Source: Paenibacillus spongiae
GTDB taxonomy: Bacteria > Bacillota > Bacilli > Paenibacillales > Paenibacillaceae
Reading direction: 5' to 3'
Assembly: GCF_024734895.1 (NCBI RefSeq)
Contig: NZ_CP091430.1
Location: 6,404,501 to 6,468,500, forward strand
DNA length: 64,000 bases
Position numbers and translations under genes: made by a program. The notes beneath the pieces were generated by a model. That model saw nothing but the letters and a program-made list of their open reading frames with translations. It was not told the origin of the DNA and made no database searches. Positions 1 to 64,000 of this stretch are shown in pieces; position 1 is the stretch's first letter, and every line of letters starts with the position of its first letter.

Positions 1-280
1 CCTTTATCTCGGACATCAATAAGTATTCGAATCGTTCATCCTTCGAATAGTGAATCACGTTCGGAACAGGCAGCCTGGCCGCTAACCAACGCAGCTTCTG
101 GCTGTACTGCGCAAGAGGCTCGCGGTGAGGGATCGGCAAGATTTCGAGAAACCCCGTTGATCCCGTTACTTGTTCCACACGATAGGTTGACGCACCCGAA
201 TAAGGCGCATGAATTTTCTCCCATCCCTCTCGAATCAGAACGGCTAACTCATTGGGTAGTGTGAATGATTCAATCTGCAA
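1..280 (-). CDS. Aminoglycoside phosphotransferase-fold kinase, N-terminal part
   Basis: Incomplete gene running off the left edge. It begins at a TTG codon (rc of CAA at 278-280). An AGGAGG site about 8 bases upstream overlaps the stop codon of the preceding gene, which implies translational coupling. The visible 93 residues include WEKIHAPYSG, TGFLEILP, then RLPVPNVIHY and YLLMSEIKG. This is the order seen in the N-lobe of APH(3')-type phosphotransferases: a substrate-independent beta sheet, then LPVPxVxxY, then LLMxxIxG. The catalytic loop lies outside the window, so the substrate cannot be inferred. Family members phosphorylate aminoglycosides or unknown small molecules in the cytosol. 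Confidence 0.75.
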   Translation of the reverse strand, partial: MQIESFTLPNELAVLIREGWEKIHAPYSGASTYRVEQVTGSTGFLEILPIPHREPLAQYSQKLRWLAARLPVPNVIHYSKDERFEYLLMSEIK

Positions 281-291
281 GGCAGAACCTC

Positions 292-849
292 CTATTTCGA
301 CTTTCGCCATACGGCAGCGTACTTCTTGCGGTACTTGATGTCCTCCTCGGTTTCAATCAAATCCAACGCAAGCTGCTTGACGGACTCATCCGGCTCATAT
401 TGGTATAAATTCCACAGCCCTTGAATGATGTCGAACCGGATCAAGGTGCCGTTCTTCTCCTCCATGCAATTGCGATAGCGGTCTGCCAGGCCGTTCATCA
501 CCAATTGCTTCTGAGGCTGCCCGGCCATCCCGATTTTCCACAACGATTGGAGACAATGCCTTGCGGTGACGAACCGCTTGTCCTTGGTCACTTCCATCAG
601 AGCGGCAAAGTCATCGAATATCCTTCCCTCGGGATCGCTCTTGGCCAAGTTGCACAGAAGCTGCGAAGCAATGGAGCGATTGTGGTTATCGGGATGGGTT
701 AGATCCTGTTTGAGCTCATCCCATATGTCATAAGCCCAATCTACTTGCTCCTTCGTCTGCTCCATAGCCGCATAGTAGGCTTCGTTCTGCACCTCCCGGT
801 CTTGCGATCGAAGTTTGTCCATCATGGTTTGCGCAGCAGCATGATCCAT
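292..849 (-). CDS. HEAT-like helical repeat protein, conserved hypothetical
   Basis: About 185 residues, wholly alpha-helical in appearance, with no signal peptide or membrane segment. Regularly spaced helix pairs (ASQLLCNLAK, ARHCLQSLWKIG, RFDIIQGLWNLY) suggest HEAT/ARM-type repeats, so it may be a protein-binding scaffold. AAGGAGG lies too close to the first ATG (858), so the ATG at 849 is preferred; 858 cannot be excluded. Its stop codon is embedded in the ribosome site of the downstream APH-like gene, so the two are probably one operon. No enzymatic motif is seen and no function is assigned. Confidence 0.7.
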   Translation of the reverse strand: MDHAAAQTMMDKLRSQDREVQNEAYYAAMEQTKEQVDWAYDIWDELKQDLTHPDNHNRSIASQLLCNLAKSDPEGRIFDDFAALMEVTKDKRFVTARHCLQSLWKIGMAGQPQKQLVMNGLADRYRNCMEEKNGTLIRFDIIQGLWNLYQYEPDESVKQLALDLIETEEDIKYRKKYAAVWRKSK

Positions 850-1050
850 AACGTTCATGACCTCCTTGCTTCATCTGATTCTTACACAGCAGCGAGTAGC
901 TATCCGAAACATGACCATTCAGCGTATACTTGTACTTGTTCATACATCATACCATGCTCGAGAACGAAGCTCATGACCAATCGCGGGACAAATTCAATGC
1001 CATTAAGGCTAAACTCGTCTTCACTATCTATCTGGGAAGGAGAATCTTAA

Positions 1051-1377
1051 ATGTTGTCAGCTATTTTGCTTTTCGTAGTTGCGGGACTCGCTGAAATCGG
1101 CGGAGGATATATGGTATGGCTCTGGCTCCGGGAGTCCAGACCCTTGTGGTATGGCCTCGTGGGCAGCCTCATCCTTGTTCTGTACGGGATCATTCCGACG
1201 CTGCAGAACTTCCCGACCTTTGGCCGCGTCTACGCCGCATATGGGGGCGTATTTGTTGTGCTCGCCGTGCTGTGGGGATGGGGCGTCGATAAGAAGACAC
1301 CCGACATGTACGATTGGATTGGGGCAGCCGTTTGCGTTGTAGGGGTCTCCATCATGCTCTGGGCGCCAAGAAATTAA
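1051..1377 (+). CDS. ynfA: YnfA/UPF0060 family small membrane protein
   Basis: 108 residues with four hydrophobic helices (roughly 3-24, 31-50, 60-78, 86-105). The family signature [17 protein letters not shown] sits at the N-terminus and [16 protein letters not shown] in the middle. Both length and motifs match the YnfA/UPF0060 family, which is related to small multidrug-resistance transporters; the transport substrate is not established. GGAAGGAG stands 7 bases before the ATG. It is one of the very few plus-strand genes in the window. Just after its stop lies a truncated LysR coding remnant on the same strand. Confidence 0.92.
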
Positions 1378-1378
1378 T

Positions 1379-1603
1379 CGTACCCGGCTTAACCCTCATG
1401 GAGACGGGATCACAGAAGGGATTGGAGTGACGATTCAGCCTTGCCAGCTGATTGAAAGCTTCCAATCGCTCGGGATCCGTATGATCGCAATGAAGCATTC
1501 GCCTTCCAGAAGGTTGGAAATGTTCTATCGGCACGAAAAATATTTAAGTCATGCCGCCCAAGCATTCTTGAAGAGAATGGAGACGTCCTTCACCTCCCGT
1601 TAA
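1379..1603 (+). pseudogene. C-terminal remnant of a LysR-type regulator
   Basis: One open frame of about 74 codons starts within the end of ynfA and ends at TAA 1601-1603, with no start codon or ribosome site. It reads GIGVTIQPCQLIESFQ, then RRLEMFYRHEKYLSHAAQAF. This is the usual end of LysR effector domains (GxGVxxxP ... LYLxxRKDRYLSxAAxAF). The DNA-binding part and most of the sensor domain are missing, so this is a 5'-deleted remnant. The join with ynfA may mark a deletion endpoint. Confidence 0.6.
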
Positions 1604-1637
1604 CGCAAAAAACAGGCCGCCTCGGGCAGCCTGTTTG
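1604..1637 (-). terminator. Intrinsic terminator after the 1658-1942 gene
   Basis: AACAGGC/GCCTGTT hairpin with a GC-rich loop side. On the minus strand it is followed by TTTTTTGCG. It lies about 20 bases past the stop of the minus-strand membrane gene and faces the end of the LysR remnant. The core (CAGGC-GCC-GCCTG) recurs in terminators at 44230 and 52810. Confidence 0.75.
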
Positions 1638-1657
1638 CCATATGCTCCGCCTGACAG

Positions 1658-1942
1658 CTAATTTTCCCGGTGCCAGTTTTCCCTGATTTTATCCCGGAGC
1701 GGTTTGGAAGTTTTCTTAGCCGGTTCGCCGAATTCGGCAAATAATAAATAGAGGATTCCGATCAGTAACGATAGTACGCTTAGAACAAGCGGGCCTTTCC
1801 CGACGTAAGCCAACATTTGGCGGAATAAATCCGCATCCCACGACGAAACATTCGAACCGAAAATAGCCGCGCTCAAATATCGGATCCCGTATAGAAATGC
1901 AGCAATAGCAATAAACACGATCCCTGCCGTGCGCTTGTGCAT
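1658..1942 (-). CDS. Small two-helix membrane protein, hypothetical
   Basis: 94 residues with two hydrophobic spans (about 5-30 and 49-70) and a basic C-terminal tail (KTSKPLRDKIRENW). GAGGAGGG stands before the ATG at 1942, so this start is preferred over an ATG 15 bases upstream. The ribosome site overlaps the 3' end of the GNAT gene, and with the upstream start the genes would overlap by 4 bases. It is the last gene before a strong terminator. Not recognised; a generic integral membrane protein. Confidence 0.6.
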   Translation of the reverse strand: MHKRTAGIVFIAIAAFLYGIRYLSAAIFGSNVSSWDADLFRQMLAYVGKGPLVLSVLSLLIGILYLLFAEFGEPAKKTSKPLRDKIRENWHREN

Positions 1943-1953
1943 CGTATCCCTCC

Positions 1954-2916
1954 TCATTCGCTGCTGATCAATCGCTTTTCTAATCGAACTTCGGCTTCCA
2001 TTAGGGTGAATCCTGCTTTACGCTGTACGGCCAGCATAGGTTCGTTATGACTTAAGCTTGCGGTTTCGATCGAATGAAAGCCGTGCTGCCGTGCATATTG
2101 CATCGTACAATATTTCAACGCTGTCGCAATGCCGCGCCTTTGATAACGCCGCAGAACGCCTGTCAGTCCTTGCACCAAACCATAGGGCTCCGAATCCTTT
2201 CTCATGACATAGCTGCATCCAATATAAGCGGCGCCATCTTTGGCGATGAAATACCCGTCATGTACGTCCTGCAGCCGATTCAGCTGATCTCGAAACGCCT
2301 CGTAGGACATGGGGACAACGGGATCTATTGTCGGCCAAATCGTAAACAGCTCTTGCTCGAACTCATATAACTTCCGGAAGCAGTCCGGTGCATATTTCAA
2401 TTCAGCTTCAAGGGTGCTGATCACGATCCCCTTCGACGCCTGCTCGTCGAGTAATGAGCTTAAGCCGCTTACGTCGCATTGCGCGATATCCGCCTGCAGT
2501 CGTAACATCCGTTCGTATTCGTCGAATCCCCGCTTGGTGAAGAAGCCGATATCCTTGCTCTCCGCTAACCTTACCCGAACAGCCGCCGCTTGCATGCCGT
2601 GAAGCTCATGCGAAATCGCTTCCAATAGTTTATGTCCTACCCCTTTATTTCGCCACTCCGGCTTAACGCCGAGGAGAAGACGATATTTGCCTAGCCCTGG
2701 CTGCCTGGGAATGTCGGGACGAACGCAGGCATAGCCGATTATTCCGGGCGTTTGGTCATGCACCGCAACGAAATATCGTTTGTAGACATCCTGATGTTCG
2801 CATGCCTTCACCCAATCATCCGCATTCTCCACATGATACCGATCGGCGATTTCCCTGCTCAAGGATACGACCTCTTCAGCATCCTTTATCATCGGCCTTC
2901 GAATGGAACAACTCAC
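1954..2916 (-). CDS. Tandem GNAT-family N-acetyltransferase
   Basis: 320 residues made of two GNAT halves. The first (about 1-140) has the acetyl-CoA loop region WRNKGVGHKLLEAIS. The second (about 165-320) has VLRRYQRRGIATALKY and then NEPMLAVQRKAGF, the standard GNAT motif A and motif B order. The enzyme should transfer an acetyl group to an amine in the cytosol; the acceptor is unknown. The start is GTG, with GGAGGG 8 bases upstream. It follows the phosphotransferase gene by 15 bases and leads directly into the small membrane gene, so the three probably form an operon. Confidence 0.85.
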   Translation of the reverse strand: MSCSIRRPMIKDAEEVVSLSREIADRYHVENADDWVKACEHQDVYKRYFVAVHDQTPGIIGYACVRPDIPRQPGLGKYRLLLGVKPEWRNKGVGHKLLEAISHELHGMQAAAVRVRLAESKDIGFFTKRGFDEYERMLRLQADIAQCDVSGLSSLLDEQASKGIVISTLEAELKYAPDCFRKLYEFEQELFTIWPTIDPVVPMSYEAFRDQLNRLQDVHDGYFIAKDGAAYIGCSYVMRKDSEPYGLVQGLTGVLRRYQRRGIATALKYCTMQYARQHGFHSIETASLSHNEPMLAVQRKAGFTLMEAEVRLEKRLISSE

Positions 2917-2931
2917 TGTGTAATCCCTCCG

Positions 2932-3942
2932 TTATACGGTAATCAGCGCGGATAGCTTCAGGCCCCGCTCGCGAAATTTGGCCAGATGCTCCGCCAGCCG
3001 ATCATGCTCCTTGCTCTCCAGTATCTTCTTCGTTTTATGAACGAATCCCCAATTGAAGCAGCCCGTCAGCCATATTAAGGAAGACAGCCGGATCCGCTCA
3101 TCCCGCCCCAGAAAGTCCCTCGCACCATATCCCGATAACAGACTTTCGGCGAGTGCAGGCGAGACCTCATGCGATTCGAGTCCCTTGGTCCGCGAATACC
3201 ATTTGATCAGCCATGCCAAGCCTTCGATTCGGTCCGTATACCCGATATGTTCAAAATCGACAATGCCGACGATATGCTCTTCTTCATCCCACAGAACATT
3301 AAGCGGGTTCAAATCCGACTGCATCATAAATTCGAGCTTGGATGAATAAGCACTGCCGATATGCCATTTTGCCAGAAGGATGTAATCATGGAGCAAGGAT
3401 CGATTCGCTGCCGATAAGTCGGATGACGCATACGCGTCTTCGAGGATACCCATCATTTTCATGCTGCCTATTCGGTGAGAATCTTTAGGGAGTGAAGACG
3501 GATACGCGATGGATACATCATGGAGCTTTCTGGCCATCTGTCCGAATTGATAAGAAACCGATTCCGTACAATGGGTAATATGCTTGCCTTCGATCCACTC
3601 AAACAATAAGAACCGGTATTCCGCTCCGTTCCAGCTGACCTTCGCAAACGACTTGGAGAATGACGGCGCTTGGAGACGCATGAAGGGAATGCCCCGGCCA
3701 TTCAGAAACTGGATATAATTCATCTGTTCCTCTAACACCTGATCCGTCAATGCAACGAACACATCATGCTCATATCGGCGGTTGCTGATGAACCGTGCCG
3801 AGTAACACCGGTCCTCCACTCGTATTTTGTAATGATAATCGCTGTGATAGATGCCCGGCAACCGGCTTTCAATTCGAAGCGCCGCCGGATCCAGATCATA
3901 ATCTCGAATGGCATGGCGCAACATGGCTAACTCTTCATTCAT
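2932..3942 (-). CDS. APH-family phosphotransferase (aminoglycoside/homoserine kinase-like)
   Basis: 336 residues with a protein-kinase-like fold. MQSDLNPLNVLWDEE is the catalytic loop (Asp base and Asn metal ligand; the His usual before the loop is Gln here), and IVGIVDFEHIGY carries the metal-binding Asp. LLFEWIEGKHI is the hinge region. It should phosphorylate a hydroxyl on an unknown small molecule using ATP. The start is fixed by GGGAGCGGG 8 bases before ATG. A nine-base-stem hairpin lies in the leader, in a block duplicated at 38761-38824. The nearest downstream gene is the tandem GNAT, giving an adjacent kinase and acetyltransferase pair that could act on similar aminated substrates (inference). 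Confidence 0.82.
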   Translation of the reverse strand: MNEELAMLRHAIRDYDLDPAALRIESRLPGIYHSDYHYKIRVEDRCYSARFISNRRYEHDVFVALTDQVLEEQMNYIQFLNGRGIPFMRLQAPSFSKSFAKVSWNGAEYRFLLFEWIEGKHITHCTESVSYQFGQMARKLHDVSIAYPSSLPKDSHRIGSMKMMGILEDAYASSDLSAANRSLLHDYILLAKWHIGSAYSSKLEFMMQSDLNPLNVLWDEEEHIVGIVDFEHIGYTDRIEGLAWLIKWYSRTKGLESHEVSPALAESLLSGYGARDFLGRDERIRLSSLIWLTGCFNWGFVHKTKKILESKEHDRLAEHLAKFRERGLKLSALITV

Positions 3943-4000
3943 CGTTCCCGCTCCCTTCTGTGAAGTCAGTGAAAGAGCCCCTGCTCGATTGAGCAGGGGG
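3936..4000 (-). repeat. Duplicated leader with hairpin, copy 1
   Basis: CCCCTGCTC (3978-3986) pairs with GAGCAGGGG (3991-3999) and is followed on the minus strand by CTCTTTC. It is joined to GGGAGCGGGAACG and the start codon of the phosphotransferase gene. Essentially the same block occurs at 38761-38824. The hairpin could be the terminator of the GH29-like gene (stop at 4143) or an attenuator in the phosphotransferase leader. A nine-codon reading frame (MIQGIPITR) precedes it at about 4015-4044. Confidence 0.55.
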
Positions 4001-4142
4001 TCGAACTCCGCTAGCGTGTTATGGGTATTCCCTGAATCATGCGATTTCCGTCCCCTTCGAAGCTGTTTCGTTTATCTCCACCTTGCTGCACGCATGAAGG
4101 CGGATGATTCGATCACTTACACATCTGCTTCGCCGGAGGCGT

Positions 4143-7100
4143 CTATTCGATCTCCACTCCGTTGATCGCCACTTCAAGCAGGTCAAGGTTATCGGAGCAG
4201 CCGCCTTCCGGGAAAAACAGTCTTACAAATTTGGATTGCGCCTGCACTTCGTACAAATCGGAGAACCCGAAATATGCGCCGCCCGACGGAGGAGTAACGG
4301 TACTGGCCGTACGCCAATCCATTCCGTCTTCGCTTGTCTGAATTTCGATGATCTTCGGGGTGTTGCAATAATTCTGGTTTAACGAGTTAAAATTGATTTC
4401 TATGTTTTTGATATCGGCAACATCGTTTAATTCAAATGCAATCCATGATGCGCGATCGCCGGGTACAGACCATTTTGAACCGTCAAAAAGAGTGCCTTCA
4501 ATGAATTTGCCGTCTATGACTCTATCTGGCGTATAACTACCTTGACTTTCGCTCGCTGTTACTCTGGAGCCTTTCGCCAAATTTTTATAGGGATAAAGAT
4601 CAATAAACACCCTATTACTCGTGAATGTTTGCCCGTCCAATTCAGCTTCGGCCCAAACCGCCGCTCTAGTCAGCTCCGTTACACGTTTAGGAATGGCCTT
4701 GCCGTTTGCAAATGTAACAATGTCGCATTCTGTTATCGCAACGGGTTGCGTCATTGTTCCGCCTTTCAGATTGACAATGCCCGATTTCATGGTGACATTC
4801 GCCGCTGCCATTCCGATTGCGCCGCCTTTTAACGAACGTCCCTCAAGCGAATAATGCCATGCCTCATAGCTGGAAAATTGCCCGTAAACTTCCCGGTCCT
4901 CCATTCGCAGAGAAACGCCGATCATCGTATCTTTCACATAAACGTTGCCGCCCTTAACCGCCACATGCAAAATATCCGACTTCTCCACGCCTTCATAAGT
5001 GCTTTTAACGGAAATCGCTGCCGTTCCATCGTGAACCGCTTGAACAATTCCGTTCTGATCCACCGCTGCGATATTCGGATTGTCGCTGCCGAAAGTAAGC
5101 CCCCCTTGTTCAAAACGGACTTTCAACGCGGGGTAAGTCATATATCCTTCGGCGTCTACACGCAGTTTGTCAGGTACTATTTGGCTTCCGGTCGCAATCA
5201 AATGGGTGAGCTTATATTTCCGTTCAGGACTGTCCGTGACGATCTTCACGATCGTATCGACCTGATCCCGTTCTACGCCGGTCAGGTCAATGGTTACGCT
5301 CTCGCCAGCTTGCGTAAAGTTTAACGGCCTGTCTTCGTTGAGCCAAGAGACGCTGACCACACGATGCTTCACGGGGCTTATCGCAAGGAAATCGCCGCTG
5401 TACCCCTTTTTGCCGTCCGGACCGACAATCAGATGCAAATAGATATTGTTGTCTCTGGATATGGCGTAACCCCAATCAGGCCCTTTGCCGCTCTCGAATT
5501 CGGAAATATTTCCTTTCCCGTCATCCTTATATCCGAATCCGCTCAAGAAATAGGGCATCGTCCCTGTGGTGGATTCGTGCCTTTCCGGCTTGCCTTCCGG
5601 CGCGAACCACGCGGCAAGCCCTTCACGAACATCGATAAACTGCTGCACCGACTTCGGATACCTTGTCGCAATATCCTCCGGGCTGTTCCAGTTCGGGCCG
5701 CGGTCCATTAGCGGCATCTGATCGTTGTTATCCACGAACCCTCTTCCGGCGTTCATGATCATTTCCTTCGCTACCAGCCTATAGTCGTCGCGCCTCGAAT
5801 AATATGGCGAGAAGTTATCCTTGGTAATGATCGATTTCCATGGCTCCGCGATCGTTCGCTTGGTCAGATTCGAGCCTCCGCCGCCAGCAAAAATTTCGCT
5901 TGCTTCCGTCGTTCGGAGATCGGTGTCTCCGTATTCATCCGTCCATGCATTGGAGTTAATAATAATGGCATCGCCGTAATTGCGGACCATGCTGAACATC
6001 ACGTCATAATTGGCATCCGGCATCGCCTGAGGGCCGTCGAAATAAAGATACGCCGGATCATAACGCAAAATAAGATCCTCCACGTTTTGCACAAACACGT
6101 CTGTTGAAAAATGCTGTAATCCGCCGCCCTCGGTTGCGTAATACAGACCGAATTTCATGCCATACCGTTTTACCGCTTGCTCAAAGGGTCTTATGCCGTC
6201 TTGAACCTTGCCGTTCTCGTCCTTCGGCATATATAAATTTCGGATATGCAGCGGATCCGCGAATTTGGACGGCCAGTAATAGTTTTGCTGCAGCGACTCC
6301 ACCGATACCAGAGAGTGACCCTGCGCCTTGGCGCGCTGCGCCCACAAATCCGCGGAAAAATGAGGATCTACAAACCAGTTGTAAATCGTAATACAATGGC
6401 TGAGCGCCGAAACCCGTCCTTCTTCAAACCACTTGTTAGGGCGCTCCTTGACCTCGATCGCAAAAGCTTTTGTTGCCGCAATTCCAAGAGAGTCCGTCAC
6501 TTTTATCGTAAAGGAATATTTACTCGGCGCCGCGCCGACGAACCCGTCAATCGTTCCGTCGGGATTCAGGCTTAAACCTTCCGGCAGCGAGCCGTCGTCC
6601 ACACTCCAAGTATAGCCGGGCTTGCCGCCGCAAGCTAGAAAACGAAAAGGCGAGGCCGATACGCCATGCTTTGTCGTATAATTCGATTTATTCCAAACAT
6701 AAGGCCATTCGGTATAACCAATCGGAAGCGCGTTTGCCGGCAGCCCTCTGCCCGGTTTCCCATCCGCAACTGCATCAGCGGCGCTTAATTCACGCGTATC
6801 AATGGACAATTCATCGTTGTCGCCTGTAACGGAATAGGTTAAGTCCTCTACGTTATTGCCGCTGCTGTCGGTAATGCGGCCGTAAAAACCGAAATAATGA
6901 ACGTCCGCATCCTGCGCAACGGGAACTCCGTTCTCATTCATGTCCTCGGTGAAGGTATGCTTCATCTGCAGAAGGATTTTATTCCACCCCTCCTTCAGAC
7001 GAACGTTCGCGATTGTCATATCCTTCTGCACTTCGGACGGCTCTGACGGTTCGGTTACCGCAGCGTCATTGACGAACAAACGGTGTTTGCCGCTCGAACC

Positions 7101-7418
7101 AAACCGAAACTGGACATCTTGGGCAAAGCGGCTGTATATGTAGGTGTTCGCGCATACATATTTGTTGCGGGTATCAACGCCTTTTTTCACCGTATAATAG
7201 CCGTATAAATCCTGGTAATCATCGTAGTTTCTGTTCCAGAGGCGGTCGTCAAAATACTCCCAGACCTTACTGCAAGCAAAGACCTTGCCGGCTTTAGGCA
7301 TAATATCGACTGTGCCGCACATTTCGTCCGCTACCGCCGTTTCAAAAGGACCGGCCACCAGCCAGCTGTTAATAAACGGCGCATTCCCCATGACTGGTTG
7401 TGCGTGTGCTTCTTGCAT
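4143..7418 (-). CDS. GH29-like (alpha-L-fucosidase-fold) multidomain glycosidase
   Basis: 1091 residues. Order: N-terminal beta-rich domain (about 1-200), an Ig-like domain of the putative-Ig type (about 245-330, LPEGLSLNPDGTIDG), a TIM-barrel region (about 340-640), a BIG2-like Ig domain (about 740-815) and a C-terminal F5/8 type C (discoidin) domain (about 945-1090). In the barrel, GLYYATEGG and DPAYLYFDGPQAMPD match the GH29 pattern in which the Asp of WFDG is the nucleophile. ATG at 7418 has AAGGGAG upstream; an ATG at 7520 lacks one. Neither start gives a signal peptide, which is odd for an enzyme with discoidin and BIG2 modules. Probably acts on fucosylated or related glycans; substrate not proven. 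Confidence 0.72.
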   Translation of the reverse strand: MQEAHAQPVMGNAPFINSWLVAGPFETAVADEMCGTVDIMPKAGKVFACSKVWEYFDDRLWNRNYDDYQDLYGYYTVKKGVDTRNKYVCANTYIYSRFAQDVQFRFGSSGKHRLFVNDAAVTEPSEPSEVQKDMTIANVRLKEGWNKILLQMKHTFTEDMNENGVPVAQDADVHYFGFYGRITDSSGNNVEDLTYSVTGDNDELSIDTRELSAADAVADGKPGRGLPANALPIGYTEWPYVWNKSNYTTKHGVSASPFRFLACGGKPGYTWSVDDGSLPEGLSLNPDGTIDGFVGAAPSKYSFTIKVTDSLGIAATKAFAIEVKERPNKWFEEGRVSALSHCITIYNWFVDPHFSADLWAQRAKAQGHSLVSVESLQQNYYWPSKFADPLHIRNLYMPKDENGKVQDGIRPFEQAVKRYGMKFGLYYATEGGGLQHFSTDVFVQNVEDLILRYDPAYLYFDGPQAMPDANYDVMFSMVRNYGDAIIINSNAWTDEYGDTDLRTTEASEIFAGGGGSNLTKRTIAEPWKSIITKDNFSPYYSRRDDYRLVAKEMIMNAGRGFVDNNDQMPLMDRGPNWNSPEDIATRYPKSVQQFIDVREGLAAWFAPEGKPERHESTTGTMPYFLSGFGYKDDGKGNISEFESGKGPDWGYAISRDNNIYLHLIVGPDGKKGYSGDFLAISPVKHRVVSVSWLNEDRPLNFTQAGESVTIDLTGVERDQVDTIVKIVTDSPERKYKLTHLIATGSQIVPDKLRVDAEGYMTYPALKVRFEQGGLTFGSDNPNIAAVDQNGIVQAVHDGTAAISVKSTYEGVEKSDILHVAVKGGNVYVKDTMIGVSLRMEDREVYGQFSSYEAWHYSLEGRSLKGGAIGMAAANVTMKSGIVNLKGGTMTQPVAITECDIVTFANGKAIPKRVTELTRAAVWAEAELDGQTFTSNRVFIDLYPYKNLAKGSRVTASESQGSYTPDRVIDGKFIEGTLFDGSKWSVPGDRASWIAFELNDVADIKNIEINFNSLNQNYCNTPKIIEIQTSEDGMDWRTASTVTPPSGGAYFGFSDLYEVQAQSKFVRLFFPEGGCSDNLDLLEVAINGVEIE

Positions 7419-7644
7419 AATGAAACTCCCTTCACGAATTAATCCAAGCGGATGAATACGAAGCCCCCTCGACCCTGTCCCGATTCGACAGGACTCTGAA
7501 CGCGTGTACATTTTATGCAAAGCTGAAGCGCTTTCCTTAAAGATACTTCCATTCCGATCCAGCCGTCAACCCGTTGCCGTAGAAGAAATCGTTGTACATG
7601 TTCATCGTCATGACCCATTTTTTTTACAGGATCTGGATAAAAAG

Positions 7645-7673
7645 AAGAGTTAGCAAAAAACCGCTAACTCTCG
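7645..7673 (-). terminator. Intrinsic terminator after the EEP-family gene
   Basis: AGAGTTAGC pairs with GCTAACTCT. The minus strand then reads TCTTTTTATCC. It lies about 75 bases past the stop of the gene ending at 7744. Confidence 0.8.
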
Positions 7674-7689
7674 TTTGTTCAAATCACGT

Positions 7690-8895
7690 TCTCATGCGAT
7701 GACATCTGCGTTTATTCTCTTGGTTTCAAACCCTTGAATTGCTCTACTTTTGTGTCAGTACATATTGAGCGTCTCGCAGCAAATAGTTTGCCGCTTCGCT
7801 TGAGATGTGCTTCCCGCTTTGGGCCTTCACATCATTCATAAAGCCTTTCAGATTGTTGCTTGCCAATTTTCCCAGCAGATTAGTGGCAATATCGGCCTTA
7901 TCGATCTCTTTGTTATTAGCAAAGCGTGTCACCAATGCTTTTAAAGAATCGTTGCTGGCCACCGTCGTAAACCGAACGGTCTTGCTTGCCTGGTTGCCGA
8001 CCAAGTCGCTGGCGGATACAACAAGCGTATGCTGACCAAGCGGCAGCTTATAAAGCGGGATCGCCGTTCCGATTTGGTAAGATTGCGAATCAAGCGTCAC
8101 CGTCGTCTTGCTGGTGTCCACACCCGACAAATTATCGGTCAGCTTAATCTGAGGCGTCAAATCCCCGGAATCTTCATAGATGCTGTTGTCTCCCGGTACG
8201 GTCACCTCGACCTCAGGAGCTTCCTTATCCACCGGCGCTATAAATTTCATTTCCGACAAACCGACATTTGGCCCGCTTCCACCGGATACCTGGAATTTGA
8301 CCCATGTCGCCGTCTTGTCAGGGAAAGTTACAGAATAAGCGCTCCCGTCATTCGGGATTCCTGAAACCGTCAAAGTGCTTCCGTCGCTGAAGGTAAGCGT
8401 TCCGCCGGGCGCCCAGTCCGCTGAGTTGGGCCGATCATAGAAGACAATCTTGTTGAACGTTTGATTCGCCGTCCAATTCACCTGGATCCATGGATTCTGT
8501 TCTCCCTTGGAGGCCCATTCGCCATTAACCGCTTGTCCTATGCCATCGAACACTTTATTGGGAGTAAAACTGGCATTGTAATACGATGAAGCGGTAACTG
8601 TGGCGGTCCGCGCTGGGATTTTATCAACAGTTACTCCAATGCTTGTTGTCAAAGGCACGTTATCGGGATTTAACACCCCAGGTGGCAAATTTACAGTTCC
8701 ATTTACAGTGAAGGTCTGCGCCGTCGTGGCAGTTGGATTGTAGCTTGCACGATCTACATCCCAATTCACACCGGCAACCAAGTATCCCAAATCGGTTACA
8801 AGCATTACTTTGGCAGGCAATCCAAGGGCGTCCGCTGTATTCGCCGTTCCGATCGCCACGTCTGTTATGTCGGCAGGCGCAGTGATGCTGTTCAA
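7690..8895 (-). repeat. Duplicated C-terminal module block, copy A (intact)
   Basis: Encodes Ig-like, F5/8C, Ig-like and FIMAH domains plus some 3' flank. The F5/8C part (about 8235-8590) is almost base-for-base the same as 11605-11965. The flank reading tgcgtttattctcttggt recurs at 11306. Identity is highest in the F5/8C part, which fits recent recombination or gene conversion. Confidence 0.8.
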
Positions 8896-9726
8896 TTTAG
8901 TCTCTGTCAATCCAATTATCAAATCCGCAATAATCGGCAGATGGTCGGAAGCGACACGGGTCGTTTCCGTTAGCAGGACATCCGCGTTCTGCATCACTAT
9001 ATTCTCGGAGGCAAAGATATAATCGATTCGCATTCCCGGCACGGTGTAATCCTCGTTCTGACCCAATGAGCCGAACACATCGTTATAGGCTTGCATCATC
9101 GGTTGCATTTCGGCGCTGTCCGGAAGAGCATTGAAGTCGCCGACGAAGATTGCTGGTCCTTCGTTTTTCCCGCCCCACTCTAGTATTTCCTTGATCTGCT
9201 GCGTCCGTTCTGACGCTCTTTCCCAATCAAGATGGGTGTTGAAGAAACGGAATTGGGTTCCTTTAACGTCGATTACGGTTTCCAACAATCCCCGTTGTTC
9301 GCTCATGCTGAATAGGAGGTGATTCTCGGAAGAAACAATCGGATATTTGCTTAAAACGGCCGTTCCGTATTGATGGCCATTCGAATTCAGATTAGCCCCG
9401 TACGCGAATTCCATGCCCAGATACTCGGACAGCCGTCTGGCCTGATCTTCGAAATTGCTCCGAGGACCGAAGTTATTATCTACTTCTTGCAGGCCGATGA
9501 TGTCGGCATTCGAGTCTTTAATAATGTCACCGATCCGTTTCAAGTCCAATTTTCCATCCGATCCTGCAGCGTGATGAATGTTGTAGGACATCGCTCTGAT
9601 TTGAACCTTCTCCAAATCAGAAGATTCCGCCGCCTTTACGGATGTCCCCACCGCGAACGGGGCCGCCAACAAGGACAATATGGCACCGACAAGAATTGAT
9701 TTCTTAAAAATCGACTTCTTAAACAA
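7744..9726 (-). CDS. Secreted endonuclease/exonuclease/phosphatase-family protein with F5/8C and FIMAH domains
   Basis: 660 residues starting at TTG behind TAGGAGAG. A Sec signal peptide (about 1-33, ending SVKA) precedes the EEP domain (about 40-270) with MSYNIHH, LQEVDNN, NTHLDW, GDFNALPDS, RIDYIFAS and SDHLPI, the complete DNase I/sphingomyelinase/inositol-phosphatase catalytic set. Then come an Ig-like domain (275-360), an F5/8 type C sugar-binding domain (366-500), a further Ig-like domain (503-590) and a C-terminal FIMAH domain (595-660). It likely cleaves a phosphodiester or phosphomonoester outside the cell while bound to surface glycans. C-terminal and upstream DNA are duplicated in the gene at 11597. 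Confidence 0.85.
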   Translation of the reverse strand: MFKKSIFKKSILVGAILSLLAAPFAVGTSVKAAESSDLEKVQIRAMSYNIHHAAGSDGKLDLKRIGDIIKDSNADIIGLQEVDNNFGPRSNFEDQARRLSEYLGMEFAYGANLNSNGHQYGTAVLSKYPIVSSENHLLFSMSEQRGLLETVIDVKGTQFRFFNTHLDWERASERTQQIKEILEWGGKNEGPAIFVGDFNALPDSAEMQPMMQAYNDVFGSLGQNEDYTVPGMRIDYIFASENIVMQNADVLLTETTRVASDHLPIIADLIIGLTETKLNSITAPADITDVAIGTANTADALGLPAKVMLVTDLGYLVAGVNWDVDRASYNPTATTAQTFTVNGTVNLPPGVLNPDNVPLTTSIGVTVDKIPARTATVTASSYYNASFTPNKVFDGIGQAVNGEWASKGEQNPWIQVNWTANQTFNKIVFYDRPNSADWAPGGTLTFSDGSTLTVSGIPNDGSAYSVTFPDKTATWVKFQVSGGSGPNVGLSEMKFIAPVDKEAPEVEVTVPGDNSIYEDSGDLTPQIKLTDNLSGVDTSKTTVTLDSQSYQIGTAIPLYKLPLGQHTLVVSASDLVGNQASKTVRFTTVASNDSLKALVTRFANNKEIDKADIATNLLGKLASNNLKGFMNDVKAQSGKHISSEAANYLLRDAQYVLTQK

Positions 9727-9773
9727 GTTACCACTCTCCTAGATTATTTTTGTACAAAAACAATAATAGTTTT

Positions 9774-9892
9774 GAATGGGCGTTTGTCGTCTTGCTTTGC
9801 CGGTTAACGTCAAATCTTGTTCTCCCTCGTTCTTTACTACAAAGATTATCACCCCCAAATTTCATCGTATCTATGATAACTGGTACATTCAA
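9774..9892 (-). promoter_or_regulatory. Conserved upstream block, copy 1 (EEP gene)
   Basis: This block ends 48 bases before the TTG start. It matches 14844-14950, which ends 47 bases before the metallophosphoesterase start. In gene sense the shared parts include GGTGATAATCTTTG, AGTAAAGAA, GGGAGAACAAGATTTGAC and TTAACCGGC. Two secreted phosphoesterase genes that otherwise differ at their 5' ends keep the same leader, so a shared promoter or operator is likely. No clear -35/-10 pair was fixed. Confidence 0.55.
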
Positions 9893-9960
9893 TTTAAAGT
9901 TATATGAAGATAACGTTCAGGCTCATATCAAGCAGCTGGAGAAAATACGACGTGTTCTCA

Positions 9961-11013
9961 TTACAATCTTTGAATCAACCAATAAAATGCCAGCACAAAA
10001 ATCAAGCACGACGTTGAAATCATCATTTTCCGATACCACGGGAACTTTCGCATCCATATCAAGAGGGGCAGCAATAGGCATATAATTATTAGCTGGCCCA
10101 CTTCCACGCCTAAATTAAACATCAGTAATGTGCCGATCAGATTGCTCTTGGGCAGTCCCGTTTCAGCCAAAGCCCCGGCGAAACCCATGCCGTGAATCAG
10201 GCCAAATATGGCTGTCAATATCCACCGCCATTTCGCCTTTTGAACAAAAATATTTTCCACAGCCACATAACAGATGCTGAGCGCTATTATGGCTTCGACC
10301 CAGGAAGAGATGACTTGAATTCGGCCCGACGCCACCAAGAAAAGTGTAATGCTGTGAGCGACGGTGAAAGCAGTAACAATTTTCAACGCTTCCTTGAAGC
10401 TGGATGTGATTATTATTAGTGATAGCAAAAAAAGCACATGATCATATCCGGTCAAAAGGTGTTCGATTCCAAGTACAAAATATCTCCACAGGACGACGCC
10501 AACGTTTTCTCGAGGAACGTTGATATGAATGTCTCTTTTGTCGGTTGCAAGCATTTCTTGTCGGGAATATTCACCATAATTAACCAAGAGTAAACTTGTA
10601 TGATTAGGCGCATCATCAAACACCAGATTGTAATGAAGATCAAATTGTTCGACCTCTTCATCGGCGGTAAATCTTAGTCCGATCACTGCGCCTTTTCCGG
10701 AACTATTCTCTATTACGTTCATCGAAAGCAGTTCCATCTTTAAGGGGTTGGAGTCTATATCTATACGTAGACCATTCTTTATATACGAATCGATCTTATC
10801 TTTTTGCGAGGCCAGTTCCTCGTTATCCAGATTATCATCCTTATTGGTATCGAATTGCCCCAGCAAGTCTTGTTCAATGAAAAGTTCATAGTCAATCTCA
10901 TTCCCTTGAATATATAACTTCGAGTACCCCAAGTCTGCGACATCCGCGAATGAAGTAGTGGCCGTCCCGATGGATAGTAAGATTATGAACAACAGAAATG
11001 AACGTCGGATCAT
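9961..11013 (-). CDS. HupE/UreJ-family membrane protein with extracellular N-terminal domain
   Basis: 350 residues. A signal peptide or first helix (about 1-24) is followed by a soluble outside domain (25-165) containing an EF-hand-like loop FDTNKDDNLDNEEL. Then come six or seven hydrophobic helices. GIEHLLTGYDHVLFLLSL and LIHGMGFAGALAE are the histidine-rich signatures of HupE/UreJ_2 proteins, a family linked to metal (nickel or cobalt) uptake in some members. The start at 11013 is chosen for GAGGT 6 bases upstream; an ATG at 11031 lacks a site. It lies between two secreted phosphoesterases, so it may supply a metal cofactor (inference). Confidence 0.8.
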   Translation of the reverse strand: MIRRSFLLFIILLSIGTATTSFADVADLGYSKLYIQGNEIDYELFIEQDLLGQFDTNKDDNLDNEELASQKDKIDSYIKNGLRIDIDSNPLKMELLSMNVIENSSGKGAVIGLRFTADEEVEQFDLHYNLVFDDAPNHTSLLLVNYGEYSRQEMLATDKRDIHINVPRENVGVVLWRYFVLGIEHLLTGYDHVLFLLSLIIITSSFKEALKIVTAFTVAHSITLFLVASGRIQVISSWVEAIIALSICYVAVENIFVQKAKWRWILTAIFGLIHGMGFAGALAETGLPKSNLIGTLLMFNLGVEVGQLIIICLLLPLLIWMRKFPWYRKMMISTSCLIFVLAFYWLIQRL

Positions 11014-11228
11014 AGCTGTACCTCTTTTCATAAAGCCGATTCATTTAGTCAAGTTCCTTAAGAGGGTTGTCTTGGACCGCGCTTGCTTCGCAGCCGAGAG
11101 ATTCATACCTTTCGCCGGAGTGATGGTGGCATATTCACAATTTCCCTGCTCATTTACCGGATCGTAATAGAAGCCCGCAACAAGACGTCACATACGTATA
11201 CCTTTGGTACCATTAATCGTTCAAATCG

Positions 11229-11263
11229 ATGAGGGGGAGAAAACTGATCTCTCCCCCCCTTTT
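11229..11263. terminator. G-rich hairpin in the 11014-11342 gap
   Basis: GGGGGAGA pairs with TCTCCCCC. The plus strand then has CCTTTTC; the minus strand has no clear T-run. It follows the decayed tail of the 11597 gene. Apart from this hairpin and the HupE leader, nothing else was recognised in 11014-11342. Confidence 0.45.
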
Positions 11264-11289
11264 CATTACCGATCCATCCTAAATTTCGC

Positions 11290-12262
11290 TAATGTGATGA
11301 CAACTGCGTTTATTCTCTTGGTGTCACACACTTGAGTTGCTCTACTTTTGCGACAAAACATATTGAGCGTCTCGCAGCAAATAGTTAGCCGCTTCACCTG
11401 AAATATGCTTCCCGCTTTGAGCCTTCACAAAGCGGGATCGTCGTTCCGATTTAGTAAGATTGCGATCAAGCTCCACCGTCGTCTTGCTGTTATCGACCCC
11501 CGACAGGTTGTCGGTTAATGCAAACTTGGCGTCAAATCCACTGAATCTTTATAAATGATGCTGTTGTCTCCCAACGGTCATCTCGACCTCAGGAACTTAC
11601 TTATCCACCGGCGCTAAAAATTTCAATTCCGACAAACCGACATTTGGTCCGCTTCCACCGGATACCTGGAATTTGACCCATGTCACCGTCTTGTCAGGGA
11701 AAGTTACAGAATAAGCGCTCCCGTCATTCGGGATTCCTGAAACCGTCACAGTGCTTCCGTCGCTGAAGGTAAGCGTTCCGCCGGGCGCCCAGTCAGCTAA
11801 ATTGGGCCGATCATAGAAAACAATCTTGTTGATCGTTTGATTCGTCGTCCAATTCACCTGGATCCATGGATTCTGTTCTCCCTTGGAGGCCCATTCGCCA
11901 TTAACCGCTTGCCCTATGCCGTCGAACACTTTATTGGGAGTATAACTGGCATTGTAAAACGATGAAGCGGTAACTGTGGCGGTCAACGTTGGGATCCCAT
12001 TAGCAGTTACTGTAATGCTTGTTGTCAATGGAACGCTGTTCGGGTTTGCGACTCCAATAGGCAGAGTTACTTGTCCCGTTACCGTGAAGGTCTGCGCCGT
12101 CGTGGCAGTTGGATCGTAGCTTGCACTATTTACATCCCAATTCACACTGGCATCCACATTTCCCCCATCGGTTACAAGGGCTACTTTAGCAGGCAATCCA
12201 AGAGCTTCCGCTGTCTTCGCCGTTCCGATGGCCACTGTTACCGGCGCAGGTACTGTGATGCT
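11290..12262 (-). repeat. Duplicated C-terminal module block, copy B (degenerate)
   Basis: Second copy of the Ig-like/F5/8C/Ig-like/FIMAH coding block found at 7690-8895. Relative to copy A it carries a nonsense change at about 11597-11599, small indels, and a deletion of about 220 bp that joins the FIMAH tail directly to the second Ig-like domain near 11430. Confidence 0.8.
11343..11596 (-). pseudogene. Detached Ig-like/FIMAH tail of the metallophosphoesterase
   Basis: Downstream of the premature stop, the sequence still aligns with the end of the EEP protein. Its last part reads VKAQSGKHISGEAANYL and QYVLSQK in one frame to TAG at 11343-11345, nearly identical to the intact FIMAH end. Frameshifts and a 220-bp deletion separate it from the gene upstream, so it is not translated as part of that protein. 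Confidence 0.75.
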
Positions 12263-14797
12263 GTTCAATTTTTTTTCTTGAATCTCTATCAATTCAAACC
12301 AGCTAAAAACCCAATAAGCTTCCGTTACATTCAGCCTTATTTTATGTGAGCCTTCACTCAGTCTGACCGTTTCGGATTTAATGACAAAGTTCCAATTCGA
12401 GGTTGAGAATGAGGTTCTCGTTTGAGGTACTCCATCTACCTGGAATTCAACCACTCCCGTATACCCCGGTTTTGATGCCACCCTGTAATTTAATTGATAG
12501 AATCCCGATTTTGCCACATCTACGTTATATTCCATCCAGTCGCCTTTTTCTAAAAGATTCACTGTCCCACCCAGTTCATTTCTAAGTACGGCACCCTGTT
12601 TCGCATTGTAGTTTGCACCTTCTATCCTTCCTGGCACCAATGCTGAACCAGGCAATACATCTAAGAAATTTACATTAAAGCTGGCCGTCTTTCCAGCTAG
12701 AGTCACAGTCAGTTGCGCTCCTTCTTTAAGAGTGGCATTATCAAAGCCGGTAATATTATCATCCGTTACCTTCTCCACTTTTGTTGTTCCATCGCTGTAA
12801 GTGCCTGTCACAACCAGCCCTTCTATATTAAACGTATCTCCCAGCAGGTAATTCAACTTTGTTGGCAGTTTAGTTATTTCGATGCTTTGCAGCTTAACGT
12901 TAGAAGTCTCGTTGGCGATTGCCATGATCTGATCGGTAGACAATGCTTGATTGTAAACCCTTACTGAATCAATACGTCCATTGAAGCTTTGTTTGCCTGC
13001 ACTGTTTGCACCGATATATGTTCCCTTTGTAGGTGTGACAGGAGTTTCATTCTTTTTGGTTACTGGTACGCTGTTGCCATTGATATAAAACTCCCAGATG
13101 CCGTTTCTTCTTGCCACAGTAATATTGGTCCATTGTCCCGCAGTCAAAGCAGTCTCCGATCTCGCAATCTGCTCACCGTTGACCACGATTGATACCTTAT
13201 CCCCATTGGCATGATCCAACATGATAGAATAACCGTTGTCATCGCCATCGCCATTGGACAAGATCCGCTGAGATTTAGATTTCGAAGCTGCGCCATTCCA
13301 CTTCACCCAGGCTGTTAGCGTTACATTGTCTGTTTTTGTGGATACAAGATCTGCGCTTGCATAATTGCCGTCAACACCATTCAGACTGAGCGAAGCGGAA
13401 CCTTCCATTTTATCCGTCTTATCATAGGCAGCACTTCCATGCAAGGTTGCATTAAACCCATTCGGGATACTGTCGTTGCCATTGCCGTTAAATCCCCACA
13501 TCGTGCTGGGATCGGTGCTATCCATAATGTGGAATTTATCTATGTTCACGCCTGCTGCGTTGCCATCGCTTTTTATGACGATCTTGTTATTTGGACCCGG
13601 ATTCAGCTCAATAGGTACCGCCAAATCGTTATACGAACTCATGCTTCCGGTAGTCGGAATGCTGAGTGTCTGTACTTTGGCTCCATTTACATATAATCCC
13701 CTGGCAGCATTGGCAGCATCGGTAGCATACCTTAGTTTAAATATTTTATTGCCGCCAGAAGCTCCTCCGTCAACCTTGAGCGACTCGATATATGCGCTTC
13801 CATGGTTCATATTCACAACCTTACCGCCGGACAGATTTATGTCGTCGCCAGAGGTTGCATATGCGAATACACTATCCTCGGCTTCATACATTCCGGTTGT
13901 ATTCGGGAGCAGACTCATAGTACCTTCCCATACGGTTTTTTGGGTAGTTACATCCCTTCCCTTTAAATGCACCTTGTCTTTATATACATCAAATATCATA
14001 GCTTGACTCTCTAAAACGGCACCATCTCTTACTGCAGTGAATCTATTGGTGTACATGTTGCCTTGTATCTTAGTATCGTCGTGAAGATGTCCTGTTGTTA
14101 AAATAACCTGTGGATATTTTTCAAGGATATTTCTGAACTTCTGTTCCTGTTTCGTGCTTTGACCCCAAGCATAATCCGAATAATATGACTTGGATACGGT
14201 CTGGTAAATAGGGTTATGCGTGAACACAAAAATCGGCTTGTCCGGCACGGCATTATCAGCAAGCGTGCTTTCCAACCAGGCTAACTGTTCGTCGGACATA
14301 TACGCGGTATTGGCCGGTTTCTTATCCCACCCTAAAAATAAGAAGTCATAGCCTTGTATTTCCCTGTGGTAATACACCTTATTTTCTGGTATTTCTGCCT
14401 TTTCTATAAATCTGTTCTTCGCTACATTATAATCCGACTGCCAATCATACTCATGATTTCCAATTGTATAATACACCGGCGGACGATCTTTTACAGAATT
14501 GATAGCATTTTTTACGGCGTCATATTCAGCGCTTTCCCCAAAATTGGTTATATCCCCTACTAAAACGATTGCACTTGCATTATTATTAACAGCATCCGTT
14601 ACAGCTTTCGCCGTATTACCCGTATGGTTATGCGTGTCCGACATTGACATAAAGCTGAAAATCGGACCATCCGTAGGGTTTTCCGCCCCTGCTGCAAAAC
14701 TTTCTGTCTGAAAAAGCACAGCACTAAGGCCAGAGCTGACAGTAGCCATCATCGTTAGTATTAGAAATGGCTTTTTTAACTTTTTAAGAAATAACAT
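11597..14797 (-). CDS. Secreted metallophosphoesterase with multiple carbohydrate-binding modules
   Basis: 1066 residues with AGGAGG before ATG. Signal peptide (1-35), then a calcineurin-like phosphoesterase domain (about 45-265) with MSDTHNH, VLVGDITNFGES, GNHEYD, FTHNP and TGHLHDD, which supply the two-metal ligands. Next: a CBM6/35-like domain (305-430), a LamG/concanavalin-like domain (435-635), a Big_3-like Ig domain (640-715), another CBM6-like domain (720-855), an Ig-like domain (860-935) and F5/8C (940-1066). It should release phosphate from extracellular substrates bound to glycans. The protein stops at APVDK, where the paralogue continues with KEAPE: a GAA to TAA change removed the Ig-like and FIMAH end. 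Confidence 0.87.
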   Translation of the reverse strand: MLFLKKLKKPFLILTMMATVSSGLSAVLFQTESFAAGAENPTDGPIFSFMSMSDTHNHTGNTAKAVTDAVNNNASAIVLVGDITNFGESAEYDAVKNAINSVKDRPPVYYTIGNHEYDWQSDYNVAKNRFIEKAEIPENKVYYHREIQGYDFLFLGWDKKPANTAYMSDEQLAWLESTLADNAVPDKPIFVFTHNPIYQTVSKSYYSDYAWGQSTKQEQKFRNILEKYPQVILTTGHLHDDTKIQGNMYTNRFTAVRDGAVLESQAMIFDVYKDKVHLKGRDVTTQKTVWEGTMSLLPNTTGMYEAEDSVFAYATSGDDINLSGGKVVNMNHGSAYIESLKVDGGASGGNKIFKLRYATDAANAARGLYVNGAKVQTLSIPTTGSMSSYNDLAVPIELNPGPNNKIVIKSDGNAAGVNIDKFHIMDSTDPSTMWGFNGNGNDSIPNGFNATLHGSAAYDKTDKMEGSASLSLNGVDGNYASADLVSTKTDNVTLTAWVKWNGAASKSKSQRILSNGDGDDNGYSIMLDHANGDKVSIVVNGEQIARSETALTAGQWTNITVARRNGIWEFYINGNSVPVTKKNETPVTPTKGTYIGANSAGKQSFNGRIDSVRVYNQALSTDQIMAIANETSNVKLQSIEITKLPTKLNYLLGDTFNIEGLVVTGTYSDGTTKVEKVTDDNITGFDNATLKEGAQLTVTLAGKTASFNVNFLDVLPGSALVPGRIEGANYNAKQGAVLRNELGGTVNLLEKGDWMEYNVDVAKSGFYQLNYRVASKPGYTGVVEFQVDGVPQTRTSFSTSNWNFVIKSETVRLSEGSHKIRLNVTEAYWVFSWFELIEIQEKKLNSITVPAPVTVAIGTAKTAEALGLPAKVALVTDGGNVDASVNWDVNSASYDPTATTAQTFTVTGQVTLPIGVANPNSVPLTTSITVTANGIPTLTATVTASSFYNASYTPNKVFDGIGQAVNGEWASKGEQNPWIQVNWTTNQTINKIVFYDRPNLADWAPGGTLTFSDGSTVTVSGIPNDGSAYSVTFPDKTVTWVKFQVSGGSGPNVGLSELKFLAPVDK

Positions 14798-14843
14798 AAA
14801 TTAACCTCCTAAAAAAAAATTTAAAAAATCGGTAATGAAGAAT

Positions 14844-14950
14844 TGAATAGCGTTCGCCTTGCTTAGCCGGTTAATGTCAAATCTTGTTCTCCCACCTTCT
14901 TTACTACAAAGATTATCACCCCCCTTTCACATAATCACTGATACATTCAG
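14844..14950 (-). promoter_or_regulatory. Conserved upstream block, copy 2 (metallophosphoesterase)
   Basis: Matches 9774-9892 over about 100 bases with few changes and stands at the same distance from the start codon. The rest of 14951-15103 holds only an imperfect inverted repeat (about 15066-15094) after the binding-protein gene. Confidence 0.55.
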
Positions 14951-15103
14951 CGGGTCTTTGTCCGAAAATTTGTACGATCTTTTATTTTTCCAAACATAAT
15001 TTGAATGTTTTTGCTTATTGCCGGGATGAATGGCTACGCTCACTTATCTTCCTATCTTGCTATACAACCCTGTAACACGAACGTCACAGGTTGTGGCTTT
15101 CGC

Positions 15104-16180
15104 TTAATTGCTTGTGTAAATATCTTTAAACTTGTCAAGCCATGTCTGATTGTCGGCCAGCCCATACTTCAGATCTTCTTGAACGATCTTGAAATCCGTA
15201 ATTTGTATTAACTCTGATGGCGCAGGAACATCAGACCTTGAAGCGCGCATATTGAGTTTCGCTGCCGTAAGAGTCTGCAAATCTTTGGATGTCAGAAAAT
15301 CAACAAACTTTTTGGCGCTTTCCATATTTTTAGCACCCTTGATGATTTGTACAGTACCAGGAGAAACGATAACGCCTTCTTGCATATATACAATCTCCAC
15401 CGGAGAACCCTGCCTGACGGCTGCGGACGCCAACTCTTCGTGAGTCAGTCCAACAACATACTCGCCATCGGCAACACCTTTGGGCACTGCGGAAGAACTT
15501 GAAAGAAGCCTTCCGTCAAGATTTTCGGTCAGGCTTTTGATGAAATCCCAGCCCTTATTCTCATCTCCCGCTCCAATGGTCTGTAATATGTTTGCGATGT
15601 GAGTCAAGCCGGTTGACGATTTGGCGGGATCCGATAAGGCAATCTTACCTTTCAACTTCGGATTGAGAAGGTCCGCATAACCTTCAATTTTGATATCGCC
15701 AATAAGATTCTTGTTCACGAGAAGCACCATCGGAATAATGTCGTATCGGGTCATCATTCCTTCGACGTTATTGGCCGAATCTATTATATAGCTTTCATTT
15801 TCAGACTTATAAGGCTCAAATAATCCTTGTTTGGGAGCTACGACCGATACCGTCCCTCCCCATTCAACATCGCCCATCGGGTTCGCTTGTTCGGCCTCGA
15901 TTTTCTTAAGAAGCTCTCCGGTGCCTGCACTAACGACATCAACCATAATCCCTGTTCTGGCTTCAAATTCCGGAATCACGACATTCATAACATCGGTCGC
16001 AGCTGCCGTATATACGACTAGCGACTTGGATGCTTCGCTCTTCCCGCCTTCTTCGCTTGAAGAATTTGCGGCAGCATCCGTCTTGGCTGGCTCCTCCGTT
16101 TTGCCTGGCGTTGAGCTCGAGCAAGCAACGGCTAATATGATCATGAAGGCTGTTAGCAGAAATACGAAAGTTCTTTTCAT
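15104..16180 (-). CDS. Iron/phosphosugar-type extracellular binding lipoprotein (HptA/AfuA-like)
   Basis: 358 residues. Lipoprotein signal with lipobox region ILAVACSSS, then a Ser/Glu-rich linker. The binding domain starts LVVYTAAATDVMNVVIPEFEARTG, typical of family-1 Fe(III)/AfuA/HptA/phosphonate binding proteins, and continues with PMGDVEWGG and KGKIALSDPAKSSTG. ATG 16180 has GAAGGAG upstream. No permease or ATPase is nearby; the neighbours are an AraC-type regulator and a YesM-like kinase. Staphylococcal HptRSA has the same trio, in which the binding protein senses hexose phosphate. A sensory role for a phosphorylated compound is inferred; iron binding is the main alternative. Confidence 0.75.
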   Translation of the reverse strand: MKRTFVFLLTAFMIILAVACSSSTPGKTEEPAKTDAAANSSSEEGGKSEASKSLVVYTAAATDVMNVVIPEFEARTGIMVDVVSAGTGELLKKIEAEQANPMGDVEWGGTVSVVAPKQGLFEPYKSENESYIIDSANNVEGMMTRYDIIPMVLLVNKNLIGDIKIEGYADLLNPKLKGKIALSDPAKSSTGLTHIANILQTIGAGDENKGWDFIKSLTENLDGRLLSSSSAVPKGVADGEYVVGLTHEELASAAVRQGSPVEIVYMQEGVIVSPGTVQIIKGAKNMESAKKFVDFLTSKDLQTLTAAKLNMRASRSDVPAPSELIQITDFKIVQEDLKYGLADNQTWLDKFKDIYTSN

Positions 16181-16311
16181 TCCGACTCCTTCAGACATTT
16201 TTTGACTATGTCCTTATTATATTGAAAAGAAAATAAAGAGAGCCATCCGAAAAAAAAGTTAAACTATCCGAATAAATGAACACACTGCATGACAAATCCC
16301 AACCAAACATA

Positions 16312-16349
16312 TACAGCTCATGAAAGTGTCGACACCCTCATGAGCTGTA
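16312..16349 (-). terminator. Long inverted repeat between regulator and binding-protein genes
   Basis: TACAGCTCATGA pairs with TCATGAGCTGTA, a 12-bp perfect stem. It stands 10 bases past the response-regulator stop and separates its transcript from the lipoprotein gene. The T-run after it is weak. Confidence 0.6.
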
Positions 16350-16358
16350 TGCAATTTG

Positions 16359-17195
16359 CTAGTATAAAGTTAATTCGTGCTTTGCTTTGCGCGGATTCTT
16401 GACGACTACCCGGGTACTGGACTTCATAAAATTTGTGGGGCTTGCGCCTGTATACTTTTTGAACACATTGCAAAAATGTTTATACTCGCTGAACCCCGTC
16501 ATATCGGCGATTTCATAAATCCGGCATTTACCCGTGGCGAGCAGTTCTACGGCTTTCTGAATTCTGTACTTGTTCAGGATATCGAGAAAAGTCTGGGAAG
16601 TAACCTCTTTCAATTTGCGGCTCAAGTAACTCGGACTGACTTCCAGTTCATCGGCAATAGCTTCGATGCTTAACTTTTGATAGTATTCGCTCTTGATTCG
16701 CTTGATCGCCTCGCTGACATAATAATTCTGTTTTTGTTCGGCATAGAGATAACCGTCCAAATCGATCAGATGGATATCGCCAATTGTTTTCGTCCTATTG
16801 ATAATATCGTCGTAATCCTTGCCCTGCGTTATTTCGCGCCTGATATTCGCGATAATACCCGTAAGCTTCTCTTCATCCACCGGCTTTAACAAATATTCAG
16901 ACACCTTCAACGAAATCGCTTTCTTGGCGTATTCGAATTCGCTATAGCTGGTCAGAATGATGCTTTGAAACGGATATATTTTCAACGCCTGCTCCACCAT
17001 TTCGATCCCGTTCATGACAGGCATCCTGATATCTGTAATGACGAGGTCGGGACGATACTGCCGGATTAATCGGAGTCCTTCCTGTCCGTCGCCGGCATCG
17101 CCTATAACGGTACAATGCATAGACAGCCAGTCCACGGTATGAAGCAGCCCTTTTCTAATAATATCCTCGTCTTCAACGATGACCACCTTCAGCAC
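16359..17195 (-). CDS. AraC-type response regulator (YesN/HptR-like)
   Basis: 278 residues. Receiver domain (1-125) with VVIVEDEDIIRKG, phosphoacceptor Asp in PDLVITDIRMPVMNG, and KPVDEEK. The C-terminal AraC HTH pair (about 175-265) carries IEAIADELEVSPSYLSRKLKE and IADMTGFSEYKHFCNVFKKYTG. A GTG start at 17195 is chosen because GGGGAGG lies 8 bases upstream; an ATG further up would extend into kinase coding sequence without support. The start overlaps the kinase gene by 23 bases, so kinase and regulator are translationally coupled. Candidate targets are the secreted phosphoesterases with the shared leader (inference). Confidence 0.92.
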   Translation of the reverse strand: MLKVVIVEDEDIIRKGLLHTVDWLSMHCTVIGDAGDGQEGLRLIRQYRPDLVITDIRMPVMNGIEMVEQALKIYPFQSIILTSYSEFEYAKKAISLKVSEYLLKPVDEEKLTGIIANIRREITQGKDYDDIINRTKTIGDIHLIDLDGYLYAEQKQNYYVSEAIKRIKSEYYQKLSIEAIADELEVSPSYLSRKLKEVTSQTFLDILNKYRIQKAVELLATGKCRIYEIADMTGFSEYKHFCNVFKKYTGASPTNFMKSSTRVVVKNPRKAKHELTLY

Positions 17196-18897
17196 GTTCG
17201 CTTCCTCCCCTGCTAAGCGGCAATGTGATTTTGACGACTGTTCCGCCATGATGCTCGCTTGATAGGTCTACCCCGTACTCTTCGCCATAAATGAGCTGCA
17301 CTCTCCTATGTACATTGTACAATCCGACATGAGGAGAATCGTTATGATTTCGCTCCAATATCTGCCTAATATTTTGCAGAACTATCGGTTCCATCCCCTC
17401 GCCGTCATCATCAATGACTACGACCAGGTTTTCACCGAAAATATCCGCCTTGATTTGTACAGTCAAGGACTGACGGTTTGCAAAGCCGTGCTTGATTGCA
17501 TTCTCTATGATCGGCTGAAGGATAAGCTTGGGAACCGTGCAGTCCAAAACAGCTTCATCCACATGGATTCTATAGTCGAATTTATTTCCGAAACGGTATT
17601 TTTGAATGAAGAGGTAGTTCTTCGTATATACGACATCCTCCGCCAGGCTCACTTCCATATTGGCATTATCGATACTGTATCTTAACAAGCTGGATAATAC
17701 TACGATCATCTTATTCGCGGAAGAAGGATCTAATTTTACCGTGTAACGAATCGTTTCCAACGTGTTGAACAAAAAGTGGGGATTAAACTGAGATTCAAGC
17801 TGTTTAATTTCGGATAATACATTTTGTCGGGCCTTTTCCTTGTTCGCTTCAATCAAGTTTTTGATATCGGACAGCATCTGATTGTAAGCTTCCGCAAAGA
17901 CCTGAAACTCATCGTTGGTATTGACCCTAAGCCGGGTTTCCAAGTTACCGGTTTGAACATTCTCGATCGCCCTGACAATGTCATCAATAACTTTAGTTTT
18001 ACTTGCAGCTATTTTCCTTGCAGATACATAGGTTGTAAAGGCCAACATGCCGAAAAGCAAACTTAACAGCAAACCGGTCAAAATAAGCATCGATTTGAAG
18101 TAACCGACGGAGGTGAGTGTATAGATATGAATCTCGCCGTCGAGAATTTCCGTTGTCGTAACGTATTGACGGTCATGATTCGATTTGACGACTCCGGATC
18201 TGTCTCTGAAATTCACATCGATTTTTCCTAGTTCGTTAATTAGCAATTCATTCGTGCATGCAATCACATACCCGAAATGATCGGTTATAACGACGCTAGT
18301 CGAAAAATTTGTGCCGAGCAGCTTAACCAAATCTCTTTTGCTAAAATCGAAGGTGATAAATCCGGCGACTTGCCCCTCTATTACAATCGCTTTGCCTACT
18401 GTCAAGCTTGGACTGTCGGCATGTAAGGCAGGCTGCCTGGCTAGAATGACCTTATCCGGCATATCCTGCATTCTTCGAATAGGTCCCCACATGATAGAAT
18501 GTTCGCCTTGGGCATATTCAGGAATATAATTCGAGCTCTGGATTAAAGGCTTCAGCTTATCGTCAAACACGAAGAAATTTCCTTTTAGTTCCATGTCATT
18601 AACGAAATTGTAAAGACTTTCATATAAGGTGCTGCTTGAATGTTTCAGCTTTAGGTATGCCAGCATGCGTTCATCTTTTGACAAACGATTCGCCTGATTT
18701 TGATAAGATTCTACAAGGCTTCCGATTGTTTCCGCTATTTGGACATTGTCCTTATCGTTCTGTGAAACAATTGTATTGTAAAGGCTGGAAAACGACAGGA
18801 TATAACTGGTTAACGTTATAATGATGACCGGGATAAGCGCATAAATGATAAACGTTTTTCTGATACCATCTCTGTAACGCCTGAAACTTTTCGTCAT
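17173..18897 (-). CDS. YesM-like sensor histidine kinase
   Basis: 574 residues. TM1 (about 15-37), an extracellular sensor domain, TM2 (about 270-293), HAMP, then a His_kinase domain with QFNPHFLFNTLETIRYTVK (His autophosphorylation site) and an HATPase with PIIENAIKHG and DDDGEGM. This is the 5TM-independent YesM/LytS-like architecture usual with AraC-type regulators. GAGGTGAGG precedes ATG. It forms an operon with the overlapping regulator gene. The nearby binding lipoprotein may present ligand to its extracellular part, as in HptSA (inference). Confidence 0.92.
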   Translation of the reverse strand: MTKSFRRYRDGIRKTFIIYALIPVIIITLTSYILSFSSLYNTIVSQNDKDNVQIAETIGSLVESYQNQANRLSKDERMLAYLKLKHSSSTLYESLYNFVNDMELKGNFFVFDDKLKPLIQSSNYIPEYAQGEHSIMWGPIRRMQDMPDKVILARQPALHADSPSLTVGKAIVIEGQVAGFITFDFSKRDLVKLLGTNFSTSVVITDHFGYVIACTNELLINELGKIDVNFRDRSGVVKSNHDRQYVTTTEILDGEIHIYTLTSVGYFKSMLILTGLLLSLLFGMLAFTTYVSARKIAASKTKVIDDIVRAIENVQTGNLETRLRVNTNDEFQVFAEAYNQMLSDIKNLIEANKEKARQNVLSEIKQLESQFNPHFLFNTLETIRYTVKLDPSSANKMIVVLSSLLRYSIDNANMEVSLAEDVVYTKNYLFIQKYRFGNKFDYRIHVDEAVLDCTVPKLILQPIIENAIKHGFANRQSLTVQIKADIFGENLVVVIDDDGEGMEPIVLQNIRQILERNHNDSPHVGLYNVHRRVQLIYGEEYGVDLSSEHHGGTVVKITLPLSRGGSERAEGGHR

Positions 18898-19088
18898 TTC
18901 CTCACCTCGATGGTCCTGTTACATTATATCATTTCAATACGTTGAGGCTTTGCATTCATCAAAACTTAATAATCGCGGCCGGACTCGTGTATCAGCCCTA
19001 GTGATATTGATTTCATTTCTGAAAACTTTTCTCAAAATACAAAAAAAGGAGCACGAATGCCCCCCCTTTTCGGTGTTCTGCTATGCTA

Positions 19089-19229
19089 TTACCGGCAATA
19101 CTGCTCCACACCTTTCTCTTGATCCGCAATCATCTGGTCCATAAGCTCTTGCGACGGATAATAGTAATCGAGCGGTTTGATGACAGACAAATCGTAAGGA
19201 GGCTGCTCGACTTTAAACGCACCAGCAGT
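19089..19229 (-). pseudogene. C-terminal coding remnant, family not recognised
   Basis: An open frame without start codon encodes FKVEQPPYDLSVIKPLDYYY and then QELMDQMIADQEKGVEQYCR before TAA (19089-19091). A stop lies just upstream (19230-19232). The composition looks like real protein and not noise. The rest of 18898-19304 shows a weak hairpin after this remnant (about 19047-19078) and nothing else. Probably the end of a deleted gene. Confidence 0.4.
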
Positions 19230-19304
19230 CTAGTATATAACAGGTATTAAATATCGGTGCAAGCTATATGCTACTACACGATGATACGCGTATATTTTTT
19301 CGGC

Positions 19305-20066
19305 TCATTCCTCCACGATTGCGACCGGACGGGCCCAGCCTGCACTCGCCTTTTCTACTTTGATCGGAAAGCAGCAGACTTTAAAGCCAAACGGCGTCGG
19401 AATTTTCTCCAAATTGGCCAGCTTTTCGATCTGGCAATATTCCCGGTCTTTGCCGACATAATGCGCTGCCCACAGAACGCCTTCCCTCGGCTGCTTTTTA
19501 TACGCTTCGGCCTGTAGGTTGAGCGGAATATCCCAGCCCCAGCCGTCAGTACCTACTACCTTGACGCCTTGGTCCAGAAGCCACAACGTAGCATCGGCCG
19601 ATACCCCGGCATGAAGGAACGCATAATGTTCGTGGTACAGCCGTTTGTCCGCATCGCTCCGGATGAGAACGATATCGAACGGTTTCAGCGTATACGCGAT
19701 CCGTTTCAGCTCGGCGACCAGGTCGTCCGTCGTAATCTCGTAACCCGGCGGCTTCGCGCTGAAATCGAGCACCACGCCGTCGGAATAAAACCATTCGAGC
19801 GGTAGTTCGTCAATCGTTCTTGCATGTTTCCCTTCCGAAGTCGGCCAGTAATGCCACGGCGCGTCGATATGAGTACCCGCATGCGTATTCAGCGTCACCA
19901 ATTCCGTCGCCCATGCCTTGCTTTCTGGAAAATCCTCCTGTTTGAGGCCAAGTGCTGCCGCCGCTTGCAGCGCCCCGTCTTCATGGGTTGCATATTCGAT
20001 CTTCGCCGGTAGCGGCTCGCGGATGCGCGGACTAATCGGCACGCTCAAGTCAATAAGCTTCATCAT
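19305..20066 (-). CDS. Cyclase-family metal-dependent hydrolase (kynurenine formamidase-like)
   Basis: 253 residues. NTHAGTHIDAPWHYW is the HxGTHxDxPxH metal-binding signature of the cyclase/KynB family. FDIVLIRSDAD and GVSADATLWLLDQGVKVVGTDGWGWD follow in family order. AAGGGAAGGGG stands before ATG 20066. Members hydrolyse amides or lactones such as N-formylkynurenine, isatin or oxidised sugars; no kynurenine genes are nearby, so the substrate is open. Transcribed alone, with a terminator-like stretch on its 5' side belonging to the next operon. Confidence 0.85.
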   Translation of the reverse strand: MMKLIDLSVPISPRIREPLPAKIEYATHEDGALQAAAALGLKQEDFPESKAWATELVTLNTHAGTHIDAPWHYWPTSEGKHARTIDELPLEWFYSDGVVLDFSAKPPGYEITTDDLVAELKRIAYTLKPFDIVLIRSDADKRLYHEHYAFLHAGVSADATLWLLDQGVKVVGTDGWGWDIPLNLQAEAYKKQPREGVLWAAHYVGKDREYCQIEKLANLEKIPTPFGFKVCCFPIKVEKASAGWARPVAIVEE

Positions 20067-20174
20067 GTATTCCCCTTCCCTTGTCTCCCGATTCAGGCAC
20101 ATTATACCAAATCGCCCCAACTGCCGATAGCCGGTCGTAACGACAGTTTCAACATATACCTTATCTTATGTGCT

Positions 20175-20206
20175 GAAAAAAACCAGTCTCTAAAAAGAAA
20201 CTGGTC
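20175..20206 (-). terminator. Intrinsic terminator of the toxin-immunity operon
   Basis: ACCAGT with TTCT/AGAG pairs to ACTGGT. The minus strand continues TTTTTTTCAGC. It lies about 95 bases past the immunity-gene stop. Confidence 0.8.
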
Positions 20207-20299
20207 AAGTATCGAAACAAATCCTAAAATACCCCCGCCACAAAAACTTATATCACTGTTTTAACCAATAATTGGGAAAAGTTTGAAGCATCCTATCAT

Positions 20300-20665
20300 T
20301 TAAACCAATTTTAATGTTCTCTTTATTTCTTCTAAGTATTGGAAAATTTCATTCTCTCTACTGGGATGACGTTCTATAAAATCTTTACTGGCCTTTTGCA
20401 GATAATCAAAAAAAACATCGAAGTCAACAACCAGAACTTCATCCTTCTCCACAGCAGGATATTCATAAAAGTAAGCTACACCGGTCTCTCCAAAATAGCC
20501 CTCTTCCCAAGGTTGAAGTTCATTCGCGAATAGACACCATACAGCCCCTATTCCAAAGCCTTGTCTGTTACAATAATTCTTTATGGCGTCCAAAAAGTAC
20601 GATTGGCCTAAGTTAGCGTAATATAATTCTATCAGGTCCTTTTCCCTCTTCTTTTTAGTATTCAT
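20300..20665 (-). CDS. CdiI-like immunity protein to the EndoU-like toxin
   Basis: 121 residues, acidic, no signal peptide or membrane span, so it acts in the cytosol. YFLDAIKNYCNRQGFGIG, WCLFANEL, EGYFGETGVAYF and VVDFDVFFDYLQ resemble the CdiI family annotated as ribonuclease-toxin immunity. GAAGGAG precedes ATG. It starts 39 bases after the toxin stop, is the last gene of the operon, and shares the low GC of the toxin tip. Binding and blocking of the C-terminal nuclease is inferred from family and position. Confidence 0.75.
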   Translation of the reverse strand: MNTKKKREKDLIELYYANLGQSYFLDAIKNYCNRQGFGIGAVWCLFANELQPWEEGYFGETGVAYFYEYPAVEKDEVLVVDFDVFFDYLQKASKDFIERHPSRENEIFQYLEEIKRTLKLV

Positions 20666-20704
20666 AAGATACTCCTTCAGGTATTAATTTAATAGGGTAA
20701 AATA

Positions 20705-21874
20705 TTAGGGCTTCTCAAGGATCGGGAAAAAGTTAGTTATTTCACCGTTTTCAATATATCCTTGAAACATAAGTCCGTTCGGGGCAGTACCAGTTAGTAT
20801 CCTTCCATTTGCTGATCGTGTAGCATTTGCCATTGCCTGACGCCCCCACTCTAACATTTGTTCATCCTTTATTACACTCGGGTCGTACACAGTCTTCGGG
20901 AAGGGAATGTTTTTATACTGCCCTTCAATTATTTTTCCTGTCATATCTTTGGCAGGTAATTGATATTTTATTTCATACACACCATTGATTGTTGGATGAG
21001 GAGTTCTAGATATAATTAAGTCATCCATTTTCCAACCATTATTAGTAAATACCTCTTCAAAATTATGAAGATTGTGTCCCCCAAGAATACCTCTGCCCTT
21101 CTTCCAAACTACATCTTCAACTTGTGAGAAGTGTGTATCATATCCGGACCTTAATTTGAGAAGGAGAACTTTTCCCGTCCCTTTCTCATTGGATTTATCG
21201 CTTTCGCCGCCCGACTTTTCAGATTTATTGCTCCCGCCATCCGGCTTTCCGCCTTCGCCATCATGCGGTTGGTTCGGATCGCCGCCGTCGCGGCCGGAGG
21301 AACTGCCTCGCCCGCCGCCATCTTTAGGTGGTTTGGCAGCGCCACCGGAACCGGCCTCCGGTGTTGGGGTGCTTTCGCCGTCTGCATCTCGCGATCGCCT
21401 TGGCCCACTTCCGGCGTCAACATCAGCCGCCCCCCGCGAACCTCCGGAAGGGACTTCGGCCCGCCCCGCTCTGCCGGCATGAACCAATTCCTCAACCTCG
21501 TCGGTATGGCGCAAGCCTTTGCCAAGATCCCTGCCGGTATCCAAAATATTGCCGATTCTGCCCACTTTCCCTATAGCACCGAACGGAACGAGATTCATCG
21601 CCCTTTCCCAAGTTTCTAGCTTTTCGCCGGTGATCAGGTCTTTCCCTGTGATCGCTTCAATAACGCCCTTCACCTGGCCGACGACTGGGACAAAATTAAG
21701 CCCGATGCTTAGCAATGTGGCGAATATTCCTAAACCGACAGTCGCGGCGACGGCGGCTCTCTGCGTATTGAAGCAATCGGACAAGCTTCCGCAATTGTCG
21801 GCCAGCGCCACGTCCGGAAACACAAAAAACAAAAACAATCCGATCAGAGTCAATATAGGGTAATAACGTTTCAT
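20705..21874 (-). CDS. Secreted polymorphic toxin: signal peptide, PT-TG pre-toxin region, EndoU-like nuclease tip
   Basis: 389 residues. Sec signal (1-25, cleavage near VALAD), a hydrophobic stretch (42-65), then VIEAITGKDLITGEKL (71-86), the hallmark of PT-TG pre-toxin domains. A long Gly/Ser/Asp-rich linker (about 130-230) leads to a toxin domain (236-389). There GRGILGGHNLHNF, GVYEIKYQL, IPFPKTVYDP and NGLMFQGYIENGEI follow EndoU-superfamily order; His248, His267 and Lys303 are candidate catalytic residues. It should cleave RNA inside a target cell. The tip is AT-rich while the rest is GC-rich, a sign of tip exchange. It overlaps the upstream membrane gene by 4 bases. Confidence 0.8.
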   Translation of the reverse strand: MKRYYPILTLIGLFLFFVFPDVALADNCGSLSDCFNTQRAAVAATVGLGIFATLLSIGLNFVPVVGQVKGVIEAITGKDLITGEKLETWERAMNLVPFGAIGKVGRIGNILDTGRDLGKGLRHTDEVEELVHAGRAGRAEVPSGGSRGAADVDAGSGPRRSRDADGESTPTPEAGSGGAAKPPKDGGGRGSSSGRDGGDPNQPHDGEGGKPDGGSNKSEKSGGESDKSNEKGTGKVLLLKLRSGYDTHFSQVEDVVWKKGRGILGGHNLHNFEEVFTNNGWKMDDLIISRTPHPTINGVYEIKYQLPAKDMTGKIIEGQYKNIPFPKTVYDPSVIKDEQMLEWGRQAMANATRSANGRILTGTAPNGLMFQGYIENGEITNFFPILEKP

Positions 21875-23052
21875 TTTGACGGCTCACCTTCCTTCGGTTG
21901 GACGACCGGAAGCTGGGGTGTCAGCAGGAAAATAATCAACATCGAAAGCGCGGTCATCAGAAGCAGCGGCCGGAATGTATCCGTGGCGTACATCATATTT
22001 TCCAAAATCGCCGAAGCAATGATTTTAATAAGAATAAACCCGATAACCAAACGGATCAGCAGCGGAATTTTGTCCATCCACTTGGCCCAGACTCCAAGCG
22101 GAATGGGAATTAACTGTTGGCGGATCGCCAGCAGCACAAAAATCAAAGCTCCGATAAATACGGGATCGATCCACGATTTGTAGACTCCCGCTATCATCAG
22201 AACGGACCACAACGCGACTGCCGCCGTTGAGAACCAAGGATTTAACCGGTCTCCGAGCGATTCGACAGGGGGGAGCTCCCTTAACTCCCGCTCCAGCCCA
22301 TCAAGCGGCTTTCCGATCTCGCTGCGAAACGCCGTCATACCCTGCAGCAGCATTCGAATGGCGGCGATCACGATTGCGACAAAGATGATCACCCACTCGT
22401 ATTGCTGCAGAGGAACGGTCGCCTGCGCCGGAGGACTGGATGAAATCCAAGTAAATACCGGCCTTATTAGAACCGGCACGGTTTGAGTCCAGAAATAAAC
22501 AAGTATCCCGGTAATCAGTACATACAGTGCTGCGGCAATCTTGAAGCTGGTTTTCAAAGGCAGGAAGGGAACCCTCAGCTGAGCGGTTAACGCCTTGGTT
22601 ATCATAGGGATTTTTACCACTAATATATACAATAGACCGTACTCGATCACAAGCGGGATCCTCACCTTAATTACATGCTCAAATAAACCTTCGTTCCTCC
22701 GCCATCCGACCTCTGTCCAGCTTGTGTGCTGCAGAAAAAAATCTCCGAAGATAAAGCCGGCCAAAAAAAGCAGGCCGAGATTTGCGCTGCTCGTTCCCAC
22801 AATTGCCGCAATCATAATCACCACCAGCGATTCGCTGAACACGCTTTCGAAGCCGGGATGCCACCACCCGATCACCAGACCGATGAACAACGTTAGCAAT
22901 GGAGCCCAAGCGGCAACTGTCGGCCATGCCGCCAGGTAGAGGCCGTCCAAGAACGTGTAAGGGAGCTTTTTGGACAATCGGCTTGCCCGGAAAGGGAGTT
23001 GAACCCACCACAATCGAACGAACCGCTGGAGACCAGGCTTAGGCTGAGACAT
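21871..23052 (-). CDS. Polytopic membrane protein of the toxin operon, function unknown
   Basis: 393 residues with about 8-9 hydrophobic helices, for example near 45-65, 75-95, 100-125, 150-165, 190-212, 240-260, 300-320, 325-345 and 365-385. A long loop (about 265-290) is charged. No family was recognised and no ATPase or channel motif is seen. It overlaps the first gene by 14 bases and the toxin by 4 bases (ATGA), which is tight translational coupling. The neighbours suggest a role in toxin insertion, export or self-protection; that is inference. Confidence 0.75.
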   Translation of the reverse strand: MSQPKPGLQRFVRLWWVQLPFRASRLSKKLPYTFLDGLYLAAWPTVAAWAPLLTLFIGLVIGWWHPGFESVFSESLVVIMIAAIVGTSSANLGLLFLAGFIFGDFFLQHTSWTEVGWRRNEGLFEHVIKVRIPLVIEYGLLYILVVKIPMITKALTAQLRVPFLPLKTSFKIAAALYVLITGILVYFWTQTVPVLIRPVFTWISSSPPAQATVPLQQYEWVIIFVAIVIAAIRMLLQGMTAFRSEIGKPLDGLERELRELPPVESLGDRLNPWFSTAAVALWSVLMIAGVYKSWIDPVFIGALIFVLLAIRQQLIPIPLGVWAKWMDKIPLLIRLVIGFILIKIIASAILENMMYATDTFRPLLLMTALSMLIIFLLTPQLPVVQPKEGEPSK

Positions 23053-23662
23053 GGCCCGCGGACTCCTTTCTCAAGATTAGTTTCCTGGCCGTATACCCGA
23101 GTACAATCCCATATACGAAGTGGCCGACTATGGAAACCGAAATGAGCTCATCTAGCGCTTTCATGTCAAGCCAACCCGGATATACGGTCACCATCGCCAG
23201 TTCAAGGATCATCGCCCAGACCAGGCCGCCCTGGATGCCTTTGCGTCCGAATGCAACCGTATAAGCGATCCCGAATGTAGTACCATTGGCGATATGGAAC
23301 GCCGCCCCGAGAATGCTGACCCATAGACCGGTTGCTTGTTCACCGACGAGCGCTTTTCCGAAAATTCCGAAAATATCGAACGGCCAAAATTGAATACCCG
23401 TCACCTTAATTAAAACAAATCGGGAAAGATCGTAAAGGCATGTGGCCAGGATGCCGGCTACCGTCCCATAACCGATAATCCGCTTGATTTCGGAATGTTT
23501 CCCGGGAGGCAATCTCCTCCAGATCAGACGTCCAATAATAAAAGCCAGTATCAAAATGCCAATCAAAGTGTACAGCATGGAAAAAGAAGAAAATATATAA
23601 ACGAGCAGTGAAGCCCCGGTCGATAAAAACAACGCTGCAAAAATAAACGTTTTTCGCTCCAT
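23039..23662 (-). CDS. Polytopic membrane protein, first gene of the toxin operon
   Basis: 207 residues with about six hydrophobic helices. The Gly-rich motif LGAAFHIANGTTFGIAYT and the repeated G-x-x-x-G patterns recall DUF1440/YagU-like or DUF6789-type membrane proteins, which have no known function. AGGAG lies 9 bases before ATG. It begins a four-gene run whose members overlap or nearly touch. Nothing upstream on this strand joins it, so the promoter should lie in 23663-23850, where only AT-rich unassigned sequence is seen. Confidence 0.72.
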   Translation of the reverse strand: MERKTFIFAALFLSTGASLLVYIFSSFSMLYTLIGILILAFIIGRLIWRRLPPGKHSEIKRIIGYGTVAGILATCLYDLSRFVLIKVTGIQFWPFDIFGIFGKALVGEQATGLWVSILGAAFHIANGTTFGIAYTVAFGRKGIQGGLVWAMILELAMVTVYPGWLDMKALDELISVSIVGHFVYGIVLGYTARKLILRKESAGHVSA

Positions 23663-23890
23663 TCACCAAATCTCCTAAATTGTATTTTTCATGCCAACGG
23701 TTTTTAAAATTACCACATTCATACTGTCGAAGTAGCTAGATTGATGTCGTATATTCTTAAAGTTCTTAACAATACAGATTTGACGATTACGCATGAAGTT
23801 ACTCCGATCTCAGGCTCCCCCCTTTCTGCAATCCACTTCGTTCTAGAAGTATTCACCTTCCCAGACTACATATGAAACCACAAATATTGA

Positions 23891-24297
23891 TTACATCTTC
23901 TCTAATTCCTTTGCACAGCGATAAAATGTGTTTGGTTTTAATCCCAATTGCTTCATCGCGCTTTCCTAAATCACCCATTGTTTTGAACTTGCGGCTATCA
24001 AACAAAGACTCATTTTCCAAGATGATGATGTCGGCGTTTACTTCTTTTGTGATGTGTTTCCATTCGCAGATAATTCCGTCATAGTCACGGCCGAGCCGAT
24101 CAAGGGCATCCAGATAAACCAAATCTCTCTCTCGAATCATCATTTTCATTGCCTGATATTTCGATCTGTCAAAATCCTTGCCGCTTTGCTTGTCAACAAA
24201 TATGTATCGTTCCTCAATTCCGAGCTCGTGTATTTTTCTCCAGTTAACGCTCTGTATTTTGGTCCTTGGATGACACTCTTAAGTATCCCAATTTCAT
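23891..24297 (-). pseudogene. Decayed serine recombinase (resolvase/invertase)
   Basis: ATG 24297 begins MKLGYLRVSSKDQNTER, the catalytic Ser region of resolvases. A CAA to TAA stop and an extra A in a run of five then break the frame. The next frame reads VDKQSGKDFDRSKYQAM, LDALDRLGRDYDGI and LFDSRKFKTMGDLGK. A third frame ends AMKQLGLKPNTFYRCAKEL, the C-terminal HTH, at TAA 23891-23893. The stretch between the catalytic domain and the HTH is mostly missing. It is a dead mobile-element gene beside the toxin operon; a similar scrap lies at 34884-34985. Confidence 0.8.
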
Positions 24298-24591
24298 AAA
24301 GTACCTCCCCCTTTGAAATACTTAATTATGTCAATAAACTATAAACAAAATTTGAAATATTTCAATAGTTATATTAGCACTTTTTTACATTTTTTCAGGA
24401 AGGTTTTTGACTATTTCAAAAAGTATGCTTTATGGCACATCTTACATTTTTGCAGTAAATTGAAAAAATATCGACATTGCGTGTGGCTGATATTATCTAA
24501 ACGAACATGTAAAAACCCCTTGAAATATAAGGGTCTGCTCATTGTTTGCATGTATTCAATGTATTCTTGATGGGAAGCATCAACAAAAAGC

Positions 24592-24625
24592 AGCCCAAAA
24601 CAATACAGTCTTGGGCCGATTTTTC
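24592..24625 (+). terminator. Plus-strand hairpin in the 24298-24822 gene gap
   Basis: GCCCAA pairs with TTGGGC, followed by CGATTTTT on the plus strand. An imperfect GTTACCCATTGGCGTAAC inverted repeat follows at about 24640-24657. No convincing coding sequence was found in 24298-24822; the left half is strongly AT-rich and the right half GC-rich, so a boundary of transferred DNA may lie near 24640. Confidence 0.5.
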
Positions 24626-24822
24626 TGTTATTCAACTAACGTTACCCATTGGCGTAACGGCCCGACCTTTCATCTATGGTACGGTTCTCCGCGCTGTCAA
24701 TCATAGTTCATCGTGCAGTTTTGCGTCGTCGCGCCGACCAGCTCGACCGGCGCAACGCACGCGCGAGGTGTGATTTTTCGTCTCTTTCGTCCGATGCGTT
24801 GACGCCGTATGGCATCCGGCGA

Positions 24823-26334
24823 TTATCCGTTCTTCTTCTTCTCCGCCGCCCAAGCGTCCAACTGCTTCTGGAGCTCCGCCACAACCTTGTCGGCGCCAGC
24901 CTTCTTCAGCTTACCGATATACTCGGGCAAGTATTCGGCCGGATCGACCGTACCCGTGAACAGCAGCGGCTCATATTCGGCCCGGATGGCCGCTACGTTG
25001 GCATTCTCCGCTTTTACCGGTGTATCGTCGAAGTTGAACCCGAACGTCGGCTGCACGACGGCCGATTCGTTCAGCTTCCGGGTCACTTCCCACGTATCGG
25101 GCGCTTGGCCTTCGATCAGATAGCCGTTGAACACGTTGCCGAATACCCAGTTCGGAGCCGTATACCCCCCGTTCGGATTGATTTTCACCGTATTATTGCT
25201 TAGCTTTGTGTAGTGTTTCCCTTCCTGGCCGAAGCTGAGCAGATTATATAGCTCCCGATCCGTATTGACCAATTCAAGCAGCATCATGGCGCGCTCCGGA
25301 TTTTTGGAGGTGCGGCTGATGGCCGTGAGCGTCGCGATATTGGAGGTGCGGGTCGTCGTAACGTCCGTGAACGGAATGCCGACGATTTCCCTTCCGCCGT
25401 TCTTCGCCTTGATCTCCGCTTCATACCCCGGCTTCATCGAGTATTCGATGGACGCGGCGAATTTGCCGTTATAGCTGCTGTCGATCTGTTTGACCGTGGA
25501 CGCATCCTCGTTGATATAGCCTTTCTCGAACCAGCGGTGCATTAATTCGACGAACTGCTTGTATTCCGGCGTTTCTTCCATGAAATTTGTCCGATAGGAC
25601 TCGTCGCCGATCTTCACCCCGTAATCGTCGTAGCCGTACAGGAACGGATGAAACTTCGTGAGCGGACCGACCAGCATGAACGGAACGATTCCGGGTTCGT
25701 TCTGCTTAATCTGCTCGAAGAACGGCTCCAGATCCTCATACCGCTTGACCTTGCCGACATCCAAGCCGTATTTGTCCGTATATTCCTTGATCACATTGAT
25801 GCCGTAACGGGAGGTTACCGTTTGATAGCTCGGAACGGCGTAAATTTGGCCTTGATGCTTCGTCGCTTCCCATGTAAACGTCGGAATGGCCTTCTTCGTC
25901 TCGGGAGCGTAAGCGTCGATCAGCTTGTCGAGCGGCAGGAACGCGCCCTTCTTCACGTTCTCGTCGTAATTGAACGCCCAGTTTGCTGTCCAGACCAAGT
26001 CGAATTCCTCGCCCGCGGCGCTGGCCGTGTTCAGCTTCGTCGTATAGCTGCCGAAATCGATTGGCTTCAGCTTGACGGTCGTGTTGATTTTGGATTTGAG
26101 GATTTTGTTGACCTCGTCCTCAATCAGCTGCTGGTCAGGCGGCACCTGGGCAACACCGTAATACCAGGTGAGCTGGACTTCGGGCAGCGCGTCCCCGCTT
26201 TCCGGAGCGGAGGCCGACGGTGCGGGCGAGCCTCCGCTTTCCGACGGCGCACCCCCGTTACCGCCGCCGCTGCATGCCGCTATGAATAAACTCAAGATAA
26301 CCAAGAGAATGCCGACATACCGAATCCTTTTCAT
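24823..26334 (-). CDS. Sugar ABC transporter binding lipoprotein (LipO/YtcQ type)
   Basis: 503 residues. Lipobox FIAACSGGG, then a Gly/Ser/Pro linker and a family-1-type binding fold beginning QLTWYYGVAQVPPDQ. The C-terminal half has the ERAMMLLELVNTDRELYNLLSFG pattern shared by LipO-type proteins (DUF3502-like end). ATG 26334 has GGAGGGG upstream. It is the third gene after two permeases (LplB, YtcP types) with a 40-base gap. Without an ATPase nearby, a shared MsmX-type ATPase would be used. It likely binds oligosaccharides released by the beta-helix protein encoded upstream. Confidence 0.9.
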   Translation of the reverse strand: MKRIRYVGILLVILSLFIAACSGGGNGGAPSESGGSPAPSASAPESGDALPEVQLTWYYGVAQVPPDQQLIEDEVNKILKSKINTTVKLKPIDFGSYTTKLNTASAAGEEFDLVWTANWAFNYDENVKKGAFLPLDKLIDAYAPETKKAIPTFTWEATKHQGQIYAVPSYQTVTSRYGINVIKEYTDKYGLDVGKVKRYEDLEPFFEQIKQNEPGIVPFMLVGPLTKFHPFLYGYDDYGVKIGDESYRTNFMEETPEYKQFVELMHRWFEKGYINEDASTVKQIDSSYNGKFAASIEYSMKPGYEAEIKAKNGGREIVGIPFTDVTTTRTSNIATLTAISRTSKNPERAMMLLELVNTDRELYNLLSFGQEGKHYTKLSNNTVKINPNGGYTAPNWVFGNVFNGYLIEGQAPDTWEVTRKLNESAVVQPTFGFNFDDTPVKAENANVAAIRAEYEPLLFTGTVDPAEYLPEYIGKLKKAGADKVVAELQKQLDAWAAEKKKNG

Positions 26335-26374
26335 GCAAAACCCCTCCATATTTTTATTCTATCATCAAAAGGGG

Positions 26375-27271
26375 CTACCCCTTCAACGAACCTACCGTGA
26401 TGCCCTGCACGAAATATTTCTGGAAGAACGGAAAGACGAACATCATCGGGCCGGCCACCAGAATGACCAGCGCCATCCGCATCGATTCGTTGGGCAGCTG
26501 ACTCATGTCCAGCCCCAAGCTTTGAATGAACTCGCTGTTATTGCGAAGAAAATCGAGCGTATTCATGATCCGGACAAGCAGGAGCTGCAGCGGAACGAGC
26601 TTGTCGTTATCGATGAACAGGAGCGCGTTGAACCACTCATTCCAATAGTTGAACCCGATGAACAGACCCAATGTCGCCAACGCCGGCGTCGACAACGGCA
26701 GGATCATGCGGAAGAAGATCCGCCATTCGCGGGCCCCGTCCACCTTCGCGGATTCGATCAATTCATACGGAATTTTGCCCATGAAGCCCTTCATAATAAG
26801 CACGTAGAAGGGAGACAGCATGCCCGGCAGGATGATCGCCCAGAGCGAGTCTTTCAGATGCAAGTACTGTGTCATCAGGATGTAGAACGGCACCAGCCCG
26901 CCGGAGAACAGCATCGTGAAGAAGATATAAATGGTCAAGGCAGTCCTCCACTTGTAATCTCTTCTCGAGATCGTGTAGGCGGCCATGCTGGTGATCAGCA
27001 GACTCAGGAGGGTGCCGGTCACGGTGATGAGAATGGTGTTTCCGTATGCCCGCAGCAGCACGCCGGGCGTCCGTAAGATGAAATCGTACGCGATCAGACT
27101 AAAGCGGGACGGAAAGAACGAGTACCCGAACGTCGTCAATGCTTTCTCGTCGGTCAGGGAAACGGATACGATAAGCAGAAACGGCGCCACGATTGCGATC
27201 GACAGAAGGAGAAAGACCGAATGAATGACCGCATTGCCCGTTCGGCTGCGGGTCGAAGCTGTTGGGTTCAT
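26375..27271 (-). CDS. Carbohydrate ABC transporter permease, YtcP/LplC type
   Basis: 298 residues, six membrane helices, with the EAA loop ELIESAKVDGAREWRIFFRMILPLS near 180-205, which docks the ATPase. C-terminal QKYFVQGITVGSLKG is the usual end of this CUT1 permease class. ATG 27271 has AGGAGG upstream, overlapping the end of the LplB-type gene; the alternative start further up has no site. Pairs with the next-upstream permease to form the channel. Confidence 0.92.
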   Translation of the reverse strand: MNPTASTRSRTGNAVIHSVFLLLSIAIVAPFLLIVSVSLTDEKALTTFGYSFFPSRFSLIAYDFILRTPGVLLRAYGNTILITVTGTLLSLLITSMAAYTISRRDYKWRTALTIYIFFTMLFSGGLVPFYILMTQYLHLKDSLWAIILPGMLSPFYVLIMKGFMGKIPYELIESAKVDGAREWRIFFRMILPLSTPALATLGLFIGFNYWNEWFNALLFIDNDKLVPLQLLLVRIMNTLDFLRNNSEFIQSLGLDMSQLPNESMRMALVILVAGPMMFVFPFFQKYFVQGITVGSLKG

Positions 27272-27285
27272 GGTTGCGTTACCTC

Positions 27286-28245
27286 CTACCAAAGGGAATT
27301 TTCCTCATTGATTTTCCTCACCGTGTAGTTGGCAGCCACCACCAGCACGAACCCGACCAGCGACTGGTACAGCCCTACAGCGGCTGCCATCGAGATGTCG
27401 CCGCTCACGCTGAGCGCACGGTAGACGAACGTGTCGATAATATCGACCGTGTTATACAGCAGCGGCGAATTTCCCGATACGAAAAAGTGAAGGCCGAAAT
27501 CTCCGCGGAACATGCTGCCGATCGTCATAATCAACAGGATGGTGATTAACGGGGCCAGCATCGGAATCGTTATTTTGCGCACCATCTGAAACCGGGTCGC
27601 TCCATCCATCCGAGCGGCCTCGTAGTAGGACGGATCGATCGCGACGATACCCGCGTAGTAAACGAGCGCCGAGAACCCGATCGACTTCCACAGATGGGCC
27701 AACGTAAGGATCATTGGCCAGTAAGCCGGCTCTAAGTACCAGCGGACCCGTTCTCCGCCGATTGATCCCAGCAGCCGATTGACGAAGCCGTAGTCATGAT
27801 GCAGGAATATCTGCGCGAGGTACATGATGACGACCCAGGATACGAAGGTCGGAAGAAACATGACGGTCTGGTAATACTTGCTCCACTTCCGTGAAATTTC
27901 GTTCAGCAGAATCGCGACGAGCAGCGCACAGAACGTCGTCACGATCCAGAACCAGACATTGTAAAGAACGGTATTGCGGGTGACGATCAACGCCTTCTCG
28001 GTAAGGAAGAAAAATTTGAAGTTGTCGAGCCCGACCCACTCGCTTCCCCAGATTCCCTTGTCGTATCTGTAATTCTTGAAGGCGATGATGACGCCGAACA
28101 TCGTCAGATAGCTGAAGATAAAAATATAGATCACCGCCGGCAGTGCGAGAAAGGTGAGCTCCTTGTCGCCGCTGCGGAACTTCCTGCGGGATCTCTTCTT
28201 GCCTTCGGCGGCGGCGAAACGCGTGACGGCTTCGGATTGGCGCAT
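27286..28245 (-). CDS. Carbohydrate ABC transporter permease, LplB type
   Basis: 319 residues. Six membrane helices with EAA loop YYEAARMDGATRFQMVRKITIPML and the LplB-type N-terminus (FLALPAVIYIFIFSYLTMFG). ATG 28245 preceded by AGGGGG is preferred to a start 60 bases upstream (28305). First gene of the permease-permease-lipoprotein unit; a terminator at 28412 divides it from the beta-helix gene. Confidence 0.92.
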   Translation of the reverse strand: MRQSEAVTRFAAAEGKKRSRRKFRSGDKELTFLALPAVIYIFIFSYLTMFGVIIAFKNYRYDKGIWGSEWVGLDNFKFFFLTEKALIVTRNTVLYNVWFWIVTTFCALLVAILLNEISRKWSKYYQTVMFLPTFVSWVVIMYLAQIFLHHDYGFVNRLLGSIGGERVRWYLEPAYWPMILTLAHLWKSIGFSALVYYAGIVAIDPSYYEAARMDGATRFQMVRKITIPMLAPLITILLIMTIGSMFRGDFGLHFFVSGNSPLLYNTVDIIDTFVYRALSVSGDISMAAAVGLYQSLVGFVLVVAANYTVRKINEENSLW

Positions 28246-28411
28246 GCGGTATGTCCCCCTGTCGGATAAGTTGGATTCGGATTCGTCGATCCGCTTCCCT
28301 ATCATGATGGCATACCCGCAAGCGCTCCATAAATCTCAAAAATCGAATATCGTATCAAATCCGATCACCGGATTTGAGGTTTGCATCAAAATCCACATCT
28401 TATCGAATAAA

Positions 28412-28443
28412 GGAGCCGCCCTTCCATGAATCCGGGCGGCTCC
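28412..28443 (-). terminator. Intrinsic terminator after the beta-helix gene
   Basis: GGAGCCGCCC pairs with GGGCGGCTCC (10-bp perfect stem); the minus strand continues TTTATTCG. It lies 12 bases past the stop codon at 28455. Confidence 0.85.
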
Positions 28444-28454
28444 GCAAGGCGGCG

Positions 28455-31400
28455 TTATTTGGCTTTAGCCGGCATCAGCTCGATCTCGTTCGCGCCTGCA
28501 TAATTGTATACGTTGAAATACCCTTCCGCAGCGATCGGGTTATTCGGGTCGGCATCCGATTCATTCAGGATCACGCGGGAACCCGATTTCAGGATAAACC
28601 GATCTCCGGCGGAGGAACGAATGACGCCGATCTCGATCTTATATTCACGGCCGGCTTCGAACGCATCATTCGGGATGATCCTGACCATTTTTTGTCCCGG
28701 CTTCCACGTTTGGAATTCGATCTGGTCCTCTTTGATGACGACCAGGTAACCTTTATTGCCATTCACCCAGGTCGGATCGCCGGTGCGGTCGGATCGCAGC
28801 GCGAACCCGTACCAGCCTCCGTCGAATGCTCCCAGCTTGGCATTGAACCGAAGAAGCACGCTGCCGAACTTCTGCCCTTCATAACCGTACACACTGTCTC
28901 CGGCGATTCGGATGTTTCCTTTATGAAAATCTAACGCATCCGAATCCGTCCATCGCTTCTTGTCTTTGATGGCCATATCGAGTGATTGGATAGCGTAATC
29001 CGGCCAAGGGAGAACCGTAACGGCCGATTCGGCCTTCACCCCGTCGTTCTCGTCAGACACGGCTGCAATGAGCGCCGAGCCGGGCTGATGGGCCGTGACC
29101 ATGCCCGCGTCATCCACGCTTACGACCGCCGAATCACTTGATACCCACCTTACTTTCCGGTTGGAAGCTTCCTGCGGCAATACGTTTGCCTTCAACTGCC
29201 TTCTCTCGCCCATCTCAAGCGACATTGCGCTTTGATCCAATTCGACTCCCGTTACCGGCTCCCTGACGAGCGAGAACTTCACATCGTCAACCTGCATATC
29301 CGTAAATCCTTCCACGTAAAAACCGACTTTGCCGCTCGGGCTGTGGGACGGGTTCGCTCCCTGCAAGCGCAGGTCCCCGTCGACGTACAAGGTGACGTTC
29401 GCGCCTTGGACGACGAGCTTGATCGCATAGACCCGATCGGGCTGGAGATCGTCTTGGGTCAGGTCGACTTCCGCCAGCGTCTGCCATTTCGAGTCATACA
29501 ATGCCCATAAGGACCCGGCAGCCGTCTTCTTGTAGAAGACATACCCGCTGCCGTTCGTCTCGTTGCGTTCATACATCAGGAAGTTTGCACCGACGGGCAT
29601 CGATGCGGGTGTCTTCAGCTTGTATTCAAGCACGTAATCGGTGAAGTCTCTCGGCGATTGGGCGTTCGCTCCCCCTACCAGCCGATACCAGTGATTGCCT
29701 TCCGAATCCGCCTCAATGCTGGTATTGGCATCTACCGGCCAGCCGTTGCCGCCGGATTCGAAATCGGTGAAATGCATCACCCCATCGCCGCCCACAACCG
29801 TCACCTCGCATTCGTCCGTCAAGTCCGGATCCGCGTCCGACTGCGCCGTGATCACCGCAGTTCCCGGAGCCAGCGCCTGTACGTTGCCGTCCGCATCTAC
29901 GGCCGCAACGGCCGGATTGCTGCTGCTGTAAATCACCGTCGGATTCGTGGCGTTCCAAGGGATCGCCTCTGCTTTGACGGCCGCCGTTTCGCCCAATTCC
30001 ATCGTTATACCCGCATAAGGAAATTCGACATCGACGAGATCGACGGTATCCGGCGTATGGGAAATCCCGACTTTCCCCTGCGTGCCAATCAGCTCGAACG
30101 GAATCTTGGCGAAGCCGGGAATTTGGCTGAATACCGGCGCATCTTCCCGCAGGCGCAAATCACCGGCGGCCAAATTCTCGAAGCCCGGATCTTGGGCGGT
30201 AACCCAGTTGCCGGCATAATTCAGCAGATTGCGGACATCCCTGGCACCTTCTGAATTGACCTCCGCGGACCGCTGAACCGTGGGGTTGTAGATAACGTTG
30301 TTCGTAAAACCGTTGCTGTCCGGATAATAGCGATTCTCTTCAAAGAAGCTGGCAAGCTCCGGATATTTGGTCAAGTAGGGAGTGCCGACGAAATCGTTAT
30401 ACCTATCGAAGACAGCCTGCCATTGCGGCATATAGTCGGTATCGATCTTGTTGCCGGGCTGGTTGCCCATGAACATCTCCTGGTTATCGTACGGAACGTA
30501 CGTGTCGATAAAGAGATTATTGTCTGCCGCAATATAGGACCCTGCATTGCTTTTGATCGCGGCATTTCCCATCTTGTAGAAAATATTTTGCTCGATCGTC
30601 AGCCCCATCGTCAGGTTGTCGGGATAAACCCCTTCCACGCCCGGTTTATGCTCGCCGATATGATGGAAATAATTCCGCCGGACGACCGTCCCCCGCTCCT
30701 GTGGGGTCGCTCCCGCGTTCATGTAGATCGCGCCGAGGTCGGAGAACATTTTGCAGATGTCGTAGACGTTGTTGTATTCGACCAGATGATCGTTGCCGAA
30801 AATCAAGATTCCCGGGTGCGGCGCGTCGTGAATCTCGTTGCCGACCGCCTTGTTGCCGACGCCCCGCAGGACGACGCCGGGGTTGTAAGCTCTGTTGTAG
30901 TATGCGAAATCATGAATATGGGAGTTCGTCACCCGGTTGTTCCCGGGTGTCAGCGCAGCCGCGTCCCCGCCATTCAGCGTAACGGCCAGCGCCCCGATAT
31001 GGTGGATGTCGGTGCTGTCGATCGAATGATCGACGCCGTCCAGCTCACTGTCCGCGACCGGAGCCATGAACCGGCTCGCCACATTGACGAACACGGCACC
31101 GCCCGTGAAGTTGGCAATGTCGCAGTGCGAGATCGTCACGCTGCTGCCTCCGATGATTACGGCCGCCGTATCGCGACCATACTCCATCACGAGCTCTTCG
31201 AACCGGATATGGGAAGCCCCTATCGTCGTAATCATGGGCTTCTTCAGCGTCGTAACCGTGATATCGCCGTGTCCGGTCAGGAAGGCCGCGTTCGGAAGCA
31301 AATACAGCACGCCGGTCGTCCGGTCGATGTAATATTCGCCCGGCGCATCGATCTCTTCCAGTAAATTTTCGGCGAAATGAAAATCGGGGTACCAGTTTTT

Positions 31401-32252
31401 CTGGATGCCGGACATTTCGCCGTACTGCAGTTTAATCGTCCGGTTCCCGGTGTCGATACTTGCGATCTTGTTGTAAGACCACTCCCAGCTATAGCCAAAA
31501 ATGCCGTCCAGCCATATATCGTCCGCTTGCGTCCAATACCTGGGACGATCGTACTCGTACTTAAATGTCCCTCCCCTCGTCTGCAGATCCGGATCGTCCA
31601 CCGTTGGCCCGGGATCCACGATATCCCCCATCTGAACCGTTCCGTTATTCGGCCAGCGGGCCAGCGTCATGCCTTGCCCATCGACGTACAGCTGCATCGG
31701 CGGTAGTTGGCTGATATCGCTCGCCTTCCAATACCCGTGCCTGCTGAGTTGCCCATAGTCGGTCAAACCGTTAGCCGCCAGGTCGAACCGGACGATCTTA
31801 CCACGCGCGTCCGGATCGACGATCCGCTGCAGTACGGCCGGGTCGGTAACGGCCTGGAAGCCGGCGCGGTCCAAGTCCGTGCCGCCTGACAGCCGAACCG
31901 TCTCGCCGGGGTAAGCGCGGTAGACAACCGGTGAATCGGCGGTACCGGAATCCTCCTCCGTGAGCTCGAACGATTCACTTCTCGGATAAGTGCCCTCTCT
32001 CAAGTAGACGTTTACGCCCCCGGCCGGCAATCCGGACACGCCCTTCAACGAACGGATGGCGTCCCTCGCCGCCTCCAGCGTACGGAACGGATCGCCTGGT
32101 CCGCCCGAATTGGAATCGCTTCCATTCGGAGCCACATAAAAAGTCTTCGCAGTCGTCACTTCCTGTGCATAACCGTTCGGGGCGGGCAGCCAGCCCAGCA
32201 GCAGCCCGGCCAGCCATATTGCCGCCCAATACCGTTTGCTCATCATCTTCAC
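28455..32252 (-). CDS. Secreted right-handed parallel beta-helix protein (GH141-like) with BIG2 domains
   Basis: 1265 residues. Signal peptide (1-29), then FYVAPNGSDSNSGGPGDPFRTLEAARDAIR, the DUF1565-type entry to a beta-helix. The helix domain (about 37-660) has repeated turns such as HIRFEELVMEYGR, VTISHCDIANFTGG and HDAPHPGILIFGNDHLVEYNNV. This order resembles GH141 and related pectin-active enzymes. A BIG2 domain (735-810), a LamG-like domain (830-980), a second BIG2 (985-1060) and a further beta-rich domain follow. It likely acts on a complex plant polysaccharide outside the cell. Adjacent regulator and transporter genes suggest they respond to and import its products. Confidence 0.8.
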   Translation of the reverse strand: MKMMSKRYWAAIWLAGLLLGWLPAPNGYAQEVTTAKTFYVAPNGSDSNSGGPGDPFRTLEAARDAIRSLKGVSGLPAGGVNVYLREGTYPRSESFELTEEDSGTADSPVVYRAYPGETVRLSGGTDLDRAGFQAVTDPAVLQRIVDPDARGKIVRFDLAANGLTDYGQLSRHGYWKASDISQLPPMQLYVDGQGMTLARWPNNGTVQMGDIVDPGPTVDDPDLQTRGGTFKYEYDRPRYWTQADDIWLDGIFGYSWEWSYNKIASIDTGNRTIKLQYGEMSGIQKNWYPDFHFAENLLEEIDAPGEYYIDRTTGVLYLLPNAAFLTGHGDITVTTLKKPMITTIGASHIRFEELVMEYGRDTAAVIIGGSSVTISHCDIANFTGGAVFVNVASRFMAPVADSELDGVDHSIDSTDIHHIGALAVTLNGGDAAALTPGNNRVTNSHIHDFAYYNRAYNPGVVLRGVGNKAVGNEIHDAPHPGILIFGNDHLVEYNNVYDICKMFSDLGAIYMNAGATPQERGTVVRRNYFHHIGEHKPGVEGVYPDNLTMGLTIEQNIFYKMGNAAIKSNAGSYIAADNNLFIDTYVPYDNQEMFMGNQPGNKIDTDYMPQWQAVFDRYNDFVGTPYLTKYPELASFFEENRYYPDSNGFTNNVIYNPTVQRSAEVNSEGARDVRNLLNYAGNWVTAQDPGFENLAAGDLRLREDAPVFSQIPGFAKIPFELIGTQGKVGISHTPDTVDLVDVEFPYAGITMELGETAAVKAEAIPWNATNPTVIYSSSNPAVAAVDADGNVQALAPGTAVITAQSDADPDLTDECEVTVVGGDGVMHFTDFESGGNGWPVDANTSIEADSEGNHWYRLVGGANAQSPRDFTDYVLEYKLKTPASMPVGANFLMYERNETNGSGYVFYKKTAAGSLWALYDSKWQTLAEVDLTQDDLQPDRVYAIKLVVQGANVTLYVDGDLRLQGANPSHSPSGKVGFYVEGFTDMQVDDVKFSLVREPVTGVELDQSAMSLEMGERRQLKANVLPQEASNRKVRWVSSDSAVVSVDDAGMVTAHQPGSALIAAVSDENDGVKAESAVTVLPWPDYAIQSLDMAIKDKKRWTDSDALDFHKGNIRIAGDSVYGYEGQKFGSVLLRFNAKLGAFDGGWYGFALRSDRTGDPTWVNGNKGYLVVIKEDQIEFQTWKPGQKMVRIIPNDAFEAGREYKIEIGVIRSSAGDRFILKSGSRVILNESDADPNNPIAAEGYFNVYNYAGANEIELMPAKAK

Positions 32253-32368
32253 ACCTTTCCCGCATTTTAGATGGCCTTGCGGTATCTATAATGGCTAATG
32301 ACGACCGCGGCAGCTATCCCAAAACGAAGTCAAAGTCACAAGAAGCGTTGCAGGATTTGCATTTTGTA

Positions 32369-34732
32369 TCAATTTCGCGAACCGTCAAGCTGTCCCTCAT
32401 CCCCGAGTACTACATTCATCCGGAATTCTTTCGGCGTCAAGCCGTATTTCTTTTTGAACAGCGTAATGAAATAGCTCGCATTGTTGAAGCCGAGATAATC
32501 GGCGATTTCCTTGACGCTGAAGCTGCTGCTAAGAAGCATCTCCCGCGCCTTGTCCAGCCGGTACCCATTAATGTAGTCGCCGACGGAAACATTCTCGTAT
32601 TGTTTGAAAATGCGCCCCACGTACGCCGAAGACATCTTGAAATTCGACGCGACGGACTGCAGGCTCAAATTGATGTTCAATACGTTTTTCTCCACGAACT
32701 CCTTGATCGCGTCTACGATGATTTTGTTCTTGTCTTCTTTCTGGGCTTCCCTCTCCGCCAGACATACCTGCTCCAGAAAGTGATCAATCTTATACCGCAT
32801 CTCGGTGAGCGTATCGGACCGAATGACGCTGGTCCCCAGCGTCTGCATCGCGATCGAGTTGAAATGAGCAGTGAACACGGGCTCCCGAAGCACCTGCCGG
32901 ATGACCAGCACGACTTGCTGAACCGCAAACGTCATATTGTCGTAGGGCAAGGCGGCAATCGCCGCAAACCACTTATCCAATAGAGCGTGAATCGCCTTCT
33001 CGTCCCGGGCGCGGATCACTTCTCCCAGCTTCTTCTCCCATTCGATCGGAATCGTAACATCCTGACGGGCCACGTTGCACTCAACGTCCTCCGGCACAAT
33101 AACGGATCCTGGGCCGTACAGCAATCGATACATCAACTGCTGTACAGTGACCCGGTAAACGGTGCTGGCCGCTCTGTAATCGGATACGGGATGGCTCACC
33201 GCTGCCGAAAATGTTCTCCGGTAATACTGACGGCAAGTATCGACCGATTCGGTTAACAGTTTCCGGAGGGCGGCCGAATCCGATCTTGCGTCCGTCGTTC
33301 GCGCGATCGCGACCAGGAAACCGTTCTTCATATCCAGAACGTGAACAGGAAAGGAACTGGCAATCGTCTCTTCCGTGATATTGCATAAGGCAAACCGGAA
33401 TAGGTCGTCCTGCGCGGACGAACGGGAAGCTTGCGGTGGCGGATCAAGCGTCAGCACGGCCAAAGTCCAGACCGGTTCCGTTCCTTCTTCCTTCGGGAAC
33501 AGTCGGGGAAACGCTGCGCGGCACTCGTCCAACTCCTCCCCGGTCAGCGATCCGCTATCGGTCATCCAGCGCCGCAAATAATAGTCGTTTACGATTTGCT
33601 GATTGCGATTCTCTTCCTGACGGGCAAGTCGAAGCTTACTCAGCGTAAGCTCGTACACGCGGGATATGTAGCCCATTTCATCGTGAGTCTTGGGAACCCC
33701 CGCCAGGGGAACGAGCGCATTTCCTCCGAATAGCTCGGTCAGCTTGCCGATCGGCCGGTATAATCGGTTCGCTACCGCGGCGGAAAGCGCGACTGAGATC
33801 AATAGAGCCAATCCGACCAGGATGAAGGATATATTGCGAAAAGACTCCACCCGCCCCATCACTTTGTCATAGGGCAAGATGCTCATAATCCTCCAATCGT
33901 TCACCCCGACGCTGATTTCGGAAATCAAGTATTTCTCACCGTCAAGCCGGCGGACCGTGAACCCCCCCGGCTCCGATCCGGGTCGGAGCGCCGACCGCCA
34001 ATTGGCATCCGCGAGCCTCAGCGCAGCCTCGTTGTGATAAGACAACGCTTCCCCGTTCCGATCCAGCACGACGACTCCATCTTGCCGTCCGCCAAGGCTG
34101 TTGAGATTGGAAATATTCTCAAACACCCATTGCGGTCGGATATTGACGATGACGGCATTCGGAACCGCGCCGTTAGCCGGGTGGCTCTCGAGGACGAAGA
34201 AGGAGAACAAATCCACATTCGCGTTCCGCCCATCCGTCTTCATGGGAATCAATCTTCCGCCGGTCGGGCGTCCGGATTGCCGCAGGACGCGAAGCGTCAT
34301 CTTCTCAAGTTCCTTCAAATGCTCGCGGGACCACGTTCCGGATCCTCCGACGTATATCCGATTGCCAACTCCGCTGTAGACGGCGATGGAGTCGACGAAG
34401 GAGGTCGAGTCGGCGACCGTGTCCAGCATACGCAGCGTTTGGAATTTCGTGAAGGGGTCCGGTTCCTTGGCGTTCATCAAATAAACCATGCTCTTGTCGA
34501 AGCTCATCATAATCGCGATATTTTGAACGATCTCATGCAAATAATTGATGTTGTATTTGATTTGGGACAATACTTTTTCGTTGGCATCCTTCTGTGTTTG
34601 AAGAACGATATTCTTGGAATAGACATAATAGGAGAATGAGAAAATGACAAGCAGTCCGACAACGGACAGGTTGAAGTACAGCACGATGCGCTGCAAATAT
34701 TTACGGCCTTTAAGCAATCGGATGATACCCAA
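32369..34732 (-). CDS. Membrane-anchored AraC-family transcription regulator with sensor domain
   Basis: About 787 residues. TM1 (near 10-35), an extracellular cache-like domain, TM2 (near 283-305), a cytoplasmic linker and a C-terminal AraC HTH pair (SLQSVASNFKMSSAYVGRIF and VKEIADYLGFNNASYFITLFKKKYG). This is the one-component counterpart of YesM/YesN: sensing and DNA binding in one chain, with no kinase or receiver motif. A TTG start at 34732 has GGAAGGGGG upstream; an ATG at 34765 is the alternative. It is encoded just before the beta-helix and ABC transporter genes and probably controls them. Confidence 0.88.
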   Translation of the reverse strand: MGIIRLLKGRKYLQRIVLYFNLSVVGLLVIFSFSYYVYSKNIVLQTQKDANEKVLSQIKYNINYLHEIVQNIAIMMSFDKSMVYLMNAKEPDPFTKFQTLRMLDTVADSTSFVDSIAVYSGVGNRIYVGGSGTWSREHLKELEKMTLRVLRQSGRPTGGRLIPMKTDGRNANVDLFSFFVLESHPANGAVPNAVIVNIRPQWVFENISNLNSLGGRQDGVVVLDRNGEALSYHNEAALRLADANWRSALRPGSEPGGFTVRRLDGEKYLISEISVGVNDWRIMSILPYDKVMGRVESFRNISFILVGLALLISVALSAAVANRLYRPIGKLTELFGGNALVPLAGVPKTHDEMGYISRVYELTLSKLRLARQEENRNQQIVNDYYLRRWMTDSGSLTGEELDECRAAFPRLFPKEEGTEPVWTLAVLTLDPPPQASRSSAQDDLFRFALCNITEETIASSFPVHVLDMKNGFLVAIARTTDARSDSAALRKLLTESVDTCRQYYRRTFSAAVSHPVSDYRAASTVYRVTVQQLMYRLLYGPGSVIVPEDVECNVARQDVTIPIEWEKKLGEVIRARDEKAIHALLDKWFAAIAALPYDNMTFAVQQVVLVIRQVLREPVFTAHFNSIAMQTLGTSVIRSDTLTEMRYKIDHFLEQVCLAEREAQKEDKNKIIVDAIKEFVEKNVLNINLSLQSVASNFKMSSAYVGRIFKQYENVSVGDYINGYRLDKAREMLLSSSFSVKEIADYLGFNNASYFITLFKKKYGLTPKEFRMNVVLGDEGQLDGSRN

Positions 34733-34883
34733 GCGAGGGCACCCCCTTCCCATATTAAATATCATTCATGTATCGGGATTTCGTGTCAATCCTAAAAAAT
34801 GCGAATCATGCAAAAAAAACGATTTCATCGTCCTGATGGAGCAAATCCCCTTAAACTCCATCTGGATTCCTCATTTCAAATGA

Positions 34884-34985
34884 TTAATTCGCTTGGTACT
34901 CGGAGTGCGTTCGATCCAAATCCTTTCCACTCTGCTTATCGACTAATGTAATTATTTGGTTAAATTGGATTCGATTGGTAGACAT
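34884..34985 (-). pseudogene. Second serine-recombinase fragment
   Basis: A short frame contains LVDKQSGKDLDR followed by HSEYQAN and TAA (34884-34886). VDKQSGKDxDRxxYQA is the same stretch found in the decayed recombinase at 24200. The rest of that gene is absent. The flanks are AT-rich and lead into the calcium-repeat/lipoprotein pair. Confidence 0.6.
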
Positions 34986-35016
34986 TTTGAGACAAAAGCA
35001 CATCATTGCATGAAAA

Positions 35017-35049
35017 ACCGGATCCCTTTACTCTACAAAGGAATCCGGT
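35017..35049 (-). terminator. Distal terminator of the calcium-repeat/lipoprotein operon
   Basis: ACCGGATCCCTTT pairs (one bulge) with AAAGGAATCCGGT; the minus strand continues TTTTTCATGC. Second of two hairpins after the lipoprotein gene. Confidence 0.7.
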
Positions 35050-35197
35050 GTAATCGCAGCTTGATTGGAATTTAACTGGCAACCCCTTTGGAGTTGAACT
35101 ATCGTTACCCGTTCAACAACACTAACCTCGTTATTGTCCAAACAATTAAAGCGAAACAAACCGAAGTAAGGTGGTCGGTGTTTAAAATTTAATATAT

Positions 35198-35232
35198 CAG
35201 CCGGCCATCACGATATAGAATGTGGCCGGCTG
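35198..35232 (-). terminator. Proximal terminator of the calcium-repeat/lipoprotein operon
   Basis: CAGCCGGCCA pairs with TGGCCGGCTG; the minus strand continues ATATATTAAATTTT. It lies 24 bases past the stop at 35256. Confidence 0.75.
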
Positions 35233-35255
35233 CATATCTGTTTTATATTTTAGTA

Positions 35256-35777
35256 TTACTCAACAAGCTGATCCTCAATATAATGCATCCGCTTCATGAC
35301 CTTTCCTTCCTTGTTTTTTTCAGAAACATTGTATTTTTTTCGTGGTTCAGCATCTGACCAAATGATCGATGCAATGAGATCATTCTTATGATGTTCTAGA
35401 CGATCCGTATTCATATAACTTTCATCAGGCTGCCAGTCTCTTGGCAAATCGTCACTTTCCCTATAGAAGGACAGATAAAAAATTCTCTTTTTGCCTTCTA
35501 TTGCTTTAAGTTCGCCTTCAACTGGATGACTCTTAATGTATGTTTCAACTAATTCTTTCAAATCTATTAAATCTTTTGGTGGATTCAGAATCATATAATG
35601 CTTTCTAAGAGTCACGACTTCTTCATCCTTTTTACCAACGACCTCTTCTGTATTGGCAATTTCGAAAATCTTTGTTTCCCCGCTTGATTCCCCATTCTTT
35701 GTACATCCAATTAAGTATAATGGAATGAGGAATATACCAATAATCAAAACTAGAATTTTCAAATTAACTTTAACCAC
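35256..35777 (-). CDS. Lipoprotein, possible partner or immunity protein of the calcium-repeat protein
   Basis: 173 residues. Signal with lipobox PLYLIGCTKNG, then a charged domain (RKHYMILNPP, LVETYIKSHPVEGEL, IFYLSFYRESDDLPRDW). No known family was recognised. Its start overlaps the 3' end of the upstream gene by 8 bases, so the two are coupled. It should sit on the outer face of the membrane, where the neighbour is also exported. A protective or anchoring role is inference from context. Confidence 0.7.
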   Translation of the reverse strand: MVKVNLKILVLIIGIFLIPLYLIGCTKNGESSGETKIFEIANTEEVVGKKDEEVVTLRKHYMILNPPKDLIDLKELVETYIKSHPVEGELKAIEGKKRIFYLSFYRESDDLPRDWQPDESYMNTDRLEHHKNDLIASIIWSDAEPRKKYNVSEKNKEGKVMKRMHYIEDQLVE

Positions 35778-38517
35778 TCAATTCCCCCTCGAATGGTATA
35801 TCCATTTCCATTAAAGAAACAAAGGGCTTATATTTCCCATCATATTCATCATAATGCTGTAAGACAAACCAGGCACGAAATCCTGCTAAGTTCACATACA
35901 CCTTCTCCACATCTGGCCGATCTAACCCAAAATGATCATATAAACGAACATGCATGACACCTTTAAAGCGATTGTTCTCTACTGAAAAATCTTTTACGGA
36001 TACGGTATTTCCCCAAGTATCATTTACTGTAATTGTAAGTCCATTTATATTATCACTCGGAGTGCTAAACGTCGGGTAAGAAGCATCATCCTGTATTTTT
36101 TGATAAAATTCATTCGTTTCCTTTGTACGGTTATCAAACTGAAGTGCTGCCAAATTACCTCCATTTTTCTTTAGCTCATCAACTAAAGCATTTTTGACAA
36201 ATTCAACATAGGCTTTTGTTGTCTCATGCTCACTCGCTTTTTTAGTCAAAGTATCATTGCGATACGCTGTACCCGTTCCCTCCTCAAAATGATCAATCAT
36301 ATCTAAAACAACATCTTCCATATCCCCCGTAGAAAATAAACTTGTTGACATAAACTCAAACTCATCAAAGAGAATACTCGGGAAATAAGATTCAAGTAAT
36401 TGGAATCTGAACATCCAGTTAATGTCCTTTATTTGATCTCCTGTATAATCATTTGTTTTCATATCATTCGCTACATTTCCATTTTCATCATAGCCTTCCG
36501 GTCGATCTGATTGATAAATGACTAAATCGGATAAATCAGCGTACAACGGTCTCAAATCCTCATTATCAAACTTTCCATCTCCGTCACTATCTTTTCGGTC
36601 AGGAAAACTGGTTGGAAAGAACCCTTCCAAATGAATAGTAACTCCAAAAATGTCGACCGTGAATGATTGGAATGGACCCATTTCTTGCCCATCGGTTAAT
36701 CCATCTCCGTCACTATCTTTCATGTCAGGATTGGAGTAGATGATACCGTATGGTGTTTTCATTCCTACAGTTTCATAAGTATCAGATAAGCCATCCCCAT
36801 CTGAGTCTTTTGGATCTATTCCTCCATCACCTGAATCATCGCTACTATCCAGTGTTTTATTTAAACCATGCATCCTTGAGTAGTCTAATTCCCTACTCCA
36901 AAGCTCCAACCATTTTGTCTTATCAACAACCATATATTCACTAAGCTGAGTCGTTTCCGCACTTATTGTATTCTTATTTGTATCTAACACAGCGTTAAGA
37001 CTTTCAAACATTTCCTCATCTTCGTTATACCAAATGATGCCTAAATCATGTTCCAATGTGTCCCCTAGCTGCGCTTCATCATAAGTAAACGTAATGCTTG
37101 CTTTATCAAATTCTGATTGAGTATTGATCCTTACAGGAGAACCAATAATACCATATAAATTAGTAGTTTTTATATTGACTTTGTTTGTGCTGGTAATTCT
37201 AGTCGTTTTATTAATATTACCCTTTGCACTAAAACTAACTTCTACACTTGTAATTGCTGATTTATCAGGCTGAATCAATGATTTACGAATAGTTTGTTTA
37301 TGGAGCTCTTGTGAATCCGTGACCTCGTCATTATCGCTGTCCGCAACCTTCGGATTTGTCTTTAAAGCATATTCATCTCCATCACTTAACCCATCGCTAT
37401 CTGTATCATACTTATTAGGTAATGAATCAAACTGATGGACTTCAAATCCGTCAGTTAATCGATCTTGGTCTGAATCTTTCTTAATCAGAGTTGTTTGATA
37501 AACCTGCTCATCTTTATTATTCAGGCCGTCTTCATCGATATCTTCATCTGCATCACTTATGCCATTATGATCTGTATCATATTTTATTGGGGAAATAAAT
37601 GATTTAATTTCATATTCAATATTGTCCTTTAATCCATCACCATCTGTATCCTCTTTAAATGGATTCATTCCCTCAAGGAATTCTGTTCCATCTGTTATCG
37701 TGTCACCATCCGTGTCAGAGGTAGATTCAAACAATTCTGTGGTAAATGGATAGCCTGCTTTTTCAAGTCCGAATAACACTTGTTTATATGCATTTTCATA
37801 AGATTTCGATGCAGGGATAGCTAGATCTTTTTCTAGAAACTCATTAGCTTTTTCAGACATTTTCACCGCGTTATTCAAATGAGCTTTTAGTTGATTTCCT
37901 TTGTGATCCGTTTGATCAGAGATATCCGTTAAGATGCCGATAGCATTTTTATTGACAATTTTATCCGATAAATAAAAATTAAAGAGTATATCTGCAATCA
38001 ATACTTCAGTTGGTTCATTGAAATCGTTTTTTGATACATATCCCCATAGACATACTGTTAAGCTATGTTTGATTTTCAAGAGCAGATCACTTTTTAGAAC
38101 CACTCCTTTTATATACTCCTCTTGAATTGCTTGTTCATATTGGTTAACTAATTGTTCAAACCTATCCAGTTCATTCATATCTTTCGGCTTTATGTCTCCG
38201 GTTTTATCAAATTCCACAATCAGACCATCTAGTGCATTAGAATCAAACTTAGCATTCGTATCTTTTATGACGGTTAGCAAACGCTTTAATTCATTTATTG
38301 CAACCTTCTCATAGATTACTCCATCTCTGGTATCCTCATTGAATTCATATTCACTTAACCACTGTTTTACATTTTGCTCGCTAGAATTCTTATGTTGTCC
38401 TTGTCCTTGATTAGCTTGGTTATTATCCTTGGCAACCACTGCTTGCCCAGATCCGCCGAGAACCATTGCAAAGGTCAATAACAAACACAACATACTTTTT
38501 GCTTTATTCTTCATCAT
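35770..38517 (-). CDS. Secreted calcium-repeat (TSP3-like) protein with DUF3289-like C-terminus
   Basis: 915 residues from ATG 38517 (AAAGGAG upstream; an earlier start at 38589 would place the hydrophobic signal internally). Signal peptide (about 1-27), a helical N-terminal domain (28-270), then many DxDxDGxxD loops (about 275-400 and 570-660), such as DTDGDGLKDN, typical of bacterial thrombospondin-type-3 calcium repeats. The C-terminal about 260 residues contain DLSDLVIYQSD and FRAWFVLQHYDEYDGKYKPF, resembling DUF3289, a domain found in some secreted effectors. Strongly AT-rich compared with its neighbours, which suggests transfer. Function unknown. Confidence 0.72.
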   Translation of the reverse strand: MMKNKAKSMLCLLLTFAMVLGGSGQAVVAKDNNQANQGQGQHKNSSEQNVKQWLSEYEFNEDTRDGVIYEKVAINELKRLLTVIKDTNAKFDSNALDGLIVEFDKTGDIKPKDMNELDRFEQLVNQYEQAIQEEYIKGVVLKSDLLLKIKHSLTVCLWGYVSKNDFNEPTEVLIADILFNFYLSDKIVNKNAIGILTDISDQTDHKGNQLKAHLNNAVKMSEKANEFLEKDLAIPASKSYENAYKQVLFGLEKAGYPFTTELFESTSDTDGDTITDGTEFLEGMNPFKEDTDGDGLKDNIEYEIKSFISPIKYDTDHNGISDADEDIDEDGLNNKDEQVYQTTLIKKDSDQDRLTDGFEVHQFDSLPNKYDTDSDGLSDGDEYALKTNPKVADSDNDEVTDSQELHKQTIRKSLIQPDKSAITSVEVSFSAKGNINKTTRITSTNKVNIKTTNLYGIIGSPVRINTQSEFDKASITFTYDEAQLGDTLEHDLGIIWYNEDEEMFESLNAVLDTNKNTISAETTQLSEYMVVDKTKWLELWSRELDYSRMHGLNKTLDSSDDSGDGGIDPKDSDGDGLSDTYETVGMKTPYGIIYSNPDMKDSDGDGLTDGQEMGPFQSFTVDIFGVTIHLEGFFPTSFPDRKDSDGDGKFDNEDLRPLYADLSDLVIYQSDRPEGYDENGNVANDMKTNDYTGDQIKDINWMFRFQLLESYFPSILFDEFEFMSTSLFSTGDMEDVVLDMIDHFEEGTGTAYRNDTLTKKASEHETTKAYVEFVKNALVDELKKNGGNLAALQFDNRTKETNEFYQKIQDDASYPTFSTPSDNINGLTITVNDTWGNTVSVKDFSVENNRFKGVMHVRLYDHFGLDRPDVEKVYVNLAGFRAWFVLQHYDEYDGKYKPFVSLMEMDIPFEGELSG

Positions 38518-38760
38518 GAACATCTCCTTTATAAAGATTGTGAAAAGAGTTTTCAAATTCACCTCCCAAAACGTTTCCTTTTCCACCACCGCTAAATTAC
38601 CACATTGATCTTGTTGGAATAAGTCGATTTCTGTTGGTTAGAGATTTTTAACAATTAGAATTCGGTAACAAACAGGTCGTGGTTGTCGTGCCATTGCTAT
38701 CGCTGTTAAAGTCCACACTAAACAGTTACACCATATGCCCAGCTTGGGACCCGAGATCCT

Positions 38761-38824
38761 CATTCATCGTTCCCGCTCCTTTCTTTGTAGACAGTAAAAG
38801 AGCCCCTGCTCGATGAGCAGGGGT
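38761..38824 (-). repeat. Duplicated leader with hairpin, copy 2
   Basis: Near-copy of 3936-4000: hairpin CCCCTGCTC (38803-38811) / GAGCAGGGG (38815-38823), CTCTTTT on the minus strand, GGAGCGGGAACG and ATGAATGA. After that ATG only 12 further codons stay open before a stop, so no kinase gene follows here. The rest of 38518-38917 shows no other feature. Confidence 0.65.
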
Positions 38825-38917
38825 CAGACTTGATTGTCATTTGATTTGCTTTCATAGATAATGCCTCTGTTTCTCTCCAGGCTAAATATGACGTAGACTC
38901 ATTCTTGAACAGAAGCG

Positions 38918-39328
38918 CTACTTGGCCTGCAGATCAGCCAGCGGTACCATGTCGATCAGGTTGATCATGTGGCCATCCGGATCGAATACATCGAACAGAA
39001 CATGATGATTCCAGGCTGAATCCCAGGTCTCCAGCTCTGTCACGCGATACCCTTTTGCTTGTAATCCCTCTTGCAGTTCCGGTACACCGGTACACTTGAA
39101 GTTCAATACGGGACGCGGGGACACAGCGATCGGTCCCTTCACTTCCGCCAAGCTCAGCAATGCCGCATGATCGGGATGGGGCTCGCAGAACAATGTCGCA
39201 CCTCTGTTGCCGTCCCCCCAATCTTCAATCCCCCGACAAACTAGTCCAAGCACCTCCGTATAGAATGTGATGGATCGTTCCAATTCACTTACAGGTATGA
39301 ACAAGCTGCCAATGTGTTGAATGGGCAT
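38918..39328 (-). CDS. VOC (glyoxalase/bleomycin-resistance fold) protein
   Basis: 136 residues with two beta-alpha-beta-beta-beta modules. IGSLFIPVSELERSITFYTEVLGL opens the fold and WNHHVLFDVFDPDGHMINLIDM closes it; metal ligands are plausible His/Glu at the strand ends. ATG 39328 with GAGAGGGG upstream is preferred to an ATG 21 bases upstream. Family members are dioxygenases, isomerases or resistance proteins; the substrate is unknown. Single-gene unit between two terminators. Confidence 0.85.
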   Translation of the reverse strand: MPIQHIGSLFIPVSELERSITFYTEVLGLVCRGIEDWGDGNRGATLFCEPHPDHAALLSLAEVKGPIAVSPRPVLNFKCTGVPELQEGLQAKGYRVTELETWDSAWNHHVLFDVFDPDGHMINLIDMVPLADLQAK

Positions 39329-39437
39329 GTACGTTGTCCCCTCTCGCAAATTCTGGTAATTAGTGCCATGCGACTATCATAGCGTACCATTCGGCTGTTC
39401 GTAAACGCTAGATTAGCATATGTCGCAATGCACAAAA

Positions 39438-39462
39438 GAGGGCAGCCGCGCGGCAGCCCTCT
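39438..39462 (-). terminator. Intrinsic terminator after the sulfotransferase gene
   Basis: AGAGGGC with GCCGCGCGGC in the arm pairs to GCCCTCT; the minus strand continues TTTTGTGC. It stands 27 bases past the stop at 39490. Confidence 0.8.
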
Positions 39463-39489
39463 TACGCCATTTGCTGGCTATCTAACAAC

Positions 39490-40227
39490 CTACCATGCGA
39501 CATTCGTCCAGCCCTTCTGCCGCTCCTCCCGATAACGCTGAACCCACTCTTCTGCTATATCATCGGCTATTCCGTCGTAATAGGGCGGAGCTATCGTAAC
39601 ATTATCCGCCTCAGGGATTTCCAAATACTTGAGCAGCCCCCGGACGGTCCCTTCATAATCAAGAATAAAATCCTCATATACTACGGTCAGCGGAGTGATG
39701 CGTTCCTCTGCGAAAAATTCCGCCATCCACGACTCGCGCATGACCGCCTCCTGTATGAGATGATTGATCGCGTCGAGGCTGTATCGATCCTTGGTATCTG
39801 CTTGCTTCGGCTTGGCCCCATGTTCGCGATGCCACTCTCCCGAAACGATGGCTCGCCACCAGGACACCGCCAATCGCACCTTGTTGCGCCGGGTCATATA
39901 GATATGCCGGCAATTCGGAAACACCGACTCCCATATTCGAGGCCGTGTTAGTCCTTCCGGAAGCTGGAGCTCCTTCTGAAACCATGAAAGCCATTGTTCA
40001 AGATCATTCCGATTAGGCGAATGCTTCATCCCGAACACCCCATTGGCTGAAGTGCCTGACTCCAGAATATGATTGAGCTGCTCCATGCCGCTCTGATCGC
40101 GCCGCACATGAAACTCTAACCAATCTGCAGGATTTCCCGCGACGCCTGTGGAGGCTAATGCCTGACTGAGCAGGGTGCTTCCGGTCCGCTGCGCAAACCA
40201 GATCGTGTAGCTGCGATTCGGCTTCAT
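39490..40227 (-). CDS. Stf0-type sulfotransferase
   Basis: 245 residues. YTIWFAQRTGSTLLSQALASTG is the 5'-phosphosulfate (PAPS) loop of Stf0 enzymes, and IYMTRRNKVRLAVSWWRA carries the 3'-phosphate site (Arg/Ser). GVFGMKHSPNRNDLEQWL and LTVVYEDFILDYEGTVRGLLKYLEI also match. It should move a sulfuryl group from PAPS to a sugar or other hydroxyl, as mycobacterial Stf0 does on trehalose. GAGGAG precedes ATG. No sulfate-activation genes are seen nearby, and the acceptor is unknown. Confidence 0.88.
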   Translation of the reverse strand: MKPNRSYTIWFAQRTGSTLLSQALASTGVAGNPADWLEFHVRRDQSGMEQLNHILESGTSANGVFGMKHSPNRNDLEQWLSWFQKELQLPEGLTRPRIWESVFPNCRHIYMTRRNKVRLAVSWWRAIVSGEWHREHGAKPKQADTKDRYSLDAINHLIQEAVMRESWMAEFFAEERITPLTVVYEDFILDYEGTVRGLLKYLEIPEADNVTIAPPYYDGIADDIAEEWVQRYREERQKGWTNVAW

Positions 40228-40553
40228 AACGCTGTCTCTCCTCGATTGTGTATAGGATTAGGTAGGAATGATGCAATTCTATTATATTCAGCTTGAGAAC
40301 CGCGTAAAGCGAAAAAACCGCTATAACCATTTATTCCACATCGTTCATCCCATAGTTTGATATAAACATGAGTGGACGGATGAGGTGGGGGCGACGCCTG
40401 TAATAGCCGCTCACGCTGCAGCTCCTGAAGCCCGGCGAGAAGCGGACAGATGCACACCAATAAGAAGCTTGCATAGCATGTAAGAAGGCTGCATGAAACG
40501 GATTCGTCTATCCGGATGCAGCCTTTCCGGCGCCATATTTGCCGCGGGAGATC
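40228..40553. other. Gene-free stretch
   Basis: About 325 bases between the sulfotransferase start and the serine-hydrolase stop. It holds the terminator at 40486-40526. The remaining GC-rich part has an open minus frame that I do not recognise and that lacks a ribosome site. Confidence 0.5.
40486..40526 (-). terminator. Intrinsic terminator after the serine hydrolase
   Basis: AAGGCTGCAT pairs with ATGCAGCCTT over a loop containing a second small stem (CGGATtcg/ATCCG). It lies about 28 bases past the stop at 40554. The T-run is short. Confidence 0.65.
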
Positions 40554-41765
40554 TCAGTCTCCTGCTTCAATGGCCTGATACACCGAGGTCCAGAAATCTT
40601 GAAAGACTCCCGGAGGCTCGGGGGAATCCATGAGGCGCTGCGTCATCAAGATCCCGACCAAGTCTTCATTCGGGTCCGAAAATCCGGATGTGCCGATTCC
40701 GCCGTCCCAGCCGAACCGGCCGGGCTTAGAAGTCAGATGATCCTGCCCGATGCTGACGGAAACTCCAAAGCCCCATCCGCGGTTGACGCCTAAGAAATCG
40801 CAGGCTCCCTCAATCTGCTTCGGCGTCAGATGGTTGGTTGTCATCAGCTCCACCGACGACCGCGAGAGAATATGGCCGCTGCCCTGCCGCCCGCCGTTCA
40901 GCATCATCCGGCAAAAGGCCAGGTAGTCGTCCGCGGTCGAAACCAATCCGCCCCCGCCGGACGGGAAGGCAGGCGGACGGCTCCATCTGCCAACTTCCGG
41001 ATCGTCATGGACCATGAGCGTCCCCTGACTGGGATCGGGACTGGTCATGTAGCTTGCCGGCAGACGCGCGAGCTTCCCGGCAGGCACGTGAAAACCGGTA
41101 TCCCCCATTCCGAGCGGATCGAAGATGCGGCTGCGGAAGACATGCTCCAGCGATTGGCCGGCAGCCCGGGCAATCAGGATGCCAAGGACATCGGAGCCGG
41201 TATGGTACATCCATGCTTCGCCCGGCTGATGGATCAGCGGCAGACTGCCAAGCCGGCGTATCCACTCGTCCGGCTCATGCACTGGCGGGGTCGGTCCTGG
41301 TTCGAGTCCGAGATCAGCCATCTTCCGCTGGATCGGGTACTGGCCGGGAGGAGCCATCACAATGCCGATGCCCAGGCGAAAGGTCAGCAGATCGAGTAAG
41401 GTGATCGGCCTGTTCGCGGGAACCATATCGTCGATCGGTCCTTCAAGACGCTTCAAAACCCGGCGCCCGGCCAGCTCGGGCAGCAGCCGGTCCACCGGCT
41501 CATCCAGCTGAAGCTTGCCTTCTTCCACAAGAATCATGGCCGCCGCCGCAGTAATAGGCTTCGTCATCGAGGCGATGCGAAAGAGCGTGTCCCGGCTCAT
41601 CGGACTGCTTCCCCCAAGTGCCTTCATTCCATACGCCTCGACATGCACCTCACCCTTACGGCTGATTAATGTGACGATTCCAGGCACTTCGCCCCGCTCG
41701 ATATATCCTGCCATGACGTCATGCATGCGGTCCAGCCGCTCTTTTGCGAATACACGATTACTCAC
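40554..41765 (-). CDS. Class C beta-lactamase-type serine hydrolase
   Basis: 403 residues. FRIASMTKPITAAAAMIL holds the SxxK nucleophile (SMTK), YHTGSDVLG replaces the YxN element, and FGWDGGIGTSGFSDPN is the region of the KTG-type triad. This is the beta-lactamase/esterase (EstB, LACTB) family that hydrolyses esters or peptides; not necessarily a true beta-lactamase. No signal peptide, so probably cytosolic. A GTG start has GGAGGGAG upstream. Single-gene transcript with its own terminator. Confidence 0.88.
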   Translation of the reverse strand: MSNRVFAKERLDRMHDVMAGYIERGEVPGIVTLISRKGEVHVEAYGMKALGGSSPMSRDTLFRIASMTKPITAAAAMILVEEGKLQLDEPVDRLLPELAGRRVLKRLEGPIDDMVPANRPITLLDLLTFRLGIGIVMAPPGQYPIQRKMADLGLEPGPTPPVHEPDEWIRRLGSLPLIHQPGEAWMYHTGSDVLGILIARAAGQSLEHVFRSRIFDPLGMGDTGFHVPAGKLARLPASYMTSPDPSQGTLMVHDDPEVGRWSRPPAFPSGGGGLVSTADDYLAFCRMMLNGGRQGSGHILSRSSVELMTTNHLTPKQIEGACDFLGVNRGWGFGVSVSIGQDHLTSKPGRFGWDGGIGTSGFSDPNEDLVGILMTQRLMDSPEPPGVFQDFWTSVYQAIEAGD

Positions 41766-41882
41766 CGACTTCTCCCTCCATCCGGTTTATCGTTGACTTT
41801 TATTCTAACATGCGGCGGCGGTCCGGATTTCTTATCGATTGCTGACCCGGCCGTCATGGCAAAGGAGCCGCCCTCTGGCAAG

Positions 41883-41892
41883 CCCCCCCCCC
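41883..41892. repeat. Run of ten C
   Basis: A homopolymer just outside the 3' end of the DUF4037 gene, flanked by AAG and AAGCTT. Such tracts are prone to slippage and to sequencing error. Confidence 0.8.
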
Positions 41893-41901
41893 AAGCTTCT
41901 G

Positions 41902-42948
41902 CTATTCTGTTTCTGCGGACAAGTATACGGTCATCAAAACTTTACGTATCCACTCATTAGTAATCCGAAAATCCGTATTGTCCGTAATCTGATCGATGCT
42001 GCCGATCAACCGTCCTCCGGCAAACCGCCGAATAACCGGATCCTCAATTTGATTCGCTATACGGCTGGCGATTTCTTCACCATTCATGACTTTGAAGGGA
42101 CGGTCATGGAAGTAAGAAACATCCGCCGGGATCTCGTCCGTAATGCCAAGCTTATTATGCATGTCGGACAAATGGCGGTAAGCCTTGTTCAAGGCATGCT
42201 CGCGTTCTCTCCAAGCGGCCGCCGTTTGAGCCGACCACAGACTTGGCATTAATTCGTCGGAGCATTTCAATTGCTTGAACGCCATCCCGAACCACTTGGG
42301 ATAGGGGGCGTATTGGCGCTCCATGAGAAAGCACAAACTCATGATATCGCGGACCAGACGCGAAGCGATAATCGCCGAACCAAGCTCATCCCCTGCATAT
42401 CCCGCACGAAGCATCAGATGCTCTTCCTGGCCGATCCGCTTCCAGCAGGATGCCAGGAGGTACAGCCAAATATCATGAGGATAATACTCAAGTTGTTGGC
42501 GTACGGCGGACAGCTCGCCATGATCATCTCTATAGACGGCTCCCCTGGTTAGTTCCAGCAGAGACTGCGAAGGATACGTTAACCAATCGACCGGCTCGAT
42601 CGGCCTGCCGGCGCTAATGCCCAGGCAGCCTTCGATAAACCGCGGCACCGTCGTAACCACACTCTTGTCCGGATCAACCTGAAACCCATAGAACTGACGC
42701 GGAGCCCTCTCCCGCAGGGATGCTTGTATGTGCTGCGATTGCCTAGCATCCTGCTGGCTCAGAAAAAGAAATATACGTGGTCCCCAATCATGATCCGTGG
42801 ACATCTCCGTATCGTATCCTAGCACTTCACTGCCTGGGCCCATTAGAGCCGATGAATAAGACAGGGACGGATAGGTTTCACTCATGAACGGTTCTACGAC
42901 TTCGGCATGAAATCGGCGGCATAATTCAATTCCTTGGATAAACACCAT
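41902..42948 (-). CDS. DUF4037 nucleotidyltransferase-like protein
   Basis: 348 residues. The N-terminal part has SALMGPGSEVLGYDTEMSTDHDWGPRI, in which G-S with spaced Asp-x-Asp resembles the nucleotidyltransferase active site that leads DUF4037 proteins. The C-terminal helical part (ECR-like, SLCFLMERQYAPYPKWFGMAFKQL) is also typical. ATG 42948 has GGAGG 9 bases upstream; an ATG 21 bases further up is less well placed. It should act in the cytosol on an unknown acceptor, perhaps an antibiotic. A 7-bp tandem repeat lies in its upstream region. Confidence 0.82.
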   Translation of the reverse strand: MVFIQGIELCRRFHAEVVEPFMSETYPSLSYSSALMGPGSEVLGYDTEMSTDHDWGPRIFLFLSQQDARQSQHIQASLRERAPRQFYGFQVDPDKSVVTTVPRFIEGCLGISAGRPIEPVDWLTYPSQSLLELTRGAVYRDDHGELSAVRQQLEYYPHDIWLYLLASCWKRIGQEEHLMLRAGYAGDELGSAIIASRLVRDIMSLCFLMERQYAPYPKWFGMAFKQLKCSDELMPSLWSAQTAAAWREREHALNKAYRHLSDMHNKLGITDEIPADVSYFHDRPFKVMNGEEIASRIANQIEDPVIRRFAGGRLIGSIDQITDNTDFRITNEWIRKVLMTVYLSAETE

Positions 42949-43043
42949 TGTGCATACCTCCAGGCCCAATGCGGAATAGGTTCTTAACTCAGTAATATAC
43001 TCTACATTTTGTACTGTAACTAGATATTCTGTACTCTAACACT

Positions 43044-43107
43044 GCACTCTGTACTCTGTACTCTGCACTCTGCACTCTGCACTCTGTACTCTGCACTCTG
43101 CACTCTG
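43044..43107. repeat. Nine-unit 7-bp tandem repeat (GYACTCT)
   Basis: Units GCACTCT and GTACTCT alternate irregularly nine times with no other change. A single further unit lies at 43031-43037. It starts about 96 bases upstream of the DUF4037 start codon, so length change could affect its promoter. Confidence 0.9.
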
Positions 43108-43153
43108 TCCTTGCCTGCTAGTTTCTCTATCATGCGTGATGCCGTTGTCGAGA

Positions 43154-43329
43154 ATGTTGTACAACGTGCAACAATATTTCAGATTTTCTGGCCAAATGGT
43201 CGAATTGTTGTACGTTATACAACAATCGGTATTGATTAGCTGCTTTGAAATGGGAATTGTTGTAGAAAATGCAACAATCCACGGTTTTCGGCGTTTTAGT
43301 CCGCTTAATGTTGCATAATATGCAAGATT
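43154..43329. repeat. Four palindromic elements at about 51-bp period
   Basis: Elements at 43154-43175, 43204-43226, 43256-43278 and 43307-43329. Each has the form TTGTTGTA-N5-TRCAACAA with the last one more diverged (TGTTGCATAATATGCAA). Start-to-start steps are 50, 52 and 51, with unrelated spacers of 28, 29 and 28. A diverged pair of the same motif lies at 52729-52795. The region 43330-43412 shows nothing further. Confidence 0.8.
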
Positions 43330-43412
43330 ACAACCCATACCGATTCGTACAAACCATGAACCATTTCGACGGCCTATGTCGGCTAGATCAGTGGAAATTG
43401 GAGTGGTTGCGG

Positions 43413-43446
43413 CGAACGCTACCGAAAAAGTAGCGTGCGGTTTTTT
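43413..43446 (+). terminator. Strong plus-strand terminator without an upstream gene
   Basis: ACGCTAC pairs with GTAGCGT over CGAAAAA, then GCGG and TTTTTT on the plus strand. No plus-strand coding sequence precedes it for kilobases. The palindrome block at 43154-43329 is directly upstream, so it may end a non-coding transcript. Confidence 0.7.
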
Positions 43447-43628
43447 ATAGCTTAGATGACATTTACATGGGTACGTACATCCCCACATGGTAAATGCGGC
43501 CCAAAACCACGCCAGGTCAAAAGCCGAGCAATCCAGCAGCCGCACAATGCGGAACAGCACAAGGGGCATTAGATCAACAAAAACCCGTCGACAGTAAGAC
43601 AGGCGGAATCATTCTTCCAACTCTGCCA

Positions 43629-44060
43629 CTATTTCTTGCTTTGGCCCACTTGTATTATAGAAGAAGCCGCCAGCAAGTACCCCGCCAACAGGTTTATTAA
43701 AATCTTATTATCATCGTCAAGCAGCGCATTAAGAAAGTAATTATCTACGCCAAAACGAACCATTAACTCCGCATAATAGAGAGAGGTGAGATAGTTCGCA
43801 ATAAACAGAATGATAGCAGCAAGACCGTATATCGGGTTGCCGATCGCAAATCCGCTTCTTGCCCGGAACGAGTCATTCAGCGTCATCCGGATCGCGGAGC
43901 CGAAGAGAAACACGATTAGATACTCTACAAAAAGAACGGGCCGCTTCAAAGAAGGATTATCCAGATTCCTCGCAAGCAGCAGATTGCAATAGTAAACAGC
44001 CAAGAGTACCATGGTCGAGACGACCAACAACAGGATGAGCCTGCTATACTTGTTGTTCAT
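43629..44060 (-). CDS. Small four-helix membrane protein, hypothetical
   Basis: 143 residues with hydrophobic spans at about 8-30, 42-60, 74-95 and 115-135. Conserved-looking loops are KRPVLFVEYLIVFLFGSAIRMTLND and FGVDNYFLNALLDDDN. TGGGAGG lies before ATG. No family recognised. It is preceded by a 30-codon reading frame at 44091-44183. Confidence 0.6.
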   Translation of the reverse strand: MNNKYSRLILLLVVSTMVLLAVYYCNLLLARNLDNPSLKRPVLFVEYLIVFLFGSAIRMTLNDSFRARSGFAIGNPIYGLAAIILFIANYLTSLYYAELMVRFGVDNYFLNALLDDDNKILINLLAGYLLAASSIIQVGQSKK

Positions 44061-44090
44061 TATTGACCTCCCACCGGTCTCTCCATCATC

Positions 44091-44183
44091 TCAAAGTACC
44101 GACTCCAGCTTCTTGCGGACCTCCCAAAACGTCAAAATAAGAATTTCGTTCAGCCAGCGATGTTTATGTATTCGACAATTCAT
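44091..44183 (-). CDS. Possible 30-residue small protein
   Basis: GAAGAGGGG stands 5-7 bases before an ATG at 44183. The frame reads MNCRIHKHRWLNEILILTFW and then a charged end, stopping at 44091. It is basic with a hydrophobic middle and would be translated just ahead of the membrane gene at 43629-44060. Without homologues it cannot be distinguished from a leader reading frame. Confidence 0.4.
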   Translation of the reverse strand: MNCRIHKHRWLNEILILTFWEVRKKLESVL

Positions 44184-44229
44184 AAAAATCCCCTCTTCAT
44201 GTAACAACTGGATCCATTATCCTTCCCCA

Positions 44230-44267
44230 TAAAAACGAGCAGCAGGCCGCCGCGGCAGCCTGCTGCT
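44230..44267 (-). terminator. Intrinsic terminator after the second binding lipoprotein
   Basis: AGCAGCAGGC pairs with GCCTGCTGCT; the minus strand continues CGTTTTTATGG. It lies 35 bases past the stop at 44302. Confidence 0.88.
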
Positions 44268-44301
44268 TGTTGCTAAGCATACAAAACAATATGTCTGTCG
44301 G

Positions 44302-45690
44302 TCATTCTTGCGCCCGTAATTGTTCATCGAGCAAAGCTTGAATGTACTGTGTCATATGGTCGAGGAATGCTTTCGGCTCAAGCGTGCCACTCATCACTTC
44401 AGCCCATTTGGCATTGTATTCTTCACCCCAATTGACCGGGATATATGGACGGACTTTCTTCGCTTTTTGCAGCACGTCGTAAGCGCTTTTCATCACCGGA
44501 TCCGTCTTCGTCAGCTCTTCGAGATACGGGTCATCCTTAATCCCTGATATCCAGCCAAAATGCTTCAATTGCGATTCGGCGCCCGCTTTCGTTGACGTCA
44601 TCCATTTCAACAATTCCCAGGCGGCGTCTTTGTTTTCCTTCTTGCCGATTGTCGTCATCGCCCAAGACCATCCGCTGACCCAGAACGACTCCTCAGGCAT
44701 CAATGCAAAGCCGATATCCGGATTCGCTTCATAATTGGCCCTTAAAATCAAGGTCACGGTAGGCTCCATTAACGATTTGCCCGCTTGAAAACGTCCCATG
44801 TTTTCCGGCAGCGTTGAATTTAATTTTTGTATGCGTTCGTCATGGATATTTTCCCGCTTGAAGCGGACGATCCATTCAAGCGCTTCGACGATTTTCGGAT
44901 CGTTAAACGTTACTTTATTGGTGGCCGGATTGAAGAAGTTGGAGGAATCCGCCCCGTTCAAGTAAGCGATCGTCGTTAGACTGGAATCGGGATTACCCAT
45001 AATTTCATGCGGGGCAAATGTCGTCATCACCTGCTCCCCATTCTCGACAACCCAGAAGCGGCGCAGAAAATCTTCGAACTCCTCAAGCGAATGCATGGCC
45101 GGCACTTCTGTAAAGCCATATTGCTCCAGCACGTCTTTATGGTACATGAGCACGAAATTCGGATCGACGTGCCATGGGAGCGCCCATACTTCCCCGTTTG
45201 GCGAAACCGATCTTTTATAAGCGAAATCATAAAAGATTTCCGGCGTCACATCCGGATCGATGTTCATATAAGGCGTCAAGTCTTCAATCAGATCGTCTTT
45301 CGTCAAATTGTTGGCTAGATCCCCCGCTATAACCAGATCAGGCGTTTCTCCGGATGCGATAAGCGCGGGCAGATCGCCTGTCGCTTGTTCCATTAACGTC
45401 ACGCGAATATTCGGGTATTCTTTATTAAAGTCTTCGAACAGCTTACCGAACTGATCATGAAAGGCATGGCCCCACTCCGTAAGAATCTTCAGGTCGGCCT
45501 TGATATTCTTCTTGTCTACGATCTTCGCTTGCTCTTGCTGGTTCCCCGTCTCTTCCGATTCCGTCTCATTAGGACTGCTGCAGCCTGCCAAACCCAACAA
45601 TATAAGCAGTGCAGACAACAGAAGCAGCGAAGCTTTGCTCCTTCTTCCATTCCGATTGCGTAACCACTTCATCGGAAAATCTCTCATCAT
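44302..45690 (-). CDS. Family-1 sugar-binding lipoprotein (orphan)
   Basis: 462 residues. Lipobox GLAGCSSPN, then a linker and the binding fold (LTEWGHAFHDQFGKLFEDFN, VTLMEQATGDLPALIASGETPDLVIAG). The C-terminal half has SFWVSGWSWAMTTIGKKENKDAAWELLKWMTS. It resembles CUT1 maltose/oligosaccharide-binding proteins and differs from the LipO-type protein at 47961. It is separated from the permeases by two terminators (45893-45917, 45991-46023), so it has its own promoter; it may feed the same permeases with another sugar (inference). Confidence 0.9.
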   Translation of the reverse strand: MMRDFPMKWLRNRNGRRSKASLLLLSALLILLGLAGCSSPNETESEETGNQQEQAKIVDKKNIKADLKILTEWGHAFHDQFGKLFEDFNKEYPNIRVTLMEQATGDLPALIASGETPDLVIAGDLANNLTKDDLIEDLTPYMNIDPDVTPEIFYDFAYKRSVSPNGEVWALPWHVDPNFVLMYHKDVLEQYGFTEVPAMHSLEEFEDFLRRFWVVENGEQVMTTFAPHEIMGNPDSSLTTIAYLNGADSSNFFNPATNKVTFNDPKIVEALEWIVRFKRENIHDERIQKLNSTLPENMGRFQAGKSLMEPTVTLILRANYEANPDIGFALMPEESFWVSGWSWAMTTIGKKENKDAAWELLKWMTSTKAGAESQLKHFGWISGIKDDPYLEELTKTDPVMKSAYDVLQKAKKVRPYIPVNWGEEYNAKWAEVMSGTLEPKAFLDHMTQYIQALLDEQLRAQE

Positions 45691-45892
45691 TCATCCCCCC
45701 AATATGTAATATTCTCAGCGGGCCAACCACTCCAATTCACGATATCTCCTCCTTTGTTAACCGATTTCTTCTCCTTTCGCCCCCCGATTTCGTTCTAAAT
45801 ATATGTTTGGTGGTATGAATTTTGTATGAATTTCAATTACTTGTATAATTTGAGAAACCCAACGTTTCTGAACTCCCTATTTTTAAGATGAA

Positions 45893-45917
45893 ATGAGAAA
45901 GAGCCGTGGCGGCTCCA
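45893..45917 (-). terminator. Distal hairpin after the permease operon
   Basis: GAGCCG-TGG-CGGCTC; the minus strand continues TTTCTCATTTC. Shorter than the hairpin at 45991, and probably a backup. The rest of 45691-45892 shows only the lipoprotein leader. Confidence 0.6.
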
Positions 45918-45990
45918 TTCGGTTGGTTGTACCTGTGTAGTTGTGGAAGGTTTTCTGTAAGAATGTCCATAATTTTCTGCATACGAAAAA

Positions 45991-46023
45991 GCCGATTTCA
46001 TTATAAAAGCTAATGAAATCGGC
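45991..46023 (-). terminator. Main terminator of the permease operon
   Basis: GCCGATTTCATTA pairs with TAATGAAATCGGC (13 bp); the minus strand continues TTTTTCGTATG. It lies 69 bases past the stop at 46092. Confidence 0.88.
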
Positions 46024-46091
46024 CTATCGTCGGAATAGGCCCGTAGTGTCGTCATTCCTTTGTTAAGGGTGCTTTGCTCGGATTGCAATGC

Positions 46092-46973
46092 CTATTCCTT
46101 TAAGGATCCCAGCATGGCGCCCTTTACAAAATATCTTTGCAGAAATGGATATACAATCAAAATCGGAACCGTCGTGAATAAAATAGCCGCCGCTTTAAGC
46201 GTTTCGGGGCTGGTCGTTACGCCAGAATGGATACCGATCGCGTCCAGGCCGTTATCGGCACTGCTGCTGGAAATGAGATTTTTCAATAAGAGCTGCAGCG
46301 GAAACAACGATTTGTCACGGATGTAGATCAGCGCACCGAAATAAGCGTTCCACGTTCCTACGGAATGAAACAGGGCGATCGTTGCAAGCACCGGCGCCGA
46401 TAGGGGAAGCACAAGACGGGCATACACGCCGAACTCGCCGCTGCCGTCGATTTTCATGGCATCGATCAGCTCGGATGAGATCCCCTGAAAGAAAGTCTTC
46501 ATTATAAATACGTTGTACGCGCCCAGCGCCCCAGGTATGATCAGCGACCAAAGTGAATTAATCATACCCAGCGATTTGACAACCAAGTAGCTCGGAATTA
46601 ACGGCACGGAAAAAATAAACGTGAACAAAATGAGCCGGGTAATGATTCTGCGGCACGGCATCTGCGGCCGGGTAAGCGAATACGCAAGCGAAGAGGTAAA
46701 AACAAGGCACAGGAATGTTCCCATCAGCGTTATATAGACACTGACTCCCATACCCTTCCACATCTCTCTCATGCCGAACAGCGTTTCATAGACGCTGACC
46801 TGGAAGCCCTTTGGCCAAAGTACGACAAGCCGACTGTTCGCATATACGGTGCTGCTGAGCGACACGGCCAGCAGATGCAGGATCGGGGCGATCATCGAAA
46901 AGCAAAGCAAAATGAAAAACACCCCGTTCACCCACTGAAACGTTCTTTCCGAATGTGTCCTGAGTTCCATCAT
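46092..46973 (-). CDS. Carbohydrate ABC transporter permease, YtcP/LplC type
   Basis: 293 residues, six membrane helices. EAA loop ELIDAMKIDGSGEFGVYARLVLPLS, C-terminal QRYFVKGAMLGSLKE. Paralogue of the permease at 26375 but clearly diverged. GGAGG is 7 bases before ATG, and the gap to the upstream LplB gene is 11 bases, so both permeases are made from one message. Confidence 0.92.
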   Translation of the reverse strand: MMELRTHSERTFQWVNGVFFILLCFSMIAPILHLLAVSLSSTVYANSRLVVLWPKGFQVSVYETLFGMREMWKGMGVSVYITLMGTFLCLVFTSSLAYSLTRPQMPCRRIITRLILFTFIFSVPLIPSYLVVKSLGMINSLWSLIIPGALGAYNVFIMKTFFQGISSELIDAMKIDGSGEFGVYARLVLPLSAPVLATIALFHSVGTWNAYFGALIYIRDKSLFPLQLLLKNLISSSSADNGLDAIGIHSGVTTSPETLKAAAILFTTVPILIVYPFLQRYFVKGAMLGSLKE

Positions 46974-46984
46974 GAGACCGCCTC

Positions 46985-47884
46985 CTAATAAATGCTGTCG
47001 CCTGTCGTTTTGCGGCTCAGTTTGTTCAGGCTCACGACGAGAATGATGCCGATAAGCGACTTGAAAATGCCAATGGCCGTGGTGTAGCTGTATTGTCCGC
47101 CCGTTAAACCGACCCGATATACATAGGTGTCGAAAACTTCACCCACATCCCGGACAAGCGGATTCAGGAAAAACAGCAGCTGTTCCACGTTAGCGTCCAG
47201 CAGATGTCCGATCCGCAGCAGCAAGAGCATGATAATGGCCGGCAGCAGCGAGGGCAGCGTAATGTGCCAGATCCTCCGAAAGCGGCTCGCGCCGTCCACC
47301 ATGGCGGCTTCGTACAGATTGGGATTAATTCCCGTCATGGCCGCCAAATAAATAATCATCGACCAGCCGACTTCCTTCCAGATGCCGAGACTGATTACGA
47401 TACCTAGAAAATAGCGGGGTTCGGTCAGGAACGATACGGGCGCATCACCGAATTTGGCCAGTATCTGATTGACCAGCCCTTTTTCAGCCAGCAGCTCGGT
47501 AAAGATGCCGCCCACAATAACCCAGGACAGAAAGTGCGGCAGATAAAGCAGCGTTTGGCTCGTGCGTTTAAACCAGCTCAGCCGTATTTCGTTAAGCAGC
47601 AGAGCCAGAATCAGCGGAGCAGGAAATCCGAACAGGATTGAATAAAGGCCGAAGCGGATGGAATTCCAAAGCACCATCGCAAATTCGGGATATTCAAACA
47701 TAAATTTGAAATGTTTCAGCCCTACCCACTTGCTGTGCAACAAACCCGAGAAGAGATTGTAATCCTGGAACGCAATCAGATTGCCGGCAAGCGGAATATA
47801 CTTGAAGATCAGGAAATGGGCCAGACCCGGTGACGCGATCAGGAGCAGGACCCAAGCATCCGTTATTTTGCCTTTTCGAAACAA
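46985..47884 (-). CDS. Carbohydrate ABC transporter permease, LplB type
   Basis: 299 residues. TTG start behind GGAGAA. Six helices, EAA loop LYEAAMVDGASRFRRIWHITLPSL near 195-220, and ASPGLAHFLIFKYIPLAG at the N-terminus. A strong terminator-like hairpin (47907-47945) lies between it and the binding-protein gene, which should lower permease expression relative to the lipoprotein. Confidence 0.92.
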   Translation of the reverse strand: MFRKGKITDAWVLLLIASPGLAHFLIFKYIPLAGNLIAFQDYNLFSGLLHSKWVGLKHFKFMFEYPEFAMVLWNSIRFGLYSILFGFPAPLILALLLNEIRLSWFKRTSQTLLYLPHFLSWVIVGGIFTELLAEKGLVNQILAKFGDAPVSFLTEPRYFLGIVISLGIWKEVGWSMIIYLAAMTGINPNLYEAAMVDGASRFRRIWHITLPSLLPAIIMLLLLRIGHLLDANVEQLLFFLNPLVRDVGEVFDTYVYRVGLTGGQYSYTTAIGIFKSLIGIILVVSLNKLSRKTTGDSIY

Positions 47885-47906
47885 GGGATGTTCTCCTTTC
47901 CAAGTT

Positions 47907-47945
47907 GAGAAAAGGGCCCTCTTGAACTTACGGTGAGGGCCCTTA
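47907..47945 (-). terminator. Intra-operon attenuating terminator
   Basis: AAGGGCCCTC pairs with GAGGGCCCTT (10-bp perfect stem), then TTTTCTC on the minus strand. It sits 16 bases after the binding-protein stop and 23 bases before the permease start, the usual place for setting a high lipoprotein-to-permease ratio. Confidence 0.8.
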
Positions 47946-47960
47946 CCCGTTCATGCATTT

Positions 47961-49610
47961 TTATTTCTTCTTGCTGTTGTACCAGTCGGTCGCTTCCTTG
48001 ATGGCCGCGTCTCCGCCACGCTGCTTCCATTCCTTCACGAAAGCGTCGAAGCCTTTATCCAGGTCTTCCTTGCCGACGACCAGCTTCACGAATTCATCAT
48101 AAAACAGGCTGCCGGATGCAAAGTCGGGACTCAACTCGGGGCGGCCGTCGAGCGCCTTCAGTTTCGGCATGTACATAGCATCGTTGTTTAGAATCGTAGA
48201 TTCCGAATCCTTATATCCTTTCAGGATCACATCGCTGCTCGGCATCGCCTTCAGCACCGCCGGGTTGTTCAAGCCATTCTCGCGGACATTCATGGAAAGC
48301 TGGAAAAATTCTTTTTCATTCAGAGGCCCGGTATTACGCTCGCTCAGCGGATCAAATTTGATCTGGCCGTTTTCTTCGGTGTAATTGTGGCCATTGATGC
48401 CGTAGGCGAAAAACTTGTCCGCTTCCGGACTGCTCCAGGCCCAATCGAGAAACTTGATGATCTCCTCCGGATTTTTCCGGTCTGCAGGAATTGTCCAGAC
48501 GAAATAGATTTGGTCCGTTACGATCTGGAGGTAGTTCTCGCCCCGGGGGCCTTTCGGCGGTACCGCCATTGTGATTGCCGCATTCGGCTGATTCGGATAC
48601 TCAAATGCCGAAACGGCCGGATATTGATATGTAGCCGCTCCCCAAGCGGCAACCGTACCCGAGAAAATATCCTTACCGCTGTCGCCCTGCTTCTTGGTTA
48701 TGAAATTTTTCTCAATGTAACCTTTGTCGTACAGCATCTTGTAATAAGCGATTGCTTCCTTCATTTCAGGCTGAATGATATCCGGTTCCAACTGGCCGTT
48801 ATGCAGATGCCATGCGCCAGGTCGGATACCGAACGAACCGGTGAGCACATCCCTCCAGGACATGGCGTCCGTCAGAGACAGCGCCCACGTATTATGCGGG
48901 TCGCCGTCGCCGTTCACATCCGTATTGTGAACCGCTTCGGCAAATTTCGTGAATTCGTCAAGGGTCTTCGGCACTTCCATATTCACCTTGTCGAGGAAGT
49001 CCTGACGGTAGAACATGATTCGGTCCGCAGGCGCCCCGCTCAGTGTGGGAATACCGTAAATCTTGCCGTTCTTCGTTACCCTGGGACTGTTCCAGGCGAC
49101 GTCCGGAATTTTTTTCTTTAGATTCTGTCCGTATTGGTCAATCAACGGTCCCAGCTCGTGAAATACACCTTGGTCAACCGCTCCCTGATGGACCTGTGAA
49201 TCGATGCCGTCGGTCCGAACAAGATCGGCCAGCTCCCCGGAAGCAAACCGGAGCGCCATCTGCTGGCGGAAATCGATGTCCATGCCCAGGTACTCATACT
49301 TGACATTGTAGCCGGACAGCTTTTTCAGTTCGTCGTAATATTTCTGCTTTTGCTCGTCCGGAGCCTTGGAGGCAAAACCGGAGTTATTATGAGACAGTAG
49401 GATCGAAATTTCCCTCTTCGCCGCTTCTTCGCCGGAAGTTCCTTTTTCGGCTGTGGTATCGCCCTTCCCGCTGTTTGCGCCTGTCTCTTTCTTTACGCTT
49501 TTTGCGTCTGCCTCATCCTGCTTCCCGCTGGAGCATGCCGCCAAAACCAGACTAAGCAGCAATAGAACCGCAACTGAAACGAGCCATCTCTTCCTTGCAA
49601 ATCCCCGCAA
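47961..49610 (-). CDS. Sugar ABC transporter binding lipoprotein (LipO type)
   Basis: 549 residues. TTG start with GGAGGG upstream, lipobox SLVLAACSSG, then a Lys/Glu/Gly-rich linker. EISILLSHNNSGFASKAPDE opens the binding domain; YGIPTLSGAPADRIMFYRQDFLDKVNMEVPKTLDEF and DKFFAYGINGHNYT match LipO-type oligosaccharide-binding proteins. It is followed by LplB- and YtcP-type permeases and preceded by a YesM/YesN pair, the standard Paenibacillus arrangement. No ATPase gene is present. Confidence 0.92.
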   Translation of the reverse strand: MRGFARKRWLVSVAVLLLLSLVLAACSSGKQDEADAKSVKKETGANSGKGDTTAEKGTSGEEAAKREISILLSHNNSGFASKAPDEQKQKYYDELKKLSGYNVKYEYLGMDIDFRQQMALRFASGELADLVRTDGIDSQVHQGAVDQGVFHELGPLIDQYGQNLKKKIPDVAWNSPRVTKNGKIYGIPTLSGAPADRIMFYRQDFLDKVNMEVPKTLDEFTKFAEAVHNTDVNGDGDPHNTWALSLTDAMSWRDVLTGSFGIRPGAWHLHNGQLEPDIIQPEMKEAIAYYKMLYDKGYIEKNFITKKQGDSGKDIFSGTVAAWGAATYQYPAVSAFEYPNQPNAAITMAVPPKGPRGENYLQIVTDQIYFVWTIPADRKNPEEIIKFLDWAWSSPEADKFFAYGINGHNYTEENGQIKFDPLSERNTGPLNEKEFFQLSMNVRENGLNNPAVLKAMPSSDVILKGYKDSESTILNNDAMYMPKLKALDGRPELSPDFASGSLFYDEFVKLVVGKEDLDKGFDAFVKEWKQRGGDAAIKEATDWYNSKKK

Positions 49611-49719
49611 TCCAATCCCTCCGCTTTTTTGTTTGAGAGATCCCTATCTCTCTTGTCCTAATTATAGAAGCGGTACTTGGTAGGGCGACATGGAATTATC
49701 AACGATAACTTGCAGTTTT

Positions 49720-50796
49720 TCACGGCAATTCTTCGTTTACTACGCCTCCGTATTTCCGGAAATCCGAAGGAGAAGAGCCGGTGTGCTTTTTGAACGTCTT
49801 GGAGAAGTAGGTATAATCGTCAAATCCCACCGTTTCCCCCACCTCGTACAGCTTAACCGAGGGATTCCGCAGCAGAACCATCGCTTTATCCATCCTGATA
49901 CGGGTTACATATTGATTAAAGCTCATCCCCGTCTCTTTCTTAAACATGTTGCCGAAATAATTCGGTGACAGTTCGAAGGAAGAAGCCGCCTCCTTCAAGG
50001 AAAGGTCGGGCTGCGCATAGTGCTCCTCCAGATAGGCCTTCACATTGCGCATCAGCCGGTTGTAACTCCACCAATTCCGCGTCTCCCGGATATGACGGAG
50101 CAGCCCCGTCAGTCTGGAGCGGACAGTCTCGTATAAGGCCGACGCATCGAAGATCCGCTCGATCGGCTTCAGGTCCGGCAGCTGCAGCCCGCTCTTGTTC
50201 GCCTCCTGAAGAGCGCAGCTGAGCACCACCAGATAGTACTCGATTTGTTTGACGGTCTCAGGATCCACCTGTCCCCTTCCGGGCTTGACGACGGAGCGGA
50301 TTCGCTCCAGCTCCCGCTCTATTTCTTTTTCATCCAGTCGCCATAGCGATTCGGCCGTTTGCTCGGCGTACGTTTTCCAGGACCACAGCCAATCCTTGAA
50401 CGCCCCCATTTGACCCGTTCTCTTGCTCAGTCGGCCGTCGATTTTGTGGAGAACGTCCAGAAAATATGGTTTGTCAATCGGCTTTAACAAATAATCGGTT
50501 ACGCCGAAACGAAAGGCGTTTCGGGCGTATTCGAAGTCATCGTACCCGGACACCACTAGAGATTCGAATTCCAGGTTGTGAGCCGACAAGCTGCGTATCA
50601 GGTCTAATCCGTTCAGTTCCGGCATCCGAATATCGGTAATAAGCAGATCGGGCTTGATGTCGATGCACATGCGCAGCGCCTGTTCACCGTCCTTGGCCTC
50701 CTGAACGACTGTAAAGCGTTCCGAATCCCTTTCAATCATTGTCCTCAGGTTGAGCCGAACCATCCGTTCATCATCCGCAATCAACACTTTGTACAT
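49720..50796 (-). CDS. AraC-type response regulator (YesN-like)
   Basis: 358 residues. Receiver (1-125) with VLIADDERMVRLN and Asp in PDLLITDIRMPELNGLD; HTH pair near 255-350 with LKEAASSFELSPNYFGNMFKK and VGETVGFDDYTYFSKTFKKHTG. AGGAG precedes ATG. It overlaps the kinase gene by 26 bases. Likely activates the transporter operon immediately downstream when the cognate sugar is present. Confidence 0.93.
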   Translation of the reverse strand: MYKVLIADDERMVRLNLRTMIERDSERFTVVQEAKDGEQALRMCIDIKPDLLITDIRMPELNGLDLIRSLSAHNLEFESLVVSGYDDFEYARNAFRFGVTDYLLKPIDKPYFLDVLHKIDGRLSKRTGQMGAFKDWLWSWKTYAEQTAESLWRLDEKEIERELERIRSVVKPGRGQVDPETVKQIEYYLVVLSCALQEANKSGLQLPDLKPIERIFDASALYETVRSRLTGLLRHIRETRNWWSYNRLMRNVKAYLEEHYAQPDLSLKEAASSFELSPNYFGNMFKKETGMSFNQYVTRIRMDKAMVLLRNPSVKLYEVGETVGFDDYTYFSKTFKKHTGSSPSDFRKYGGVVNEELP

Positions 50797-52417
50797 CTCG
50801 GATTACTCCTCTCATATAGGGCAGCTTGATCTGAAATATAGAACCTTCCTCGCCGGAATCGCAGATCCGCAGTCCGAATGGGTGGCCGAACGCCAGCCGC
50901 AGCCGGGCATGTACATTCCATAAACCGATTTGCTGAAAAGGGCTTGATTCGAACCCGCTCATTTTGCCTTCCGTCAACCATTCGAACGCTTCGTTGTATT
51001 TCTGTTTCAGCTCCGGCGCCATCCCCTTGCCCTTGTCCTGTATATACAGCGAGTAGTAGTCCTTTTCCGCAAGACCTGTAATTTGAATCCAGCCAGGTGA
51101 TTTGCCATGCTTCTCATAAGCGTGCTGGAAGGCATTTTCCACAAGAGGCTGTATGATCAGACGGAACAAATAGACGCGGTCCAGCATTTCTTCTTCAACA
51201 TTCACTTCGAAGCGCAGCTCTTCAAACCGCTCCTTTTGAATATTAATGTACGTCCTGATATGCTCAAGCTCTTTGCGCAACAGAATGACCTGATCCGGAT
51301 TGCTGACGCTATAGCGAAACAGGCTCGAGAGTTGTACCGTCATCTTGCTGATCGGCTCGACATTGAACACGACGGCGTAAGAGTTAATGATTTCGAGCGT
51401 GTTATATAAAAAATGCGGATTGATTCGGGCTTGAAGAGCTGACAGCAGCGCCTCCCGATTCTTGATCTGAAGCTCTTTCTCACGCAATCGGGTTTTGTGG
51501 TTCTCACTGAGCAGCAGCTGGATCTCACGAAGCATCCGGTAAAAAACGACGAAAGCAAGGATCAGTATCAAAATGCCGATGGTTAGCGTCAGCAGCTGAA
51601 GCCGCTGCAGACCGCCAAGCATTTCGTACTTCGACGTTTCCGAAATAATGGTGAAATGCGTCCTGTCGGAAACCTGATAAAGCATCATTTTTTTGCCTTC
51701 CGGACTGTCCTCCACAAACCGGCCGTTATCCGCGCCCATCCGCTCTTTCCACTTTTCGGGCAAAAATGTGCCGATCTTCTCCTTCTCCGTATGATATATA
51801 ATTTCACCGGATTCATTGGCGATGACGATATAACCGGATTTTCCATACGGCTTGATACTCGCGATTCTCTGCAGCTGGTCAACAGAGAGGCCCATAATAA
51901 TCGCGCCGGCGGTCTTGTATGTTTTATTGTCGATAATTTTCCGGTAAACCGTGATGACCGGAAAGTCGTTTTTTTTCGCCAATCCGAGAATTTTAAAGCT
52001 TTCCGGATATTCGGGCATGCTTACCGTATGGAATTCACCGTAATACGCGCCTTTTGCGGAAATGATGGAGAACTCATATATGTCTTTCCGCAAATTTGGA
52101 ATCAGTTCATTATTTAGACGAGCCTTCAAATGATACATCTCGTACGTATTGAACGGATCAGACTTGATGAATTCCTGAACCAGCGGATGGCCTGGATAAG
52201 GCATCGAATCCGCCTTAATGCCTGCAAAAAAATCATCTAGCTGTGTATTTACCCGGCGGATCAACTGTTCGTTATAATAAATTTCACTCTCCTGAATCGT
52301 TTCGGCCGACTTGATATACCAAATCAGACAAAAGCCAATAAAAGGAATCAAAAACAGTACGATAAAGAACGTCAGCAGGCTTTTCTTTATTGAAGAAGGT
52401 CCAGCAAGTCCTTTCAC
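50771..52417 (-). CDS. YesM-like sensor histidine kinase
   Basis: About 548 residues from a GTG at 52417 with GGAG upstream; an upstream GTG (52537) would add 40 residues without a clear ribosome site. TM1 (about 10-33), extracellular dCache-like sensor, TM2 (about 265-290), then LSALQARINPHFLYNTLEIINSYA (His site) and PLVENAFQHAYEKHG/DKGKGMAPELK (HATPase). Pairs with the overlapping YesN-like regulator. A catabolite-repression-like site lies about 75-90 bases upstream of the start. Confidence 0.9.
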   Translation of the reverse strand: MKGLAGPSSIKKSLLTFFIVLFLIPFIGFCLIWYIKSAETIQESEIYYNEQLIRRVNTQLDDFFAGIKADSMPYPGHPLVQEFIKSDPFNTYEMYHLKARLNNELIPNLRKDIYEFSIISAKGAYYGEFHTVSMPEYPESFKILGLAKKNDFPVITVYRKIIDNKTYKTAGAIIMGLSVDQLQRIASIKPYGKSGYIVIANESGEIIYHTEKEKIGTFLPEKWKERMGADNGRFVEDSPEGKKMMLYQVSDRTHFTIISETSKYEMLGGLQRLQLLTLTIGILILILAFVVFYRMLREIQLLLSENHKTRLREKELQIKNREALLSALQARINPHFLYNTLEIINSYAVVFNVEPISKMTVQLSSLFRYSVSNPDQVILLRKELEHIRTYINIQKERFEELRFEVNVEEEMLDRVYLFRLIIQPLVENAFQHAYEKHGKSPGWIQITGLAEKDYYSLYIQDKGKGMAPELKQKYNEAFEWLTEGKMSGFESSPFQQIGLWNVHARLRLAFGHPFGLRICDSGEEGSIFQIKLPYMRGVIRDVQSVDCG

Positions 52418-52491
52418 TCTATCGTCACTCCAATCTCTGCCCTTCTCAACGGTTACTGACACCCCGCATTTTTTACAAAACCTCAACAAAA

Positions 52492-52505
52492 AGAAAGCGT
52501 TTTCT
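52492..52505 (-). promoter_or_regulatory. Candidate CcpA (cre) site upstream of the kinase/regulator genes
   Basis: AGAAAGCGTTTTCT matches the cre consensus TGNAANCGNWNNCA at all core positions, read on the minus strand as AGAAAACGCTTTCT. Only the outermost bases differ. It is placed where CcpA could repress transcription of the two-component genes when a preferred sugar is present. Confidence 0.5.
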
Positions 52506-52728
52506 AAAATAGGCATAGCATCTGCGCGAAAGCGCACCCTTGCTTCTGCTTGGTGAACAAAGGGTATCGGCGAATCGCACTAAGCGAATTCTTCGGCCTG
52601 TCAGTTTCCGTTGCTTGTATTAAGAGTAGTGGAGCGAACGGTTTCGTGTCAATACAGAAAAGGAATGCCTTGCTTCCGCATGAAAATCGTGGAATTCCGG
52701 AAAATGGTTATTCGATCTGGTGATCGAC

Positions 52729-52795
52729 ATGTTGCATTACCTCTTGCATATAGAATGCCACTCGCGAATGAAGCTTCGCCTTGCAACATGTAATT
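52729..52795. repeat. Diverged pair of the TGTTGCA palindromic repeat
   Basis: ATGTTGCATTACCTCTTGCAT and, about 52 bases on, TTGCAACATG. Same word and same spacing as the four elements at 43154-43329. It lies in the 52538-52869 gap, which otherwise holds only the terminator at 52810. Confidence 0.45.
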
Positions 52796-52809
52796 CCCCA
52801 TTAACGCAA

Positions 52810-52835
52810 CAACAGGCCGCCGCGGCAGCCTGTCG
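52810..52835 (-). terminator. Intrinsic terminator after the EamA transporter
   Basis: ACAGGC...GCCTGT with the CCGCCGCGGCAG core, 35 bases past the stop at 52870. Same core as the terminators at 1604 and 44230. Confidence 0.7.
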
Positions 52836-52869
52836 TTTCAATCTACTTCCTTATCGAATTACCACGTCA

Positions 52870-53838
52870 TCACGCCGCGGCATTCCCCTTACTGCGGGTC
52901 ATTAACCACAGAATCAACCAAATGAGAGCAAAGCCTACGAGTTGTCCCGCGGTCAGTTTCTGATCAAATACGATCCAGTTCATGAATACACCTACGGCAG
53001 GGAAGGCAAGCTCCGCAAGCGTCGCAAAGAAAGCTTTTGTCGATGACAGCCCCTTATAATAGAGAAGCATGCTGACCAATCCTGGGAGAAAAGCCTGGAA
53101 CAGCAGGTTTACTGCAATCAGCGCCAGCTCGCCGCTAGATCCGCTTACTTGCCATACGTCGCCGCTAACCAAAAGAACGACCGATACGAACGGAATAGCC
53201 AACAAGAACCGTAGTGAAGTGACGACTGGGAAATCTAAGTTTCTTTGCAGCAGAAACTTGCCCATAACAGTCGATCCACCCCATAAGAGAGCTGCCAGAA
53301 TAGAAAATAAGCAGCTTATTGTACCTAAATCCTTCAAGCCCATCCCAGGTGAAGCAAAGCCGAACGTCAACAGATACGTACCTAGAAGTGCAACGAATAT
53401 ATAGGCAAAAAATTTGGAAGGCAGCGTTTCTTTGAGCAGAACACGCGCCAGAATGATGGCGAACAAGGGTTGCAATTTCTGCAGAAGCAGGACTGCGTTT
53501 GCATTGCCGTGAGCGAATGCCTCCGTGAACAGTATGGTCGCAATGGCCGAGCCGCCCCAAGATATGAATAGCAGGGCGCCAACGACTGCCAGCGTTAGCT
53601 TACCGGTTAATGTCTTGTGGTACCTGATCAGCACTGGCATCGCATAACAGGCCAACAGCAGATGCTCAATGAATACGATCTGTAAAGAGGTGAAGCTTTT
53701 CAACAATAGGATTCGAAAGAGAGGGTCGAGCCCCCACAGTGTCGCTCCGAGCGCGACATACCAAATCCCATTGATGCTGCTGGTGCGCGATGAATGCAAA
53801 TTCGTGTGGTTACTTTCCAGCTTAAATACATCTGCCAA
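52870..53838 (-). CDS. EamA/DMT-family transporter, probably for riboflavin
   Basis: 322 residues with ten hydrophobic helices in two five-helix EamA repeats (about 25-160 and 175-310), e.g. YVALGATLWGLDPLFRILLL and GTISCLFSILAALLWGGSTVMGKFLLQ. A TTG start has GGAGG 8 bases upstream. The leader contains an FMN riboswitch and its terminator, the best evidence on function: FMN riboswitches control riboflavin synthesis or transport. RibN-type flavin transporters belong to this same DMT superfamily. Riboflavin (or a flavin precursor) uptake is therefore inferred. Confidence 0.85.
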   Translation of the reverse strand: MADVFKLESNHTNLHSSRTSSINGIWYVALGATLWGLDPLFRILLLKSFTSLQIVFIEHLLLACYAMPVLIRYHKTLTGKLTLAVVGALLFISWGGSAIATILFTEAFAHGNANAVLLLQKLQPLFAIILARVLLKETLPSKFFAYIFVALLGTYLLTFGFASPGMGLKDLGTISCLFSILAALLWGGSTVMGKFLLQRNLDFPVVTSLRFLLAIPFVSVVLLVSGDVWQVSGSSGELALIAVNLLFQAFLPGLVSMLLYYKGLSSTKAFFATLAELAFPAVGVFMNWIVFDQKLTAGQLVGFALIWLILWLMTRSKGNAAA

Positions 53839-53885
53839 TTCAAAAACCTCCGATGGAATGTTTTGAATTGAACCTTCTGAAAGAA

Positions 53886-53920
53886 GCGATGCCCCCGTTA
53901 TAAATCAACGGGGGCATCGC
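53886..53920 (-). terminator. Expression-platform terminator of the FMN riboswitch
   Basis: GCGATGCCCCCGTT pairs with AACGGGGGCATCGC (14-bp perfect stem), then TTCTTTC on the minus strand. It lies between the riboswitch aptamer and the transporter start, so ligand binding should end transcription here. Confidence 0.85.
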
Positions 53921-53964
53921 TAAACAGACCTGTTTAAAATTCAATTTTAACAAGTTGTTCTTCA

Positions 53965-54104
53965 CCTTCTCCCATCCGGACTATACCGTCGGCCTTGGAA
54001 TTTCACCAAGTCAGTCCCAGCCCATACAGGCTGGGAGTCGCGGGCTTAGATACATGAACGTATCCTCACCGCCGGTAGGGAATTTCACCCTGCCCCGAAG
54101 GTTC
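53965..54104 (-). promoter_or_regulatory. FMN riboswitch (RFN element)
   Basis: Minus-strand sequence carries the conserved RFN blocks in order: CTTCGGGGCAGGGTGAAATT, CCCTACCGGCGGT, AGCCCGCGA, GGTGAAATTCC, GGCCGACGGTATAGTC and CGGATGGGAGAAGG. The variable P4-type arm (CCCAGCC/GGCTGGG) is also present. It binds flavin mononucleotide and controls the EamA transporter at 52870-53838. Confidence 0.97.
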
Positions 54105-54121
54105 ATATTCTAATAGTTTGA

Positions 54122-54151
54122 ATAATAGCACGGCTACAGATTGCCTGGCAA
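54122..54151 (-). promoter_or_regulatory. Candidate sigma-A promoter of the FMN riboswitch transcript
   Basis: TTGCCA (rc at 54146-54151), an 18-base spacer and TATTAT (rc at 54122-54127). It is placed 18 bases before the aptamer 5' end. Confidence 0.5.
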
Positions 54152-54238
54152 ACCTTTTTCCAGGTCGCCGGGTTGCTCGAATAACGCAGGCCAAACTTTA
54201 TCATACGAAACCACCTGCACCGCTTCGTCAATTCCCAA
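54134..54238 (-). pseudogene. GrpB-family N-terminal fragment
   Basis: A 34-codon frame from TTG 54238, with GAGGTGAGG upstream, reads AVQVVSYDKVWPALFEQ before an early stop at 54134. VVxYDxxWPxLFE is the opening of GrpB (UPF0157) nucleotidyltransferase-like proteins, which normally have about 170 residues. Only the start survives, and the riboswitch promoter now lies in its 3' part. Confidence 0.45.
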
Positions 54239-54278
54239 GCAGCCTCACCTCATCGCAGGGAAGGATCACCCATAGCGC

Positions 54279-54518
54279 TTATTGAAGGAGCTTCGTGATC
54301 TCCGTGAAATTATCCGCGAAGCCGACAAACACCTTATCTTGAATAACGATCGTCGGAACCGTCTGCTTCCCGGTCAAGCGAAAGACTTCCTCGGGATATT
54401 TCATATCATCTTCACAATTATACTCGATGTAGGGGATATTATTTTCTGCGAAATATCGCTTGGCATGATTGCAGTCGCTGCAGGTTGGAATCGTATAAAT
54501 TTTCAAGGATTCAGACAT
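54279..54518 (-). CDS. Glutaredoxin-family thiol-disulfide protein
   Basis: 79 residues. IYTIPTCSDCNHAKRYF has the CxxC redox site, and KQTVPTIVIQDKVFVGF carries the cis-Pro loop. It fits the NrdH/glutaredoxin size and fold. ATG 54518 is better spaced from GAGGAG than the ATG at 54524. It is the last gene after copZ, copA and a reductase-like gene, so it may protect or reduce thiols, or handle copper, under metal stress (inference). Confidence 0.88.
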   Translation of the reverse strand: MSESLKIYTIPTCSDCNHAKRYFAENNIPYIEYNCEDDMKYPEEVFRLTGKQTVPTIVIQDKVFVGFADNFTEITKLLQ

Positions 54519-54560
54519 TGTCATTCACTCCTCTTCTTAATAAACGATTAGGGCGGTAGC

Positions 54561-55181
54561 TTAAGCCACGATTTCTTGCAGTTGCTCCAGTGTCATCCGA
54601 TCTACGAATTTGCTGAACTTTTCTTTACTCTTGGCGTTCTCCTTATAAAAATCGATGATCGTGGTTACAACATGCGCAAGCCGATCCTGCGTTACCCCCG
54701 AGCATAGAAGCTTCGCCTTGGCCACCTTCAGTCCTTTGGGCTCACCGCCCACATAGATATCGAACGTATCCTTCATTTTCACGACGCCGATATCTTTCAA
54801 CAGCGGCTCGCTCGTGCCTAGCGCGCAGCCTGCATAACCGACCTTCATCGGCGTAGGCGTCTCGATTCCGGCGATTGCTTGATTCAAGAGCTTAGCCGTC
54901 TCTAAGCCGGCTGCTTCTTCCCCTTTGCAGAAATTGCAGGCGATCAGCGCTTTGGTCACAAATCCTGCCGGATTGACTTCCAGCCCCGATCGTTCAAACT
55001 CATCCTTGATGGCATCATGCTGATCGATAGGCACCTGCACATACAATTGTTTGAACGGGGTCATCTCGATCTTCGCATCCGCACCGGCAAGCGTTCCGAT
55101 CTTCATGAGCTGCTCCGGCGTAAATTGGCTGCCTCCCTTTTGAACAGGCGGGGAAACGGCTATTTTCTTAAATTCTCCCAT
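54561..55181 (-). CDS. Nitrite/sulfite-reductase ferredoxin-like half protein
   Basis: 206 residues. The N-terminal ferredoxin-like half domain (QFTPEQLMKIGTLAGADAKIEMTPFKQLYVQVP) is followed by ALIACNFCKGEEAAGLETA and MKVGYAGCALGTSEPLLKDIGVV. The Cys pattern resembles siroheme/[4Fe-4S] reductase halves but is only one of the two halves found in NirB or CysI. AAAGGAG precedes ATG. It lies between copA and glutaredoxin genes. The catalytic role is unknown; electron transfer or binding of a metal centre is possible. Confidence 0.8.
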   Translation of the reverse strand: MGEFKKIAVSPPVQKGGSQFTPEQLMKIGTLAGADAKIEMTPFKQLYVQVPIDQHDAIKDEFERSGLEVNPAGFVTKALIACNFCKGEEAAGLETAKLLNQAIAGIETPTPMKVGYAGCALGTSEPLLKDIGVVKMKDTFDIYVGGEPKGLKVAKAKLLCSGVTQDRLAHVVTTIIDFYKENAKSKEKFSKFVDRMTLEQLQEIVA

Positions 55182-55399
55182 AATCCAACTCCTTTATTCA
55201 TGTTCCGTTACTGAACGATGATGACAAAGGGGCTTAGAAGACGCTATAACGCTGAAGAATTGCCCCGTCCTATATGTCCTGCTGTACCATAAGAGCCGCG
55301 AACTTGGCTTTTGGTCCAGCAGTTTTCCCTTTCCGGCGGGAATTGTCGTTCGCGAATGCGATCCCCGCCCGGATGGAAAGATTGACGTTACTCATGTGA

Positions 55400-57841
55400 T
55401 TAGGCGGATTGACGAACTTTAACACGTTGCAGACGAAGCGCGTTGAGAACAACGGATACCGAGCTTAGCGCCATCGCTGCGCCTGCTACCCATGGAGCCA
55501 GCAGTCCGATCGCGGCAATCGGTATGCCAAGCGTGTTGTAGCCGAGTGCCCAGAACAAGTTCTGCTTAATATTGCCCATCGTCTTGCGGCTCATATAGAT
55601 TGCATCCGGAATGCTCGACAGATCTCCGCGCATAAGGGTCACATCGGCAGCTTCCATCGCCACATCCGTACCTGTTCCAATTGCCATCCCGACGTCCGCG
55701 GTTGCAAGTGCCGGCGCGTCGTTGATGCCGTCCCCTACCATGGCGACCTTCTTGCCTTGTGCCTGGAGCTTCTTCACTTCCTCCGCTTTACCCTCAGGAA
55801 GAACTTCCGCTAATACATGGTCAATGCCGACTTGGGCTGCGATTGCTTTCGCCGTCCGTTCGTTGTCGCCGGTGATCATGATCACTTGGATGCCCATATC
55901 TTTCAGGCGGCTCACGGCAGCTTGAGAGGTTTCTTTAATGGTATCGGCTACCGCTACAATGCCCGCGTACCGTCCGTCGATCGCAACGAGCATCGCCGTT
56001 TTCCCGTTCTCTTCCAGACGAGCCATCGTATCGTAAGCAGACTTCGCATCCACTTCGAATTTCTCCATCAAGCGGCGCGTGCCGACCAGCAGCTCTTTTC
56101 CTTCAACGACAGCTTTGATTCCGTAACCGGGAATCGCTTCGAATACTTCCGTCCCCGGCAGCGCAATATTACGCTCCTGAATCCCCGTGACAATCGCTTC
56201 TGCGAGCGGATGCTCGGAATTCTTCTCTGCCGCGCCGACAAGCCTCAAGAATTCTTCTTCGTTAGCCTCTGTCAGCACATCCGTTAATTCTGGCTTCCCT
56301 TTCGTAACGGTGCCTGTTTTGTCCAGAATAATCGCGTCCACCTTATGCGTCTGCTCCAGATGCTCGCCGCCTTTGAACAGGATGCCGATCTCAGCCGCGC
56401 GTCCCGATCCCGCCATAATGGAGGTCGGGGTAGCCAACCCGAGCGCGCATGGGCAAGCAATAACGAGAATAGCGATCGCCTTCTCCAGCGCTTCGGCAAA
56501 ATCGCCGGGAGTTACGAAGAAATACCAGACCAGGAATGCGACAACCGCGATGCCGACGACGATGGGGACGAAGATGCCGGAAATAACGTCTGCCACCCGT
56601 TGAATCGGCGCTTTGGATCCTTGCGCTTCTTCGACGACTTTAATGATCTGCGCAAGCGCCGTTTCTTTACCGACCTTCGTAGCTTGAATCCGCAGCATAC
56701 CGTTCTTATTAATCGTTGCTCCGATTACCGTATCGCCGGCTTTCTTCTCAACCGGAAGGCTCTCGCCTGTCAGCATCGATTCGTCAACGGAAGAGGTTCC
56801 TTCCAGAACTTGACCGTCTACAGGTATCTTATCCCCTGGGCGAACGAGCACGATATCGCCTGTGAGCACTTCATCGACTGGAATCGTCAGCTCTTGACCG
56901 TCGCGAACCACGAGCGCCGTCTTGGCTTGCAGGCCCATCAATGACTTGATCGCTTCCGATGTGCGCCCCTTGGCAAGCGATTCGAACAGCTTACCCATGA
57001 TGACGAGCGTGATCAGGACTGCACTTGTCTCATAATACAGAGCAGGTCCATGGTGCGCAGACGCACCGGCGAGATACCAATCGATCGTCAGGTACAGACT
57101 GTAGAAGAAGGCGGCCGAGGTACCGAGCGCAATCAGCACATCCATGTTCGCACTGCCATTACGGAGCGCCTTGTAGGCCCCTACGTAGAACTGTTTACCG
57201 ATATAGAACTGAACCGGAGTCGCCAGAATAAGCTGCATCCATGGGTTCATGAACAGGTCCGGCACATAGATCCAAGAAGTGAAGGAGAAGTGACCGACCA
57301 TGCTCCACAGCAGCGGTAACGAGAGCAGCCCCGCGATGAGCAAATTCATTTTGTAGCGGCGTACTTCTTTCTCCCGGTGGTCGCCGGCGCTAGCGCTATC
57401 CTGCTTGGTAGTCGCTTTGTAGCCGAGCTGCTTCACCTTGTTCTGCATATCCTGGACGGATACTTCACCCGAGGAGAATTCCACATGGGCCGTCTCCATC
57501 GCGAAGTTGACGGTTGCATTCGTTACGCCCGGCAATTTGTTCAGACCCTTCTCGATCCGAGTCGCGCAAGCAGCGCAGGTCATGCCTTCCAGCGTGAAAT
57601 CGACGACTTCCTTGGCCGTACCGTAACCCAGCTTCTTGATCGTTTCTTCCATGCGGTCCCGATTCACGACTGCCGGATCGTACGTTATGCTGGCTTTCTC
57701 CAGAGCGAAGTTAACATTCGCGTTAACGACGCCTTCCATCTTGCTTAAGCCCTTCTCTATTCGATTCGCACAAGCAGCACATGTCATGCCCGTGAGCTGC
57801 AAGGTCGTTTGCTTGCTTGCATTCGTTGCATTGGCTTCCAT
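55400..57841 (-). CDS. copA: Copper-exporting P-type ATPase CopA
   Basis: 813 residues. Two N-terminal heavy-metal-binding domains with [13 protein letters not shown] and [13 protein letters not shown], eight membrane helices, the A-domain TGESLPV, the metal-site CPC in [14 protein letters not shown], phosphorylation motif [11 protein letters not shown], and [16 protein letters not shown]. The C-terminal helices hold [15 protein letters not shown] and [15 protein letters not shown], typical Cu(I) site residues. It pumps Cu(I) out of the cytosol using ATP. It is 33 bases after copZ and probably co-transcribed from the CsoR-type promoter at 58262. Confidence 0.97.
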
Positions 57842-57874
57842 GATCGATCGCTCCTTATCTTATCTCCCGATTAA

Positions 57875-58078
57875 TTAGACGACTTCGTAGCCTTGCTCCT
57901 CAATTGCATCTTTCACGGCTTCGAAGGAAATCATATTCTCGTCATACGATATTTCCACGGTATTGTTCGCCAGATCGACCTTGCCTTTCGCTCCGATCTC
58001 TTGAAGCGCGCCTTCAATGGAATTAACGCAATGATTGCAGCTCATACCCTGTACCTGTAAAGTTTGTTTCGTCATCAT
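57875..58078 (-). CDS. copZ: Copper chaperone CopZ
   Basis: 67 residues. GMSCNHCVNSIEGAL is the HMA-domain Cu(I) site (CxxC), with the fold completed by GKVDLANNTVEISYDENMISF. GGGAG is 6 bases before ATG 58078; the earlier ATG at 58084 is too near. It delivers Cu(I) to CopA, encoded immediately downstream. Confidence 0.95.
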   Translation of the reverse strand: MMTKQTLQVQGMSCNHCVNSIEGALQEIGAKGKVDLANNTVEISYDENMISFEAVKDAIEEQGYEVV

Positions 58079-58261
58079 AAACATCTCCCGACTTTGGATT
58101 TTTATTATTCATACTTGCAAGCGTTCCATGCTTCCTTCCGATATGCCAATGGCCTCGGATTCTAATTTCATCTGAAGCTTACGGCAGCTGCATGGACTCG
58201 CTGTTTATGACTATCGGCGGTCTCTGGTATGGAATCCATTCCCATCGCCTTTCACATCCTT

Positions 58262-58290
58262 AGTATACCCCCCTGCCCTATATTCGTCAA
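58262..58290 (-). promoter_or_regulatory. copZA promoter with CsoR-like operator
   Basis: TTGACG (rc 58285-58290), a 17-base spacer and TATACT (rc 58262-58267): a near-ideal sigma-A promoter. The spacer contains TATAGGGCAGGGGGGTATAC, a G-rich pseudo-inverted repeat like the operators of the copper repressor CsoR. Binding between -35 and -10 would block RNA polymerase until copper is present. No csoR gene is in the window. The rest of 58291-58424 shows nothing. Confidence 0.7.
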
Positions 58291-58424
58291 CTGTTATTTT
58301 ACAATACCTCCCTAGACTATATTTTAAACCTGATGAAGCGCAGCAGCATTGTTTTTCAATCACAATCGTTTAGTGGCGTGCAGTTCACACCGTTGCATCT
58401 ATTCAAATGGAAACCAACTAAAAC

Positions 58425-58464
58425 AAGGATCTCCTTGGCATCCATTCGCCCTCAGAGATCCTTC
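58425..58464 (-). terminator. Intrinsic terminator after the ankyrin gene
   Basis: AAGGATCTC pairs with GAGATCCTT over a long loop; the minus strand continues GTTTTAG. It lies 92 bases past the stop at 58556. Confidence 0.6.
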
Positions 58465-58555
58465 TTATTATCACTTTCGACTGTATATTTCGAGCTATTG
58501 TCCGTTAGCCGCGGTGATATGTTCCCCTCCAAATACCTTTATTCAATATTCAAAT

Positions 58556-59395
58556 TTATTTTTGTTCTCCTATTACGCGCAGGTAGGCTGCAATCTCCTC
58601 GTGCTGGAAATGCTCGGACCAGCCTAGCGGAGTTCCCTGGTATATGCGATCTCTAATGCCGAGGTCGGCGCCGGCTTCAACGAGCACCTTGACCGCGTCA
58701 AGTGAACCCGAGTCTACTGCATGATGAAGGGCGGTCGCGTGCTCATGAAACCCAGGAGGACTATAAGCATTCAGGTCGACACCGAGCGCGATTACGAGTG
58801 CCAGGGAATGGGCCTGACCGTAGAGGGCGGCAGCGGTCAGGGAAACTTGCCGTTCGCCTGCGCTTGCCACTTGCCCAAGTCGCAAGACGTCGTCCATCCG
58901 TCCTGTGCAGACGGCCACCGGTAATGTTACTCTGGCGCCGCGTTCGAGAAGCCGTTCGACAGCAGCAAGCTCGCGATGTGCGAGGGCCGGGATGAGGGCC
59001 CCCTGAGGATCTGCTCCGGCATCGACGAGCACGTCGATAAGGTCATTCTGCACCCCGCACTCCCGTGTAACACGTCCGGAGCATACCAGCGAGATGGCGT
59101 AGTCAAGTTGATATTCCAGGCTATCCACACGCTCTCGCTCTGCTGCCTGTAAGATCGAGCGTGTCACTTGAACAATATTCAAGGGCAGCTTGTCATTCCG
59201 GATCGGATTCTCGGCGATGAACCAAAGCAGGTAGGGATTCCGGAAATATCCCTCCCCATATTCCATACGATCCCGGATTAGACTGGGATGCTTGGCCAAG
59301 AGCCGTTCCAGCTCGCTCACGTCACCGGCGTCAATGGCGGATACGGCCCTTCGAAATAACGGGTCGAGAGTCTCGTATGCTGGTGTGCTGTTCAT
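58556..59395 (-). CDS. Ankyrin-repeat protein
   Basis: 279 residues. Ankyrin-type units such as DVLVDAGADPQGALIPALAHR, AAVERLLERGARVTLPVAV, TAALYGQAHSLALVIALGVDL and TALHHAVDSGSLDAVKVLVEAGADLGIRD. No signal peptide or enzymatic motif, so a cytosolic binding protein. ATG 59395 with AGGTGGG upstream is preferred to a start 105 bases further up. Single-gene unit; partner unknown. Confidence 0.85.
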   Translation of the reverse strand: MNSTPAYETLDPLFRRAVSAIDAGDVSELERLLAKHPSLIRDRMEYGEGYFRNPYLLWFIAENPIRNDKLPLNIVQVTRSILQAAERERVDSLEYQLDYAISLVCSGRVTRECGVQNDLIDVLVDAGADPQGALIPALAHRELAAVERLLERGARVTLPVAVCTGRMDDVLRLGQVASAGERQVSLTAAALYGQAHSLALVIALGVDLNAYSPPGFHEHATALHHAVDSGSLDAVKVLVEAGADLGIRDRIYQGTPLGWSEHFQHEEIAAYLRVIGEQK

Positions 59396-59570
59396 ATTCC
59401 AATCCCACCTGTCTTTAACCGTATTTTGTTCTACATTCTTCAACAACCGCGGTGCATATAAAATCACTGATTCTCTAAGAGTCCGCACTGAACACCCCAT
59501 GAATCATATAGGCTGCTATGCTGCGAGAGGCCGGTCAATCGCCAGCCTCCTTCAATATCCACATTTGTAA

Positions 59571-61451
59571 TTATGAAGAGGGAGTCTTGGACTTCAGCAC
59601 AATCGGCTCCATGCCCGCTTTATAGACGAACGTGACCGGATCCGGCTCCTCCTTCCACACCTTCGGATTTTCAGATGAACTGCTTTCCTTAATCGATCGA
59701 AAATAAGTGGCCGAAACCTTGTAAGTCTTCCCTTCCTCCAGTTTCCCGGTACCGAAATAGCCGTTGCCTACATAAACGACCGGCATGGAATTACCGCTCT
59801 CATCCTTTACAAAGATCATCAACAAGTGCGACGGATCAAGGATAACATCCGCGGTATTAATTTTTAATTGAACGCGATAGAGCGTCCGCTCCGGCAAGCT
59901 GGTAACCCCTTCATAATACGTAAATGTGCTGCCCTTACCATATAAGTAGAGCAGTTCCTCCCCCCACGAATACGGCTCAACAAATTGTCTATACTCCCTG
60001 CCCGGCTGAAGGCCGCGAATGCTAACCTTGCCATTGCCGTCGGTTAGAAAGATCTTTTCTGTAGAATCCGACCGATCAACGATCCGAACGCGTGCATTCC
60101 CTACCGGATTGCCCTGCTCATCGACGATGGTATCCATGAACTGCACGGGGCTTTTGGACGTTACCGAAACACGCAGCGGCTCCTTCGCAGATGGATCGAA
60201 CGTGAACGAATACGGGGCGGGATTCTCGTAGCTGCTATTTTCATCACCGAATCGTATCTCCACTCTATAGCGATCGCCGGGCTTCAATCCATCGTATCTA
60301 TAAGCTTCGTACGCTGGAGTCAGCTTCATGTTCACGTCAAATTGATTCTGGTCGTTGCGAATTACTATGCTATACTGGTTCGTATCGATCGGCTTCCCGT
60401 CTTGGTTCACAGCCATAATAAGCGCAAAATTTTGTTTCACTACGATGACCGGCCTTGGGTCGACTGACCGATAGATGAAGGTATACTCTTCTGGCGTTAC
60501 AGATTGATGAATAGGCTCCATAGCAATGATCCGGTATCGTTTTCCTCGGGAGAGTCCGCCAATATGAAATTCACCATTCCCATCCGTCATATACGACTTA
60601 TCCGAAGTTGCCGAATCCCCTTCAAAGACAGCCACCCTCTGATTGGCTACCGGGTTGCCCTGTTCATCGACAATGCTTCCTGTTACATCCACTTTGTTTA
60701 ATATGAGGTCTACTGACTGAGCAAGAGTATGATTCTTAACCTGGACAGGCTCGGAAGCCACGTACTCTCTACTATTCAGTGGAGGCTTGGCATGCACGAA
60801 CAGCGTATAATCCTTTAATACACCGCTTACTTCATAGCGCCCTTCCGAATCTGTCGTCACTTCAACCGTGAACTCTTCATTCAAGCCTGCATAATCGGCT
60901 ACGACTTTCGCGCCGGCAACGGGTTCGCCCGATGGGCTCAATACCCTGCCGGTCAATTGCCCTTCCGCGGCAGCTGATTGTCCGTTATCATTCGTCGGAG
61001 TTCCTGCAGTTGAATTCGTCTTGCGCGCGCCGATCGAAATCACTCCGGATATGCGATCCCATTGTACATCCCGGTTCACGGCTTCGCTAACGAAACGAAG
61101 CGGCACATAAGTAACGCCGTCCCGCGTGAATGGAGCCGCGCCCAGCTTCGCCGCTTTTCCGTTGACACGGGCATCCAGACTGCCTAACCGAATCTCTACC
61201 GATGCGTCTGCCGATGTACCTGTTATTTGCTGCTTCTTCGCATCCCAGCCAACACGAAGTCCCAGCCCCTCGAATAAGCTGCGAAAGGGCACCCATGTCA
61301 TCCCGTCCGCTTGTACTGGCGGCGCCGACAGGTTCAGCTCCCGTCCATCGATTACAATCTTGCTGCTGGCAGCAGACATGGAGTAGGCGCCCGACATCGT
61401 CCATACCATAAGCAGAGCCACTGCCACGGCTATTCTTCGTTTCACAAGCAT
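59571..61451 (-). CDS. Stalk-domain (copper amine oxidase N-like) secreted protein with repeated carboxypeptidase-regulatory-like domains
   Basis: 626 residues. Signal peptide (1-28), then two stalk-domain units (about 30-140) with PFRSLFEGLGLRVGWDAKKQ and VPLRFVSEAVNRDVQWD, common in Paenibacillus surface proteins. Carboxypeptidase-regulatory-like folds follow (about 165-245, 250-330 and 435-520), each beginning like GRVLSPSGEPVAGAKVV or GSIVDEQGNPVANQRVAV. No catalytic motif. AAAGGGG precedes ATG. Likely a cell-surface structural or adhesive protein. Confidence 0.85.
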   Translation of the reverse strand: MLVKRRIAVAVALLMVWTMSGAYSMSAASSKIVIDGRELNLSAPPVQADGMTWVPFRSLFEGLGLRVGWDAKKQQITGTSADASVEIRLGSLDARVNGKAAKLGAAPFTRDGVTYVPLRFVSEAVNRDVQWDRISGVISIGARKTNSTAGTPTNDNGQSAAAEGQLTGRVLSPSGEPVAGAKVVADYAGLNEEFTVEVTTDSEGRYEVSGVLKDYTLFVHAKPPLNSREYVASEPVQVKNHTLAQSVDLILNKVDVTGSIVDEQGNPVANQRVAVFEGDSATSDKSYMTDGNGEFHIGGLSRGKRYRIIAMEPIHQSVTPEEYTFIYRSVDPRPVIVVKQNFALIMAVNQDGKPIDTNQYSIVIRNDQNQFDVNMKLTPAYEAYRYDGLKPGDRYRVEIRFGDENSSYENPAPYSFTFDPSAKEPLRVSVTSKSPVQFMDTIVDEQGNPVGNARVRIVDRSDSTEKIFLTDGNGKVSIRGLQPGREYRQFVEPYSWGEELLYLYGKGSTFTYYEGVTSLPERTLYRVQLKINTADVILDPSHLLMIFVKDESGNSMPVVYVGNGYFGTGKLEEGKTYKVSATYFRSIKESSSSENPKVWKEEPDPVTFVYKAGMEPIVLKSKTPSS

Positions 61452-61525
61452 GTCCCCTTTATCTCTGGTTCATTCTCTTCCTCCTTCCTAAAATAGCAAT
61501 ATTTTCTTATTATGAAAAGGATAAG

Positions 61526-61678
61526 TTAGTTAATTCCATCTCCATCCCGCTGCTGCCGCTGCTGTTCATAAACGATATTACGAATTCGTTCTTCACTTGA
61601 GCTATACAGGTTCGCCAGCTCCCCGAAGGAGATCCCTCCAATATGCAGTTCGTAAATTTTATCGTTCCGCAGCTTCAT
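61526..61678 (-). CDS. Small helix-turn-helix protein (50 residues)
   Basis: MKLRNDKIYELHIGGISFGE followed by LANLYSSSEERIRNI resembles the HTH part of Mor/sigma-type regulators (RxxxIYxLHxxGxSxxxLAxxYxxSExRIRxI). The short start at 61678 is preferred because the preceding frame ends at 61683, 4 bases away, giving tight coupling; the ribosome site is weak. Probably DNA binding; target unknown. Confidence 0.5.
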   Translation of the reverse strand: MKLRNDKIYELHIGGISFGELANLYSSSEERIRNIVYEQQRQQRDGDGIN

Positions 61679-61682
61679 TTCT

Positions 61683-61814
61683 TCACGGGTCCCCGTATAT
61701 ATCCCCCAGCCGACCCTTTCGCACAAACATTCTCATTGTATCGTCAATTATGCTCCGTATCGCCTCAAAATCATCGTCCTCCTGAAGCTCTCTGATCCTT
61801 ATCCCGTTTTCCAT
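61683..61814 (-). CDS. 43-residue acidic protein preceding the HTH gene
   Basis: ATG 61814 with AAAGGGG upstream; begins MENGIRIRELQEDDDFEAI and continues with IIDDTMRMFVRKGR to a stop at 61683. It overlaps in layout with the start of the HTH gene, so both should be translated from one message. No family recognised. Together they look like a small regulatory unit. Confidence 0.5.
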   Translation of the reverse strand: MENGIRIRELQEDDDFEAIRSIIDDTMRMFVRKGRLGDIYGDP

Positions 61815-61964
61815 CGCCGTTCCCCTTTACTGGAGCTGACTCCACTATGCGCCAAAAGCGGTAATTGGAAAATACCGAGAATAAGTTGTATTATTTTCGT
61901 GGCAATTAATTAGTCACTCCGTCTCCAATCGTCATTTGTTAGTGCATATGCGGCGGGCGGGGCG

Positions 61965-62149
61965 GTTGCGGACATGAGGTACGCTATTTCATCATTTAGG
62001 CGTCAGTGGCAAGTGTTACGGACATGTAGGCCGTTATTTAAGCCTGAACGCCCCATTTTCCCATAACATCGTGCCAATAACGGATTCCATGTCCGCAACA
62101 TCGGGTTATCGAGGCGATTATAGCGAATAAAGGCTGCCATGTCCGTAAG
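61965..62149. repeat. Four GACATG repeat units at 50-bp period, two direct and two inverted
   Basis: Direct units at 61965-61989 and 62015-62039 (GTTRCGGACATG then four bases and CGYTATTT). Inverted units at 62076-62099 and 62126-62149 (AATAAMGG, four or five bases, CCATGTCCGYAA). Steps are exactly 50 within each pair, and the whole block has a symmetry centre near 62057. It fills the 61815-62243 gap between two minus-strand gene groups. No coding potential. Confidence 0.8.
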
Positions 62150-62243
62150 ATCCATACGCTTCTCATACTACTGGCATCCCGATCGAGTAATAGAAGAAAA
62201 TAAATCCGTCTCACTGAACGGTTTGTTTATCATCGCATAGTTT

Positions 62244-62487
62244 CTACTGAAAAAAGCTCAAGCCCGTTAGCGGCCCGAGCCTTTGTGTTATGTTTTGTAT
62301 CCATCCATTTAACCTGTGAACCATCTCGTATTTGTTGCCGTACGGGTCCTGGAACAAGACGGCATAGTAGGTTGAGCTTATCGGAAACAGCTGCGGTCCG
62401 CTATCGATCTTCCCTCCGTACTGTACTGCCAACTCGGCGATCCGGTCCACTTCTGAATGGTCATTCGCCCAGAACCCGACCCTATTG
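62244..62487 (-). pseudogene. C-terminal fragment of a VOC-family protein
   Basis: The frame reads NRVGFWANDHSEVDRIAELA, then a Gly-rich turn and YYAVLFQDPYGNKYEMVHR, the second half of a glyoxalase-fold protein. The first half is missing and no start codon with a ribosome site exists. The reading frame now runs into the terminator at 62253-62283, whose stem encodes the last residues. It abuts the SRPBCC gene. Confidence 0.6.
62253..62283 (-). terminator. Intrinsic terminator after the VOC fragment
   Basis: GGCTCGGGCC pairs (one mismatch) with GGGCTTGAGC over GCTAAC; the minus strand ends TTTTTTCAG. It probably ends the SRPBCC transcript. Confidence 0.75.
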
Positions 62488-63129
62488 TCATTCGGCCTCC
62501 CATTGACTTTGGATTTGAAGCAGCCGCTCTTCCCAGAACCGCCGCATCTGTTCTCTCATATAGACGTCCTCCAGCATTTCCTGATGAACGGCGATCGTCG
62601 TCTTTCCTCCCTTAGTGGACAGCAAATAAAATTGCAGCCGCGACGGCTTGTCCCAATCCGGACGCTTCCATGTCATGCGCAGCTTGTGGAATGGCTCCAC
62701 AACCGTGATCTTTCCGGACACGCCTTCTGCGGATTCGTACTCAAATCCTTTCTCCGCTTGAAACTCCGAGACGTTCCCGACCCATAGGGACAGCCCTTGA
62801 GGCGAAGTTAGAAACGTCCACGCTTGCTCTTTCGTCATCGTGATCGTTTTGCGGACGCCGATTTGAGTTCCCGCTTCTTTCGTTACGCCGACGGGGATTC
62901 GGCCCAACAATTGGCCGTACATGACCGCTAACCATTCTGCCCATTCATCTGTAACGTCATAGGTTTCGCAAATATCGTGTTTCACTTGCTCATGCGACCA
63001 TCGAGGATCGACCTTCTGCTGCAATTTCACGACCCATTGCTCCCACGCGGTTCCCGTCGCTTCTTCGACGGCTTGTTTAAACAGGCGTCCTGGCACGTTA
63101 TCCCTCCATGCTTGTTGATGTAGGCTCAT
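62488..63129 (-). CDS. SRPBCC (AHSA1-like) protein with N-terminal DUF4287-like region
   Basis: 213 residues. N-terminal part (1-75) has TGTAWEQWVVKLQQK and SHEQVKHDICETYDV, like the small DUF4287 helical domain. The C-terminal part (about 95-210) has IGVRKTITMTKEQAWTFLTSPQGLSLWVG, an AHSA1/SRPBCC ligand-binding fold. Members bind hydrophobic ligands or act as co-chaperones. The ATG at 63129 is chosen; the upstream start at 63204 lies across the hairpin at 63141. The gene follows a WYL regulator, which may control it. Confidence 0.82.
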   Translation of the reverse strand: MSLHQQAWRDNVPGRLFKQAVEEATGTAWEQWVVKLQQKVDPRWSHEQVKHDICETYDVTDEWAEWLAVMYGQLLGRIPVGVTKEAGTQIGVRKTITMTKEQAWTFLTSPQGLSLWVGNVSEFQAEKGFEYESAEGVSGKITVVEPFHKLRMTWKRPDWDKPSRLQFYLLSTKGGKTTIAVHQEMLEDVYMREQMRRFWEERLLQIQSQWEAE

Positions 63130-63140
63130 TATATAACGAA

Positions 63141-63165
63141 AACACTGACTATAACGGTCAGTGTT
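63141..63165 (-). terminator. Hairpin between the WYL and SRPBCC genes
   Basis: ACACTGAC pairs with GTCAGTGT; the minus strand continues TTTTCG. It overlaps the last codons of the WYL frame and lies 12 bases before the SRPBCC start. Confidence 0.65.
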
Positions 63166-64000
63166 TCCCGGTCGATCGATAATAAAGATGCAGCGATTCG
63201 GCAATGTCGGACAAGCAATCGTTCAGCTCCGGCGGCTCCGTAATCCGGATTTTGCCTCCGAAGGACAACAAATAATAAGGAGTATGCATGTACAGACTTT
63301 GCTCATCCAGCTTGAAATGAGCGATTTCGGCTGTCCGCTCAACAAGCGTACGGCTGAACAACCAATGGCCGCACAAATCGTCCAATGCTTGGGGAGTTCC
63401 TTGTATACGGACCGAAACTAGCTGATCGTTTGATTGTGAGCCTGAGTCTGGAAGCAAGCTGTCGATCAAAAACTCGCCGGCCGAAAAAGCGTCAGGACGC
63501 TGGAACGCGATGTCCGTCCACCGAATATCACGCATACGATCGACGCGAAAACTGCGGATATCATCGCGCAAATGACAATAGCCGACGGCATACCATTTGT
63601 CTTTCCAGTTGACGATGCCGTATGGATTGAATGTACGTTCCGTGACGGAACCTTCATAGCCTGCGGAATAATGGATAGCAAGCGCCGTTTGCGCTTCGAT
63701 AGCCTTCTCGATAGATCGGCCAGCCCTGCATTTGCAGGCGGGTGAATGACCTGAAGCCGGTTTTCTTGCGCTTCCAGACGACTGGCTTGCTCGGAATCGG
63801 CGTATCGTTTTATTTTGCCTATCGCTCGGTTCAATGCTTCTTCATACGGATAACCGGACTCGCGCGCGAATTGCGCCGCATGGAGGAGCGCTTTCTGTTC
63901 TTCGACGTCAAATAATAGCGGGTCCAGCTTCACATGGTCCGGAATGTAATAGCCCCCGTCTCTCCCCGTTTCCGAACAATCGGCACTCCGCTTATACAAA
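63158..64000 (-). pseudogene. WYL-domain (YafY-type) regulator, frameshifted and cut by the window edge
   Basis: The part nearest the edge reads GRDGGYYIPDHVKLDPLLFD, EQKALLHAAQFARESGYPYE and ENRLQVIH, as in the region after the N-terminal HTH of YafY proteins. The WYL domain (GSVTERTFNPYGIVNWKDKW, YAVGYCHLRDDIRSF) continues in another frame, so one base is gained or lost at about 63700-63750. The C-terminal WCX part ends at 63158. WYL proteins are transcription regulators often linked to defence or metabolism. It may be a true pseudogene or a sequence error; the HTH is outside the window. Confidence 0.7.

Follow-up and report, generated by a model that had tools for sequence, protein, structure and literature searches.

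The window, the whole stretch of 64,000 nucleotides that was analysed, covers positions 6404501-6468500 of the genome of Paenibacillus spongiae (Paenibacillaceae; 7,613,364 bases; G000 in what follows). It contains four palindromes with the consensus TTGTTGYA-N5-TRCAACAA, here called the T type, whose centres follow one another at 51, 52 and 51 bp and which together lie between two predicted genes, each on the minus strand (Table 1). Four palindromes at steps near 51 bp had been proposed in a first-pass annotation, and both points were borne out, the palindromes being found within one base of the starts that it had given. A tetrad score was used that requires nothing beyond four N5-centred palindromes with half-sites in common at given steps; its best value in the window was 51, whereas 20 first-order Markov controls gave 36-40. 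Scanning the window for the T-type motif returned no other site of comparable quality outside the tetrad. The annotation had also listed a weaker pair with the same step at 52729-52795, which turned out to be a single inverted repeat, CATGTTGCA...TTGCAACATG, with a gap of about 40 nt, and which the palindrome scan misses. Overlooked at that stage was a second tetrad of the same architecture and another sequence, built from C-type palindromes (TTRCGGAC-N5-GTCCGYTA); these are asymmetric, two of them being forward and two inverted within the tetrad.

Table 1. Positions of the palindrome arrays, the nuclease paralogues and neighbouring features (window coordinates unless preceded by G000)
Feature	Position	Strand	Sequence or remark
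T-type palindrome P1	43154-43174		ATGTTGTACAACGTGCAACAA
T-type palindrome P2	43205-43225		TTGTTGTACGTTATACAACAA; step 51 from P1
T-type palindrome P3	43257-43277		TTGTTGTAGAAAATGCAACAA; step 52 from P2
T-type palindrome P4	43308-43328		ATGTTGCATAATATGCAAGAT; step 51 from P3
Complete T tetrad	43151-43333		spacers 30-31 bp
C-type tetrad	61966-62148		TTGCGGACATGAGGTACGCTA, TTACGGACATGTAGGCCGTTA, TAACGGATTCCATGTCCGCAA, TAAAGGCTGCCATGTCCGTAA; steps 50/62/50
Heptamer tandem repeat	43028-43107		CTGCACT/TACTCTG, about 9-11 copies
Intrinsic-terminator-like hairpin	43413-43446	+	CGCTACCGAAAAAGTAGCG and T-run
FMN riboswitch	53960-54106	-	Rfam RF00050, 119 bits
Ten-copy T array (L050)	G000:C1:5945968-5946458		exact 52-bp steps
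164-bp tandem T array	G000 at 5653256
Seven-copy T array	G000 at 7375797
C-type palindromes in tandem	G000:C1:6761323-6762186		units of about 211 bp
Nuclease paralogue N1, intact	G000 198707-199366		adjoins T tetrad
Nuclease paralogue N2, intact	G000 5200300-5200926		C palindromes on both sides; cognate to C family
Third nuclease paralogue	G000:C1:768556-768747		decayed fragment

The heptamer repeat directly adjoins the T array, and degenerate short tandem repeats also border other arrays of the genome (for example L098, L057 and L047). The terminator-like hairpin stands just downstream of the array, and the FMN riboswitch is an ordinary one.

Palindrome arrays in the genome and in its relatives

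The genome-wide motif search that the annotation had recommended was run, and the elements elsewhere are neither single nor at random spacing. With up to three mismatches, the T consensus has 226 sites per strand in the whole genome against 105 for a reversed control, and a pattern of two T palindromes with a free gap matches 28 times forward and 25 times in reverse, against 0 and 0 for its control. About 35 T arrays were found in this way, mostly of exactly four palindromes, with steps of 51-52, then 62-63 or 52, then 51-52 bp; the middle step is usually 62-63 in the copies other than that of the window. A simple gene call by codon score places nearly all of them between genes, which stand in every orientation, and two on open reading frames with an uncertain start or a low score. 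The outermost palindromes mark the end of similarity between most copies, the window array included, and a DNA similarity search with that array across the genus matched its own genome only, because the spacers diverge too fast. The ten-copy array, in which most spacers are near-identical, is a young satellite-like expansion from one unit. Growth by unit, as the annotation had suggested, is thus seen as a side effect, in this 52-bp array and in the 164-bp tandem units, and not otherwise.

When 400 kb and the window were scanned for tetrads without bias, only the T and C families came up, together with one internal repeat in the spacers of the ten-copy array, and the same scan with steps shifted by +5 or -5 bp returned no tetrad at all. 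Repeats of GCGGAC-N5-GTCCGC, at steps of 50/62/51, adjoin three of the T arrays. In another genome (G169:C1, near 1192775, 1804747 and 1975126) there are arrays in which the palindrome TAGCGGCA-N5-TGCCGCTA occurs up to nine times, with steps of 50-51 bp; these are probably a further palindrome family.

The T two-site pattern was present in 34 of 295 Paenibacillaceae genomes, from six genera, in numbers that range from none to more than 100 between related genomes (52 + 58 in the richest), and almost all match lengths imply steps of 51-52 or 62-63 bp. A scan of GTDB contigs gave at least 120 stretches, and among the matches listed all were from Paenibacillaceae except two single ones at other spacings, presumably chance matches; phage and plasmid collections yielded zero arrays. 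At the loci of named relatives, again among the matches listed, 191 of 206 steps measured 51, 52, 62 or 63 bp, and 37 arrays were short-long-short and nine short-short-short. Steps of about 51.5 and 62.2 bp correspond to five and six helical turns at about 10.3-10.4 bp per turn. Relatives keep these steps, and the spacers are unrelated between distant species. At one orthologous locus of P. phytorum and Paenibacillus sp. Root444D2 the array aligned without gaps over 185 bp, with the palindrome arms unchanged, in intergenic flanks that were full of gaps, and at a second such locus the length from P1 through the spacer to P2 was kept exactly. In the orthologous P4 palindromes of L213 and L242 the four-base centre had changed from GTTA to TAAG with both arms intact, which suggests either a lack of constraint on the centre or a mutation hot spot there.

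A nuclease-like partner and its palindromes

Open reading frames near the arrays of many species were clustered to find recurrent neighbours, and these were mostly common Paenibacillus genes, with one unusual family of about 222 aa. Its members adjoin T arrays in G000, G019, G240, Paenibacillus sp. V4I3 (where the gene is truncated) and P. pectinilyticus. According to Pfam, the protein has an N-terminal PD-(D/E)XK domain like those of DUF559 and MTES_1575, which matched 21 and 17 of 32 members at E < 0.01 (for DUF559 the best E value was 3e-6, and the first member scores below the curated cut-off), followed by a C-terminal winged helix. A profile search of solved structures likewise gave winged-helix matches, and this part resembles the MarR and penicillinase-repressor types. 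Residues W42, E55, E57, E82, H89 and R104 are invariant, and D69 is kept in more than 90% of the members. The PD-(D/E)XK core of D, E-x-D/K and H is thus retained in the family, with E-x-Q in place of E-x-D/K in the C clade, whose protein may, to judge by this replacement, bind without cutting. An AlphaFold model of one nuclease, made without an alignment, had a mean pLDDT of 36, too low to be of use.

The gene occurs in 242 of the 295 Paenibacillaceae genomes, with up to ten matches in each. Its neighbours include no other recurrent family beyond lineage-specific synteny, and no recurrent TnsB/C-like neighbour was found. The nuclease is absent from the phage collection, no relative was found in the viral contigs searched, and one large Paenibacillus replicon carries it; models of known defence proteins gave only weak, scattered matches.

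Fifty-eight nuclease loci were scanned for any tetrad, whatever its sequence, and the mean best score was 43.8, compared with 38.5, 38.4 and 37.0 in three controls. Thirty of the 58 reached a score of at least 44, against 1, 0 and 0 with steps shifted by +5 or -5 and with shuffled sequence; the remaining 28 fall below this threshold, through decay, at contig ends or with another spacing. In most cases the tetrad is 0-400 bp past the 3′ end of the nuclease gene. The more alike two nucleases are, the more alike are their palindromes (Mantel r 0.66 for 36 loci and 0.76 for 29; 0 of 5000 permutations), and C-type palindromes stand beside C-clade nucleases in G000, G169 and G206, that is, in different genera and with nucleases that are 71-76% identical. 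Several paralogues occur per genome; those of one genome go with unrelated palindromes, and many adjoin a tetrad with a palindrome of their own. A T-clade nuclease is present in 31 of the 34 genomes with T arrays, against 52 of the 261 others (p = 2e-16, uncorrected for relatedness), so that T arrays without it were seen in three genomes (G006, G016 and G038).

The pairing was also used for a prediction, which was borne out. The palindrome TARYGGGA-N5-TCCCRYTA, read beside one paralogue of G032, was searched in six genomes, where it had 74 sites per strand in G032 itself against 18 for the control, and 118 against 12 in its relative G047; at least five tetrads with steps of exactly 51/62/51 were found in G032. 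No excess over the control appeared in G000, G019 or G091, and in G169 the loose pattern picked up the TAGCGGCA arrays instead, at their steps of 50-51 bp. We take it that every paralogue of the nuclease goes with a palindrome family peculiar to it, so that one genome can hold several independent families.

Duplex sites, hairpins and mobile units

The annotation had offered a protein array and a structured RNA among its suggestions. At the variable arm position the bases pair as they do in independent halves, with 78 pairs observed against 79.2 expected, and 173 against 164.3, and G-T and A-C mismatches in the arms are roughly balanced. Since pairing exceeds expectation at one nearly fixed arm position of the named set and, in G000, at the outermost position, and the centres are anti-palindromic, this test of covariation is strong only at the freely varying position. 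The independent variation of the arms speaks for half-sites that would be read in duplex DNA. That the array is transcribed into a structured RNA with four hairpins can hardly be the case: either strand, taken singly, does fold better than shuffled sequence (z -4.1 and -3.6), and a terminator-like hairpin follows downstream, but any set of palindromes is expected to fold well, the variable position does not covary, G-T is not favoured over A-C and shows no strand bias, the layout is symmetric and phased to the duplex, the orientation to genes is mixed, and an Rfam search gave no match at the window array. The protein array is the suggestion that fits best, given steps quantised at five or six turns, conserved half-sites varying independently of each other, and a winged-helix protein as their cognate. 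A CRISPR-like array was rejected, because the centres are variable and the recurrent neighbours include no cas-like gene.

In one lineage, that of Paenibacillus sp. Root444D2, the arrays have moved in the past. The flanks of ten of its arrays were sought in five relatives, and several of these have clean empty sites at the array positions. Five arrays lie inside units of 300-570 bp with 18-bp inverted GARACYGTCGATTSATTC ends, four of which are bordered by exact 5-bp duplications (TAAGC, CATTA, CTTTC and CTAAA) and the fifth by CCTTA/CGTTA, alike in four of five bases; in one relative (L420) a deletion remnant is left that includes the two unit ends. Such ends and duplications suggest that a conventional transposase acts on the units in trans, and CAVE-418 has a similar unit without T palindromes. 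It might therefore be asked whether the arrays are passengers of miniature inverted-repeat elements (MITEs), with the palindromes internal to the unit, the transposase doing everything and the nuclease a chance or secondary neighbour. This is unlikely, since ends of the GARACYGTCGATTSATTC type were not seen around the G000 arrays or at nuclease loci, where a strict search for inverted ends with duplications gave one weak match, and since helical steps conserved across unrelated palindromes, as well as the pairing of palindrome with nuclease clade, would be left unexplained. As a further reading, the arrays could be operators of a regulon, at which the winged-helix protein represses or activates and its nuclease domain is vestigial. 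The resemblance to MarR and penicillinase-repressor types, the palindromic half-sites and the variable third catalytic residue would agree with this, but the arrays occur between gene pairs of every orientation, most of them at 100-600 bp from a gene, and have no class of target gene in common, their numbers differ widely between related genomes, and the nuclease core keeps its D, E and H, so that a regulon appears very unlikely. Mobile units with similar inverted ends were also noticed at L271:3484-3650 and L303:2888-3230, one without T palindromes (CCTGT duplicated on both sides) and one with three.

The tetrad in the window is probably a copy of a scattered non-coding element, in which a palindromic protein-binding tetrad is paired with a PD-(D/E)XK and winged-helix nuclease as its partner. 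Against this stand the 28 nuclease loci that score below the tetrad threshold, the three genomes with T arrays and no T-clade nuclease, the transposon-like unit ends of Root444D2 and the E-x-Q of the C clade. We infer protein binding, DNA cleavage and spread driven by the nuclease, which might proceed as follows. With steps of five, then six or five, then five turns, the palindromes would lie on one face of the helix, and the partner would be encoded beside one array of its family; each palindrome would be bound by a dimer, which would use the winged helix for this, four such dimers would come together on that face as one complex, and there the nuclease domain would nick or cut the DNA. Arrays would then be spread and kept by the nuclease, alone or with a transposase, as REP and REPIN sequences are by RAYT enzymes. 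We see an even chance that the nuclease, as four dimers on the phased tetrad, does spread or maintain it, that new palindrome specificities have come about by its duplication and divergence, and that the whole is an independently evolved double-stranded-DNA counterpart of REPIN/RAYT.

Comparison with known systems

The palindrome families and their nucleases look like a previously undescribed system for genome scattering or DNA marking. In the open-access literature on Paenibacillus repeats, on DUF559 with palindromes and on REPIN/RAYT in Bacillus or Firmicutes, no description of such a system was found. If the proposal is true, a large family of soil bacteria holds several coexisting repeat and nuclease systems that no accessible database model describes, and dispersed palindromes with a dedicated enzyme have arisen on at least two occasions, each time with an unrelated enzyme, a point of interest for the question why RAYT/REPIN systems persist. 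The matched series of nucleases and palindromes is a natural data set on the change of specificity in a DNA-binding enzyme, and, the 5/6/5-turn geometry being fixed, the proposed assembly lends itself to a direct test.

TnsA of Tn7 has a restriction-endonuclease-like domain followed by a winged helix, and the target duplications of Tn7 are 5 bp long. The partner proteins share this order of domains; unlike TnsA, they have no Pfam TnsA match and no linked TnsB or TnsC, and the paralogues are stand-alone chromosomal genes. Through their weak Pfam matches and the D-x(n)-E-x-D/K...H core they resemble the nuclease-fold superfamily of Vsr, DUF559 and EDxHD nucleases, including the homing endonuclease I-Bth0305I. 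To our knowledge, the described members of that group nick mismatches or home into introns and have no scattered palindrome family, whereas the partner proteins add a winged helix and adjoin tetrads. The Root444D2 units share with MITEs such as Bcr1, NEMIS and RUP their short non-coding form, terminal inverted repeats and target duplications, yet the inverted ends are found in few lineages only, and the core tetrad and its pairing with a nuclease are absent from MITEs.

Membership in REP/RAYT was rejected, the Y1 HUH transposase PF01797 being absent from G000 and present in one of 22 genomes of the genus. The partner enzyme is a PD-(D/E)XK and winged-helix protein and not an HUH enzyme, the GTAG/CGTC tag of REP sequences was not seen by eye in the listed array copies, and the sites behave as duplex half-sites rather than as folded single strands, four of them locked at 51/62/51 bp. 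In REPtrons, the enzyme gene is flanked by its own repeat, and several families with element-specific enzymes occur per genome (PMC3733652). What the arrays have in common with REP and REPIN is thus the plan of the system, that is, scattered extragenic palindromes in fixed groups and a dedicated enzyme gene that is flanked by its own palindrome family.
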